A stretch of 64,000 nt of DNA from Tilletia caries (lineage: Eukaryota > Basidiomycota > Exobasidiomycetes > Tilletiales > Tilletiaceae): the NCBI GenBank assembly GCA_032718865.1, contig JALUTQ010000005.1:62001-126000 (forward strand). Direction: 5' to 3'. The notes under the pieces are model-generated. The model searched no databases and had not been told where the DNA came from. It was given only the letters and a program-made list of their open reading frames with translations. Each line of letters starts with the position of its first letter. Position 1 is the stretch's first letter. The position numbers and the translations under genes are program-made. Positions 1 through 64,000 of this stretch are shown here, in pieces.

Positions 1-53
1 GTTTGTTTATTTACTCTGCAGGCCTACCCACGTCTATTGGAGCAGATCGTGCA

Positions 54-2292
54 TGATGACCATTGCCGAGGGGTGCGTATACACTACTAGAGCACGATTG
101 GCTGGCTATGCCGGCTTGTACTGACCGGATGCCTACTCCTTTCTTCTGGTTATTACAGCACAGCCGATCTCAGACGGAAGCAGCAGACAGCTCGCCGTCG
201 ACGCTTGTTGGCAGCTCTATCTGCGGCCGCGGCTACGATTTCAATCTACACCCAGCGCCATTACTGTTAAGGAAGAGCACGGAGTGCCCCGGAATTTCCG
301 TACTCCGGGGAGGACCTCCGCATCAATTCCGGGGCCTCTCAGGGCATTCCGCATTCCGGTAAAATTACTCTTCTTTCGGGCGCAGAGCTCCGTATTCCGG
401 GGAAAGATTCAGATTCATACATTTGGAATTCCGGCTTCCGTCAAAATTTAGGTTTTTGATCAATTTTTCGATTCCTCATTCCGCAGCTCCCGGAATGCGG
501 AATTTCGCCGGATTCCGGGACTCTCCTCCGCAGTCACAAAATCATATGAAAACGAGTCGACCCCTTTCTAAATCGGCTTTGTACTCGTCCATAGTCTACA
601 TTGAAGCTCTGCATTGGCCATTTGATGCCTCACTCGCGTCAATTTGCTCCTCTTCAAGCCTCATATGTCCTGTTGAGACCACAAGACTGGGTCTCCTCAT
701 ATGTGAAACTCGCCATAGAGTCTCATTTATAGATGAAACCCCAAATGAGACCCCACATCACGTGACCCCCCGGAATCTCCCGGAATCCGGCGGAATTTCG
801 GGAGAATGAGCTTGTCTCGCCACAGATTCCGCATTCCGCAAGAAAAGTCACGGCCAAAGCAAAATCCATTCCGCATTCCGGTTGAGCGGTACCAGGAAAT
901 TCCTGCTTCCTGCTTAAAAGGACTAAATTGACAAAAATGGAAAATTAGCATTCCGGGTTCCGGGTACCGCCGGAACTCTGCCCGGAGCCCCCCGGAATTC
1001 CTGCAAACCCATTCCGGGGTATACTCCGTGCTCTTCCTTAATTACTGTAAACAAAAGCGATCGTCAACAAATAGAGGTCGCGCTTTCGTTCAGAACCTGT
1101 TGAAGGGTGACGGTCTGGCCTGTCGCGAGGTGCTGGGCATGAACAAAGGAACTTTTCTCGCGCTCGTCAAGGAGCTTCGAACACGGACTCGGTTTGGAGA
1201 CACCAAAAAAAGCTTTTTGGCCCGTGAACATTTGGCCCTGTTCCTGTACACCTGTCGCTCGGGTGCTGCTTGCCGGCTGTTGTCCCACACTTTCGGTCAC
1301 GCTAGAGGAACTGTCTCTCTGTGCGTATACAATGAAGCTATCAATCTATGGCTACCTTTCGATGACTTAAATTGCATATTTCCAATTCCAACTACTACTA
1401 CTGCCTGCAGATCGTTTCGGCGCACTGTGGGCTGTCTAGTAGACCCGGCAATGTACAACCTTTATGTGCGGATGCCCCCTGCGGATGCCCCAGTACCGGA
1501 TCGAATTCAGGACGATCCCAAGGTGAAGGCCGCTTTCAAAGATGTCATCGGCGCGCTCGATGGGACCCATCTTCCCGCCCATCCTCCTGCCGCCGAACGA
1601 GCACGGTTTAGGGACAGGAAGGGGAACGTCTCCTTCAATGTCATGGCAGGCTGTTCATTCGATTTGCTCTTCCAGTTCGTGATTGCGGGATGGGAAGGCA
1701 GTGCTTCCGATAGCTATGTCCTCGGAAAAGCCCTGGCTACAACCCTGAAAATACCACAGGGACGAGCTTATCTGGGGGATGCAGGATTCGCACTCAGCAA
1801 GAGTGTGATGGTGCCTTACCGAGGGACTAGGTATCACTTGAAAGAGTGGGCCACAGGAAATGCCAAGTGAGTTCAATTTTCCCGGTGCTTCCAATTTCCT
1901 TCCCTATTGTCTAACGTTCTCTATTGTGTTTGCCTCAGGCCTCGTACTGCCAAAGAGCTCTACAACAGGCGACATGCAGGTCTTCGCAGTGTAATCGAAC
2001 GAATATTTGGCATCATGAAGGAGCGGTTCAAGCTTCTGGTGCTTGGGTCTGACTTTCCATTGAAGGTGCAGGTTTCTATCTTCCCAGCGTTGGCAGTGGT
2101 GCACAACTTCATCCGCACCGTGGACCTCGACGACGTCATGTCGGACCCGGAGATCGACGCCTGGATTGCGGCTCACTGCGACAACAGCTCCGGGACCACG
2201 GAGGGGGGGAGCCAACTTTCAAGCACGACAAAGGGGCTGAGGAGAGTCGTACACTTAGGGCTCAGCTCATGTGGACCGCTTACAACAGTTAA
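54..2292 (+). pseudogene. PIF/Harbinger DDE transposase, split by a MITE
   Basis: This is a nuclease of the DDE_Tnp_4 class that would cut and move the Harbinger element it lies in. The catalytic acids are visible in ALDGTHL, YLGDAGF and the block LRSVIERIFGIMKERF, the standard D-D-E order. Two introns read well: 1321-1410 (GTGCGT...CTGCAG) and 1867-1938 (GTGAGT...CTCAG). A 5' intron of about 80 bp ending at 161 is likely, so the start near 54 is tentative and more exons may lie left of the window. The coding exon is cut at 268-1040 by a MITE; frames on both sides agree once the MITE and one TSD copy are removed. A G7 run at 2213-2219 moves the C-terminus into another frame, which then ends at 2290-2292 in a usual Harbinger tail (RAQLMWTAY). 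The gene converges on the Myb/SANT gene at 2493-4115. As it stands it is broken. Confidence 0.85.
268..1040. mobile_element. hAT-like MITE (773 bp), 8-bp TSD
   Basis: The terminal inverted repeats begin TAAGGAAGAGCACGGAGT at both ends. The perfect 8-bp target-site duplication ATTACTGT lies at 260-267 and 1041-1048. An 8-bp TSD is the hAT hallmark. No transposase is encoded. The interior is packed with GGAATTCCG-like palindromic pieces (ATTCCG and CGGAAT in both orientations). It is inserted in an exon of the Harbinger transposase. Its end sequence resembles that of the two MITEs at 39259 and 41434. Confidence 0.9.
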
Positions 2293-2492
2293 CTGCAATA
2301 TATCATGGTATGCACTTCTATGCTCTAGTCCCTATTGTCCGCCAGCTGCTTGTGTATCAGTGTGTATTGGTCAAGTGAATGCGGGATTGTATTGCAGAGG
2401 GAGAAGAGAGAGAGGGAGTGCATGTGTTTGTTTGTTTGTTTGTCTGGAAAGAAAGGGGAGGGGAAGGGAAGGGCAGGATTGCACTAGGCCGG

Positions 2493-4115
2493 TCACTTGG
2501 GGGACGCCGCATTGGAGAGGATCTGTCGCAGGAATCCGATGCGAGGCTCGGGGAGCTGGGAAAGGGCACTCCAGGTGGAGAGCAAGGCAGGCGTCTTAGT
2601 CACCTCGAAGGCGATGACGCCTAGCTCGGCTCCCGAAAAGGTATCCTGATCGATCTGCATCAATGCCGAGAGAGAGATCTTTACCGCGTCTGACGCGCTG
2701 CGAGAAGCTCTCGTCTCCTTCATCTCCATCTCCATCCTCGTCTCCTCGAGCTTTACGAGTGCATTGACGGACCTGGCCACACTGGAGATCTCTTTGAGTG
2801 CGGAAGGCTTAGCCTTCTTTCCCCCTCCACCAGAGGGACTAGGCGCACTACGCTTGGACTTTGCACTCTGCATGAAACAAACAAATGATGGCAGCAATTA
2901 GTGTGAGAAAGGGACGCTCGGACGGATGTAGTGTAATCCCAAGCTTTAGATTGATTCCACAACTCACGGACTCTGTGTCAGACGTGCCCCATCCTTCATA
3001 ATACACCTCCTCCTCACTGCTATCGTTCACAACGATTGCAGCATCTGGAGCGGTGGCTGGGGTCGGAGGATCACGCGGATCAAGCGCATAGCTACCCGTC
3101 GCGGTACTTTCCGCCACGAGATCGTCCATCCGATCGTAGTACCAGAGCGGCGTACGTTTCCACTTCTTGTACGAGGGCTTAGCCTGAAACATGGTAATCA
3201 AATTGTTTGTTAGCAAATGTGTGCAGCGCTAGCGCTGACGCCTGACGGCTAGCGGCGATGAGCGAGGTGCACGTCCCAGCTGCAGAACACGGCTCAACCC
3301 AAAGACATCGTTCTCCCCTGATCTCACCTTGATCAGAGCTGCCCACACGTCGTCTGCAGCAGTAGCCAGGTTCAAGTCGGTGTCCCAGCCGAACCCAGAC
3401 TGACTGGCGAGGAATTTGACTTCCTTCCAGTTCGCTTTCAGCTGTAACAACAACCCAAGTTCAAAAAGGACATCAGTGTCAGCCTAGATTGTGACTTTAT
3501 CACTACTGTGGCACCACGCCTTGCGCCTCTCCCACCGCTCACCCCTCACAGGGAAAGGAAGCAGGGCGCGGTGCAGGCAGCATGGGTGCACTTCGGTAAG
3601 GCAGGGGCAATGTGTATTTGATGCTTACATTCTTAAAATGGTCCTGCACTCGCGGGGCTGTCTTCTCTCCTCCGACCTTTCTGATAGCTTCCAAGGCCGC
3701 TGCAGCTTTGTTCCAAGTTTGAAGCTAAAGATGCACAAGGGATAAGGCTCGTGTCAGCATGCGCGTTCGTGCATATCTAGATGCTAGCTGTCTGCTATGT
3801 AGAATAGTGCTTGAGACTCACCTTAAACCCGCCTTCGCCCATCTCTCCACTAAGCTTGGCGTCCTCCAAGATGCGGAGCAGGCATTCATCGTCCTTATTA
3901 TCCCAAACACAGGCTTCTCTCTTGACTTTGGGGGCTGGGGTGACAGGAGGAACTTGAGCAGTGGCATTGCCAGGGGGGACAGAAGCCGAGGGCACCGTAG
4001 CTGGAGTAGATTGCGTCGCCGCCGCAGTAGCCGCGTCCGGAGTGACAGGAACCGCCCGCGCGGGCGCAGGACGATGCGCGTTCGGAGTAGTGGGAATAAC
4101 CATCTTCGCGGGCAT
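2493..4115 (-). CDS. Myb/SANT-like DNA-binding partner of the Harbinger element
   Basis: This is the second protein usual in PIF/Harbinger elements, which binds the element ends and helps bring the transposase to the nucleus. Five exons read well on the minus strand: 4115-3822, 3724-3629, 3441-3328, 3183-2968 and 2867-2493, each with GT/AG borders. The N-terminus is Pro/Ala/Thr-rich; a Myb/SANT-like domain follows over exons 1-3 (ACVWDNKDDECLLRILEDAK, then TWNKAAAALEAIRKVGG, then KANWKEVKFLASQSGFGWD). The middle is acidic (DSSEEEVYYEGWG). The C-terminal exon has a basic stretch (SAKSKRSAPSP...GGKKAK) and a helical segment rich in E, K and R. It is convergent with the transposase, the same arrangement as the element at 56.9-61.2 kb. 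No frame break was seen, so this gene may be intact. Confidence 0.75.
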
Positions 4116-4485
4116 AATGATCCGTAGCGCTGCTGAGTGCTGAGTACTGAGTGTGTGTATGGCGAGGCGAGGTGCATATGTATACACAAAGGGAAGGGCA
4201 GGCGATACTGGCAACATGCCCAAGGCAGAGAAAAAAAGTTTTTCCATGAATTACAAAAATTGGTGTAATGGTGTTGTATCTGGAGAGTGGGCGCGAGGGC
4301 GCGCGCTCTGTGGGCCGACCACGGGAGGTGGGCCCAGAGAGCGCGAGAATTGTGAGTGAGCGCGCTCTGAAAATTCTGGGCCGCCGGCCCTGAAAATGCG
4401 CAACTGGACAGTCGCGCGCCTCATGTCGGCCCACCGAGCGCGCGCTCATTTTTCAAAGTGGGGGCGCTCGCAACTGGACAGGGCC
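4116..4485. other. Right flank of the first Harbinger element
   Basis: No gene is seen. The stretch is rich in GCGC and GAGCGCGC pieces, which could be the subterminal part of the Harbinger element. The motif CGCAACTGGACAG occurs twice, at about 4398 and 4469, some 70 bp apart. The second copy lies just before the Gypsy LTR, so the Harbinger terminus may have been there. Its left counterpart would be outside the window. Confidence 0.4.
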
Positions 4486-4726
4486 TGAGAAACCAACGCG
4501 CACCACGCGTCGCACACCACACGCGCCACGTGACAATTGTCGACGCGCGGCGCGTCTCAGGTGAGAAAATAAAAACAACGCGCACCACATATCGCGCGCG
4601 CAGAGAAAAACAACCCGCACCACGCGTCGGTCACCACGCGTCGGTACGGGTGAGAGGATAGAAATGTTAACTTGTGAGGTGCTGAATAATGTACGCGTGG
4701 CACCTACATATGTCAGACACCTTACA
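4486..4726 (-). repeat. 3' LTR of the Gypsy element
   Basis: 241-bp copy that looks identical to 12578-12818. On the minus strand it runs from TGTAAGG to CTCA. It contains several CGCACCACGCG-type short repeats and a CACGTG box. Confidence 0.92.
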
Positions 4727-4738
4727 TCCTCCCCTTCT
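4727..4738 (-). other. Polypurine tract of the Gypsy element
   Basis: Read on the minus strand this is AGAAGGGGAGGA, directly followed by the LTR start TGTAAGG. It is the expected priming site for plus-strand DNA synthesis and fixes the LTR edge. Confidence 0.85.
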
Positions 4739-4860
4739 GGGCTGACATGTCAGTCAAAAGAGTTTTTTTCACCAAAGTGTAATTTTTGAAGAAGTCAAGA
4801 AAGAGGGAAATCTTTTGTGGAGGGAGCATAGTGGAGAGACAAAGGGAGCAGTGAGAAACT

Positions 4861-5530
4861 TTAAGGGTGAGAGTGGGAGTAGGGGGCAAAGCGGCGGAGA
4901 CAGTAGCGGTAAGCGGGGTTATGGAGGAGATAGGGTTGGTGAGTGTTACCATCGGCAGCTACAATAAGTTGGGCCGCCATGTTGACCCCGTCCGCGTGGT
5001 TGAGTTGGCGGAGTGAGTGGCGAGACCACGACTGTTGAGACCACCGGGATTCCGGAAGAAAGTAAAACCGGGAGCCGGCGAGTCGGAGTCGGGCTCGAAG
5101 GTGTCGGTCGAGGCGCTCGTTCTCGGCCGTAAGTCGATCATTCTCAGCCTGGAGCTGAGCAGTTGCTTGGGCAACCGCTTCCTCCAGCTCAGGACGGAGA
5201 AACGGCTTCATGTACATAAAGTAACAAGCCCTAGTATTAGCTGACATCATTGAGAAGGTACTAAATACGTAGTGAAGGGCGGTGTCGACGGCGGTTTGAA
5301 TGTGCTGTGACTGAGGAACAAATGGAAGTGGGTCGCCATCTTGTTCGGAATCGGTTTCGCCGTTCGGGAGCCGTTCTTGAGTGTAGAAACCGAAAGACTG
5401 CAGAACCGGATCCTCTTGTTCGTCCTTGATGACCAGAGAGTCGTTGGGAGAGTAGGAAGGGTGAGGAGTGTTGTCGCGAGGAGTGCGAGGAGGGATCCGA
5501 GGATCAGAAGTGTGTGACTGTGTGTATAAG
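4861..5530 (-). CDS. Extra 3' ORF of the Gypsy element, coiled coil, unknown role
   Basis: An open frame of about 220 codons runs on the minus strand between the chromodomain and the 3' LTR. Its first ATG is at 5250, but the same frame is open upstream to about 5530 with protein-like composition (acidic; SLVIKDEQEDPVLQSFGFY), so an upstream start or splice is possible. After MMSANTRACYFMYM comes a heptad-rich helix (ELEEAVAQATAQLQAENDRL, continuing TAENERLDRHL) that should form a coiled coil. The rest is unremarkable. I do not recognise the family. It could be an accessory gene of the element, like 3' ORFs in some other LTR elements, or a captured host piece. Confidence 0.5.
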
Positions 5531-5533
5531 TCA

Positions 5534-5536
<3 letters not shown>

Positions 5537-5570
<34 letters not shown>
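5537..5570. repeat. (GT)n microsatellite
   Basis: An uninterrupted GT run of about 34 bp lies inside the Gypsy element, upstream of the 3' ORF. Confidence 0.95.
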
Positions 5571-5573
<3 letters not shown>

Positions 5574-6065
5574 AGTGTGTTTTGATGAGTAGAATCAGTC
5601 AATTCTCCCTCACGACACTGTCTCTTATATAGCTTTCTCTCTGCCCATCCACGGCGACCATCAGCAGTGTGCTGCCCACCGCAGCAAGCGTTCAGGAGCG
5701 CAAGGCTGGATTGCTTTGAGTGGTGTTCAACTCGATGCCGATGCAACGTAGAGGTGAAGTGCTGAGCGGTGTTGAGTGAAGGTGTGGTCAGGAACGGGTT
5801 AAAACTCCGTCCCGATTTTTCGGCGTTTGAGGTTCTAGACCATGCAAGGCACTGCCATTTATCTGCAGGTACCCAGGTCCCAGCACATATTCAAAGGTCT
5901 AGAATGTAGGTGCAGATACTCCGACGGGACCCTCGTTCCTGCGTCATGCACGGTACGCCTCTAAGTGCTGCGTATTTGTTTAATTGAGGTTTTTCGGTAT
6001 TTTCTTTTTGTGTTTTTTTGTGTAAAGGACTCAACGCTGTCAGATCGTAGTCACGTGCTGCACGT

Positions 6066-6320
6066 TTATGATCTGACCAAGCCTGAGGTGTGAGTACCTT
6101 GAGGTAGCATGTCGGGCTGGTGTACACCATGAAGCTCCAAGTACTTGTCCAGCACAGAGAGTCGGTTGCAATTCTCAATTGGCTCCCAGGTGTTCTCTCC
6201 AGTCGACCATAGTACAAGCAGCTGAAGGCGGGCGGATAGCCAACGATGACCGAGGACATCTTCCACTTGCCACTCTTCATCCTCATTTGTACCAAAGTCA
6301 TAAAATGCTTTTTGGTTCAC
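6066..6320 (-). CDS. Gypsy chromodomain (C-terminus of the polyprotein)
   Basis: The segment EWQVEDVLGHRWLSARLQLL followed by VLWSTGENTWEPIENCNRL has the aromatic and acidic pattern of a chromodomain (E-x-I/V-L-x-x-R, W-x-G, T/N-T-W-E-P). In chromoviruses it guides integration towards modified histones. The frame joins the integrase tail at a T5 run (6309-6313; A5 in the sense strand). The upstream frame stops just after REPKSIL, while the next frame continues with AFYDFGTNEDEEW. It is therefore the last domain of the polyprotein rather than a separate gene. Confidence 0.85.
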   Translation of the reverse strand: MNQKAFYDFGTNEDEEWQVEDVLGHRWLSARLQLLVLWSTGENTWEPIENCNRLSVLDKYLELHGVHQPDMLPQGTHTSGLVRS

Positions 6321-6642
6321 GACCAGGAAACAACTTATCGTCGTTCGGTACGTGAGGCTTCAGGAGGCTACTGTGAAACGTTGGGTGGATCCGGCGATCC
6401 TTTAGTTCTTTAGGTAACTCAATGGTGAATGCATCCTGCTCCACAAGACACTTGGCGATCTTGTACGGGCCAAGGTATCGTGGCAGTAACTTAGATGCTC
6501 GTCCTGTTGGAAGCTTAAGATTCTTGGTGGACAAGTAGACCAAGTCGCCTACCTGGTACGGTTCTGTGACTGACCGACGCTTATTAGCTTGCGTGGTCTG
6601 TCGGGTGCGAGAGGCGATGATGCTGTCGTGAGCAGCCATCAT
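6298..6642 (-). CDS. Gypsy integrase C-terminal domain (GPY/F)
   Basis: The segment YQVGDLVYLSTKNLKLPTGR followed by KLLPRYLGPYKIAKCL is the GPY/F module found after the integrase core in Ty3/Gypsy elements. It lies in a different frame from the integrase core; the change falls between about 6.64 and 6.72 kb. It is followed by the chromodomain. The ATG at 6642 is only the first Met in this frame, not a true gene start. Confidence 0.85.
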   Translation of the reverse strand: MMAAHDSIIASRTRQTTQANKRRSVTEPYQVGDLVYLSTKNLKLPTGRASKLLPRYLGPYKIAKCLVEQDAFTIELPKELKDRRIHPTFHSSLLKPHVPNDDKLFPGREPKSIL

Positions 6643-7447
6643 GTTGAGCTTGATCTTTTTCGTGGTACTGTCGAACGCCTTTGAATGGGCTGATCTTGCT
6701 GGAGGATGCAGGGTTCGGAACCATGACTGGGTTGAAACCGTAAAGCATTTCGAAGGGGCTGAATCCAGTGGTCTGGTTCGTTTGTGAGTTCATTGCGAAC
6801 TCGGCAGCTGTCAGCCGATCCTTCCAGTCCTTCTGGTCAGCGCTGACCATGGATCGCAGGATCTGGATGGCGGTTCGGTTGGCCCGTTCGGTGGCGCCGT
6901 CAGTCTCGGGATGGTACGCTGTCGAGAAGCGCAACCTTGTTCCTTGAAGGCGGTGGAGTTCTTGCCAGAACGTTGACTTCCAGCGTGTGTCTTGGTCAGA
7001 GATGATGCTCTCTGGCAAACCGTGGAGTCGGTAGATCCCGTCGTAGATGAGCTTGGCAGACCCCGAAGCGGTGACTGTTGTCGTTGTCGGAATGAGATGT
7101 ACCATTGAACTGTACAAACAAATGACAACCAATAGGAAGTCAAAGCCATCTTCCGTCAAGGGCAACGGTCCGACGAAGTCGATGGCCATGCCTTTCCATG
7201 GTGTGTCCGGGACACGAATGGTATGGAGCTTGCCTTGAGGGGATGTGGGTGATGTCTTGGTAACCGCGCAGGGTCCACAGGATTTGACAAACGCTTCAAC
7301 GTCTTTGACCATGCGAGGCCAGAAGTAGTATCTGCGGAGTTCTGTGAGAGTCTTAAGTGAACCAAGGTGTCCAAGGCCTTTGTGAGTACTGTCGATCAGA
7401 AGCTCCGTCACCCTCCTACCTTTAAAAAAAGGGCCCCTGGGATGCAA
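6584..7447 (-). CDS. Gypsy integrase (HHCC and DDE core)
   Basis: The zinc-binding module is visible as HKGLGHLG...CGPC (HHCC). The catalytic triad follows: D in AIDFVGPLPL, D in SIISDQDTRW, and E in PETDGATERANR. The C-terminal side contains the usual AMNSQTNQTTGFSPFEMLYG block. The enzyme inserts the cDNA copy into the host genome. Upstream it joins RNase H through an A7/T7 run at 7424-7430, where the upstream frame ends (GALFLKVGG) and this frame begins (RGPFFKGRRVTELL). Confidence 0.93.
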   Translation of the reverse strand: MHPRGPFFKGRRVTELLIDSTHKGLGHLGSLKTLTELRRYYFWPRMVKDVEAFVKSCGPCAVTKTSPTSPQGKLHTIRVPDTPWKGMAIDFVGPLPLTEDGFDFLLVVICLYSSMVHLIPTTTTVTASGSAKLIYDGIYRLHGLPESIISDQDTRWKSTFWQELHRLQGTRLRFSTAYHPETDGATERANRTAIQILRSMVSADQKDWKDRLTAAEFAMNSQTNQTTGFSPFEMLYGFNPVMVPNPASSSKISPFKGVRQYHEKDQAQHDGCSRQHHRLSHPTDHAS

Positions 7448-9192
7448 AGAGTGCGACTGCCATCATCTTGCTTGCGCCACAGGAACTCGTCCTCGACCTC
7501 GAAGTGGACGGTGTGGTCTTCAGGTTTGGACCAGATGATGCGGAAGAATATGTCGCTAGCGTAGCCGGCTTGGATGGCAGGAGAGAGGTCGTCGCCGAGA
7601 CCATTGACGTTGATGGCGGTTTTGATCGCATCAGGTAGAGATGGTCGAGTAGGCGGCGTGTGTTCGGCGGCGTTGGGTGCCGAGACTTGCCGACGCCCGT
7701 TGTTGGCGCCCGTTGTGTTGCGCCGGATCGCAGCAGTATACAAGTTTGGAGGACCGTCGTCGTCATCGCTGAGGCGCGCGTCGGCGTTGATATAGTCGTG
7801 AGGCTCCGAAGGGACCTTTGGGTCTTCCCAGAAGCGGGAGAGGTAGTCTGCGACCACATTTGTTTCACCAGCTACATACTGAATGGTATATGTGAAACGC
7901 GAGAGGTATTCAAGCCAGCGAATTTGTCGACCGCTGAGTGTCTTCTGAGTCTGTAGATACTCAAGGCTGCGGTGGTCCGTGATGATTGTGAACTGCCGTC
8001 CTAGCAGTTGGTCCTCCCATTTCATCAACGCCTCAAGCACGGCAAGCAGCTCTTGCTCATGCGTTCGATAGTTCATTTGCGCAGAGTTGAACTTGCGGCT
8101 GTGGAACCCAGCGGGCCGCATTGTTTGCCAGGTTTGGCCCTGGCCGTACAGGCCACCGACGCCAGACGTGGAGGCGTCGGTAACAACAAAGATAGGCTCT
8201 TTATTGTGTGCCGGATCGATTGGTTTCAGAATGGGAGCGTTGGCGGCAGCGCGTTGTAGTTGCGCCAGACACGCGACCTGTAAAGGACCCCATTCGAACG
8301 GCTGTCCTTTCTGCGTGAGCTTGGAGATGGGGCTCGTCATTGTGGAAAGGTTTGGGAAGAACTGGGCAAGGTACTGGACCAGTCCAAGAAAACGCTGAAC
8401 CTCTTTGACTGTACTCATCTCCTTCCAGGCGATAATCTTGCTCAGTTTATCCTCATCCGCATGTAGGCCGTTATCATCAATAACGTGCCCTAGACAAATC
8501 ATGGACTTCGAATATAGATCCATTTTGTCCTTCGAGAGGTAGAGCTCAGCCCGCCTGAGTATGTCGAACACGGTGGCAAGGTGCTCCTCATGTTCTTCTA
8601 AAGTGTCGGAAAATATAAAGATATCGTCCAAGTACGCGTGGGCAAACCTGCCGATGATTTCTCGGAAGAGGAACATCATCAGCTGCTGGGCTGTACTAGG
8701 GACGTTACAGTCTCCTTGCTGAGCCACGAGGCTGACAAAAGTGCCGAATGGCGTAGCAAACGCCGTCTTTCCGACATCCTCTGGGATGATACGGATTTGC
8801 TCGAAGAAGTCGGCTTGATCCAGCTTGGAGCGGAACTTTGCTCGAGCTACGTCACGTCGAATCACGTCTTGATCGGGAAACGGAGTGACGTCCTTGTGAG
8901 TGTTGTCGTTGCGTTGCCTTGCGTCGACTACCGTACGAATACGGTTATCCTTTTTGGGGATTGGCATCATTGGCATTGCAGCGGGAACGCTGGCTCGTTG
9001 CCACCAGCCAGCTTCTGTGTAAGTGTTGATCTTGTCGATGTATGCTTGTCGGAATTGTTCCGGACATTTGGCCGGTCGACTGGTAGGTCGGTAATTTTCG
9101 TCGATAAGTGGAATTGAATGGTTGATCTCCCGAAAAAGGGGGGGAGCTTCAACGGACGTGGACCCCACAGGTCTTTCGTGCTTGTCATCCAT
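7408..9192 (-). CDS. Gypsy reverse transcriptase and RNase H
   Basis: The RT fingers begin at the block FREINHSIPLIDENYRPTSR. RT motifs visible are FRSKLDQADFFEQIRI (motif A) and HAYLDDIFIFSDT (YLDD, catalytic). The connection domain VQRFLGLVQYLAQFF is typical of Gypsy. RNase H acids are in FVVTDASTSGVGG, the block ending TIITDHRSLEYL, and VVADYLSR. The enzyme copies element RNA into DNA and removes the template. It joins the protease frame at a G7/C7 run (9138-9144); the Met at 9192 is not a real start. It ends at the A7 run at 7424. Confidence 0.95.
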   Translation of the reverse strand: MDDKHERPVGSTSVEAPPLFREINHSIPLIDENYRPTSRPAKCPEQFRQAYIDKINTYTEAGWWQRASVPAAMPMMPIPKKDNRIRTVVDARQRNDNTHKDVTPFPDQDVIRRDVARAKFRSKLDQADFFEQIRIIPEDVGKTAFATPFGTFVSLVAQQGDCNVPSTAQQLMMFLFREIIGRFAHAYLDDIFIFSDTLEEHEEHLATVFDILRRAELYLSKDKMDLYSKSMICLGHVIDDNGLHADEDKLSKIIAWKEMSTVKEVQRFLGLVQYLAQFFPNLSTMTSPISKLTQKGQPFEWGPLQVACLAQLQRAAANAPILKPIDPAHNKEPIFVVTDASTSGVGGLYGQGQTWQTMRPAGFHSRKFNSAQMNYRTHEQELLAVLEALMKWEDQLLGRQFTIITDHRSLEYLQTQKTLSGRQIRWLEYLSRFTYTIQYVAGETNVVADYLSRFWEDPKVPSEPHDYINADARLSDDDDGPPNLYTAAIRRNTTGANNGRRQVSAPNAAEHTPPTRPSLPDAIKTAINVNGLGDDLSPAIQAGYASDIFFRIIWSKPEDHTVHFEVEDEFLWRKQDDGSRTLCIPGALFLKVGG

Positions 9193-10499
9193 TTATCGCG
9201 AAGACGGTCAATGATCGTGTCCTGTACTGATACTGCCAGTGAAGCGGGCATCAGTGGATCATCCTGACAAATCTCGGTATGTACCGTCTTGACAATCTTC
9301 ACGCCTGAAGGCTCAGTTGCACGCGTAAAGTTTACTGTTGCAAGGCGTCCGATCTTGGGAGAGACCAAGACTTTATCCTTGACGAATCTAGAGTGAGAGA
9401 TTCCGTAAGTCGACAGAGGCGCCTTGCGGACCAAGAGCGCCGGCTTCTTCTTTGGAGTCGGAATTTCTTTGGTGTTGAAGATCAACTGGGTAGGATTTGT
9501 TTTGTAGATGACCTCGTTGGCGGAAACATCCAGCAAGACACCGAAGTCTTTTTGATAAGAGGTGCCTAGAATGGCATCGTACCTATCGATGTTCAGGATG
9601 TCAAAATAGCGTTCTTTGTTCGAACACGCGCCGTGAATTACTTTGACGAAACAAGCGCGGTTGATCTTGCCACGGGAACCTGTGATGGCGAGTTGCAAAG
9701 GCGAGAGCTCATCCAGTTTGAACGAAGGCAATTTATGCGTATCGACAAAAGACGCCGAAATGAGATCTGCTGTAGATCCGGAATCAAACAAGGCTTTGGC
9801 CTCGTATCCATTGATCTTGATCTTGGCTACGATCGGATGAACCAACGGCGGCCGGTGCTTCGAGACCTTCGATGCGTCACCGAAAGGAGCCTTGGCATTG
9901 GAGACGTTAGACTCGCGCGTAACGATAGGTTTGGCGGCAGGGGCTTTGTGGGCGACACCATTGCACATGAGAGGAGTCTCATCATCCTCGTCGGTCATGT
10001 TATTGGAGTTCAGGCCCTCACTGTCTTCATCTTCGTCAAGCCACCCGTCTTCATCACGGGCTTCATCATCTTCTTGAAAGAGAATGACGCCAGGCTCAGA
10101 GCACTCTTCTGCGTCATCTGTACCCTGATCGGCGGGTTCAGATTCCTTCATGTCAAGCATGTTTGAGCGGAGTCGCTTTGGGCAGTCCGGCGACCAGTGG
10201 CCGAAGGCGCCGCAAGTACGGCATTGGTCTGTAGGCTTTGCGCCTGTAGGCCTCATAGCCGGAGCTGCCGTGTTACGGATGGGGCTGGCGGCCGATGGGC
10301 GGTTCACCGGAACCATCGGTCGGTATACCGGAGCCGATCCTTTTGGTCGATTGAATCCCTGGCCATTCGAGGGACGATTAGGCTGATTAAGCCGGGAAGT
10401 GCGGGGAGTGTCCTTGCGGTCTTCCGTGCGAGTCGGTGCAGCTTTAGTCATGGATCCAGCGTAGCGTTGGGCGCGTTCTTGATCCATGGCAGCCTGCAC
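8967..10499 (-). CDS. Gypsy gag C-terminus (zinc knuckle) and aspartic protease
   Basis: A CCHC zinc knuckle is seen (CRTCGAFGHWSPDCPK), the nucleic acid-binding end of gag. An acidic linker follows, then the protease with its catalytic DSG: AKALFDSGSTADLISASFVD. The second half of the protease fold follows (YDAILGTSYQKDFG). The upstream gag frame and this one differ by one base near 10568-10572 (T5 run); the downstream change to RT is at the G7 run at 9138. With those two corrections gag, protease and RT would form one continuous frame, as in many chromoviruses. Confidence 0.9.
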   Translation of the reverse strand: MQAAMDQERAQRYAGSMTKAAPTRTEDRKDTPRTSRLNQPNRPSNGQGFNRPKGSAPVYRPMVPVNRPSAASPIRNTAAPAMRPTGAKPTDQCRTCGAFGHWSPDCPKRLRSNMLDMKESEPADQGTDDAEECSEPGVILFQEDDEARDEDGWLDEDEDSEGLNSNNMTDEDDETPLMCNGVAHKAPAAKPIVTRESNVSNAKAPFGDASKVSKHRPPLVHPIVAKIKINGYEAKALFDSGSTADLISASFVDTHKLPSFKLDELSPLQLAITGSRGKINRACFVKVIHGACSNKERYFDILNIDRYDAILGTSYQKDFGVLLDVSANEVIYKTNPTQLIFNTKEIPTPKKKPALLVRKAPLSTYGISHSRFVKDKVLVSPKIGRLATVNFTRATEPSGVKIVKTVHTEICQDDPLMPASLAVSVQDTIIDRLRDKWMTSTKDLWGPRPLKLPPFFGRSTIQFHLSTKITDLPVDRPNVRNNSDKHTSTRSTLTQKLAGGNEPAFPLQCQ

Positions 10500-10521
10500 A
10501 ATGTCTTCCCAAGGCGAAAGC

Positions 10522-11739
10522 TCAGCATCTATGCCGCGGTTGGCGATGATGGCCGCGCTCAGATTGCTTTTTCATACCTTTGAGCAATCGACGGTTGAGA
10601 GCGACTGGACTGGGGTACTCGGTCATCTGATCGGCGAGCTTGAGAATGTATGCCTGGAAAGCGTGGATATCTTTCGATCCTTGGTCCGCGCTTTCGAATT
10701 TGTCCGCTGCTTGTCGTGAGAGTTCATCGACCAAGAAGTTGCGACGGAGTGCGACCATGACGTCCGTCGCGGTCCACGACTTAGCGTGAGGAGCGACGTG
10801 GCGCCAGTACCAATCCAACGGGTCGGCTAGCAGGTACCCGCCAATCAAGTTAACCTTGAGACGTTCTGAGAGCGGGGCGTGAACCTTAAAGTAATGGGCT
10901 ACCGAGTGAACCCAGTCGGTGAACAGCTGGAGTGATCGGTCTCCCTTCCATTTCTCTGGAGAGGTCATCTTGATCCCGGCGCGAGTGAGCTCCGACTTGT
11001 CTCCGGGGAGGTCGTCGTCGTCTTGACCGGTTGAATTCATGATCTCCGAGATCTTTCTGTCGACGCCGTAGAGGATGGAGGTCATGGGAACACTCTGGTG
11101 TCGTATCGTTTGCGTGGGGAACGACATACGGCCTGGCGCCGGTGCCGAGGCTCGGGGTTGCTGGCGCGCCTCACTTGCACGAGGCGGCAGGAGCCCGGCG
11201 CGGCGGAGTCGATCGTTCTGTCGTTCGCGAAGAACTGATTCAGAGTCAGGGAGAGCGGACTCTCTGATGGGTTGGTTCACTGGAGCCTGCCGGACGGGAG
11301 GGTCAAGAACAGGCACTTGAGGAACCGGAATGTTTCGAATGTTTTGGTTGTTTTGACGTTTTTTCTGGAGGATAGTTTGGCGGATGAGATCGATTCGATT
11401 CTGTCGAGACATGATTTGAAACTCGAGTTCCAATTCCTCGACGCTGAGCTCGTGGAGATCTTTCTCTGGAGCTTCAGTTCCGACTTGAGACGCAGCGGCG
11501 ATGCTATCGTCGTTATCGGATTTGTTGATGTTGCGGATGGTGTCCGCGAGAGATGAGTTGCCCTTTTGATTGGGCTCTTGATGTTCTCCCGTGTCCTCGT
11601 CGCCTTGAAAGGACTCCGAGGTAAGTCTAGGGACTTCGGGAGGTTGAGCTTGGCCCTGGGAAGCACCAGCGATGTCATCAGCAGCAGAAGCGGCGGCTTC
11701 GCTGCCTTCGTGAAGGTCTTTACGCTTCTTGGGTGCCAT
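10522..11739 (-). CDS. Gypsy gag (capsid part)
   Basis: The frame starts at ATG 11739 (MAPKKRKDLHEGSE), with a short basic patch that could act as a nuclear signal. A long charged and disordered N-terminus follows. The capsid-like helical region is at MTSPEKWKGDRSLQLFTDWV, continuing HSVAHYFKV and DPLDWYWRHVAPHAKSW, the usual retrotransposon gag pattern (W...F..WL, Y/F, A..W). The frame is lost at a T5 run (10568-10572) shortly before the zinc knuckle. Gag forms the particle in which reverse transcription takes place. Confidence 0.9.
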   Translation of the reverse strand: MAPKKRKDLHEGSEAAASAADDIAGASQGQAQPPEVPRLTSESFQGDEDTGEHQEPNQKGNSSLADTIRNINKSDNDDSIAAASQVGTEAPEKDLHELSVEELELEFQIMSRQNRIDLIRQTILQKKRQNNQNIRNIPVPQVPVLDPPVRQAPVNQPIRESALPDSESVLRERQNDRLRRAGLLPPRASEARQQPRASAPAPGRMSFPTQTIRHQSVPMTSILYGVDRKISEIMNSTGQDDDDLPGDKSELTRAGIKMTSPEKWKGDRSLQLFTDWVHSVAHYFKVHAPLSERLKVNLIGGYLLADPLDWYWRHVAPHAKSWTATDVMVALRRNFLVDELSRQAADKFESADQGSKDIHAFQAYILKLADQMTEYPSPVALNRRLLKGMKKQSERGHHRQPRHRC

Positions 11740-12577
11740 TGTAAGACTCAGTAAACCTTTTGGTCACAGAGGTCTTTGAGAGTTAAAAAAAGTGTAAGAT
11801 TTCCTAGTTATAAGGTCGTTGCAAACACAATAGAATTGGTGTTGGACAGTCGGACGCGTAGTACCGCTCGTTGTATAGAGACAGAAGTGACGCGCTGCTG
11901 AACTTTGGCCTATGCTACTATGTTTAGATAACTAACCAGTATACCAGTGGTCCTACAGGTGTGTGGGTGAAAGTGGCTCTCTCAATCACTTGATGAAACT
12001 TTATGAGACTCAGACTTCACACAGTAGACTTTAACTCTGCAATGATCTGTGATTGCTAAGTTAGTTGTCTGGGAGTGTGAGAGGAAAGAGCTGGGGGGAC
12101 CAGAAGGGAAGAAGGGCGGCGAGGGCGCTCCTTTTATACCTTTCATGGTGCCCCCTGATGCGCAGCGCATTGTGTGGTGTGCGCTGCGCTGAGGTGTGGT
12201 GATGTGGATGCGTCGGTGTGCTGGTGAGTCACAAGAGTCACAGCCACGTGACAACTGACGCGTCAGATAGTAGTCATCCAACAGTCACCATAAATCACCC
12301 AGCAGTCAATACACAGTCATCCTTTGACACGGGCTAAATACATACACAGTCATACAGTCATCATGGGAGCAGGGACGAGTCAAAGGGGAAGTGTGAGTGT
12401 GGCGAGGTGAGGTGAGAGGAAGCGGTGGTGAGTGGTGCGCGCGGTGCGCATGGTGAGCGTTGGTTCACCACGCGAAAATGTGTTTCGATGGTAAATTCGC
12501 GTGAACCAACACTTCACCAAAATTGTAAACAACACGCACCATATGTGGCACGTGACGCGCACCACGCGTTGGGCGCC
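11740..12577 (-). other. Gypsy 5' untranslated region
   Basis: About 840 bp lie between the 5' LTR and gag with no convincing coding frame. Read on the minus strand, the sequence right after the LTR is GGCGCCCAACGCG, which is near where a tRNA primer-binding site should be; the match to a specific tRNA was not established. The part next to the LTR shares CGCACCACGCG-type pieces with the LTR. Confidence 0.6.
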
Positions 12578-12818
12578 TGAGAAACCAACGCGCACCACGC
12601 GTCGCACACCACACGCGCCACGTGACAATTGTCGACGCGCGGCGCGTCTCAGGTGAGAAAATAAAAACAACGCGCACCACATATCGCGCGCGCAGAGAAA
12701 AACAACCCGCACCACGCGTCGGTCACCACGCGTCGGTACGGGTGAGAGGATAGAAATGTTAACTTGTGAGGTGCTGAATAATGTACGCGTGGCACCTACA
12801 TATGTCAGACACCTTACA
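12578..12818 (-). repeat. 5' LTR of the Gypsy element
   Basis: 241-bp copy that looks identical to 4486-4726. The outer edge (12818) directly abuts an open DIRS-like coding frame. Confidence 0.92.
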
Positions 12819-14602
12819 CCGGCCCTCTCCTCTCACGCTCAAGGCGGACGCCTGGGCCCGCGTCCTGGACGGTCTTGGGCTCGGTGATCGATATGCGGAT
12901 GTGGTTCGTGGTTTGCGCGAAGGATTCGATCTTGAAATTCCTCGCATCATCACCACGGCGGTCGCAAGTAACGCTCCGTCCGCGACAATCCACCGCCTCG
13001 CCCTCGGCGAGATCATCCTCAAAGAACGGCAAAGGGGGGGCGTACATTGGCCCGTTCCAAGATCCTGCCGATGTACAAGACATCCTCCACAACCCCTTCC
13101 AATCCATGCCCCTTTCTCTTATTCCCAAGCCCCCAGACAAATTCAGACTCATACAGAACTTCTCTGCCAACGTCGGCGGCTCTCAGGCGACCAACGATCT
13201 TATTCCTCGTTCTTGGGCTACCACATGGTCAACCTTCCGACAGATCGTCGGCAACATTCTCTCCCTGCCACCCGAGTCCGAAGCGTGCACTCGCGACGTT
13301 GATTCTGCCTACCGACTACTCCCCATACATCCTTCTCAGTGGCCGGCCTTCGTCCTTCGCACGGAAGAAGGCTTCTTCATCGACACCCGCGTCTCGTTTG
13401 GCGTCGGCCCGGGAACAGGCGTGTTTGGGCGGGTCGGCGAAGCCGCCCTCGACGTCTTTCGGGCTCGAGGATTCGGGCCCCTTGGACGATGGGTCGACGA
13501 TATCCTCTTCCTCAGAGCCCGCCACGACTCTGTCACTCGCATCAGTGCTCAAAGAGCCGAGCTTAACGCGTCTCTGGACCAGCAGCCCTTTCTTCGGCGT
13601 GGGGCTAAGTGGTGGGTCGACGGAGAGGGTCGAAAGTACGATGAATCATATGAGTACCCACTTCGGTCGTCAACAGAAGCAGGTCGCTCCGACGGCTGGC
13701 ACTACGGGGACGAAGAGATCGCAGCTCTGGCCGACGATCTTGGCCTCCCCCTGCACAAGCCCACACCATGGTCCTCCATCTTTGCGTACGCAGGATACGT
13801 GTTCAACATCTTCGACCGACGGGCAGGCCTGCCAGCCAGCAAGGTTGCCAGGTACCGAGGCGATCTCAACTTCTGGCTCTCCAGCCCTACTCACAGGCTG
13901 GACGATGCGCAGCGACTCCTCGGCCGCCTCCTCCATGCCTCTCCCATTGTACTCGATGCTTCCCGTCACCTCACCCGCCTCATCGGTTTCATCAACATTG
14001 CGATGCGGAGCAACGCGCATGCACGGGCGGAACGTCATGGGGGTGCCGCCCTGGACGAGGACGTACGGTGGTGGAGAGAGCGGCTCAGTGGGGAAGAGGT
14101 CTGGCGCTCCATTGCCGAGTATGCTCCCCAGGACATCAACCTTTACGTCGATGCATCCTCGGACTGGGGCGTCGGGATTTGGTGGAACGGCTGCAGCGCA
14201 GCGTATCGCCTTCGATCGGACTGGCGATCGCGTGGGAACGGCAGAGACATCCAGTTTGCCGAAGCTTTGGCCATTGAGGTCGGCCTCCTCCACGTGTTCT
14301 CAACCGGTCTTCGCTCCGCCGCTCTCATCGTGTACACTGACAACACCGGAGTTCAATTCGGCGTCCCACGCGGACGCATGCGGAACGCGGCCGCGACCAT
14401 TGTCATCGAGCGCCTCCACGAGCTCCAGGTCAAGCACGACGTGGTCATTCACACTCGCCGGGTCACATCGGCCGACAATCCTGCCGATGGCCCCAGTCGA
14501 GGGGTCCTCAATGAACCACCGCTTCCGAACATCATCCTCCCAGCCCACGTTGCCGCAGAGTTCGGTATGGACCGGTCGTCGCGCTCGACCAGACGAAGGT
14601 GA
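12819..14602 (+). CDS. DIRS-like reverse transcriptase and RNase H
   Basis: The RT region reads through GPFQDPADVQDILHNPFQ, SLIPKPPDKFRLIQNFS, then motif A in CTRDVDSAYRLLPIHPSQW and motif C in RWVDDILFL (VDD). RNase H follows with INLYVDASSDWGVGIWW and IVYTDNTGVQFG. These are the catalytic acids of both enzymes. The first 70 codons (12819-13034) are in another frame and join at the G7 run 13034-13040. The 5' end is cut by the Gypsy LTR, so no start codon is assigned. The stop is at 14602, overlapping the start of the recombinase frame, as is usual in DIRS elements. Confidence 0.88.
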
Positions 14603-15886
14603 CGATGCGCCTCGTGCTGAGAAGATCAGGGTCATCGCGCAGTCTCAGACGTCGCGTCCATCAATTGTGGCATTGCGGTCAGCTCGTCAAGTGCTGGCAT
14701 CAAAACCAGCACTGCCGCACCCTGATGCAAACTCCAATCGGCGCCGCTTTATTCCCCAGCCGTTGAAGATTGCGCCTTCGCCGCTGCGTCCTGCTGTGCT
14801 GGCCCCACAGCGACTGGCATCGTGGCGTCCCGTCGCAGCTCTCACGAGCACGAACCTGTCGCCTGAAGAAGCGTCTTCGGTCAGTCTCGCCATGGCTACC
14901 TCCTATGCGGAGGATACGCGGAGCTCGTACGGTTCCGGTATGGCTCGTTGGCACCTGTGGTGCGACGACAGAGGCGTCCCTGAACAACTTCGGTGCCCGG
15001 CTCCCGCAGAGCTTCTGGAATATTTCATCATTCAGCATGCAGGCAACTTCTCCTCCGACACCATCAGCACGTGGCTTTCCGGCCTTCGAGCATGGCATCG
15101 TGTTTGGAATCAACCTTGGCCCGCAGGCGACATGCGTCGCTCGGAGCTTGTCCGCTTTGCCGCCCTCCAGACCCCTGCGGAAAGTCGTAGGCCAGCCCGT
15201 CCACCAGTCACACTCGAATGGCTCTCCGCCATTCTCAAGGTTGCCAAGCTCAACAACCCTGGAGACGTGGCAACGGCAGCAGCAGCAGCCACTGCGTTCT
15301 GGGGATTGCTTCGGCTTGGCGAAGCCACCTGCTCGAAGAAAGGATTTGATGCACGTAAAGACGTTTCTCGCCGTGGATTGACCTTTGCGTCGGCGTTCGG
15401 CGGTTCATTCACGGCCACCCTTGCCCTTCCTTTCACAAAAACCCACCCCAATGGTCAGAAGGTCGTCCTTGTCGAACGGCCTGCCTCGGTCGATCCCCTG
15501 CTCTGGTTGAGACGCCATCTCGCTCTCAACAGTGTCCCTGAGGACGCAACACACAGTCTCTTTGCGTTCCGACGTGAAGGCGGTGTGACGCAGATGCGAC
15601 GGTCTATGTTGACGTCCCGCCTCAAAATCCTGACTCGACGTGCCAAGCTGCCGGTATTGGACGGTCACAGCTTTCGGATTGGGGGGGTTGTACTGAGCTT
15701 CTTCGCGCCGGAAACGCGTTCGATGACGTGCGAGTACACGGTCGGTGGTCCAGCGAAGCCTGGCAACGCTATGTTCGGGATCACGCCGAAATTATGGCAC
15801 CCCGGCTACACCTCGACGACGCGGCATTATCGCGCATAGTCGAAGTCGAACGGGAGCAGGACGTGGGCCCGCGCGCCGGTGACTAA
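14580..15886 (+). pseudogene. Tyrosine recombinase (YR) of the DIRS-like element, frameshifted
   Basis: The protein reads through a core-binding domain (YAEDTRSSYGSGMARWHLWC) and a catalytic domain. Catalytic residues seen are R in LLRLGEAT, the HxxR box in DGHSFRIGG, and, only in the other frame, the late block VHGRWSSEAWQRYVRDHAEI with the probable H/W and nucleophilic Y. The frame changes at a G7 run (15681-15687), which removes the last catalytic residues from the main frame; the shifted frame stops at 15884-15886. The start is arbitrary because the frame is open far upstream as a shadow of the RT. The enzyme would cut and join the circular cDNA. Confidence 0.82.
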
Positions 15887-16461
15887 CCATATCTGGTGGT
15901 TGGGAAGGGCGGCCCACTCTCGAGCTCGGCCTCAAAATATATACGCCCGCGCCCGCCCACCTGCGGTGGGTTATTCCCGTACTTCCTCTCTCACGACTAC
16001 GAACGGAGGCACTCAAGAAGACTGCGGGTGTGCAGCTTTTTCTAATTCCTGCCCTTTCACCCCGGTGTGTTCGCACGTTCCCGGTCCTTTCTGCTGCAAA
16101 ACCACCTTTAGGAACGAAAGAAAACGCTGTTCCCATGTCCTTACCTTCACGCTTACACTTCAGGCTTCAGGCTTCTGAGCGCGTTTGGAGGTTCAGATCC
16201 TCGCCACTTGTCGGCTTTTCCCATGGTGAAGCTCGCAGGTGTACGACTTGGCAGAGGGGAGCAAGCATTAGTGGTGAAAAGTGATGTAGGAAGTGCGTAT
16301 TTTGAAAATACGTCGTCGCCACGTGGCAGCGGTCGGTCGCCGTGACATCTCCTTTAAATGTATAGGATAGCCTGAGAACGTTCCCCCTGATGCTGGATGC
16401 ATCCCCAATCAATGGAGTGTACGACGAAGACCTCTGGAGTGTTTGTTAGTTCTGCGCACGC
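15887..16461. other. Intergenic or DIRS 3' region
   Basis: No convincing gene is seen. The stretch contains an AT-rich spot (AAATATATAC near 15935) and a small palindrome TATTTTGAAAATA near 16300. It probably holds the untranslated end of the DIRS-like element, but I could not find its terminal repeats. Confidence 0.4.
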
Positions 16462-16722
16462 AAGCGGAACGCTGAGCCTTGAGAGAAAGTGGAGGAAGCA
16501 AGGAGAGCGAAGAAAATTTTATTATGAGACGAAGATGCGCGCGGTCGCGTCGAGAACCACCACGTCGCTCGACTTGCCTCGCTCGCGCTGCTTCAGAAAC
16601 CCACCCACCTCCCCGGGTCCTCCCCCTTCGCGTCTGCGCCGCACCCACGCTCCGGGTCGGACTTGCACCGACGTGCGAGCACCAAGTGCTCTAACCCAAC
16701 CCTCACTGCACACGCTGTGCAC
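16462..16722 (-). mobile_element. tRNA-derived SINE, copy 1
   Basis: This stretch matches 29144-29398 along its whole length with moderate divergence. Read on the minus strand, the first part looks like a tRNA: GGGTTAGAGCAC resembles an A box, and GGTGCAAGTCCGACC, about 30 bp later, resembles a B box. A conserved body (GGAGGACCCGGGGAGGTGGG) follows. No coding frame is shared. This fits a Pol III-transcribed SINE. Edges were set by the end of similarity between the two copies. Confidence 0.6.
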
Positions 16723-17212
16723 AGGACGTTATCACGTTATACTCACTGAGAACCGGAACTGAGCGAACAAGGCGGATACGTTGACAATCAGACTCACATT
16801 GGAGCGAGGGACGAAGATGTTGAGATGTCCGTAGAAATTAAATGAGACGAGCATGGGAAGGGCTGATTTCTTCTCGAATCCCACTTGCAGCTCACTGCTC
16901 AGAACAGTCATCTTCCCCGCTCTCGATATCTCTGATCCTCTGGCATCATTCTCGCCCTTTTCCAACAGGAGTATGTCGCAACCAGAGGATCAACCGCCCT
17001 CATCGTCGGAGTCAACCAACGAGCGCGCCGACGCGTCGATGGAGTCTTCAGCTGCGGAGCCGCGCAGGCGCATCCGTCGTCGTACTTGGACGAAGTCGGA
17101 AGAGCACAAGCTCGTCCACACCCTCATCAAGGTTCCGGAGTATCAAAGCGCCCTGCTCCACCTCTGGTTTCCTCGTCCTTTACCCCAAGGTGACGATATC
17201 AGCATCTTTGAC

Positions 17213-17597
17213 GGAAATTGATTCGGCCACAGACACTTTTTGATATGGCCACAGACAACCATACACGTGGCCGCCAGACCTTGGGAGTTGAGACCCAGCT
17301 GCAGTGCGATCACCAGTCACCGGTCACCACCCAGTATCACCAGTCACCACTCACCACAGGTTCTTCCTCTTCCTGCTTCACAAATATGTTGCTGGCTGAG
17401 TAAGGTGCGGATGCTGAGGTGGAAGAAGGCAGAAAGGGAGCGCATCAATTCTTGTGATCATGGGCGTCTGCTCACTGTGCTCAGGCAATCGGGGTGCGTC
17501 TCAAGCTGTTCTCTGGCGGTCACGTGTATGGTTGTCTGTGGCCATATCAAAATGTCTGTGGCCATATCAAAAAGTGTCTGTGGCCGAATCAATTTCC
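17213..17597. mobile_element. MULE-type MITE (385 bp), 9-bp TSD
   Basis: Terminal inverted repeats of about 44 bp begin GGAAATTGATTCGGCCACAG at both ends. The perfect 9-bp duplication ATCTTTGAC lies at 17204-17212 and 17598-17606. Nine-bp TSDs are usual for Mutator-like elements. The unit GTCTGTGGCCATATCAAAA is repeated near the right end. It interrupts gene A within a codon-consistent exon. Confidence 0.9.
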
Positions 17598-18039
17598 ATC
17601 TTTGACATCGAAAAATATCTCTTCGTCAAGGCGGACGCAAAAATTGCCAAGCTCGCTCTGGGATCCCTAGCACTAGAAATTGTGTCAGCGGGAAGCCGGC
17701 CCTCGAGAACTCCTACCCAAATCCGCGAAAAGCTTCGCACAATGTGCAAGCAATACGTCACCGAACGCGATGAGGAGACGGAAACATACCATTGGTGGAA
17801 TGCCTACCACAAAATGGTTTGCGCTCGGGAGCGGCAAACGAAGATGAGGCACGGCGAGGACGATGACATGGATGGCGAGGACCAGTGGGACGAGTGGGAG
17901 GAACGTGACGAAGATGAGGACGATGAATTGGCCGATGAGGATGAGTCGGACGACAGCAACGGGGAGGAAGAGGATGAAGGTGGCGACGAGGAGGAGGGCG
18001 AAGGTGGCGAAGATGGCGAAGATGGCGAAGGTGGCGAAC

Positions 18040-18440
18040 AGGAAGGCGACCTTGACCAGGAGGTTGCTGCCGATTTGGAGGACGACGTACACGTTGACCT
18101 GGAGGAGGGCGACATTGACCAGGAGGTCGCTGCTGAATCCGAGGACGAGATCGACATCGATCAGGAGGTTGCTGCTGAATCGGAGGACGAAGTACACGTT
18201 GACCTGGAGGAGGGCGACATTGACCAGGAGGTCGCTGCTGAATCCGAGGACGAGATCGACATCGATCAGGAGGTTGCTGCTGAATCGGAGGACGAAGTCG
18301 ACTTTGACCAGAAGATCCCTGCAGAAAGTGACGACGAGGGCGATGTTGACCTGGAGGAGGGCGACATTGACCAGGAGGTCGTTTCTGAATCCGAGGACGA
18401 GATCGACATCGGTCAGGAGGAGGTCGACCTTGACCAAAAG
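18040..18440 (+). repeat. Tandem acidic repeats within gene A
   Basis: A block encoding units such as GDIDQEVAAESEDEIDIDQ and EVHVDLEE repeats about four to five times, including one nearly exact duplication of roughly 100 bp (around 18100-18205 and 18205-18310). The product is a long Asp/Glu tract without other features. Confidence 0.85.
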
Positions 18441-19232
18441 TCAGGCGACTTTGGTCAGGCGATTACTGCCGGAAAGCTGATGAAGGCGGGACCTTCGGAG
18501 CGCGGCAAAACCGAGGAGGCAGAAGGTCGAGCGGACGGATCAGGAGGAGAGGACGAAGATGGCCGCGATGAGGTCGCTGACGGGATGGACATGGAGCAGG
18601 ACGACTTTCAAGACGTCGGACGGGAGAACCCAACGCAGGATCACCGGGTCGACGACGGTATAGAGGTGGATGACTGCAACGGCGACAAAGATAAGGATGG
18701 CGGCGACAAGCGAGAATGGAATCAATGCGAGAACAACCGGGCCATCCCCTCGACTGCACTCGTTTTCACAGCCAAACATGAGCCTGTCTTGTACGAGAAC
18801 AACAAGGACTGGCATGCCATAATTCCGACTGCTGCATGCACCGCTGCTAGCACTTCCTCTTTGGAGAACGGCAAGGAGTTGCAGGCTATCATCCCGACCG
18901 CAGCATGTACCACGGCAAGTGCTTCCTCGTCCTCCTCCACGGCCCTCATCTTGCATCAACAGGGCAGGGAAAAGCACAAGCACAAGCAAAACCACAAGCA
19001 CGACAAGGTGCGATCGAGTCGACATTCCACGAAGGACAAGAACGGCCTGCGGCGCACCAAAATTGTCGAGAAGGAGCGGACCAAACGACGCGAAGCCAAG
19101 TGGGAGGCCAAGGTTAAGATCAAGCAACAAGAACTCGTGTTCGACATGGTTTCTAAACAAGGCTTGCTGATCGAGCAAGTACTCCAGACGTTCGGATCGC
19201 CCTCGCGCTCTTCCGGTGCACCTACTTCCTAA

Positions 19233-19918
19233 ACCAGACTCTTTCCTCACAGCGGTCATATGTCTCCTTTCCCCTTCCGCTATGCAGATGTGAGCATGAT
19301 TCCGGTCTTCTGCGCTTCCGTCTTGCGAATCAAACACAATATTGACGAAGAATCAAGAACACATAGTCCATGTTTGGATTTTGAAGAATTCAGAACACGT
19401 CTCGCCTCGCCTCCATGTTGGGCCCTCCTCCTCCTCGCTCCGATCTCAACGCCCCCATCGGTACACAACCGCCGTCGCTGTTGTCATCGCAGGAGGATGA
19501 GTCGAGACCGACAGCGACGGCCCGCAAAGGACTTTGCTGACCATGTGACGGGGCGAGGGGGAAAAACTTCTGGGGAAGCGAAAGTGGATGCGGAAGGCAT
19601 CATGAGCTGCTGTTGTAGACCTTTCACCTTTGTCGTGTCAGTCAGAACGTTCCCCCGAAGGCCCGAAATGATACTGAGCTTATCGAAGCTGCATGGGGAA
19701 AAGGATGGAAGACACGATGGAGTCGAGGATGGGAAAGATACATTTGATTCAATGTCTTGAAACTGTGAGAATGGATTCCGGAGAAGGGTTTGGACCCGTC
19801 GTCTATGCTGAGTATCTGAGTTTAGGAATGAGGATTGGTCCAGCGCGAGGGACAAAAGGCCGTTTTGACGACTTTGTTTTGTTTTGCCGGCGTGGGTATG
19901 AAGACCCGTGTACAATTG
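19233..19918. other. Intergenic region left of the DUF6589 element
   Basis: No gene is recognised. Open frames on both strands (for example 19484-19936 on the minus strand) lack known motifs and good composition. The last bases form the left target site of the DUF6589 element. Confidence 0.4.
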
Positions 19919-20022
19919 GTTCGAAAGTAGTCTCATAGAATCAGACGTCCATGTGGACTGTGGTGTTGTTGCTATGCAGCAATGTTTGCAAAATTAGACG
20001 CCAGTGGGCGCCGGCAAACCGT

Positions 20023-20048
20023 CCGTAGGACGTCTGATTCCACGACGT
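20023..20048. repeat. Inner palindromic repeat, left
   Basis: The motif GGACGTCTGATTCCACG matches, inverted, the motif CGTGGAATCAGACGTCC near 26254. The left terminus carries the same core in opposite direction (ATCAGACGTCC near 19939), so the left 118 bp can fold back on itself. Confidence 0.75.
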
Positions 20049-20115
20049 AAGGAAATCGACACATTGCAATCCACGACCCAACACCATACGTCCATACCAT
20101 CCACTCATCAGCACC

Positions 20116-23100
20116 ATGAACCAAACACTCAATTCATCCACCAGTTACATGTCTTCCGAGCCCGACGACGTGTCCATGCTCTCTTCCCTTTCCAGTCTTT
20201 CCTCTTTGGAGCCTTTGGAAGAGCCAGTTCCAGCTCAAGCTCAGCCGCGACCTAAGGAACCGTCCAAGCGTCGTCGCCTTCAAGAGTCGGACATCGAATC
20301 GTTCTTCACCTTCCTGGACGAGCTCGGTGTCAGCTGCAGCAATCTCCTGCGCACGCTGTTCGACCCTGCATCCGTCAACCTGGACGACAAGGTCCAAAAG
20401 CAGATCCATCGACATGTTCGACCTTTCTTTTCAACCACAGCAGCAAGGAACTTCGTCAAGCAATCAAAGGGCGGGCGCAGAACGGCTCTTGCGATCGTAG
20501 TGGACGAGTTGCGGGCCGAGGGTAAAGGCGCTTCGAAGCTTCCTGAGCTTCGCCGGCCGTCAAGCATGAATCGTGGCGACAACATCCAGACCTATCGCTT
20601 CGGAGGCGCTGCCAACACCATTCGGACTCAACTACCCTTCACGTTTGCTGTGATCACAGCAATAGCCGGTGTCGGTGACGAGCAATCTGCTGTCGCGGTC
20701 GATCAAAGTCCCTCGGCCGTCGCATCTGTCGTTTCGACGCTCCCCCTCACCTCTCGTCTTGACAGGTCCGAACCGGGGTCGCGTCTTCCATCCCCGTCTC
20801 CTGAAGCTCGACAATCTGGAAGCACGGGCCAGCATCGGGCCGAAGAGGAGCGCAATCTCGAAGAACACGAGCTGGACGACATCTGGCAAGACATCGATGA
20901 AATTGGCCATCAACAGCCGTCTGCGGAGGACGAGGAGGGCGAGCCGAGCAGCAAACAGGCACCGGTATCCAAGCGCGGGAAGAGATCACCCATGGTTGTG
21001 AGTAAATATGAATGCTCTATTCTCTGCTCAACAAGCTCTAATGATGCTCCAATCGCTTGCGTCCACGCAGATCGCTATGGCTGCGACGATGATGCTACTG
21101 TTGGCTCGTAACGTGACGATCTCCCGATTTCAAAGGTCATTGGGACTCTTTCTCTTCGCATCTCGGACGGGACGCCGTGTGGTCGAGGTGCTCAGCAGGA
21201 TGGGGATGTCAGTCTCGTACCTTACGCTCCTCCGCACCATCCGGGAGCTTTCTCGATCGGCTCAGCATCGTGCCCGCTCAGCTTTACTCGACAAGACCAA
21301 GGTCTACTGCTTCGGATACGATAACATCAACTGGCAGACGAAGCATCGCAACAAGGGGTTCGGGGTCTCCAACCAAATGACAGCGGCAACGCACGGAGCT
21401 CTGTACGAAGTCGATACATCCGTGCAATTAAAGGACGGTCCACAGCACCCAACCTGTGATCCGAAGGTGTTCACCGATGCGCTCGGTGCGGACATGCCCA
21501 AGCCCACGACCGCAGTCACCAGCATGATCGAGGAGCTAGTGGCGAGCTCCCCTACCCGGAATCCTTGGCCGGAACTGCGGCGGCAACGAGACGAGTTACG
21601 GCAGAAGCCTTTACCCAAAGACTTACATCCTGCAGACCTCCTTATGGGCGAAAAAGACGAAGAATATCTCGCCCGCATATTGATCAGCCACGCGCAGAAA
21701 CTATTTTTGCAACAGCACACGTATTTGGGGTTCGATCCACCACCTGCGCCTCCGCAGATATGGCCGTTGAAACCTCGAAAGACCAACATCATTCCTCTTT
21801 CTGTCCTTGATGTCGACGAAGGATCAGTCAAAGGAAACATCGAGGTTTTCGACCAATTCTTCTTGCAGCACCTCAAGCTGTCGGACGAGGTTTGGAAGAC
21901 TCGGATCTGGCCAGTTGTTGCGGATGGTTACACTGTCAAAAGAATCAGGTCTGCACAGAAAATGCGTCGCATCGAACGATCGGAGAGATCCTTCGATATT
22001 TTCTCCGCGCAGCAGCCATGGGCAGCGCCATGGCACTTGATGGTGAGTCTGGACATCTTAAAATCTTTCCCTCTCCCGCTTTCGCTCGTTAAAGTTGATC
22101 CATTATCCCCTTTCCGTCTTCAGTATGCCTACGTTCGCTGCATTTTCATCAACTATGGAGGCTCATGGGAGCACTCCACTCGGTTCGACATCCGGACGCT
22201 GGCCGAACGCGTCGGTATGCGTAATCTTCTCTCACAGCCACACAACTTCCACGACTCGGCCCGCTTCATGCAGTTCTGGTTCAGCGCCGCGTGCTGTTCG
22301 ATCATCTCAGCGGCATTACGAAAGCACGTAGCGTCCGTCTCAACCTCAGCTTCCGCTCATCCGTCCTCTGCCTCATCATCGGCGCGATCATTGTCGCAGG
22401 ACGCGGGTGCTTCAGCACGCCACCAAGACAACGAGGCGCGGACACGGGTGCCAGGTCCCGCCTACCGGCAGAATGAATTCAAGGACGCTGTCGACCGTGA
22501 AACGTTCCTCAAGATCAGCGAAGAGGCTATTCGTGAGGTTGTGCGACTTGATGCGGATCAATATCTGCTGGAGCAAAAGGCGAAAGGAGCGGAGCGCGAT
22601 GACATCAACCTATTCAGCAGGAGCATGTTCGTCGACATTGGCCTTTTTATCGAGCTGCAAGCGTGCATCTCCGCAGGTGATCCCGGTCGTCTGGTCATAG
22701 CGATGAAGCAACTGGTGCCTCGGTTTCAAGCCACCGGTCAGCACAACTACGTGTCTGAGCTCTTGGAGATCCTCGTCACTTTGCACTTTGAATCACCACC
22801 GGCTCTAAGAGCGATCATGCTCGCAAGCTTGCTCGTCAACACCAAGGGCCACGCCGACTCGTTCATGCCCACCGACCTTCTTCAAGAAAACTTCGTCTTC
22901 GATCTCAAGCACACTTGGCCTGTGGGTGGAACTCCCAAATCACTCCAGTACAAGGGTTTCATCGGTTCTCTGTTGCAGATCCTCGCCGATCTGAAGTTCG
23001 GGTTCTGGAAGGATCTCGGAATTGCAGCGCAGAATCAGACACATTTGGACAAGAAGCGGGCCTCGACCATTCAGGCGTTACAAGGAGACTTCAATCGCGG

Positions 23101-23479
23101 CTCTGTCTTCGAATGGCATTGCACAGGACGTCAGAGCAACGCATTCGAGCTCATCAGAGGAGAGGCGGTTCGAGTCAAGCGCGCAGCACTGCAGGCTAGC
23201 GGTGAAAGTACCAAATCCGCTCGGCAGCTCAAGAATATTGCTTGCGACCTGTTCGCCAGCGGCATGCTCGCTCTCCAAGACACTGCTTCTCGCAGCGGAG
23301 CATTTTCTAGGTGGTGTATTCGGCGGGCTGCTGCGATGGGGAAGGAGCGTGAGGACGAATTGAGTGATGAGGCAAGTGGCGATGAGGACATGGAGGGTGA
23401 CAATGAAGGCATGTTTTCCTACGCGGGAATGTCGGCCAACCTCGACGGGGTCCAGGAGCTGGAAGATGACGAACTATGA
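20116..23479 (+). CDS. DUF6589-family protein, probable transposase
   Basis: Three exons (20116-20997, 21071-22042, 22124-23479) joined by phase-0 introns give 1069 residues with no frame break. The N-terminus is Ser-rich and disordered, followed by a helical region. Family-type blocks are FGYDNINWQTKHRNKG (Asp about 378), VVADGYTVKRIRSAQKM (Asp about 579; many relatives have GDQ-T-x-x-R-I/L-R here), FMQFWFSAACC, and TGQHNYVSELLEIL with TDLLQENFVFD (Glu about 873). The spacing of D, D and E resembles an RNase H-fold transposase, but this assignment is my inference. The C-terminus is acidic (SDEASGDEDMEGDNEG). The start ATG lies about 70 bp inside the inner repeat and fits the exon. The gene converges with the helicase within the same element. 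Confidence 0.8.
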
Positions 23480-23676
23480 CGAACGGTTTCCCATTTTCGC
23501 TCGAGCAAAAGTACAACATCACCTCTTCGAGATTTCAAAAAGCTTCTTCATCCACTCCTGCGCCCACTCCTCTCCTTCGGTCGGCTTTCGACTCTCTAGC
23601 CAACGCTTCGAGGGACAAACCCTGCTATCGCGCCGGTGCCCTCTTGTCTCGAGATTGGCTGTTGGGTCGTTCTGGT

Positions 23677-26160
23677 TCACTGCCTTGCAAACGGAACAGG
23701 TTGACGTCTGAAGGTGGTATACAGGCTGGATGAGCTCACGTTCCTTGCTAACTTCTGTTTCCCTAGCAGGCAGCACTTGCTTGACGCTTTACTCACCCGA
23801 GAACCAGATGCTTCTGCAGCTTGAACCCGCTGAAGAGACTCTTGCGCTGAACGAGCATCTCTTTTTGCCTCCCTCCTCTTCCTCGCTTCCTCTTGCTGTA
23901 GTCGCCGCTCCTCACCCGCCTTGTCTTTGGACTCTTGCCGTCTCGTCTCCTCTTCTTCCAAGACTCCCCTCACAATGTCTTCGAGGCCCGGCAACACGTC
24001 CGACTTGAACCGCATTCCAACAAATGATCCCAGTCGTGAGTCATTCTCGTTGAAGCCGTGTGCGATTGTCTTGAGGTTGTTGACTAATGAGTCGATGTCC
24101 TGAAAAATCAGGAAGGCATTGATTCCCAATCGTCCTGCTCGTCTACTTGCCTTCCAAGAAGCCTCCCATTCCGTCGACCTCCAGTCCTCCAGTCGCGAGC
24201 GCAAAACCTTCTGCATCGCCATAATGCCCGGCAGACTCGGAATGATCTCCTTGCTCGGTATCAGCTCCTCGGGTATCTCGGAGAGCGGAAGCGGATCGCA
24301 TGTCGAACAGCAACGAAGCTTTCGGTCCTTCTCAATCGGCCCGCTGGACGAGTACAGGTTGAGGGGGTCGGGAAGACTTTCCGCAGATGGCTGCTCGAGG
24401 TGCTGGAGAATCAATCGCCGAACGCAAGCATCGCGTCGAATGCCATGGCTGGCCAAGGCAACCAGCTCGTCGTCCACAATCTTCTTTGCGACTACCGTGC
24501 TTTGTCCCGTCCGCATCGATTCAACATCGCTCTCGAGGGTCACATCTGCGATATCGTCTTCTTCTTGATCCAGGATTGGAGGAAGGTCACCGTTGTCTGC
24601 GAGGGCCTTTTTGGTATCGGCATCAAGGTACGATGGCTCCACCAGCATGGTACATTCAGCCTCATCGGAAAAATCCCTTCCACAACGTCCAACTCGCTGC
24701 CAGAATGCAGATACGCCGCCAAACAAACCAACCTGCATCGCCCGCAAGACCAGTCGGCAATCGGCGCCCATACCAAACGCGTCCGTGCAGATTGCGATGA
24801 GGCATTGTCGAAGGTCGAGACGCTTGCGAATCTCGGTGCGATGCCCTTCCGACATGTCCGCATAAAACACGTCGACCACGTCATCGAAGCCGGCTCGCTT
24901 GCTCCATTTGCTGATGTGAGTGTACATGTTCGTTGCAAGATCCTTGTTGTTGACGTAAATAAGGGTGACAGGGAAGTTCTTAGTCCGCTCCTCAATGTCT
25001 CCACCTCGCTCCCACAGCTCGGGCAACAGGCTGAGAATGTCTAAGAAGGACTTGGGAGAGTATCGCATTGGCAGGATGCGCAGGTAGAGGTTCGGTCGGT
25101 TGGTTCCGACATCGACGATGAGTGGATCCGTGAGTTCGAGGGTCGTCTCACATGCTCGTTGCGCTTGCTTCGTTAACGTCGCTGACATTACGACTGTGGG
25201 AACTTGCAGATGCCGTCGTACATCCCCAAGCTGCAGGAACTTTGGGCGAAAGTCGCGCCCCCATTGGTCGAGCGTATGCGCCTCGTCGAAAATGAATGCA
25301 GCAGCGCGGCTACGGAACCGGTCATGCATTAAGACCTTGTTCAAGAAGGCTCCTTCGGTCAAGGACTCTGCGGTCGCAAACACGAGGTTGTATTTGCCAT
25401 CACGAATCTCGGTGAGGAGCGCGTCGCTCTTGTGCGTTGCATCAACGTACGTCGCTCGAGTTCCAAATCTGAGTGTTTCCAAAGGAGCATGAGCGCATTT
25501 ACTGACGCATACATCGACGATTTCCGAAGCAGATCCTCACCGTGAAGCAAAATCCGAGACCAGTAACTGGAGCGGCTCCGCCACGATAACGACCCCGTCA
25601 GGGAAGAGCTTCTGGACGTAATCGATGATCTCTCCCTTGCCCGTCGACGTAGGTGCCTTGACGATAACGTCCTTTCCGTTCCGTACGCCGTCCGTCGCGA
25701 CCAGCTGGTATTGCTTCGGATCGTATCTGGGAGAAGGCGAGCTGTTCTGAAGCAGAAACAGAGTCCGAAAGCAGCGCTGTGAAAGAAGATGAAGAAAGAG
25801 GGTAGCAGAAGGAGGAAGGGAGCGGTGGGAGGGAGGAGAAAAGACATGAAGAACAAAAATCAGCGATGAAAGCCCTGAATGTTCAAAATGCTCGCTGTCT
25901 CCTGTGAAGAGTCAATGGTCAGGTCAACAAATCAAGTTCCGGGCTCATACCTTTGCACGCTTCGACCATGGCCCTTCTTCCTCCCTGTCCGATTGGGCTC
26001 GTTTCCGTTTGCCCAAGCGACCCAACAACGAAGACGGCAGGTGATCCTCAGTCGTGACTGGCGAGGCAGAGAGGGTAGATCCCGAAGGTGTCCGGATCGC
26101 ACTCAAGTGCGCGCCAATAGCATCCGTAGCCTTCCAGCTGTACGAGCGTATGGCTGGCAT
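23677..26160 (-). CDS. RecQ-like superfamily 2 DNA helicase
   Basis: Three exons read on the minus strand: 26160-25951, 25746-25541 and 25468-23677, giving about 735 residues. Motifs in order: a Q-motif-like YDPKQYQLVATDG, motif I KAPTSTGKGEII, motif II FIFDEAHTLDQWG (DEAH), motif III VMSATLT, motif V ICTDAFGMGAD, and motif VI FWQRVGRCGRD. A RecQ-type zinc region follows (CVRRLILQHL...CCSTCDPLP). The C-terminal part is a long charged helix rich in E, R and K. Motif I has Gly where Ser or Thr normally follows the Lys (GKG instead of GKS/T), which is unusual. The first exon carries a basic segment (GKRKRAQSDREEEGPWSKR), likely a nuclear signal. The helicase would unwind DNA during transposition or repair of the donor site. 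Confidence 0.85.
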
Positions 26161-26249
26161 TGTGTTTTATCTGGAAATGATGGAGATGTGGTTGATGTTG
26201 ATGGTGAGGTGTATTTGCTGTTGCACTGCTCTATGTGTCATTACTCATT

Positions 26250-26335
26250 AGTGCGTGGAATCAGACGTCCTGAAGGACGGCTGACGCTCTCTCTGCGGCG
26301 GCTAAATTTTTACCACGTGGAAATTCCTGACCTGG
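26250..26335. repeat. Inner palindromic repeat, right
   Basis: CGTGGAATCAGACGTCC followed by an AGGACGG and GGCGGCTAAATTTTT stretch. Read inverted, it aligns with about 80 bp of the left end (20048 back to 19975). It marks where the right end of the element would be if it were as short as the left. Confidence 0.7.
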
Positions 26336-28210
26336 GTGCGTACCTTACCAGAGTGTTCCCCTAACTTTTTCGCCTTGTTGAATAACAGGTCGTTGGGGGC
26401 TGGGAGTGGGATTTAAATACAGACTTAGTCAACAAAGTTAAGTAGCAGCAACTTACGCCTTGGAACCATAGTGACCTGGCTGTCGGCTGAAGCCCAGAGG
26501 CCAGGGTGTCCCTCAGACTCGATGTGGACCTCAGACCCTTATGACCTGGTAGAGATGTGCGAAGACGTGACTGGGGGGGCGTCCTCTCCCCCTCCCCTTT
26601 TCGCGAATCTTTTGTATCAGAAAGGTCACCAAATCTCAGCCCAGCACGGCTACGCAGAAGCTCAAGGTAGCTTCGCTACCCTTCGTCTGCTTCGCCATGC
26701 GGCTGCGACTTGCGATCGTAGCTACGAGCATCTATATCATTGTCCATGTAAAATTTTGAATGTTGATCAAACTTGCGTGAAAAAGGGATTGAGGAACTTC
26801 ACACACGTAATCATTCCGCACGGCTGTATCTACCAAGGAAGCAGAAAGCAAAGAATGATATGTCATATGATGGCTTCGCGCAGAGAGAGACAATTGACAA
26901 ACAAGACGGAGAATAGCTGCGAGCGCAATGAAGATAAGATTAAAAGACTGATGAGAAAAAAGCGTGAGGCTAATGCAGAAGGAGAGGTTAGGGGATAGGA
27001 AACATAAGCGGCCGGGGAAGCAGACGGAAGAGACGTAGAAGACGGGTGAAGGCTGAGACCGGAGACGAATGGGCAAAAGAATGCCAACAGAGCTTGATGC
27101 GAAGGTAAGGGAATATAGAAGAGGCAAGAGCACAGCAGAAAGAAAGTCAGATCAGGTCAGGTCAGGTCAGGTCCAGTGTTGAACATACTATTGGAGTATG
27201 GAACCCTGGGCGACTTGAGAGAGGAGAAGCACAATGGTGACGCCGAAGGTGGCCACCGACGACGGACACATTGACCTCGGCGGGCTTGACGTTGGCAATG
27301 TCGAAGTGGAAGGTGGAGGCGCGTGTGATGTCAAAGGTGGTGACCCGTGACACAGAACAGACTGTACGAGATATGCAGTGATGAGCACCATTTTTAACTC
27401 ATGAAGCGTCAGAGCCGTTAGAAGAAGGAGAGGGGGTCGGGGAAAAACCCACCGCTTGGGGTCGTAAAGACTTGAAGACCTCGGCGACGATGGGCACGGT
27501 GGAGTTGACGGGGTTGGAGATGACGAGGTGGTGTGCTTTGGGAGCAACCTTGGCAGCGGCTTTGTCGAGGGAGAGAGCTGTCCGATGGGGCATGGTGAGT
27601 GAGGAAAGTCAGTCTACTCATCTTGACGACGTCGACCGGATTCATAAGAGCAGAGAGCTGAAAAACGAATGGGTGAGTAAGGACCTAACCCGGAGCACCT
27701 GATGCAGATGCGCGTATAAACACGAGGCTCACCTTGGATGACAATTCGGGAGTGCTGACTGCTGGGCCGGACTCAGAATGGGAACAAAGCAGAGACTGGT
27801 ATGGGTAAGTGGTATCAGCCATCAGGTTAAGCAAGAAAAAGCAAAACAGCGGTGAGCATCATTAACTTGAACCTTGGTGAGCAGAGAGCGGTTAAAAAGA
27901 AATCGAGAGGGGGATTGTTCAATTCGCATGATGCTTGTCGGGCTTCGATGGAAGCGTGAAGAAAGGCTGGCGGTGTTGGTTGTCGTCTGTCGAGTGTCGA
28001 AATGAACTGATTACGTATGCAAGATTTCTGCACTCTGTGCTTATGTAAGGAAAACCAAACTTTGGCTCAAGGACAGATCAGTCAATTCTGATGCTACAAC
28101 CACGAAACCTGTGCCAGAAGTTGCAGGACTAGATTTGGTCAAGGGTCTACTGATTCAGAATGGTGTGTTGTGTTGGTAGTTGCGAAGAAAAGTCCCAAAC
28201 TACGAGCCTG
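26336..28210. other. Extra right arm of the DUF6589 element
   Basis: About 1.9 kb between the inner and outer right repeats. Apart from the malate dehydrogenase fragment (27185-27610) no gene is recognised. A stretch CCCCTAACTTT recurs, inverted, near both edges (26360 and 28265), so this arm could be an inserted or recombined related element. A short TCAGG repeat array occurs near 27150. Confidence 0.5.
27185..27610 (-). pseudogene. Malate dehydrogenase fragment
   Basis: Two pieces of a mitochondrial-type malate dehydrogenase are readable. The first is HHLVISNPVNSTVPIVAEVF, the loop with the substrate-binding Asn region. The second, after an apparent intron, is TTFDITRASTFHFDIANVKP and AEVNVSVVGGH. 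One base too many after VGGH puts FGVTIVLLLSQVAQGS into another frame. The N-terminal nucleotide-binding part and the C-terminal catalytic part are absent. It is an inert captured piece lying within the right arm of the DUF6589 element. Confidence 0.82.
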
Positions 28211-28533
28211 AATGGCAAAAAGCTTACGGCCGTAAGGCGGGAGCCGCCCTATAACCCCTTAACTAAAGTTAGGGGAAATGTAATCTCTGTCCTTCACAGA
28301 CGTCTGATGCTATGAGACTAGTTCGAAAGTATATTTTGATTGGGATGATAAGTCTTGAGGAGGTTCTTGAAGTGTCGAGGCCGGGCCAGAAGTGATATTT
28401 CTTCTGGCGCGCTGATCTACGACCTGGACTGCTCGCAAGACCTGGAACTTGCCTGCGGAGAGGTTGACATATACATGTCCGCGACAACAAAGGAGCAAGA
28501 GCAATGTGTTCCGACATACGGAACACTCACAGT

Positions 28534-29610
28534 GGGGGGGCACAGGTCCGTTCTGGGCGATGCAGACCGCCAAGGGTGTTGCCAGCCTCGATGGCCTTCT
28601 CGATGGGCTGATGGAGCAAGAGCGCGCCAAGAACACCGCCAGCAAAGGCATCACCTGCGCCGTTGGTGTCGACAATGTCCTCGATGGGCCAGACGGAGAA
28701 CGAAGACGTTTTCTCTTCACCCTAGACGGCGAGCGCGCTGGACTTGCACCGTGGGTGAGGAATACACGGAGCATGAGGGACGAGGGAAGCTCGGAGGCGA
28801 GGTTGGCGATGGCTTTGGCAACGATGGGGAAGTCTGTGGAGGAGATGTCGTGGGAGCCTGCATAGGTCTCTGCCTCGGACTTGTTACCAATGACGATGGA
28901 GGTGTAGGGCAGGATCTGGTCGAGCTGGGAGGAGAGGAACTGGGGGATGAGAGGAGCGGAGAGGTTGATGGCGAACGTCTGTGTATGAATGCGAGTGATT
29001 GTGAGTATCTTACGTCGAGCGAATATGAAGCCTCGTAGCTCTACCGATTTGGACTCACTGCGCCCGTCTACTTTTTACTTCTTGACGACGATCAGAGCAG
29101 TCTCAAGACCGTGGGTGGGGAATTGATAGTCTTGCGCGGGGGTAAGCGGGACGCAGAGCCTTGCGAGGGAAGTGGAGGTGCAAGGAGAGCGGAATAGAAA
29201 TGATGAGAAAGAGACACGACTGACGTGGCGAGTGACCATCACTTCGCTCGACTTGCTCGCTACGCTCTGTTCAAGGACCCACCCACCTCCCCGGGTCCTC
29301 CCCATTTGCGTCTGCGTCGCCCCAACGCTCCGGGTCAGACTGCATCGACGTGCGAGCGGGAACGCTCTTACCCAACCCTCACTGCACACGCTGTGCATAG
29401 GCACATGTATCCAGACCAGAACCAGTTACAATCAGAAACGTTACACGTAGCCACATCACTGAGCGAGCAAGGCGTAGCCCTCCATGTAGAAGAACTTGGC
29501 GTTGTTGAGGATCTCCTGGAGCTCGGGGATGTCGAGGTACGACTTGGCGAAGTTCTCATAGACGCGCCGAGGTTTGAGAAGGGAGGAGAAAGCAATCGGC
29601 ACCGTCCACT
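28534..29610 (-). pseudogene. Broken adenosine kinase (PfkB family) with a SINE inside
   Basis: In minus-strand order the pieces read YENFAKSYLDIPELQEILNN and FFYMEGY, then (after a SINE) FPTHGLETALIVVKK, TFAINLSAPLIPQFLSSQL, SIVIGNKSEAETYAG, and finally DIVDTNGAGDAFAGGVLG and NTLAVCIAQNGPVPP. DTNGAGDAFAGG is the PfkB signature with the catalytic Asp. Adenosine kinase phosphorylates adenosine to AMP. The N-terminus is not found, the exon around MEGY is interrupted by the SINE at 29144-29398, and a G7 run (28534-28540) lies at the last readable codons. The gene is best regarded as inactive. Confidence 0.75.
29144..29398 (-). mobile_element. tRNA-derived SINE, copy 2
   Basis: Second copy of the repeat at 16462-16722, same orientation. 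The tRNA-like part (GGGTAAGAGCG, then ATGCAGTCTGACCC) is more diverged in the B box; the body GGAGGACCCGGGGAGGTGGG is unchanged. It sits inside the adenosine kinase coding sequence. Confidence 0.6.
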
Positions 29611-30229
29611 CGCGGTCTCAACGTCGGCGAAGGCTGATGCGCTTATGTACGTCGTTATGACATGACTCGGCTTCTTGGTGCGGCCAAACACATCGAGAAT
29701 CCGATCGAAGAGAGTGCCATGATCTGAAACCTCCCTTGGCGCGCAAGTCAAAAGCACGAGTCAGCCGGTCGTCCGCTCTGTGATCTGTCACAGGGAGGAT
29801 AAGGGCAGATAATGACTCACTATAGGCAATGGTCAATCTTGAAAAGAAGACATCTCCTGGAGAGTGTCCCCAGCGAAGCATTCGAAGCTGCGCTCAAAGT
29901 AGATAGAGACCCGCCCGCATCGTTAGGTGAGACAAATGGGAACGGAGCAAAGTCGACGTTCAGCGATTTTCACACACTCTCGCTGAGCAGCATGCGTATT
30001 GAGCTTGCAGTCGAGTGTAGCAGTAAAGATGAGATGCGGTGAAGGAGGGATGACGGTCACGCGTCGCGGAACGAATGGCGGAGCGCGTCGCATGTTTTGG
30101 TGGTGAGATGAGACGGACAGCATAGGCAGCGCTGATCTACTCTTCCTCCTCCTCCTCATACTTCTTGCCACCTGTTTCTTTTGTTCCCCCAGCAGCTTAC
30201 ACTCTCCATTCAATTCTGTCTCGCTGGCG
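29611..30229. other. Intergenic region upstream of gene B
   Basis: No gene is recognised. A minus-strand frame at 29640-29757 (DHGTLFDRILDVFGRTKKPS) looks protein-like but has no known motif and could be a remnant attached to the adenosine kinase. The last 100 bp are pyrimidine-rich and probably act as the promoter of gene B. Confidence 0.4.
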
Positions 30230-31195
30230 ATGGCGCGCAAACGCAACAAGCTCTCGAACGTATCGAGCCGGCCGAGGGGTGTCACGCCCACGATTGTCTG
30301 GACACCGGATCAAGAGCACACTCTCCTCCGCCTGCTCAGAGAGAATCCGAAGTACCAGTCAGCCTTACTCCTCGACTGGTTCCCACTGTCTCAAGGTGAT
30401 AGCGCGGACAACGCTATCAATGGCTCAAAGCGCCGTACGCGGACGCCTCGTCACCTCGTCACATCCACTCTCCAGCCCATTATCGCACAAATCTTCGGAG
30501 ACGACCCTACGAAGGTGCCCTCTCAGATCCGGTCAAAGCTTCACTCAATGTCTGATCTCTACGACATCCAGCGCAGAGAGATGGATGTTGAGGCCCGGAA
30601 CGTGCTCTTCCGCGAAATGACCGGTCACGGAGCGGCGGCACGGTGGAAGAAGGAGCGTCGTGCTGTGCTCTCCAAGTGCTCCTGGTGGGAAACGTTCCAC
30701 GAGCTTGTGGTTGCTCGCGAGCGACTGTCGCAGCAGGGAGCTTCTCATGCTTTCACTCCGAGTCCATCCGAAGGCACCGTCGATACAGGACGAAAGCACA
30801 TTCAAGGTCTCAGCAGCTCGTCGACTCCGGCTGCCTCATCAAGCACAACGAATGTCGACCAGCAACAAAGCCTCAGAGCAGCTAGAGCCACGACTCACAC
30901 TCGTATCCCAGAGACATCTCAGAAAGCTCAAGGCAATGCACTGCAGGAACGCAAAAGTCGATCCAGTCGTCAGCCCAAAGGAGCGGACAAAGGGCGTCTA
31001 CTGCAAGCTAAACACAAGGAACGAGAGCGCCAAATACGTGAACAGAAGAAGGAGACTCTGCCCACCCGAACGATCGAGCGGGAGCGCACCAAGAAACTGG
31101 CGCTCAAGTCGAGGACGGATCAGCGCGATCAGTGGCGCGAGGTGGTGTCTGAACGGATGGACTTGCTCGAGGTCGAAGGCGACGATGGCGAATAA
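30230..31195 (+). CDS. SANT-like family gene B
   Basis: An uninterrupted 321-residue frame starting at ATG 30230 (MARKRNKLSNVSSR). The first block is TIVWTPDQEHTLLRLLRENP and YQSALLLDWFP; the second is STLQPIIAQIFGDDPTKVPS with QIRSKLHSMSDLYDIQRRE; the third is CSWWETFHELVVARERL. The C-terminal half is low-complexity, then ends in a charged helix (TIERERTKKLALKSR, WREVVSERMDLLEVEG) that looks like a dimerising coiled coil. The first blocks resemble a trihelix Myb/SANT domain. No transposase or terminal repeats were found around it, so it may be a host gene or an orphan from a Harbinger element. It is in tandem with gene C. Confidence 0.65.
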   Translation: MARKRNKLSNVSSRPRGVTPTIVWTPDQEHTLLRLLRENPKYQSALLLDWFPLSQGDSADNAINGSKRRTRTPRHLVTSTLQPIIAQIFGDDPTKVPSQIRSKLHSMSDLYDIQRREMDVEARNVLFREMTGHGAAARWKKERRAVLSKCSWWETFHELVVARERLSQQGASHAFTPSPSEGTVDTGRKHIQGLSSSSTPAASSSTTNVDQQQSLRAARATTHTRIPETSQKAQGNALQERKSRSSRQPKGADKGRLLQAKHKERERQIREQKKETLPTRTIERERTKKLALKSRTDQRDQWREVVSERMDLLEVEGDDGE

Positions 31196-31784
31196 GACGG
31201 ATGCAACGTGCACCGCAGAACATTGATGCAAGGCTTCCCATATGCAAATTGCTCCCATCATCGGCTACGCTTCCCCGCTCCTGCTCGAACGCTTCCGGGG
31301 TTTTGTCTGTTACGTAGCCATCGTGCTCCTGCGCTGCGACCTCGTCCACGAAGAGCAAGCTTCCTAGCAACTGCAACAAGGTCCTCCCTTACCAAAAATT
31401 GGTGACCCAAAGATTGAGTTTGAGTGAGTGCATTCGCAAACCTCGAGCGCCAGGCATGGGGACAACAGTTGGAGAATACCGCTTGCGCTAGATTTGAGAT
31501 GAAGTCAAATTCGCGAAGGTGAGGCCTTCTATGTACGACACGTTACATCACTTCCTGTATCTGCCGCCGTCGCCTTACCACCGTCCCACGACAATTCGTC
31601 ACTCCGTACATGAGGTGGTGATGATCGAATGAAGTCTACCGCGGAGGGCCCTTTTGTGTTCATCTGCTTGCTTTACATGCATATATTGTTCATTCCTTTT
31701 TCCCCTCCCCTCCCTTTCCTTCTCTCCCTTTTTTCCCTTCCCTACCCTCGTCTTTTATCCTGGCAGCCGAACCGATCACCCTCC
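31196..31784. other. Intergenic region between genes B and C
   Basis: No gene. A long pyrimidine tract (31695-31765, mostly C and T) directly precedes the start of gene C and is a typical fungal core-promoter feature. Confidence 0.5.
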
Positions 31785-33177
31785 ATGGCTTTTGATTCCA
31801 CATCGACTTCAACCAGCAAGGTTTCCCGCGTATCAGGACAGTCCGCGACTACACGGCGACGCAGAGTCTTTTGGACAACGCGTCAAGAACGTTCCCTGGC
31901 CCAGCTTCTTAAGGACAACCCAGCATTCCAAGCTACTCTCCTTCAAATTTGGTTCCCATCGGCCCAAAGCACCTCAGCCAGCAGCTCTAACAATGACGCC
32001 AGGCGCGGTCTCTCGACTCGCAGACTCGGCGTCAAATCCACCCTACAAGCCATGATCGTACAGATCTTTGGCAACGGTGAAGACACCCCAGCAAGTTCGA
32101 TCGAAGCTTCGGACGATGTATCGGCGGTACCTCGCTGAGCGCAACAAGATGCATCCTACGGCCCAACAGATGCTCCTCCGCGAGATGGACGGGTACGAAG
32201 GGGAGATAGGCCGATGGAAGCGACAGCGCTATCGCGTGCTGCTCGAGTGCCAGTGGTGGGAAATTGCTCACCAGATTGTCATCGCTAGGGAGCGGGCGTC
32301 GCAACGACCTACCTCTCACACTTCCGCTCCCGCCGCGACTATCAACATCGTGGAAGGTGGCAGTCACGAGCAAGGACAGCGACGGTCAGCAAGTGTGCAG
32401 AGGGTGGAGAACGCTACTGGCCAGGAAGAGGACGAGCTGGATGATGATGAGGACGAAGGGAAGGATGGGGAGAAGCCCGAAAGCGACATCATCCTTCGCC
32501 AGCAGATGATCTCTGTCAGTAGGCAGGGCGGGCGGGACGAAGAAGCTCCCGAGGAGGGGACAACGGACAGCATAGAAGAAGATGAGAGCGAAGGCGACTC
32601 CTCGTCGTCCGTCATGTCTACTTCATCCGATTCCTCGATCGTGTTCATCTCGGCGCGTCGCAGTGACGATACGATGGACGTCGACTCACCAACTACTGAA
32701 TCGGCAAACAACGACCTCGATGACAATAATGGTCAGGTATGGGCTGGTCCCTCCGTTACCTCGCCATCAAACGACCCTCAGCAGCACCAGCTGCCGAGCG
32801 TCGACGCTACGAATGCCACTTCTCCCACCAACAGTACCCACGCGCTCCTCAAGTCTGTAAAACGTCTTCCAAAGCTAGGCAAATATCGATCAAGTCGTCA
32901 GCTCAACGTGGCAGTATCAAGCAGGACGCTCAAAGAACAGCAAACCCGACTTCTCATCGAGCAAGAGCGTACCAAACGACTCAAGCTCAAACTAGAGGCG
33001 AGGGCGCAGGAGCGAGAACAGTGGCTCCAGCCTGTCATGGCACGGATGGATGTGCTTGAGGCTCAGGTTAAGATGACGAATGAGGAGATGCAACGTACGC
33101 TACTGCAACATGTCGACCGAACGCTCTGGACGGCTAGATCTTTTTCAGCGCTGCTTCCTAACCATGCAAACAATTAG
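31785..33177 (+). pseudogene. SANT-like family gene C, one frame break
   Basis: The first frame starts at ATG 31785 (MAFDSTSTSTSKVSR) and holds VFWTTRQERSLAQLLKDNP, FQATLLQIWFP and STLQAMIVQIFGN. The second frame takes over at about 32075-32085 with TPQQVRSKLRTMYRRYLAER, WKRQRYRVLLECQWWEIAHQ and a long acidic region. A C-terminal charged helix follows (RLLIEQERTKRLKLKLEAR, MARMDVLEAQVKM). Comparison with gene B at the same place (FGDDPTKVPSQIRSKL) shows that the two frames belong together and that one base is missing or extra. Unlike most breaks in this window, it is not in a long homopolymer. Otherwise the gene looks well kept. Confidence 0.6.
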
Positions 33178-33512
33178 CCCCATCGCTCGCCCGTCTTTCC
33201 TTCCTATACTTTCTCGTCCGTCGACATACTACTCGTAGTCACATGCATACTCTCCTATTCTCGCAGCGCAATCAATCTTCCCTATGAGCTGCGTAACAAA
33301 GCAGATGCAAAGTCAGCATGGGCGAATGGCATCGAGCAGACGATTGAACATGAACCAATGACAAGACGTTGAAATTCGGTATGTACGAGTACTCGAGGTG
33401 TCCACGAAGCGGACGGCTAGATGAGTTAAGTTGGGAGAAAACGAAGGGGTGACAAAGAGATGTGGAAAAGATTGCTGCTCCTTGACGATCGGGCCTGGGA
33501 GTTAGGTCCCGC
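33178..33512. other. Intergenic, tail to tail
   Basis: 335 bp between the ends of gene C (plus) and the alpha-mannosidase (minus). No coding signal; presumably the two 3' untranslated regions. Confidence 0.6.
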
Positions 33513-36350
<2,838 letters not shown>

Positions 36351-36389
36351 GGCTTGTGTACCTCAAGACAATGCAAAGCCAGGCGCAAG

Positions 36390-38594
36390 GGGGCCGCCTA
36401 AGGACACTACACCTTTGGCTACGAACACTACGAAGTACTACGGGCACTACTGATGAAATATGAATTGAGATTTGAAATTGGGAGAAGGGTTTGATGGACA
36501 TGATGAACTCTGCATTTACAGTTGAGGACATTGATTCAGCTTGTGAGAAAGGAGACGGCAGCGGCCACAGGGAAGAGGACACTTGTTGGAGTTGTGTCCG
36601 AGTTGATGGCAATTTTTGCAGCGTCTCTTTGCCTTCACATGCTGGGCCTGTGCTGCTTCGTTTCCTGTCATGATGCGACCATTTTTGAGTGACCGCTACG
36701 CCTGCAAGTTCCTTGCGCGGGCGAAGCGGATCAAGGACACGCGGCTTGCGTGTGGCGGCCAGACCTTCTTCTGTGCGCCACTGTGGATGAATGGAAGAAA
36801 GGGGAACAGGAAGGCAGAGCTCGTGAAGTAGTCGGAGCGTATGATGGCAAGGAATGCCTGAGTGAACAGGCAGCGTGCATGTGCAAGGCGCAACGGGGGT
36901 GGCTGGTGTGCCGAGTGTTTTGTCCTTCTGGATTTTTCGACGCGCAATTTCATCCTGAGTTTTGAGGATGTTGAGAGCGAATCGAGAAACAGTCTTGGAG
37001 ACTTCGATGAAGAATGGATCGCCACATATAGCCACGGGCACTTTGATTTGATCGTTGGCAAGGTCGCTCGAAATTGCATTGTTCTGGGTGGCAAAATGAT
37101 TTTTGAGCGCCTGAGTCACTGTGAACAAATTCCCGTGTCGCGATTGGAGGAATTTTTTGAGGGTGGCATGAGCTCCTTCGGTCCTGGATGTGACGCGGGT
37201 TCCCATGTGTGGATGGCGATTGATGTACGCGGAGACCCATAGATGCTCCGCTGACAGCTTGTGCTCGACGTACTCCACGAGCTCAGAATGAGCGTCTTGC
37301 CATTCATGTCGCAGCGCCTCGATGTGCTCCTCAAGTTCGTCCAGTGTGCGCGCATCTCTGAGCTCGTCGAAATCGGAGAGAAATTGCTCGTATTCTGCTT
37401 GTTCTGGCAGACGGGGACGCGCGAATTTCTCCACGTTCTGCCTGACGTGCCATTGGCAAACAATTTGTGCTGATTCGGGCAAAGTGTTCAGAACCGCAGC
37501 AGAAACCGCGGCGTCGTGATCCGTGACCATAACGTCGGGGGAGAACTCTGGGGCAATCTCCTTGAGCGAGTTGAGGGCCCACATGTACGTCAAAGTCGTC
37601 TCATTGGGGAGGAAGGCAAGCGCGGCAGTGAACGAGCGGTTGGAGCTGGTAAGACCCACGAAATGAAGCAATGGAAGCCGATGCGCATTTGTGTTGTAGG
37701 TCGCATCCATAGTCATCACCGTTCCGAAGCGCTTCAGCAGCTGCAAGCTGCGTGGATGGGCAAACAGAAGGCCTTCGAGCCGATGAAGTCCGTCGCCGAG
37801 ATCTGCTGTGAGCTTCCGGTGCGGCCATGATTGCTCTTCCAGCCATTCAAGCAGCGCTTCCGCGGGTGGTCGGCCTTGGAGGATCTCTCGACGATGTGAT
37901 TGTATGAGGTTGTTGATATCCTTGGACGTGACGACGAGGGGAGGGTCGCGATCGGCGAGGAGGGGAAGGATTTGACGCGTTGGAGTATTGTGCCGAACGA
38001 GCTCCAGTACTTGCTCCCGCGATGCCACATCAAAACGGCGGAGGATTGGATGCGCCAGAGTATCCGTCGATGCTTCGTGACCGCAGTGTGTGCCGTTACG
38101 GCATGCAATGATCCATTTGTCGTTCCTGCTGGTGATGCTTGCCTCAAATGTACATCCCGCTTTGCGTGAGGAAGTTTTTCGCTGCCTGTCTTCGTCCTCG
38201 ATCTTGCGTGTATTCCGATATGAGCCGCCAAGGTCACAAATGAAGTAAAGATATCGACCTTGCTTCACGGATCGTTTGAGCACGACCGCGTAGCCGTTTG
38301 CGCGTGCCCAGCTTTGCAGGTACTTCTGCGCTGCTTGGCTTGTCTCGAAAGCTTCCTCGGGAGGAGGGAGCATAGCGCGCGCGGGTTCGGTCATGTCTGC
38401 TGGGTTCTGATGCCGAGGGGGGGACGAGAATGCTGCTCTTCTTTCTCTGAATTCTTTCTTTGTGGACGCGTTCAGATCTCACGCGCTCGACCTCGACGCG
38501 TTGCGCCTTACTTAGTAGTGCCCCTAGTACTTCGTAGTGTCCCTAGCACTGTGTAGTGTCCCTAGCGGAAAGAGTAGTGTCCTTAGGCGGCCCC
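36390..38594 (-). mobile_element. Mutator-like element (MULE), copy A, complete
   Basis: 2205 bp bounded by inverted repeats GGGGCCGCCTAAGGACACTA at both ends, with further ACACTACGAAGTACT-type repeats inside each end. It contains one transposase gene. The right flank (38595-38603) is GGAATGAAT; the left flank (AGGCGCAAG) does not match it. The matching 9-mer lies instead at the far end of copy B. Confidence 0.9.
36516..38394 (-). CDS. MULE transposase, copy A
   Basis: Transposase of the Mutator class. In order: an N-terminal FAR1/WRKY-like zinc region (YLQSWARANGYAVVLKRSV to ACRNGTHCGHEA); the MULE catalytic domain with Asp in TVMTMDATYNTNAHRLPLL, Asp in PDVMVTDHDAAVSAAV and CQWHVRQNV, and probable Glu in SRTEGAHATLKKFL; and a SWIM zinc finger (APCTCTLPVHSGIPCHH). 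A CCHC zinc knuckle (CKNCHQLGHNSNKCP) lies in another frame and ends at 36516-36518. The frames would join at a T5 run (36682-36686; A5 in the sense strand). The same arrangement is seen in copy B. The start is ATG 38394. The long frame that runs on to 36340 past the knuckle is out of frame and not meaningful. Confidence 0.88.
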
Positions 38595-38603
38595 GGAATG
38601 AAT

Positions 38604-38893
38604 GGAGGCCGCTGTGGTGAACTGAGAGGAGCTGGCCTGTGCCACGACCATTGGCTTCCTTTTCCCTTTCTTCCAACATCCTCTTTTCCCTCCTCTTTTC
38701 CTACCTTGACTCACTCGTCCCTTCCGTCAATGAGCAGACACCGCTCTGATCTCGCTCTGTGTCCTTCCACGACCTTCCACCGTCTCGAGGCTCGGCCATT
38801 GCGCCTTCTCATTTCCACGTCTTCCTGTCTTCGCCCCTCTTCCAGACGACGTTTTGTATCTAAGAACCATCATCTACCCGCCTCTCTGCCCAA
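38604..38893. other. Spacer between the two MULE copies
   Basis: 290 bp of non-repeated sequence, rich in C and T on the plus strand (TTCCTTTTCCCTTTCTTCC), like a fungal promoter. From the swapped target-site duplications it seems to have been inverted. It could be the original upstream region of the alpha-mannosidase or the dioxygenase. Confidence 0.5.
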
Positions 38894-39258
38894 TACTCTT
38901 TCCGCTAGGGACACTACACAGTGCTAGGGACACTACGAAGTACTAGGGGCACTACTAAGTAAGGCGCAACGCGTCGAGGTCGAGCGCGTGAGATCTGAAC
39001 GCGTCCACAAAGAAAGAATTCAGAGAAAGAAGAGCAGCATTCTCGTCCCCCCCTCGGCATCAGAACCCAGCAGACATGACCGAACCCGCGCGCGCTATGC
39101 TCCCTCCTCCCGAGGAAGCTTTCGAGACAAGCCAAGCAGCGCAGAAGTACCTGCAAAGCTGGGCACGCGCAAACGGCTACGCGGTCGTGCTCAAACGATC
39201 CGTGAAGCAAGGTCGATATCTTTACTTCATTTGTGACCTTGGCGGCTCATATCGGAAT

Positions 39259-40050
39259 TAAGGTTGTCCCCGGAGTAACGCGGAGGGCTCCGCCTCCGCA
39301 CTTCCAAATTCCGCCGGAATTTTGACTTTCTGAGGCGAGCTCCGCCTCCGCAGACTAAGACAGAGCGGAAAAAAACCAGCTCCGCGTTCCGACGGAATTA
39401 TACAAAAGTTGAAATCCCAGCTCCGCGCTCCGCGTTTTTTCTGTGCGTTTTCGTAATGCTCCTCCGTGCTCCGTGTATGCGGAGCTCGGAATTCCGCGGA
39501 ATTCCGTCGGAGCGCAGTGGTGGTATAAGTTGCTCTCAGAATGACTCTAATACACTCAGAGCTATACATTCACCATCCGACATTGTTGCGGTATTGACTC
39601 CAGTGCTATTTTTGATGCTCTCAACGGATGATGGTGCCTGTTTTATCCCCTGCGGGTGTCTCGAGGATGCCTTTTTTCTCGAAATTCCGCACTTTCCGCG
39701 GAAATTTTTGCGGAATTCCGGCGGAGCGCACCCAAAAATGAGGTCATGTGACCCTTATTTTTCAACTATCACGTGACCTCATAGCTCCGTCGGAATTCCG
39801 CGGAAATTCCGCCGGAATTTTTCACACAATTTTGACGACTCCGCGCTCCGCACTTTTGGCAAGTGGGCCCAGGATTGGGCTCCGCCTCCGCACAAATTCC
39901 GGCGGAGTCCTCCAAGCGGACTCCGTGCTTTTTTAAGATCAAAAATTTCTCAAAAGTGAGCTCCGCGCTCCGCCTCCGGCGGAGCCCTCCGTCGGAGGAG
40001 TGCGGAGTCCGCAAAACCCCAGCTCCGCGTCAACTCCGGGGACAACCTTA
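39259..40050. mobile_element. hAT-like MITE, family 2, copy 1 (792 bp)
   Basis: Inverted ends TAAGGTTGTCCCCGGAGT. Perfect 8-bp duplication ATCGGAAT at 39251-39258 and 40051-40058. The interior is full of GCTCCGCGCTCCGC and GGAATTCCGCGGAA pieces and encodes nothing. It lies in the MULE copy B transposase. Confidence 0.95.
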
Positions 40051-41433
40051 ATCGGAATACACGCAAGATCGAGGACGAAGACAGGCAGCGAAAAACTTCC
40101 TCACGCAAAGCGGGATGTACATTTGAGGCAAGCATCACCAGCAGGAACGACAAATGGATCATTGCATGCCGTAACGGCACACACTGCGGTCACGAAGCAT
40201 CGACGGATACTCTGGCGCATCCAATCCTCCGCCGTTTTTGATGTGGCATCGCGGGAGCAAGTACTGGAGCTCGTTCGGCACAATACTCCAACGCGTCAAA
40301 TCCTTCCCCTCCTCGCCGATCGCGACCCTCCCCTCGTCGTCACGTCCAAGGATATCAACAACCTCATACAATCACATCGTCGAGAGATCCTCCAAGGCCG
40401 ACCACCCGCGGAAGCGCTGCTTGAATGGCTGGAAGAGCAATCATGGCCGCACCGGAAGCTCACAGCAGATCTCGGCGACGGACTTCATCGGCTCGAAGGC
40501 CTTCTGTTTGCCCATCCACGCAGCTTGCAGCTGCTGAAGCGCTTCGGAACGGTGATGACTATGGATGCGACCTACAACACAAATGCGCATCGGCTTCCAT
40601 TGCTTCATTTCGTGGGTCTTACCAGCTCCAACCGCTCGTTCACTGCCGCGCTTGCCTTCCTCCCCAATGAGACGACTTTGACGTACATGTGGGCCCTCAA
40701 CTCGCTCAAGGAGATTGCCCCAGAGTTCTCCCCCGACGTTATGGTCACGGATCACGACGCCGCGGTTTCTGCTGCGGTTCTGAACACTTTGCCCGAATCA
40801 GCACAAATTGTTTGCCAATGGCACGTCAGGCAGAACGTGGAGAAATTCGCGCGTCCCCGTCTGCCAGAACAAGCAGAATACGAGCAATTTCTCTCCGATT
40901 TCGACGAGCTCAGAGATGCGCGCACACTGGACGAACTTGAGGAGCACATCGAGGCGCTGCGACATGAATGGCAAGACGCTCATTCTGAGCTCGTGGAGTA
41001 CGTCGAGCACAAGCTGTCAGCGGAGCATCTATGGGTCTCCGCGTACATCAATCGCCATCCACACATGGGAACCCGCGTCACATCCAGGACCGAAGGAGCT
41101 CATGCCACCCTCAAAAAATTCCTCCAATCGCGACACGGGAATTTGTTCACAGTGACTCAGGCGCTCAAAAATCATTTTGCCACCCAGAACAATGCAATTT
41201 CGAGCGACCTTGCCAACGATCAAATCAAAGTGCCCGTGGCTATATGTGGCGATCCATTCTTCATCGAAGTCTCCAAGACTGTTTCTCGATTCGCTCTCAA
41301 CATCCTCAAAACTCAGGATGAAATTGCGCGTCGAAAAATCCAGAAGGACAAAACACTCGGCACACCAGCCACCCCCGTTGCGCCTTGCACATGCACGCTG
41401 CCTGTTCACTCAGGCATTCCTTGCCATCATACG

Positions 41434-42226
41434 TAAGGTTGTCCCCGGAGTAACGCGGAGGGCTCCGCCTCCGCACTTCCAAATTCCGCCGGAATTTTGA
41501 CTTTCTGAGGCGAGCTCCGCCTCCGCAGACTAAGACAGAGCGGAAAAAAACCAGCTCCGCGTTCCGACGGAATTATACAAAAGTTGAAATCCCAGCTCCG
41601 CGCTCCGCGTTTTTTTCTGTGCGTTTTTCGTAATGCTCCTCCGTGCTCCGTGTATGCGGAGCTCGGAATTCCGCGGAATTCCGTCGGAGCGCAGTGGTGG
41701 TATAAGTTGCTCTCAGAATGACTCTAATACACTCAGAGCTATACATTCACCATCCGACATTGTTGCGGTATTGACTCCAGTGCTATTTTTGAAGCTCTCA
41801 ACGGATGATGGTGCCTGTTTTATCCCCTGCGGGTGTCTCGAGGATGCCTATTTTTCTCGAAATTCCGCACTTTCCGCGGAAATTTTTGCGGAATTCCGGC
41901 GGAGCGCACCCAAAATGAGGTCATGTGACCCTTATTTTCAACTATCACGTGACCTCATAGCTCCGTCGGAATTCCGCGGAAATTCCGCCGGAATTTTTCA
42001 CACAATTTTGACGACTCCGCGCTCCGCACTTTTGGCAAGTGGGCCAAGGATTGGGCTCCGCCTCCGCACAAATTCCGGCGGAGTCCTCCAAGCGGACTCC
42101 GTGCTTTTTTAAGATCAAAAATTTCTCAAAAGTGAGCTCCGCGCTCCGCCTCCGGCGGAGCCCTCCGTCGGAGGAGTGCGGAGTCCGCAAAACCCCAGCT
42201 CCGCGTCAACTCCGGGGACAACCTTA
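41434..42226. mobile_element. hAT-like MITE, family 2, copy 2 (793 bp)
   Basis: Same ends and same orientation as copy 1. Perfect 8-bp duplication ATCATACG at 41426-41433 and 42227-42234. The two copies differ by only a few bases, most of them lengths of homopolymer runs. Confidence 0.95.
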
Positions 42227-42891
42227 ATCATACGCTCCGACTACTTCACGAGCTCTGCCTTCCTGTTCCCCTTTCTTCCATTCATCCACAGTGGCGCACA
42301 GAAGAAGGTCTGGCCGCCACACGCAAGCCGCGTGTCCTTGATCCGCTTCGCCCGCGCAAGGAACTTGCAGGCGTAGCGGTCACTCAAAAATGGTCGCATC
42401 ATGACAGGAAACGAAGCAGCACAGGCCCAGCATGTGAAGGCAAAGAGACGCTGCAAAAATTGCCATCAACTCGGACACAACTCCAACAAGTGTCCTCTTC
42501 CCTGTGGCCGCTGCCGTCTCCTTTCTCACAAGCTGAATCAATGTCCTCAACTGTAAATGCAGAGTTCATCATGTCCATCAAACCCTTCTCCCAATTTCAA
42601 ATCTCAATTCATATTTCATCAGTAGTGCCCGTAGTACTTCGTAGTGTTCGTAGCCAAAGGTGTAGTGTCCTTAGGCGGCCCCATTCATTCCGCTCCTCTG
42701 GTCTGTGCTTTCCCCCGCATTTCGAAGCCATCCGAATCTACTCGTACGCTCCACGTCAATCTTCTCTCGCAGCCAATTCTCACAGTTGTCTAGAATCTGG
42801 ACCTCACAGTAATTGATTCTGTATGGTCCGAACATGTAAGAGAATAGTATACAAAGTTCAGGCGCAAACCTGGGCAGGAAAAAGGACCCGT

Positions 42892-44192
42892 CTATTGAGT
42901 CGGCCGTTCCGCACGAGGGGTGATCCTGAGTCCGTGCCGCCTGCCCTCCGTCGCGGCGTCAAAGTCGGCAATAGCGGTGTGCTGGGTACGTCTGTTATCC
43001 CAGATGACCACGGCTCCGGGCGCCCAGCGGATGCGTGCCTGCGCGTCGACGGTCGTGTGGGTGAGGTTGAAGAGCACTTTCAAGATCGCGTCGGACTCTT
43101 CCTTGCGCAGACCGACGATGTGACGCGTGAAGGCCTCGTTCACGTACAGACTTTCGCGGCCAGTGACAGGGTGCTTGCGGATGACGGGGTGCTCATGCGC
43201 CACGGGCTTGCGCTGGTGACAGGGAGAGAAAATGCGAGCGAAATCAGTAAAAAACGCACCTCGGCAAACATTCAGCAAGAGCGACTCACGCGAATCACAC
43301 CACCACGGTCGCCGCTGGCGCTGACGCCCGCTTGCTCGAATCCGGAGTGCACAGCCGTAAGAGTACGAAGGTATGAGCGGAAAGATGGGCTGAGACGATT
43401 CAGTTGCTCCTCTGAGTCGGCGTAGAGAGTATCACCGCCGTTCTATGGTATAATGAGAAGAAGACACGTGAGGAAACGGCTCCCAAGGTTTTTGAACCAG
43501 GAATGTGACATCTGCGGGAGACTCACAGGAGGGCTGTCGAAGAGGAAGAGGAATGTCGTCGACGCAGGCTGGGCTTCATAGCTAATATCAGAGTGCCACA
43601 CCGAAGACGTGAACGTGTCACGCTCGTCGCGTCCATCCAAATTCTGCGAAGCCTCCTTGTAAACGAGGTGAAACTCGGGATGCCCCTTGGGATGTCCGGA
43701 CGTCTGATGCTCGTGCAGCTTAGGACTGAAGTGTCGGCCGTACTCCTTCAGTTGCTCAGGAGTCTGGTCGATAAAGTCCTGCTGGTCGTAAAACACGGCG
43801 ACACCGCGCTCGGCAATGAAGAGCGCGAGCTGATCGCGCTCGTCGGAGGATAGCTGGGTGAGCTGGACCCCAGAGACGGCGCTGCCGAAGCGAGGCGTCA
43901 CGTTCTCGACTTTGGCATTCTGCAGGAAGGAGCGAGGGTCTTCGTGCTTGAGAGCTCGAAGTCCGACATCGATGTGCTCAAAAGGTTCGAGCGGCGCGTC
44001 CTTGAAGTTGGGGTCGCGGTAACGGGCATCAAAAGCGGGGAGAGCCCACTTGTACTTGTAGTTATCGTCGCTGGCGGTCCGGAAGAGAACCCATTCGGGC
44101 TCAGAAGCGTTCTTGTCGGCAGCCTGGAAGACCTTGACAGGGACCGTCTGCTGCTCAGGGGCAGTGACAGTGCTGCTAGCGATGGGAGCCAT
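42892..44192 (-). CDS. TauD/TfdA-type 2-oxoglutarate dioxygenase
   Basis: A non-haem iron enzyme that oxidises a sulfonate such as taurine, or another small substrate, using 2-oxoglutarate. Three exons: 44192-43527, 43442-43290 and 43212-42892, with clear GT/AG introns. The iron ligands are H and D of SSVWHSDISYEAQPAS and the distal His of RTQHTAIADFD; the 2-oxoglutarate-binding Arg is in RRHGLRITP. FIDQTPEQLKEYGRHFSP and GDTLYADSEEQLNRLSP are usual family blocks. The ATG at 44192 opens a plausible full-length protein of about 380 residues without a signal peptide, so it is probably cytosolic. A TATA box lies about 115 bp upstream. The exact substrate cannot be read from the sequence. Confidence 0.88.
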
Positions 44193-45303
44193 GCTGTCTG
44201 GACTAAGGAAGGGAAGGGTGGGTTGGAATGGGTGCTGAGGGAAGGAACGCTGAGGGTAGGGAGCTGCGAGGTAGCGAGGGCAGGGAAGGGGGAGAGAGTG
44301 AGCGACCTTATATACCTTGCTGCCTTCGACTACAGTCAGGCAATTGTCCTCATCTTTAATCAGCAATTGCAACGCTATTCCGTCTCGATCGAGAGTCGGA
44401 TGAACTAAGGTCTAAGATGGGCAACCGCCCTTAATCGCATATCGCCGCTTCCTTCCTGCGTGCGCGTGAGCTCCGGGAGGCAGGTCCTGGAGAGCTCTGC
44501 GTCAGCCGTGCGAAGATGAACGATAAACGCAGCCAGCCACACGGTCCACGGATCGCTAGCTGTAGAACCCGAGGAAGGGAAGCACCCTGCGCAGTGCGCA
44601 TCGTCCGGGGACAGGGCTGCCAGCCCCACGCAACCCGCCGTACAGCGTGATCCACGCCCGAATCGTCGTGCTTTCGAGATTGAACGGTGGACCGAGTCAG
44701 GTTCAAGGTGGCCCCGGCTGATCCTCAACCTGGAGTTAATGGAGGACGGAAAGCTATCCGTGCCAGCTCCAGAGGGTGGAACCTGGCCGATGGTCTGTTC
44801 CGACTTTCCGAGCGAGTTCCAGCTTCGCGCGAGCCGTGACGCGTCTGTCGCAGCGTCCCAGCATGTTGTTGTTCTTTGGTCGGATCGCGTCAGAGAGGGA
44901 GCTCGTTGCCGTCGATGTCGTGCTCCAGGCAGGTCAACGACCTTCGTCCTCCCGCTGTGGCGTGCTGCACTGGTGTGAAATCTCTCATTTCACGTTCCGT
45001 GTTTCAGTTGGCACACAAAGGGATCCACGCGACGTTCCGGGCGGGACCTCGCTGGGCGGACGAGCGATGGGGCCCGAGGCAGACTGCACAGCGCCCAGGA
45101 GGCAGCCTGCGAGCTCGCTGCTCGACAGGTCGATCTCAAAGGAACATGCAGAGACTCAATAACGCGTCCAACAGATCCTGAAAATATATTGCTTGAACTG
45201 TGCTAGAAGAACCTGGCCCGAAGTCAGAACCTCGGACCGCGTGATGACATGGGATGAATCGAGCTTCTAGGGATTTTTTTTCCGACCTGGCGGGGCAGCC
45301 CAT
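44193..45303. other. Intergenic region upstream of the dioxygenase
   Basis: The first 150 bp hold the probable promoter of the dioxygenase (TATA box at 44307-44314). The remaining 900 bp show short open frames on both strands (for example 44405-44728 and 44739-44978) without recognisable motifs. Confidence 0.45.
44307..44314 (-). promoter_or_regulatory. TATA box of the dioxygenase gene
   Basis: TATATAAG on the minus strand, about 115 bp upstream of the ATG at 44192, followed by a pyrimidine-rich leader. Spacing and context fit a core promoter. Confidence 0.6.
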
Positions 45304-48039
45304 TCACAGCGCCGCCTTCTCGCCCGTGGCCGGGGCAAGTGAAGCCTTCGCGCCACCAGCAGGAGCAGACGCCCCACCCGCGGCAGGCGCAGCAGCAGCA
45401 GCGGGAGGCTTGCCGCCCTCGCAGATGGCCTTCATCTCGCGCAAGCTGTCCACGATGGCCGTCATGAACTTCGTCGTGGACGTGTTGGGGTCGTGGTGCT
45501 TGGACTCGATGCCGAACTTGAGCAATTTGCCACCAGCGAGGTCTAATGGAAGGCGGAAAATGGATCAGCATTGCCCCAAAAACGGCGGAAAACGATTGGG
45601 GGCGTAGGTAAGAAAGCTACTCACAGTTGATACCATATCCATCAGGGAAGCCAGCCCCAAACCCAGTGCCCGCAAGACGATCACCCGCGCTCAGCCCACT
45701 CGTGGACAACTTCCACCCCTGCGACTCCGCAAAGAGCTCGTCCTTGAACACCTCCGGGATGTCCGCGCCCGCAGGTGGGGACGCCGCAAAGACGAGTCGG
45801 AGACCGAGCAGGTGCCGGTCGATGCCGCCGCCCATGGAGGATGTCTTCGTCTGTTGGTTGTGCGAGGAGGTTGCTGCCGTGAGGAGTTGGTATAGTTTCT
45901 TGTTCTTTGATTGGATAAGATGTTCAGCGGATGTCGGGGAGGGGGATTGTCAGAGAGGTTCAAAGTCAGCTTTCTGGTGTTGTACGCGTACGTTCCCAAC
46001 GAGATTCTGGCTCCGAACACACTCACATCAGACTCGCCCGCGCGAACGGCCTTGACGAACTCATACGCCTCCTTCGAGAAACTCCGAATGACGTCGGTGC
46101 GTCCGTGCTTGTAGAGACGCGTGCTGGCCGTCTCGTACGTGACGACCTGATACCCATGCACCTTCGCATGCGCAAGCTGCAGGACCATCTGCAGATACGC
46201 GTCCGGAGCATGTCCGCCGACCTTCTTGATCCACTCCGACCCGTACTCGTCAAACCAGAGTTCGCGAATGTCCGAATCGGCACAGGTGAGTCCCGCGCGC
46301 TCTTCAGCTTCTACCAGGGCCGTCTGCGCTTTAGCGTCAAGGACCCACTCGAGCTTCTTCCATGCTCCACCGGCGAAAGAGGAGGAAGGGAGAGGCTCGG
46401 ACATCGGCGGGCAGGGTACGCCCGACGCGTAGTCGGCCACGATGGAAGGGATGAGGGCATCGCAGGGCGAGTGCTCACCCGCCAAACCGGCGCGGCCGTT
46501 GGGCTCGAAGATGAGCGTCATGGCCTTGTCGAACCAGCGGTTGTGGCCGCCGCGGCCGGCGCCGGCGCAGTTGCGCGCGAGGGCGTCGACGTACGCGGGC
46601 GAGGCGGAGGCCGGGGTCCCGACGGGGTGGTTCGAGGGCACGGGCAGGATGGAAGAGTCGAGAGCGATGGCGAAGAGGGAGTCTTCGATCGCGTTGAGAG
46701 TTGTTCGGTTGACGGGAGAGAGGGAGAGGAGGTGTTCGCGATTCTATGGAAGGGGGAATCACAAGCAAAGATGATGTACATCCGTGAGTCTGCAGAAAGG
46801 AGGGGGGTCGATTTTGAAAGGGAGACAACTCACTTGGGCCCAAGTATCTCTCGCATCAGCGCTGAGGACACCAACACCGGCACCATCTCCACGCTTGGCA
46901 TCTTCGACGATGCTCCAGAGCGCCTTTTCGATCTCAGCCGGGGCCAGGATCGTCTTTCCATCCTGGGCGAGGACCTCGAGGTCGTAGTAGTTGTCACGCA
47001 CAATGACAGTGATTGTTCGTGACTTTCCTGAGGGTTGGGAGTTCCAGTCGTGGGGCAGGGAGGGAATACGGGTGATGCCGTACAGCCTGCGGGCGGGACG
47101 GTTGAACCAGCGTCCTGGAAGTGGTCAGAGAAACAAAGAAAAGAGGAAGGGAGGAGGGGAAGAGGGAAGAGGGAAGAGGGAAAAGAAAGATGCTGTGATC
47201 AGACTTTGCGATGACTTACTGGGTGTACTGGTGCATGCAGAACGGACCTGCACGGGATGCATCGGGTACGATGTCTTCGCTGTGTGTAGAAAAGGGTGTT
47301 GAGGGGGAAGAGGCTCGTGCGGAGTTGAGCGAACGCGATAGGCCGGGAAAGAGCCAGTCAGGACTACTCACTCTTGCAGTCTCCGGTAGAACTCGAGCAG
47401 ACGATGGGTCATCCATGCTGCGCGACGGATGCCCCACTGTGCCTCGTCCCAGTGTGACTCTCCGAGGGCAGCGGCGCCCTTGGGAGGAGCGAGATCGGCG
47501 GTTCCATGACCCTTGTGCTCGCCCAGCCCGGCGGGAGCGTTGGGGTCGTTGGTGAACATGAGCCACCAGTTCGAGTTGATGAGGAGGGGCACCCTCCACT
47601 CGTGGTAGGCCTTCTGGAGCCAGAAGCGGTCATCGAGCCAGTTGTCGGGCGTGGTCCGGTCGACGTCGATGAGGCGCTGCTGGAGCTGTGCGGCGAGTGG
47701 GCTGGCGAGGAAGGCGCGGATGTGCTCCTGGCGCTTGGCGAGCTCGGATGCTGCGGTTGCGCCGAGTCCGAGCTGGCCGAGCTCCTCCTTCTGTGCGAGG
47801 ATGGGCTCGAGCGAGCGCAGGTAGCGACTGAAGGTCTGCTCGAGCGGGGCGATGGGCAGGCGGGGCAGTTCCTTCTGGCGGGAGAATGTTTTGGGCTGGG
47901 TGCCCTGCGCGCCGCGGTACGGGGTGAGTGCGAACATCGCTGCTGACGAGCTGGAGAAGAGACGGGCGCGTCCGAGGGAACGAAGCGGGCTGAACACGGC
48001 GGGTGCTGCGGAAGCGGGGTATGATGCCAAGAGGAGCAT
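45304..48039 (-). CDS. CAT2: Carnitine O-acetyltransferase
   Basis: Transfers acetyl groups between CoA and carnitine so that they can cross the mitochondrial and peroxisomal membranes. The first exon begins at ATG 48039 with an Arg/Ser/Ala-rich leader (SLGRARLFSSSS) typical of mitochondrial import; a second Met at 47937 opens a shorter form. Family blocks are LPRLPIAPLEQTFSRYLRSL, NWWLMFTNDPNAP, GPFCMHQYT, RDTWAQ, and the catalytic-His block AGLAGEHSPCDALIP. VQRW-type substrate residues are less clear. WFDEYGSEWIKKVGGHAPDA, YETASTRLYKHGRTDVIRS and GGIDRHLLGLRL follow. The gene has at least five introns. The C-terminus ends in Ala/Pro repeats and EKAAL, not a canonical SKL-type peroxisome signal. 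The stop is at 45304-45306. Confidence 0.9.
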
Positions 48040-49254
48040 GCGAAAATACGTGCGCTTCCCTGTGTGCGCTGCTGCTGGCTGCTGAGGGGCAAGTGCGGAT
48101 CAGGTGCTTTCTATTTTTCGTACTGTCGATGTCGATGTCGAGCGCGTCGCTGTCAAGATTGGCCTGCTCGCTGCTGTTGTCGGCCACAGCGCACAGGGGA
48201 GCGCTCGGCATGGAAACATGCGCACTAGCCGGAGGAACACGGAACGGGATCAGCCGTTCTCTCCGCAGCTTGGCGCTTATGCCTGCGACCTTCAAAATAC
48301 CTTTTCAGGGAAAAACTCAAAGCTCAATGATTCAATTAAATGCTCCGCACCGGTTTTCCGCGCTTCAAACGCCGAAGCTGTCAGTAATCGCCGACCACCC
48401 AATGCATGTGAATGTCCCACCCGACACACTTCAACTCAATATAAACCCGAAGAGATGCTGTAAGCGTCAAGCGAGGTTCTTAGCGCCGTCCCCAAGTCCG
48501 CCTTCACTCCTGCTTCCCGCTCCTCGGAAGAAACTGGGACGACCGACGAGGAACACCGACCGGAGAAAATCTGGAATCTGGACTCTGGAGCTCCTCTGTT
48601 TTGATCCTCCCTATTTCCGTTCATGGGCTCGTCGCATTATAGCAATTGTAAACTCGCGACACCGTGTGGCGGACATTCCGCCTATGTATGTTCTTTGTTC
48701 CTTCCTCCACCTCAAATAATGCCGCTGCTCATTTCATCGAGCTTCTCATTTTGCACATCATTCATTGATTGCGCCCCTGGTGGTTAACAAAGCAGAAAAA
48801 GAACACATCAAATTGAACGAAATGAATAATGAATAGCCGGGTGCCCGGGTATGATCCTTGAATTTTTAATTTCAAAAACAGTAGCGCGTCCTTCATCGAC
48901 TTCTCCCCCCCTTAATTACACGCGAATGGATCGATATAAGTAAGGGAGGACACAAGCAAGCGCGCCTGGCACGATCGAGAACGGCTTCACCCTGCTTGCT
49001 TGTCGTTTTCCGCGAGGAAGAACAACACAGTTGCTGCTGAGCGAGAGCGCCTGCCATTATTCGCTTTCGGCCCTCGCAAAGAAAGCATTGATTATTGAGC
49101 ACCCCGTGAAAGCCTAGCCTCAGTGTCCCCAGGCTGCCCAGGTCGCTGAGCTGTGTGTGCGCTGATGATCAAAAAATGATCACCCCCGATTCCAACTCAA
49201 AAGTCACGTGACCATTTGAGCCGGATCGGGAGCGCCCAGCTCGCTGACTGGACG
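48040..49254. other. Intergenic region upstream of carnitine acetyltransferase
   Basis: No gene is recognised. The first part should contain the CAT2 promoter. The rest has short open frames only. Confidence 0.5.
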
Positions 49255-49263
49255 ATCCCCGAT

Positions 49264-49989
49264 CGAGAACGGGTGAATGTCCCGATCTATGGTCGGTTCG
49301 CCCCGAGCACCCCGGCACTGACCCCGATCTATGGTTGAGTGACCCCATAAAGATGGTCATGTGACCCCATAAAGATGGTCGATTGAGCCCGTAAAAAACG
49401 CAATTTCGGTGCATTGACCCCGTAAGATTAGTACATTGAACCCATAAAGATGGTCGATTGGCCCCATAAAGATGGTGGACAGAGCCCGTAATGTCTATTT
49501 CAGTCGGATAGAGCGGTAGTGTGTACTGACCCTGTCCAAACGACCGGTCGGGCCTTCAGGTATGTAAGAGGGTTCAACTCACACACAAGTCGAGCTTCTG
49601 TGAAGCGTTTCCGCCCGTCGACGAGCTCTCAAAGTGAATTACGTCGCCGAAGACCGCCATCCCGGCCCCCCTATGACCGGATATGACCCTGGAAGCTCAG
49701 TACAGTTACTTCAGGCACCCTGGCCGCTGTAGAATAATTCATCTGGAAGATTTGGAAGCAGGGAAGGTCGCCAAAGGCGATTTGAGATTTTTATGGGGCC
49801 AGTGCCCTGCCTTATGGGGCCAATCGACCATCTTTATGGGCTCAATCGCCTTTGTTTATGGGTTCAGTCGCCGATAATTACGGGCTGAATCGCCTCATCT
49901 TACGGGCTCAATTCAAAAAACGCTTACGGGGCCAATCGCCTCATGCTCGGGGCGAATCGACCATAGATCGGGACATTCAGGTTACTTGC
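49264..49989. mobile_element. MULE-type MITE with GATGGTCGATTG arrays, copy 1 (726 bp)
   Basis: Flanked by a perfect 9-bp duplication ATCCCCGAT (49255-49263 and 49990-49998). Inverted ends share TGAATGTCCCGATCTATGG, starting 10 bp inside each edge. The interior consists of repeated units such as CCCCATAAAGATGGTCGATTG on the left and the same inverted on the right, with variants containing CCCGTAAGATTAG. It encodes nothing. It is almost identical to 54828-55574. Confidence 0.9.
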
Positions 49990-49998
49990 ATCCCCGAT

Positions 49999-50381
49999 TC
50001 GTTCAAACGGTCACGTGAATGTATTGGGTCTCGGTATCACAACGGTTCGCTAGCTGCGCCTGGGGATACTGAGGCTAGTGAAAGCCTCATCGCTCATCAC
50101 AGTGCCGAAGAACGCCTCTCGCACAGCCTGTGCGAGGCTTGGTGCGAGCAAAGATCGCGCAGACCTCGCGCCTAGACCCCTGTGCAATATGGCTCGCACA
50201 GACCCTCGCGCAGACTTCCCTGTGCGAGCTCCTACGCCAGTCACCGAAGCGGCCGGCGACAAAACACCGAAGGCAGACTGTGACTTCTAGTTTCTCTAAT
50301 TGAAGTGACTTTGTTTGTTGGTCTCGGAGTTTCATGTTTATCCGGTGCGCACTTAAAAAATTCACAACTTTTTTCTGGCTC
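49999..50381. other. Region with inverted CGCACAG / CTGTGCG motifs
   Basis: No gene. Between about 50110 and 50230 there are several TCGCACAG, CTGTGCGAG and CTCGCGC pieces. Similar ones recur at 55950-56070 on the other side of the large element, so this may be the left half of an outer nested element. Confidence 0.5.
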
Positions 50382-50835
50382 GATTGACCTCAGTAAAAAA
50401 TGAGACGCTGGTGAGACGCTGCCGATACACGGACACGCTGCTGAAACGCTGCTGAGACGGTGTGAATTGAGCACCGCGCATCAACCGCGTACCAACACGT
50501 GGTTGACACGCTGCTGACGCACGGCCACGGCAGCAATCAATTTTGTAAAATCTGGCTTCTGAAAACGAAAACACGGCAACCTTTTCGCGAAAGCCAACAC
50601 GCTGCCCATACGCTGCTCACACACTGGACCACCAAAATCCCTGTTTTCCACCTTCTTTTCCCAACCAGCCTCGACTCCATACGCTGTCCACACGCTGCAC
50701 AAACGATGCGCTCTCGATTTCCCAACATGGCCAACCTTTGCCAGTGACAACCTTCCACCACTTCGGCCCTTGCGCCCTCCTCTCCTTCTCCCACACCCTC
50801 CTCTTCTCCGTGCTCAAGACAGACCAGAACCGACC

Positions 50836-52323
50836 CCGCCCTCAAGGGGAACGCAGGCATCTCACCCGCCACCGCAACCCACACCGTAGAGGATCTCCAC
50901 TCGGCCACTGCACACGAGATCCTCCGGTAGGGTGGAAACCGCAAGCAGGCTGCCCTCCGTCACTTCACTGTTAACTTCGGCCCACAACATCCCGCTGCCC
51001 ATGGTGTACTCCGTCTCATCCTCGAGCTCAACGGAGAGGAGGTCCTTCGCACAGACGTGAATACGTGAGTACCATCCCTCCCTCTCTCTCATTCACCTCT
51101 CCTGCTCACCATACGATCTCCCTTCGAACAGCCCCACGTCGGACTCCTCCACCGCGGCACCGAGAAGCTCATCGAATACAAGAACTACACCCAGGCCCTC
51201 CCCTACTTCGACCGCCTCGACTACGTGAGCATGATGACCAACGAGCTCTGCTACTCCCGCGCCGTCGAGAAGCTCCTCAACTTCGAAGTCCCCGAACGCG
51301 CAAAGTGGATCCGCACCATGTTCGGCGAAATCACTCGCATCCTCAACCACTGCATGGCCGTGCTCTCCCACGTCATGGACGTCGGCGGTCTGACCCCCTT
51401 CCTCTGGGCATTCGAGGAGCGCGAGAAGCTCATGGAGTTTTACGAACGTGTCTCGGGTGCGCGGCTGCATGCTGCCTATGTTCGCCCCGGGGGGGTCGCC
51501 TTTGACCTCCCCCATGGACTGCTGGACGACATCCACAAGTGGGCCACCCAGTTCGGATCCCGGATCGACGAGATCGAAGAAATCGTCACGGGAAACCGGA
51601 TCTGGAAGAGCAGGACCATCGGCATCGGAAAAGTCACAGCACAACAGGCCCTCGACTACGGTTTCTCCGGCGTCATGCTCCGCGGATCCGGCGTCGCATG
51701 GGACATCCGCAAGGTCGCGCCCTACGACGCATACGACCAGGTCGAATTCGACGTCCCCGTTGGGAAGAATGGGGACTGCTACGATCGCTACCTGTGCCGG
51801 ATCGAGGAGTTCCGCCAGAGTCTCCGGATCATCGAGCAGTGTCTTAACAAGATGCCCTCGGGACAGATCAAGGTCGACGATCACAAGCTCGTGCCCCCAC
51901 CACGCGCGAACATGAAGGAGTCCATGGAGTCCCTCATCCACCACTTCTTGCTCTTCTCGAAGGGGTACAGCGTTCCTCCGAGGGAGACGTACTCTGCCAT
52001 CGAGGCTCCCAAGGGAGAGATGGGCGTCTACCTCGTTTCGGACGGATCCAACAAGCCGTACGTAACCTTCCTCTCTCTCTTCATTCGGGGAGATCTGCTA
52101 ACTTGATCTTATTGCTCTGCGGACACAGATACCGATGCAAGATCCGCGCACCCGGCTTCGCACATCTCGCCGGCGCAGACTTCATGATGCGCGGACACTG
52201 TGAGTATCAACTCAAGCCCCGTTCTTTTTTCCTCTCGTTCTTCACATTCACAAGAGTGGTGAGCTGATCCATTGTGTTTCTCTCTTGTCAGTCATCCCGG
52301 ACTGTGTGGCGGTGATCGGTACG
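50836..52323 (+). pseudogene. NDUFS2 (complex I 49-kDa subunit) gene copy, incomplete
   Basis: Most of the protein is readable: [19 protein letters not shown], then after a short intron [93 protein letters not shown], and in two small exons YRCKIRAPGFAHLAGADF and PDCVAVIGT. In complex I this subunit helps form the quinone site. Upstream, the frame HTVEDLHSATAHEIL looks like the link to the leader but ends in an in-frame TAG just before [16 protein letters not shown]. The conserved last residues (an FGEVDR-type end) are missing. Together with its place inside a transposable element this points to a captured, probably inactive copy; the functional gene should be elsewhere. Confidence 0.85.
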
Positions 52324-53817
52324 GTGAGTTTATGACACAGCTCCAGACTCCCCTCCTTTGGCGCAGATCTCCTCCTGACTCAACCATGCCCTTCTCCCTT
52401 CTCTCTTTTCACAAGTCTGAGCGCGAGTCTCTCCTTCCTCCCCCAACCCCCCTTTTGATACGCAGTCTTCCCGTCTCTTGTTCTTTGACCTCTGTGCTTT
52501 GTTTTCTCCTTCGCAGTCTCCACACCAAATCTACGATCGGCAAGGGTTCCATCAGCACACGGCGCACCATTAGTCCATTACCACTTTGTGAGCTGTAGAC
52601 TATCCGCATACAATGTTCTTGATCCAGTTGATGCGATTTTCTTCTCAGTTCTCTGGACATGCATTATGCGGTATGCTTCATGCCCTCAACCCTTATGCAT
52701 AGGTGAGTCAGCATCCCTATCCCTCTCCCCATTCCCATCACTCATACTGCCTCACTGACGTGTGCTCTTTCTTCACTGTTCGTGTTCGGTCTTCGCACAC
52801 CTTCGCATCAGTCTGCAGTAGGTACTAGGTACTAGCCATTTCGTCTCATGTCCCTCTGCTGAGTGCTGCGCATGCTGATCTAAGCTGCTTCATTCTTCCC
52901 TTCACAGATTCTATTCTCGAACCAGCATACGGCGTCAAACAGTGAGCATTCCCCCTTTCCCCTCTTCCTTACTTCCCCTCTTGATCCTTGTAAGCGCATG
53001 GTTGAACGCTCTCCGCTTGCTCCGTGTTTTACTTCCAACAACTCGAGGCAAGCCCATCTCTCGACCAGGATTCAGAGCGACCTCTCCTCGCATCCCCTGG
53101 TGCCGAAACCGAAAGGCGCTGTGCTGACATACTGATGCGTTGACCTGCTGACTTGCTAATACTTTGCCAGTTGATAATTTGACCTACTGACATCTGCGCT
53201 CTCTCCAATTCATCTGAATGACTGACAGAGTTGTGGCTGATCTGCATCCCACTACTTCTACTAACTCCCTCCCCCCTCCGTCTATCTTCGCTCTTCCCCA
53301 ACCGCAGCAGCGGATCTCTCTCTATTCACGCCTGAGGTTTCATCCTGGAGTCTGGAGTCTTGACCCTTGTCCATCATTCTTGTCCATGTGAGTAGCCTAC
53401 GCCGGCCATGGTCTAGGTTCCTGCGTGCGTCAGAATCACAAGTGACTCTTCTCCTCCATACAGATCTTTTCCCTCGGGCAACCTTCCACACCAGTACGAC
53501 TTTGCTGATACCCTCTTCTCCTTGTCGTTTGCCTTTGCTTTCTTTACGCCAAAAACTGACGTACTGACATGCTGACATACTGAACTGCTTGATACATTGC
53601 CATTGACCTTCTGGCATACTGATATCTCTTGTCTCTCGATGGCCTAAATGACTGGCGTGCCGTTGACTCACAGTGCTCTTCCTTGCTTATCCTCACGGCT
53701 CAACTCTCCTCAACGATGAATACGTGCTGACCTCAATGCCTCCGTACCCTTTTCTTCTAGATCTCCTACCAGCTTGCGTCTCTCTCTACCTTGTCCTTCC
53801 TTGCTTCTTCTTACAGC
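52324..53817. other. Filler between the two captured gene fragments
   Basis: No gene is recognised. Pyrimidine-rich stretches alternate with CTGACATACTGAC-type repeats (53120-53190 and 53560-53600). A block around 52905-52995 is similar to 54475-54570 (ATACGGC, then GTGAGCATTCCCC and CCCCTCTTGATCCTTG), so part of this region has been duplicated. Confidence 0.5.
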
Positions 53818-54270
53818 TTCGCACTCCGCGCTCTGACGTGAAGAAGGTCGTCTTGGTCGGCTCTGGAGGTCTCAGTATCGGGCAGGCCGGTGAATTCGAC
53901 TACAGCGGGTAAGTACCAGCTGATACGGGCATTGTGAAGGAGTATCGCCCACTGAGCGCTCACACTTCTACTCGGACGCAGTTCTCAAGCTATCAAGGTG
54001 CTTCGGGAGTCAGGCATTGAAACTATGTTGGTATGATATCTGGAATCTCTCCGGCTGCTGCTAGCGTCAATATGCTGAAGCTTACTTGCGCATCGTGTCT
54101 CGGTACCATGACAGGTCAATCCAAACATTGCCACATGCCAGACAAGGTGGGCACCAAGAAGGAGGCATACAGGCTATGATTGCACAAGATCTGACGCGTC
54201 TCTATTTTGAATACAGTCCCAACTTGGCGTCAGATATCGACTTCCTCCAATCTCCCGGATACGTCGCGTA
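53818..54270 (+). pseudogene. Carbamoyl-phosphate synthase large-subunit fragment
   Basis: Four small exons give [20 protein letters not shown] and [11 protein letters not shown], then SQAIKVLRESGIETML, VNPNIATCQT and a diverged NLASDIDFLQSPGYVAYK. This is the start of the ATP-grasp part of the large subunit (arginine or pyrimidine pathway). Introns have good borders, so it was copied from DNA and not from mRNA. The remaining 90 per cent of the protein is absent. Confidence 0.82.
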
Positions 54271-54827
54271 CAAACGCGCTCAGTGTCTTTGTCACGCTGG
54301 ACGAGGTAGGGGGTTTCGAGCGTCTCGGTAGATGTGTTCAGGACGTGCAGGCGGTTGACCGTGAGTCGCTCTTTTTGGCTCTCATCAGCCCTCAAGCAGA
54401 TGGCCAATCAGTACAAGTGAGTCTCCTCCTGGTCACCTGCTGTTTGCTATGGTCTATGATCCACCTTCTCTTCCCTTCACAGATCATGTTCTCGAACGAG
54501 CATACGGCAAACGGTGAGCATTCCCCTCTTCCCTCATCCTCGCTTCCCCTCTTGATCCTTGTCCGTGTAGCAGGTCGTATGCGCGGGCAGGCGCGGATTC
54601 CATCAGTCGACTTGCATTTTGGGTCAGCATGCGTCGGACAGTGTATTCGCCTCGTATAGGCAGCGTATTGGCAGCGTAATAGCAGCGTTTCATTCAGAAA
54701 ATCATCAGCTGCGATAACAGTGTCTGAGCAACGTATGGACAGTGTATCAGAGAAAAAAAGCAGCTGAGGACAGAAAGTACGATACGCTGTTGATCCGCAC
54801 GATTTTGGTCCACAGCGTGTGGACAGC

Positions 54828-55574
54828 CGAGAACGGGTGAATGTCCCGATCTATGGTCGGTTCGCCCCGAGCACCCCGGCACTGACCCCGATCTATGGTT
54901 GATTGACCCCATAAAGATGGTCATGTGACCCCATAAAGATGGTCGATTGAGCCCGTAAAAAACGCAATTTCGGTGCATTGACCCCGTAAGATTAGTACAT
55001 TGAACCCATAAAGATGGTCGATTGGCCCCATAAAGATGGTCGATTGGCCCCATAAAGATGGTGGACAGAGCCCGTAATGTCTATTTCAGCCGGATAGAGC
55101 GGTAGTGTGTACTGACCCTGTCCAAACGACCGGTCGGGCCTTCAGGTATGTAAGAGGGTTCAACTCACACACAAGTCGAGCTTCTGTGAAGCGTTTCCGC
55201 CCGTCGACGAGCTCTCAAAGTGAATTACGTCGCCGAAGACCGCCATCCCGGCCCCCTATGACCGGATATGACCCTGGAAGCTCAGTACAGTTACTTCAGG
55301 CACCCTGGCCGCTGTAGAATAATTCATCTGGAAGATTTGGAAGCAGGGAAGGTCGCCAAAGGCGATTTGAGATTTTTATGGGGCCAGTGCCCTGCCTTAA
55401 GGGGCCAATCGACCATCTTTATGGGCTCAATCGCCTTTGTTTATGGGTTCAGTCGCCGATAATTACGGGCTGAATCGCCTCATCTTACGGGCTCAATTCA
55501 AAAAACGCTTACGGGGCCAATCGCCTCATGCTCGGGGCGAATCGACCATAGATCGGGACATTCAGGTTACTTGC
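54828..55574. mobile_element. MULE-type MITE with GATGGTCGATTG arrays, copy 2 (747 bp)
   Basis: Perfect 9-bp duplication GTGGACAGC at 54819-54827 and 55575-55583. Nearly identical to 49264-49989 and in the same orientation; it has one more CCCCATAAAGATGGTCGATTG unit, which explains the 21-bp length difference. It is inserted in the right subterminal region of the 5.3-kb element. Confidence 0.92.
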
Positions 55575-55730
55575 GTGGACAGCGTGGTCATACACGGTTC
55601 ATACGCGGTTGATACACGTTTCAGGCTCTGACTTTGCTCTTCAGTGACCCCGTATGACCCGCGTATCAGCAGCGTCTCAGGCGTGTATGAGACGTGTATT
55701 GCCCTGCCCACTTTTTACTCAGGATTGACC

Positions 55731-56900
55731 AGCCTGTCTGAACACACCAAACCTCGTTTTTACCTATTGCTACACGTATGTAAGGGCGACGGTGATGATG
55801 TGTGTGATCCACGCGAGTGTGTATACTGCATGCGGATGGTGATGGTGAGGGAGGTGAGAGGGTGAGCAGACTGAGTGTCGGAGGACGCGAGGTGCGTGCG
55901 GCGTTGGTTGTTGGAGGTCAGTGCTACAGTCACGTGATCTCCGGACTGGGTCTGGGTTTGGCCTCGCGCAGGTCGATGCGAGGTTTGCGCTACTCTCTAT
56001 CGCACAGGGTAAGTGCGAGGTTTGCGCGACACTATGTCGCACAACGATCGCACAGGGTCGCGCGAGGATATAGGGTGTCCGCGATGAACCGTATAGATTT
56101 AGCATAGCCCTAAAAACCCCGGATAAGCGGTCGATTTTAGGGATTGTCTAAAAAAGATCTAAAACGCTGTTGTAGGTCGGAATTTAATGCATCTAAAACG
56201 CCACCGAAGGTGGCAGTGACGTCTCGCAAGTCGCACTAGATAGATCGTAGAAGCCATGTATGTATAATGCTCAGGTAAGCAAACAACCACATACATATGG
56301 ACTTGTGACTTACTTGGTGCGTGGATACGCGTGGGATGGAACCCGAAGCCTTCAAAGCATAAATCCTGGCCCGCTTTTTGTCCTTCCTCACCGATAATAA
56401 CGCTGGTCGGATGAGCGCTCTGCGATGAGCGATGAGCGATGAGTGATGCAGTGATGAGTGAGAACCAACGATGTATGTACTGTACTCCACTTGATCGTCC
56501 CGCCAGTCGACACGTGTTTACAGATCTGGGACACAAATCAATGGACGTGTGCATGACCAAGATCCAAGATGTAAGAAGTTAAGAAGTTAAGTTAAGAAGT
56601 TAAGAAGAGCAGGGTAGAATCCTTGACATGAGGGTCGCAAATTTATGAAATAATAGGTGGAAAAGGTGATGTCAGTGGAGGGTATGTTCATATGGCTTTG
56701 TGGCATACATAATATGAGATATGACTACATATATGAGACATGGTTCCTGATTGGTTTGATTTCGAAGGTTTTTCAACACTACTACTACTTACTGCGGGAA
56801 CTGCACTCGCTGAGCTTGGCCCTCCCGGCGGGACATAAGCAAGGTACACCGATAGGGACTCGATAAGCTGGGAAGTTTCCCGTGTCCCGTTTTTGCTGAC
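55731..56900. other. Intergenic region left of the second Harbinger element
   Basis: No gene is recognised. TCGCACAGGG and GCGAGGTTTGCGC motifs at 55950-56070 match those near 50110-50230. Further right there are short GTTAAGAA repeats (56570-56605). A minus-strand frame at 56159-56560 has no known motif. Confidence 0.45.
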
Positions 56901-57117
56901 AACAGGGGTATTCGCCAGTTCTAGGCAGTAGATGAGGTACTGCAATGAAAAGGCTGAGGCAGTAAGCCGAAATGAATGCCCCGAAATATTCTCACCGAGA
57001 GCACTGCTGCATGACACGCTACACCACGCGGACGCGTCCAGCTCCATCCTCACGTTGCAACCTCATTCCGTCCCGCGACCTGTACTTTCTCTGCAGAGTG
57101 TATACACCTCACGCTCC

Positions 57118-59034
57118 ATGGCAAGAACATCAGCAAAACAACATCTGATCCGGAACACAGGCGCGACCCTCACCAAGGCATTCGTGCTTCGGCGGCAGGT
57201 ACGAGAGTGGCTGGACAATTGCGACGAATTGGAGGACGATGTCGATTCGGGCACCGACACAGGCCGCAGCCGTTGCTCCTCCGTCGACTCTTTCTTGTCC
57301 TTCGACGCCCTCAGCAGCACGGATTCGGCTTCTACTGGCGTCTCCGATGGCTCCATTGGATCCGCGAGCAGCGATATTGACATGAGCTCTTCGGAGAGCA
57401 GCGGATCCTCTTTTGCCGCGTCGGATTCGTCATCGATACGCGACATCGGCACGATCCGATCCATTCTCGCGACAATGCAGCAGACGAGGGTTCTCCTCGA
57501 TCGACGTGCGCCTCGAGACACTCCTCGTTTGATCGACCGGTTGGACCGACTCACCGACACGCACCGGGAGACCGACATCTCTTTTTTCCGCCATCTCGTT
57601 CGTATGCTCCCTGAAGCCTTCGACGCCATCGCCTCGTTGATTGCCACGCATGAGGCGTTCCTCGTAAAGCCCAGGCATCCTGGCGCACCGGTCCGCGAGC
57701 AGCTGGCCGTTGCTCTCTACTGGTTAGGACGAAGCGGAAATGGTGCCAGCGCCGCGACCGTCGCTTTTGCCTGTGGCTGTTCCGAAGAATCGGTCATTGC
57801 GTATACTGGCCGAGTCGTGGACGCGCTTTTCGATCACCGACGGCGCATATTGTGCTGGGCTAGTCAGCGCGAAAAGGAGGACGCGCAAGCATGGGTTGCG
57901 CAGCGGGCAAAATGCACGGAGTTCGATAACGGGTGGTCAATGGTCGATGGTAGCCTCATCCCTCTAGCCTTCAAGCCCGGAGGTAACGCCTTTCATCGCG
58001 AATACTTCGATCGTAAAGGGCAGTACTCCCTCAATTTGCAGCTCGTCGTTCTACCAACAACTCTTCGGATCATCGACTTCGTCGCGGGCTACAAGGGTTC
58101 AACACAAGACTCACGCGCGTTTGCCGCAAGTGACATTGTCAAGCGACCGCGCAGATATATGGATGAGGGAGAGTTCGTCTGGACGGATAGTGGGTATGGT
58201 CTCTCGGATTTTACGTGCGGACCATACGATCATGTTGTTGCTGCGAAGTCGGGGGACTTCCGAAGGTTCAATTACGCGGTCAGTAACGTTAGAGTCAGGA
58301 GTGAACATGCTTTTGGCTACTTCAAAGGTCGATTTCAGTCAATGACGGGGATTCGGGTTCAAATCAAGGACGAGCAAGAACATTATCGCGCGGTCAAGAT
58401 CGTGGTTGCAGCACTTGTGGCGCACAATATTGCGTTGCGCTGGGACGGACAAGAAGAACGAGAATGCTTCATCGACTTGTCCGATGTGTCTGCTCCAGCC
58501 CGTGATGCGTGGCACCAGATGCAGGTGCCGAGTCGTGTCGAGGAGGAGAAGGAGATCGAGGCCTGGAAGCGCAGGATGCAAGCCCAGCGCCAATATGACG
58601 CCGCGGAACGGGCGAGACGTGCCCAACTCTCGCAATACAGGCTCGATCTCGACCGGCGGGACAGGGCAAAAGAGCTGAGGGAGTCTCTCCACACCGCCCT
58701 CTTCGACGCACATCGCCGGGTATTCGCCGACACCACGCCCGAATCTCGTAAGGAGAACAAGACGGAGGCCGAGTACCAGGAGATGCTGCGACGCCGAGCC
58801 GCACAAAAGCAAGCACGACGTCAGGCGAGAGGATCGCAGAGGGGCCGTGGGAGAGGTCGAGGAGCAGGACGGAGACGGGGATCAAGTCGTGGAGCAGGGC
58901 GTGGAGGAGGGCGCGGGGCAGGTCGTGGAGAAGGGCGCGGAGTGGAAGGTGGACGCGGTCTTGAGGATGGCGAGCACACGAACGATCCAGCAACCGAAGA
59001 CCGAGGAGAAGGACCGTCTAACGTGCCAATGTAA
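57118..59034 (+). CDS. Harbinger DDE transposase, intact
   Basis: A single frame of 638 residues from ATG 57118 (MARTSAKQHLIRN). After a Ser/Asp-rich start comes a helix-turn-helix region (REQLAVALYWLGRSGNGAS, VAFACGCSEESVIAY). The DDE_Tnp_4 core follows: Asp in WSMVDGSLIPLAFKP, Asp in FVWTDSGYGLSDF, Glu in VRSEHAFGYFKGRFQSM. The C-terminus is a helix rich in R and E and then RG/RGG repeats (RGRGRGRGAGRRRGSS), which may bind nucleic acid. The ATG at 56932 lies inside the terminal repeat and is an unlikely start. It converges with the partner gene; both would be needed for transposition. No frame break is seen. Confidence 0.93.
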   Translation: MARTSAKQHLIRNTGATLTKAFVLRRQVREWLDNCDELEDDVDSGTDTGRSRCSSVDSFLSFDALSSTDSASTGVSDGSIGSASSDIDMSSSESSGSSFAASDSSSIRDIGTIRSILATMQQTRVLLDRRAPRDTPRLIDRLDRLTDTHRETDISFFRHLVRMLPEAFDAIASLIATHEAFLVKPRHPGAPVREQLAVALYWLGRSGNGASAATVAFACGCSEESVIAYTGRVVDALFDHRRRILCWASQREKEDAQAWVAQRAKCTEFDNGWSMVDGSLIPLAFKPGGNAFHREYFDRKGQYSLNLQLVVLPTTLRIIDFVAGYKGSTQDSRAFAASDIVKRPRRYMDEGEFVWTDSGYGLSDFTCGPYDHVVAAKSGDFRRFNYAVSNVRVRSEHAFGYFKGRFQSMTGIRVQIKDEQEHYRAVKIVVAALVAHNIALRWDGQEERECFIDLSDVSAPARDAWHQMQVPSRVEEEKEIEAWKRRMQAQRQYDAAERARRAQLSQYRLDLDRRDRAKELRESLHTALFDAHRRVFADTTPESRKENKTEAEYQEMLRRRAAQKQARRQARGSQRGRGRGRGAGRRRGSSRGAGRGGGRGAGRGEGRGVEGGRGLEDGEHTNDPATEDRGEGPSNVPM

Positions 59035-59297
59035 CCTGTCGATGATGCATCTGAACACTCTCGTTTCTCGATCGTTCATGAGTGATGAGTCTGTAGATTT
59101 GGACGCAAACTGATGGGCAGAAAGTGAAACTGGATTGCTTGGTTTCGAGAGAAGGGAAAGGCGGAGGACATGGCTGACTTAGAACTTTAGAAGTCTTTTG
59201 TTTGGAGACGGATTGCGCCGAGCGTTTAGAGCGGGGTTAGTGCATGGGGCGACAAGTGGTAATGGAGCGATTGCATGGCAAGGAACCTGAATGGCTG

Positions 59298-60634
59298 TCA
59301 AGGAGCATAGTAGCCGCCGAGCTTCATGAGAATGGTGTCGAGCTTGGCATTGGTGGCTGTCAAAAGTGCGTGCAGTGCTTCAACCTTGGACTCCAGCATA
59401 GTGAAGTGAGCCTCATGAACCTCATGCTCGCGATCTCGCTGCTGTGTCTTGACCGCGAGCTCTTGAGAGCGAAGCTCAAGCTTGCGACGCTTGGTCTGCT
59501 CGCGCTCGGCGATGATGGCGGCACGATCCTCGGATGCTCGTTGCTGGAAACCGATCAATGCGTCGTCGATGATGGAAGAGGCCCGACCTTTTCCCGTTTC
59601 CTTCTTCTTGTCTCTGAAGCTGGACGCGATGGAAAAAGCATCATTCTCCTTGTGGCTCTCACTCTTCATGCTGATATTGCCGATGCTGGTGCGTTTGAGA
59701 CCACGACTGGGAGTCTCAGAGTGGGCGGAGACTGCGTGAGCGCGCATGCTGTCGGCGGAAACTTGACTGGCGAGCCGATCGAGACCAGGAAGAGCAGCAT
59801 CGCGCCCAGGAATCCGCAGACCGTTGACCGAGCGCTGACTGGCAGTGGGTGTGCGGAACGAGAGGGAGGCCTCCGACGACGCACGGGGCTCCGATTCTCG
59901 AACAGAGACGCTGTCGAGCAGCTCGTCGTCGTCCATATCGTCATCGTCATCATCAACATCGTAATTGAAGCGCTGCGTTCCGTGAGTACGAGTATAAGGT
60001 GACTCTCCTCCATCGTTGCCTCTGTCGTCTTGGCCATCGTTGTCCGGAACATCGTCTCCATCTCCGTTGTACTGAGTGTTGATGTCGGTAGCCCCCGTAA
60101 CAACGATGTCGGGGTCGGAGCTGGATCGATCGCGCATCATCTCCTGCATCATTTCCCACCAGGGGATGCGCTTGAGGAGATGTTCGCGCTGGGTCTTCAT
60201 CTGGCCGTCATAAATCTCCTCCAACAGAAGTCCCTGCCCCGTCTTGCCCATCTTGTCTCGCTCGCGGAAGTACGTCTTGCACAGCCCTTTGATCTTCTGG
60301 CGCATCTGATCGGGGGTTTCTGCTCGTCTGCGGGGAAGATTTCGCGGGACATGCCTCGAAGCATTGAGTTGCCTTGCATCTTGAGCTTGTCCGGGATCGC
60401 TTCGTTGTGGCCGGGAAGGAACATCGTCTGGAAGTCTTGCTTGTCTTTGATGAGCCGAACAAGATGCGTCTGCTGATCCGACGTCCAAAATTGACGGGAA
60501 CGCTGAGCGCTGACGCTGGAGGACTGCTGAGATGGCTGGGATGGCTGAGTGGACGTATTCGTGCTCTGAGAAGACAGAAACTCGATCGGGTTTCCTCTGG
60601 AACCCGCCGAGAGAGCGTTTGAGGGCGGGTTCAT
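59298..60634 (-). CDS. SANT-like partner of the Harbinger element (family member D)
   Basis: It starts at ATG 60634 (MNPPSNALSAGSRGNP). The block QFWTSDQQTHLVRLIKDKQD and FQTMFLPGHNEAI is followed, in another frame, by TPDQMRQKIKGLCKTYFRER, IPWWEMMQEMMRDR and an acidic region. A C-terminal helix (REQTKRRKLELRSQELAVK, then EAHFTMLESKVEALHALL) is likely a coiled coil. The frame changes at a G5 run (60312-60316; C5 in the sense strand). Its architecture equals that of genes A, B and C: W-T...L..L, Q-x-R-x-K-x...Y..ER, W-W-E, acidic middle, charged helix with ERTK/EQTK. In this place its role should be to bind the element ends. The only visible damage is the G5 shift. Confidence 0.75.
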
Positions 60635-61156
60635 GATGCCGATTGCTGTAAGCCGATGGGAGGCTGAGAACGGCAACAGGAAGAGAGGTTTTGGCGAGAA
60701 AATCAATGGAGAGAAAGTGAAGAGAGAGAAGGAGGGAGGAAGGAGGAGTAAGAATTGAGGGCACGTCTGTCTCGATCTGTGCTCTGTCCTTTTTAACCCA
60801 GACGTACCTCTTTGTCCCAGTATGAGCCAAGGCTGTTGGCGTTGTGCCTCATCGTTGAGGTTGCTGTGGAAGAAAGGAAACTGACGGAGAGAATGGTTTG
60901 GAAGGGTCGATGATGGGGAAGGGAAGCAGAATGAGGCGAGCCGCGAGCGAGACAGCAACGCGATGAAGTGGATAAAGTGGGACAAAAACCTGCCTCCGAC
61001 CAGGGTTTTGTCCCAACTTTCTCGATATCGTAGGTCACTTAGAGAAATGAAACGGGATTTGGTCTTAACCGCCGAAACGCCACATCGTACTGCAACGTTA
61101 ACGAAATCGTTGCAGTACCTCATCTACTGCCTAGAACTGGCGAATACCCCTAACTG

Positions 61157-62102
61157 GCACTACGGAATTTTACAGTGAGGTTTTACAGTACTGTAAAAGT
61201 CATGCTGTAAAAGTCTTGGTCATGTTAGGGTGAAGGCGAATTTTACAGTGCCTCGGAGGGTTTTTACCGCACGAACGCCAACTTTTACAGTCAGGGCCAA
61301 TTCTTACAGCCACTGTAAAGGCTCCCGGCGGTAAAAGTCCTGCCCCACTTGGTTGAATCGGAATTTTACAGTATATTCGCAACTTTTACCGCCGCTGTAA
61401 AGGGCCCGATGCGGTAAAAGTCCAGACAGCGGCTTCCGCAACCTCATTTTTACCGCACGATGACCCTTTTACCGCACTATGAGAAGACCACGTGGCACTG
61501 TAAAGGTCTGAATCAAAATCGAAAGTCCCCACCGCACGGGCGCTTAAAAATAATTTCAGTGGTTTAATCAAGGCCTCAGTTCCTCAAATGCTGGAACGCT
61601 GAGACTTCCGGCCGAGTAGAGACCACGGATGCCCACACCATTACCTCTCCCTCAATGTAAGTGGCTATGGCTCAGAAACCTGGACAAAAAGAGCGGGAGT
61701 GAGCTGGGTAAGCCTAGGAGCCCCATCTGCTCTTTTTTTCCATTCTTTATCGCATGCTGTTTTGATGCAGGAGGGCCAAGAAAAAGGTCCTGGAAACCGG
61801 AGTCTGGCTTATCAAGACCATCAGTCTCAAGTCTCGCAATTGGACAGATCAGGCTGTAAAAGTGGGAAGTCACGCTGTAAAATTGCTGGGTCTATCCAGG
61901 TCCAGCGCACTTTTACCGGATATGACAGCCATTTTACAGTCCCTGTAAAGGACTCGCTGTAAAATTCGGCGTTTAGCGCTGTAAAACGGGGGGTAGCACT
62001 GTAAAACTCAGGGCCACCATAGGCTTGAGCTGAATTTTACAGGGAGTCTCACAACTTTTACCGCCGCACTGTAAAACCCTGACTGTAAAATTCTGTACCC
62101 TC
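61157..62102. mobile_element. Short element built of TTTTACAG / TTTTACCGC motifs (946 bp)
   Basis: About thirty copies of TTTTACAG, CTGTAAAA, TTTTACCGC and GCGGTAAAA fill the two ends (61165-61510 and 61855-62095). The middle 300 bp are free of them. The outermost pieces are inverted (TACGGAATTTTACAGTGAGG at the left; TACAGAATTTTACAGTCAGG read inward from the right). CCCCTAACTG occurs at 61147-61156 and 62103-62112, giving a duplication of 8-10 bp. No protein is encoded. It inserted exactly across the right edge of the Harbinger element. Confidence 0.78.
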
Positions 62103-62112
62103 CCCCTAACTG

Positions 62113-63320
62113 TGCCTTGCCTCTGCCAAGTGGCCTGCGTATAATGATAGCACAGGTCCGCAGCATCGTTATTGTCGGTCTTCCACGCACACCGTCTGTA
62201 TCTGAAGTATCCGAGTAATACAGCGTGAAGCGTGAAGGAGTAGCGACATGCGATGGTCTATTACTGCGGAACCGTGGCAGCTAGTTCATCGTTCATAAAT
62301 CATAGCGCAGCTGTGATGTGTTCAGTGTTGGCTTGCCCGGACAAACCTGATTGTTTTTTCCCTCCCGCCTTTACTTGGACCGGATTCGGCCAACGAATCA
62401 ATCACCTCCTGCTCTGGCTCTTAGCTCTAACTGTACTCGCTCTGGTAAACACGACTGCCTGCCTGTCGATCCTTCGCTCTTCCTCGTCGTCGTCTGCTTC
62501 CACAACATCGACGGTCTGAGCGTGGGCGAAGCATACACACGATCTCATCTTGCCTCCCGTCGGCGTCGTCAGTTCATCAAAACAACAACAACAGCTCGAG
62601 ATTTTCAAGTGCTCGGTCCCTGTGCGCCCCGTTCCCCAAGCGCCCCACCCTTCAGCCTTCGACTTTCAGGACTTCAATCCTCAGCCTAGCTGTCGTACTC
62701 GCCCATCCCGCTGCCTCTCATCGGCCATTGATCGCAACGACGTGAAGCGCCTTTCTTACGTCCGTCGCGTGGTGAGTGAACCTGTCTCCCCCTCTCGGCG
62801 AGGCTTCATTCTCCAAACTCATATAGGTTTCGCATTCCCAGTTGCCGTCGGTCACCAAGGAATCGCGGTCACCCTTACCCTCACCATTACCAGCACCACC
62901 CGCACCACCACCACCCTAGACATACATACGTCCATCGCAAGGTAGCCACTCGCTTTCCCCGCACCAGGTATCTCTGAAGGTTCGGTCGTCATTAGCGTCA
63001 AGACAACACCAGCACCACCGCTTTACTCCATCTGCTGGCCAAGGTGAGTAAATTTTCTGTCCTTTCCCGGTCAAGGTGTCCTTTCCCCGCCAAGGGGTTG
63101 CCATGCCGTAGTGCCTTCAGTTCGTCGCTGTCTGCTTAGATGAAGTACCATAGCTCTGACACAACTCCAATCCTTCCCTTAATCCCTTCTCCCTCTTCAA
63201 ACCCGATCAAACGCACTAATCATCAACCATACCCACTTCACCTCAGTCTTATCCTCGCTCGTGACCTCCTGCATCCTCCCTCTCAAGTCATCGTCGCCGC
63301 GTGACGAGTGGGGTATTTGT
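62113..63320 (+). other. Probable promoter and 5' leader of the next gene
   Basis: No long coding frame. Several pyrimidine-rich stretches and a possible leader intron (GTGAGT near 62772, TATAG near 62826) suggest the 5' region of the gene starting at 63321. Confidence 0.4.
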
Positions 63321-64000
63321 ATGAACACCGACAGAAGCGCCGTCTCGGCTTCGGAATCAGCCTCGGCTCCTGATCCTCTCCGCACCTCGTTCACATCCCT
63401 CTACACGAGCAGCTCGACCTCCCTCTCCATGTTCGCAGCGTCGTCTCCCGCCACCTCGGAACCCTCTGGGTCGGCAGCCCGACGGGCTGCCGCTGCAGTC
63501 GCCTTGGCTCAACCCTCAGGCAGTAATCTCGCAGACCGGAAGCAAAGTGTAGACACACCATCTCTCTCCGACGATCATGATGTTGACGACGATGATGACG
63601 ATAGCAGATGGTTCCACGGGACCGTCGCGGACGACCTAGGCGCACCAGAGACGACTATGACACATAAGACAAATGGTTCCACACAAGTGGTCACACCAGA
63701 CATGTCATTAATCTCGCATTCTTCACAGACGACACTGCAGCTATACAGCTCCGCAGCTTATCACGACGCTATGATGTCTATGTCTTCCCCCTCACATAGT
63801 CCCACCCAGTCTTTTCCGGAGGCAACGGCAACCCCCATACAGAATAATTCGTTGCCAAGTGAGTATATCATCTTTCTTCATAAGAGAGAGAGAGCCCAGT
63901 CCACTGATCTGCTTTCTCCTCCTGCAGCAACTGCTTCCAACGCTCTCCAAAGACATCTCAGTGGTCCTGCCACGCCTCAAACGCCACGCACCCAACAGGC
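63321..64000 (+). CDS. Ser/Thr-rich protein, N-terminal part, unrecognised
   Basis: An open frame begins at ATG 63321 (MNTDRSAVSASESAS) and runs 178 codons to an intron (about 63858-63927, GTGAGT...CTGCAG), after which the frame continues to the window end (TASNALQRHLSGPATP). The protein so far is rich in Ser, Thr, Ala and Pro with one acidic run (DDHDVDDDDDD) and no known domain. It may be the disordered start of a regulatory protein. It is probably a host gene continuing beyond the window. Confidence 0.65.
   Translation, partial: MNTDRSAVSASESASAPDPLRTSFTSLYTSSSTSLSMFAASSPATSEPSGSAARRAAAAVALAQPSGSNLADRKQSVDTPSLSDDHDVDDDDDDSRWFHGTVADDLGAPETTMTHKTNGSTQVVTPDMSLISHSSQTTLQLYSSAAYHDAMMSMSSPSHSPTQSFPEATATPIQNNSLPSEYIIFLHKRERAQSTDLLSPPAATASNALQRHLSGPATPQTPRTQQ

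Follow-up and report, generated by a model that had tools for sequence, protein, structure and literature searches.

Academ is counted among the 17 DDE superfamilies in the accessible part of PMC10294476, and the portion of PMC10045372 available to us gives AcademH target-site duplications of 9 or 10 bp and AcademX duplications of 3 or 4 bp, tied to a helicase and a nuclease, respectively. AcademH is credited to Kojima 2020 (Mobile DNA 11:15) and is known here through extracts of the papers that cite it; according to those of PMC10799480, it occurs at low copy number in Basidiomycota, Ascomycota and Mucoromycota, and the DEAD and Helicase_C domains are found in AcademH, KolobokH and Helitron. 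KolobokH carries a RecQ helicase, as stated in the accessible part of PMC9587614. A literature search found nothing on Academ in Tilletia and nothing that links DUF6589, or its Pfam family PF20231, with transposons, the one entry listed for PF20231 being a paper on optics, and the available parts of PMC12730594, PMC9970103, PMC8290104 and PMC12210899 contain nothing further on the question of DUF6589 and Academ.

The window analysed here is a stretch of 64,000 nucleotides of the Tilletia caries genome, and its positions 19928-28320 make up a DNA transposon unit. This unit is bounded by 22-bp terminal inverted repeats, 21/22 alike (the left one, TAGTCTCATAGAATCAGACGTC, at 19928..19949 on the plus strand and the right one, its near-inverse, at 28299..28320 on the minus strand), and is flanked on both sides by the perfect 9-bp target-site duplication GTTCGAAAG (19919..19927 and 28321..28329), which bears out the original prediction that it was inserted as one piece. 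When the 22-bp end was searched in the 38.1-Mb genome, with A or C allowed at position 12, it was found without mismatches at four places, which are the four ends of two copies, the one in the window and a second one, and with two or three mismatches at 13 further places; the reversed-pattern control gave 0 occurrences in the same 38.1 Mb. A 19-bp degenerate form of the end has two matches in the window, both of them at the ends of the element (0.06 expected). No Rfam family reached its gathering score in the window.

The second copy lies at C5:161204-169231, is 98% identical to the window copy and has its own perfect 9-bp duplication, TGCGACGCG, within flanks unlike those of the window copy. 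The two closest copies share a contig, with about 71 kb between them. Positions 26323..28277 were considered as a part of the transposon and rejected. Since this 1955-bp stretch is dispersed in the genome (at least 40 near-full-length matches elsewhere at 97-99% identity, a lower bound with 39 of 175 candidates scored) and the second copy lacks it, it is foreign to the unit, a later insertion of a repeat of about 1.95 kb. The span first proposed as a single unit is therefore upheld by its ends and duplication, but contains a nested repeat that had not been separated; less this repeat, the transposon measures about 6.4 kb.

The DUF6589 gene has three exons on the plus strand (20116..20997, 21071..22042 and 22124..23479) and is open when spliced at its two introns, giving a product of 1069 aa. 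The junction of exons 1 and 2 is also present in the database protein P0010, and the second junction agrees with protein P0002. Pfam PF20231 (DUF6589) matches the frame at 21008-23476 with an E-value of 6.6e-56; the window protein is thus a member of a family that Pfam labels as being of unknown function. Among proteins, the closest relatives come from Tilletia; one of these is a T. controversa fragment with 99% identity, and the protein of copy L040 has a 95% relative; viral contigs scanned with a single DUF6589 pattern yielded no relative. In a 62-row alignment, the D of YDN (21320-21322) and the D of ADG/GDQ (21923-21925), both in exon 2 with their codons checked, and the E of DLLQE/DLVQE (22886-22888, exon 3) belong to the best conserved acidic residues. 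All three are conserved in 54/62 rows, letters being present at all three columns in 56/62, and seven further acidic columns are also at least 90% conserved. A His is present in 62/62 rows, and the position three residues before it is G in 53, A in 8 and H in 1.

For both AlphaFold models of DUF6589, the best alignment is with Hermes, at 6-10% identity, followed by other DDE recombinases; the matches given by Foldseek alone were not significant. In Hermes, a helical insertion interrupts the RNase H core ahead of the catalytic Glu. For DUF6589, the models predict an RNase H-like fold that contains a helical insertion, with a putative triad of D74, D272 and E563 (P0002 numbering), the conserved D, D and E sitting where catalytic residues are expected. 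As the models come closest to Hermes and other DDE recombinases and place the D, D and E as catalytic residues, it is well supported that DUF6589 is likely an RNase H-fold DDE transposase, in agreement with the original prediction that these acidic residues would fit such an enzyme. This provides a probable function for a Pfam family under which many hypothetical proteins of mushroom genomes are named, and since DUF6589 is probably a transposase, the mushroom DUF6589 genes can be treated as transposons in masking or classification. Schizophyllum commune and Mycena are among the fungi with DUF6589 proteins.

The second gene of the element is convergent to the DUF6589 gene and encodes a RecQ-like helicase on the minus strand, in a three-exon model that is open over 735 aa. 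Exon 1 (25951..26160) is modelled, exon 2 (25541..25746) has modelled splice sites and contains the Walker A motif APTSTGKGE, and exon 3 (23677..25468) contains the DEAH box, motif VI and the stop. The 1069- and 735-residue proteins foreseen in convergent orientation were both recovered as open when spliced, the first splice of the helicase, with the start of exon 2, being one among three open choices. The helicase has the DEAD and Helicase_C domains of Pfam, and WRN helicase is its best solved relative. Against the RecQ family model TIGR00614 the window helicase reaches 109.5 bits (E 1.8e-31) and the full-length helicase of copy L040 173.3 bits; because both lie below the model cut-off of 219.8, we call it RecQ-like and not a standard RecQ. 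The Walker A motif is APTSTGKGE in the window and second copies, SPTSTGKGQ in L041 and APTGSGKGY in L043, and has the canonical GKS or GKT in L042, L045, L046 and L040. Pfam scans that covered nine frames from the window element (ORFs of at least 115 aa) and the two L040 proteins reached a curated cut-off for DUF6589, DEAD and Helicase_C only; eight of these frames, six of them small ones from the window element, added no other family.

We then looked at the two genes across the genome, where the DUF6589 matches merge into 48 loci, fragments included. With the window helicase as the query, a RecQ-like match was found within 5 kb at 41/48 loci, convergent in 41/41, compared with 0.64 of 48 loci expected by chance from 51 helicase loci. 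A second helicase query added C35:432549, which is also convergent, so that the neighbourhood that the original prediction had proposed to look for in this genome, a RecQ-like gene within 5 kb, was found at 42/48 loci. The six loci lacking a RecQ-like neighbour are C1:1389758, C3:1466037, C13:496601 and three on C40. Over 10 copies, the DUF6589 and helicase similarities covary (Spearman 0.67, permutation p 0.0006). The convergent pairing and this joint divergence over distant subfamilies suggest that the pair is kept by selection.

A matching 9- or 10-bp duplication outside inverted ends was present in 17 of the 23 gene-bearing copies examined, or in 17/20 of those with both ends located; three (L041, L044 and, at its right end, C23) were without full delimitation. 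An exact 9-bp duplication flanks eight copies (window, L039, L042, L045, C6, C39, C40 and C13:235031), L040 has one matching at 8 of 9 positions, and an exact 10-bp duplication flanks eight others (C35:651263, C27:1146113, C13:491429, C13:495129, C25:115017, C28, C36:1021129 and C27:1113934). Both ends were found with no matching duplication in C4:400304-407329, L043 and C33:194962, the last having a degenerate left end and a right end placed only by TAGTCTCG. For the window copy, L039, L040 and L042, the search for the ends presupposed no end sequence; the ends of the remaining copies were sought by a TAGNCT start, so that the shared TAGNCT is partly by construction; the ends of L045 agree over 8 bp only. 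Copies ended by TAGTCTGGT have 10 bp in 8/9 of those with a duplication, the exception being C6 with 9 bp, and copies ended by TAG[T/G]CTC have 9 bp in 8/8. No empty site was shown for the C6 copy, whose left flank matches C28:166221-167480 but stops about 37 bp short of the insertion point, with the right flank unmatched. DUF6589 genes without a helicase or a duplication, which the original prediction had named as counter-evidence, do occur (6/48 and 3/20, respectively), as a minority only.

Gene-less derivatives are also present. The end TAGTCTGGTMACACCAGACC occurs at 195 genome places with at most one mismatch (0 for the reversed control), and ten inverted pairs spaced 0.53 to 2.6 kb were chosen by eye among the first 100 of these. 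An exact 10-bp duplication flanks 8/10 of these gene-less pairs with TAGTCTGG ends; the other two, at C32:1040829 and C1:1449289 (2.6 kb), have no matching duplication. A 0.72-kb derivative with ends of the L043 family has the 9-bp duplication ACTCTATAC, and one on C33 (948808 to about 950440) with one end altered was counted as a miss, giving matching duplications in 9/12 derivatives examined. The gene-bearing copy C13:495129-500155 has no helicase match and a perfect 10-bp duplication. These derivatives and the helicase-less copy would fit a mobilisation in trans, which we infer for the gene-less derivatives.

We consider, with a probability of about 0.85, that the element is a DNA transposon of the AcademH lineage, in which the DUF6589 protein is the predicted DDE transposase, cutting the TAGNCT ends and joining them to staggered target cuts with probable assistance from the RecQ-type helicase. 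The DUF6589 protein would bind the element ends and cut with its DDE active site, and the joining of the cut ends to target cuts staggered by 9 or 10 bp would produce the duplication, presumably by a cut-and-paste rather than a replicative chemistry. The helicase would probably assist in trans, opening the DNA duplex either at the element ends or during repair, a role proposed from the maintained gene pairing alone. As the genome contains many divergent paired copies with clean ends, and gene-less derivatives as well, the use of a RecQ helicase to a DDE transposase becomes directly testable. The helicase could instead be a passenger of an element moved by the DUF6589 protein alone, which is compatible with filing it under AcademH; the perfect duplications at the helicase-less copy and gene-less derivatives and the altered Walker A of some subfamilies agree with this, but derivatives could be served in trans, and the pairing at 42/48 loci with joint divergence suggests selection for the pair, so that we find a passenger unlikely. 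That a fungal gene pair was merely brought here by segmental duplication or chance, with no transposon, is hardly credible: nothing specific speaks for it beyond the closeness of the two closest copies on one contig, and it is contradicted by their differing flanks and 9-bp duplications and by the matching duplications at 17/23 gene-bearing and 9/12 gene-less copies.

Kolobok target duplications are TTAA, whereas those of the window family are 9-10 bp long and of varied sequence. This contradicts an assignment to KolobokH, the Kolobok elements that carry a helicase of RecQ type. The absence of the C/DxxH motif expected between the second D and the E, at whose first position G or A stands in 61/62 rows, also speaks against it. 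The element does have the RecQ-type helicase and the fungal host in common with KolobokH, but we hold this assignment to be extremely improbable. KolobokH nevertheless represents another DDE superfamily that took up a RecQ helicase, and this favours a separate, unnamed DDE superfamily that gained its helicase independently of Academ and is AcademH-like only in the helicase and the 9-10-bp duplications. The likeness to AcademH is drawn from descriptions, but the helicase, the 9- or 10-bp duplication and the fungal host all coincide with AcademH as described in the accessible text, and we judge a separate superfamily quite improbable. In a broader version of the AcademH reading, all Academ elements would have DUF6589 as their catalytic domain. 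It would be a DDE transposase of the Hermes type, its invariant His would place Academ with the hAT/P/MULE/Kolobok group, and all through the evolution of fungi it would have been linked to a RecQ helicase that takes part in the transposition reaction itself, either by opening the ends or by powering a replicative route absent from other DDE transposons; this we regard as rather doubtful.

The hAT elements, among them Hermes as the best fold match, make 8-bp duplications and are not known to carry a helicase, in contrast to the 9-10-bp duplications and the helicase of the window family. The nearly fixed choice of 9 or 10 bp by end type and the name DUF6589 are absent from the parts of the AcademH descriptions consulted. 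With AcademH as portrayed there, the element shares its nature as a fungal DNA transposon, a helicase with DEAD and Helicase_C and duplications of 9 or 10 bp; in this comparison by description, no difference appeared. The helicase lies beside the transposase at 42/48 DUF6589 loci, the duplication was found in 17/20 copies with both ends located, and the nuclease gene that marks AcademX is absent within the Pfam-scanned ORFs of at least 115 aa. From the helicase, the 9-10-bp duplications and the fungal host, compared by description, it is very likely that the element belongs to the AcademH lineage. A cut-and-paste element with its own helicase had been thought unusual, but AcademH with a helicase and 9-10-bp duplications and KolobokH with a RecQ helicase are already described in the accessible parts of PMC10045372, PMC10799480 and PMC9587614; hence, as AcademH is known with its helicase, its 9- or 10-bp duplications and its fungal hosts, the element is not new in kind.

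The window copy of the element is interrupted at 26323-28277 by a dispersed repeat of about 1.95 kb, which starts at about ATTCCTGACCTGGGTGCG and ends at about GTTAGGGGAAT, and whose longest frame without a stop spans 189 codons. At least 40 further near-full-length matches to this repeat were found in the genome, at 97-99% identity, and several of them lie in head-to-tail arrays (C1:945013-953733 and C5:630281-638020). No clear target duplication was seen around the repeat at 26323-28277. The second copy of the element, L039, carries two short nested insertions, both missing in the window copy. The first, of 775 bp (element positions 1710-2484), has ends of about TAAGGAAGAGCACGGAGT, and its duplication is 8 bp long (CTGCAGAC); the second, of 792 bp (element positions 3571-4362), has ends of about AAGGTTGT and a duplication of 9 bp (GCAACTGGT). 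They break the DUF6589 gene of L039.

The end motif GAATCAGACGTC also has inner copies in the window, at 20028-20040 (minus strand) and 26258-26269 (plus strand). Each is inverted relative to the nearer element end and, when the ~1.95-kb repeat is discounted, lies near that end. These copies are possible additional binding sites for the transposase.

To the left of the element, a frame of 590 aa (window 17460-19232) includes an acidic repeat region at about 18040-18420, with unit sizes of 21 to 147 bp. Across the genome, there are gene-less elements of ~0.53 kb and ~0.85 kb, with ends of the 10-bp-duplication type (for example, C5:2342583-2343113).

The helicase Walker A motif ends in GKG, not GK[S/T], in several subfamilies, represented by the window copy (exon at 25541-25746, minus strand) and by two other DUF6589/helicase copies, L041 and L043; other subfamilies have the canonical GK[S/T]. 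Matches to this type of helicase also occur at C21:658479-660112 and C34:1305082-1305828, with no DUF6589 match nearby.
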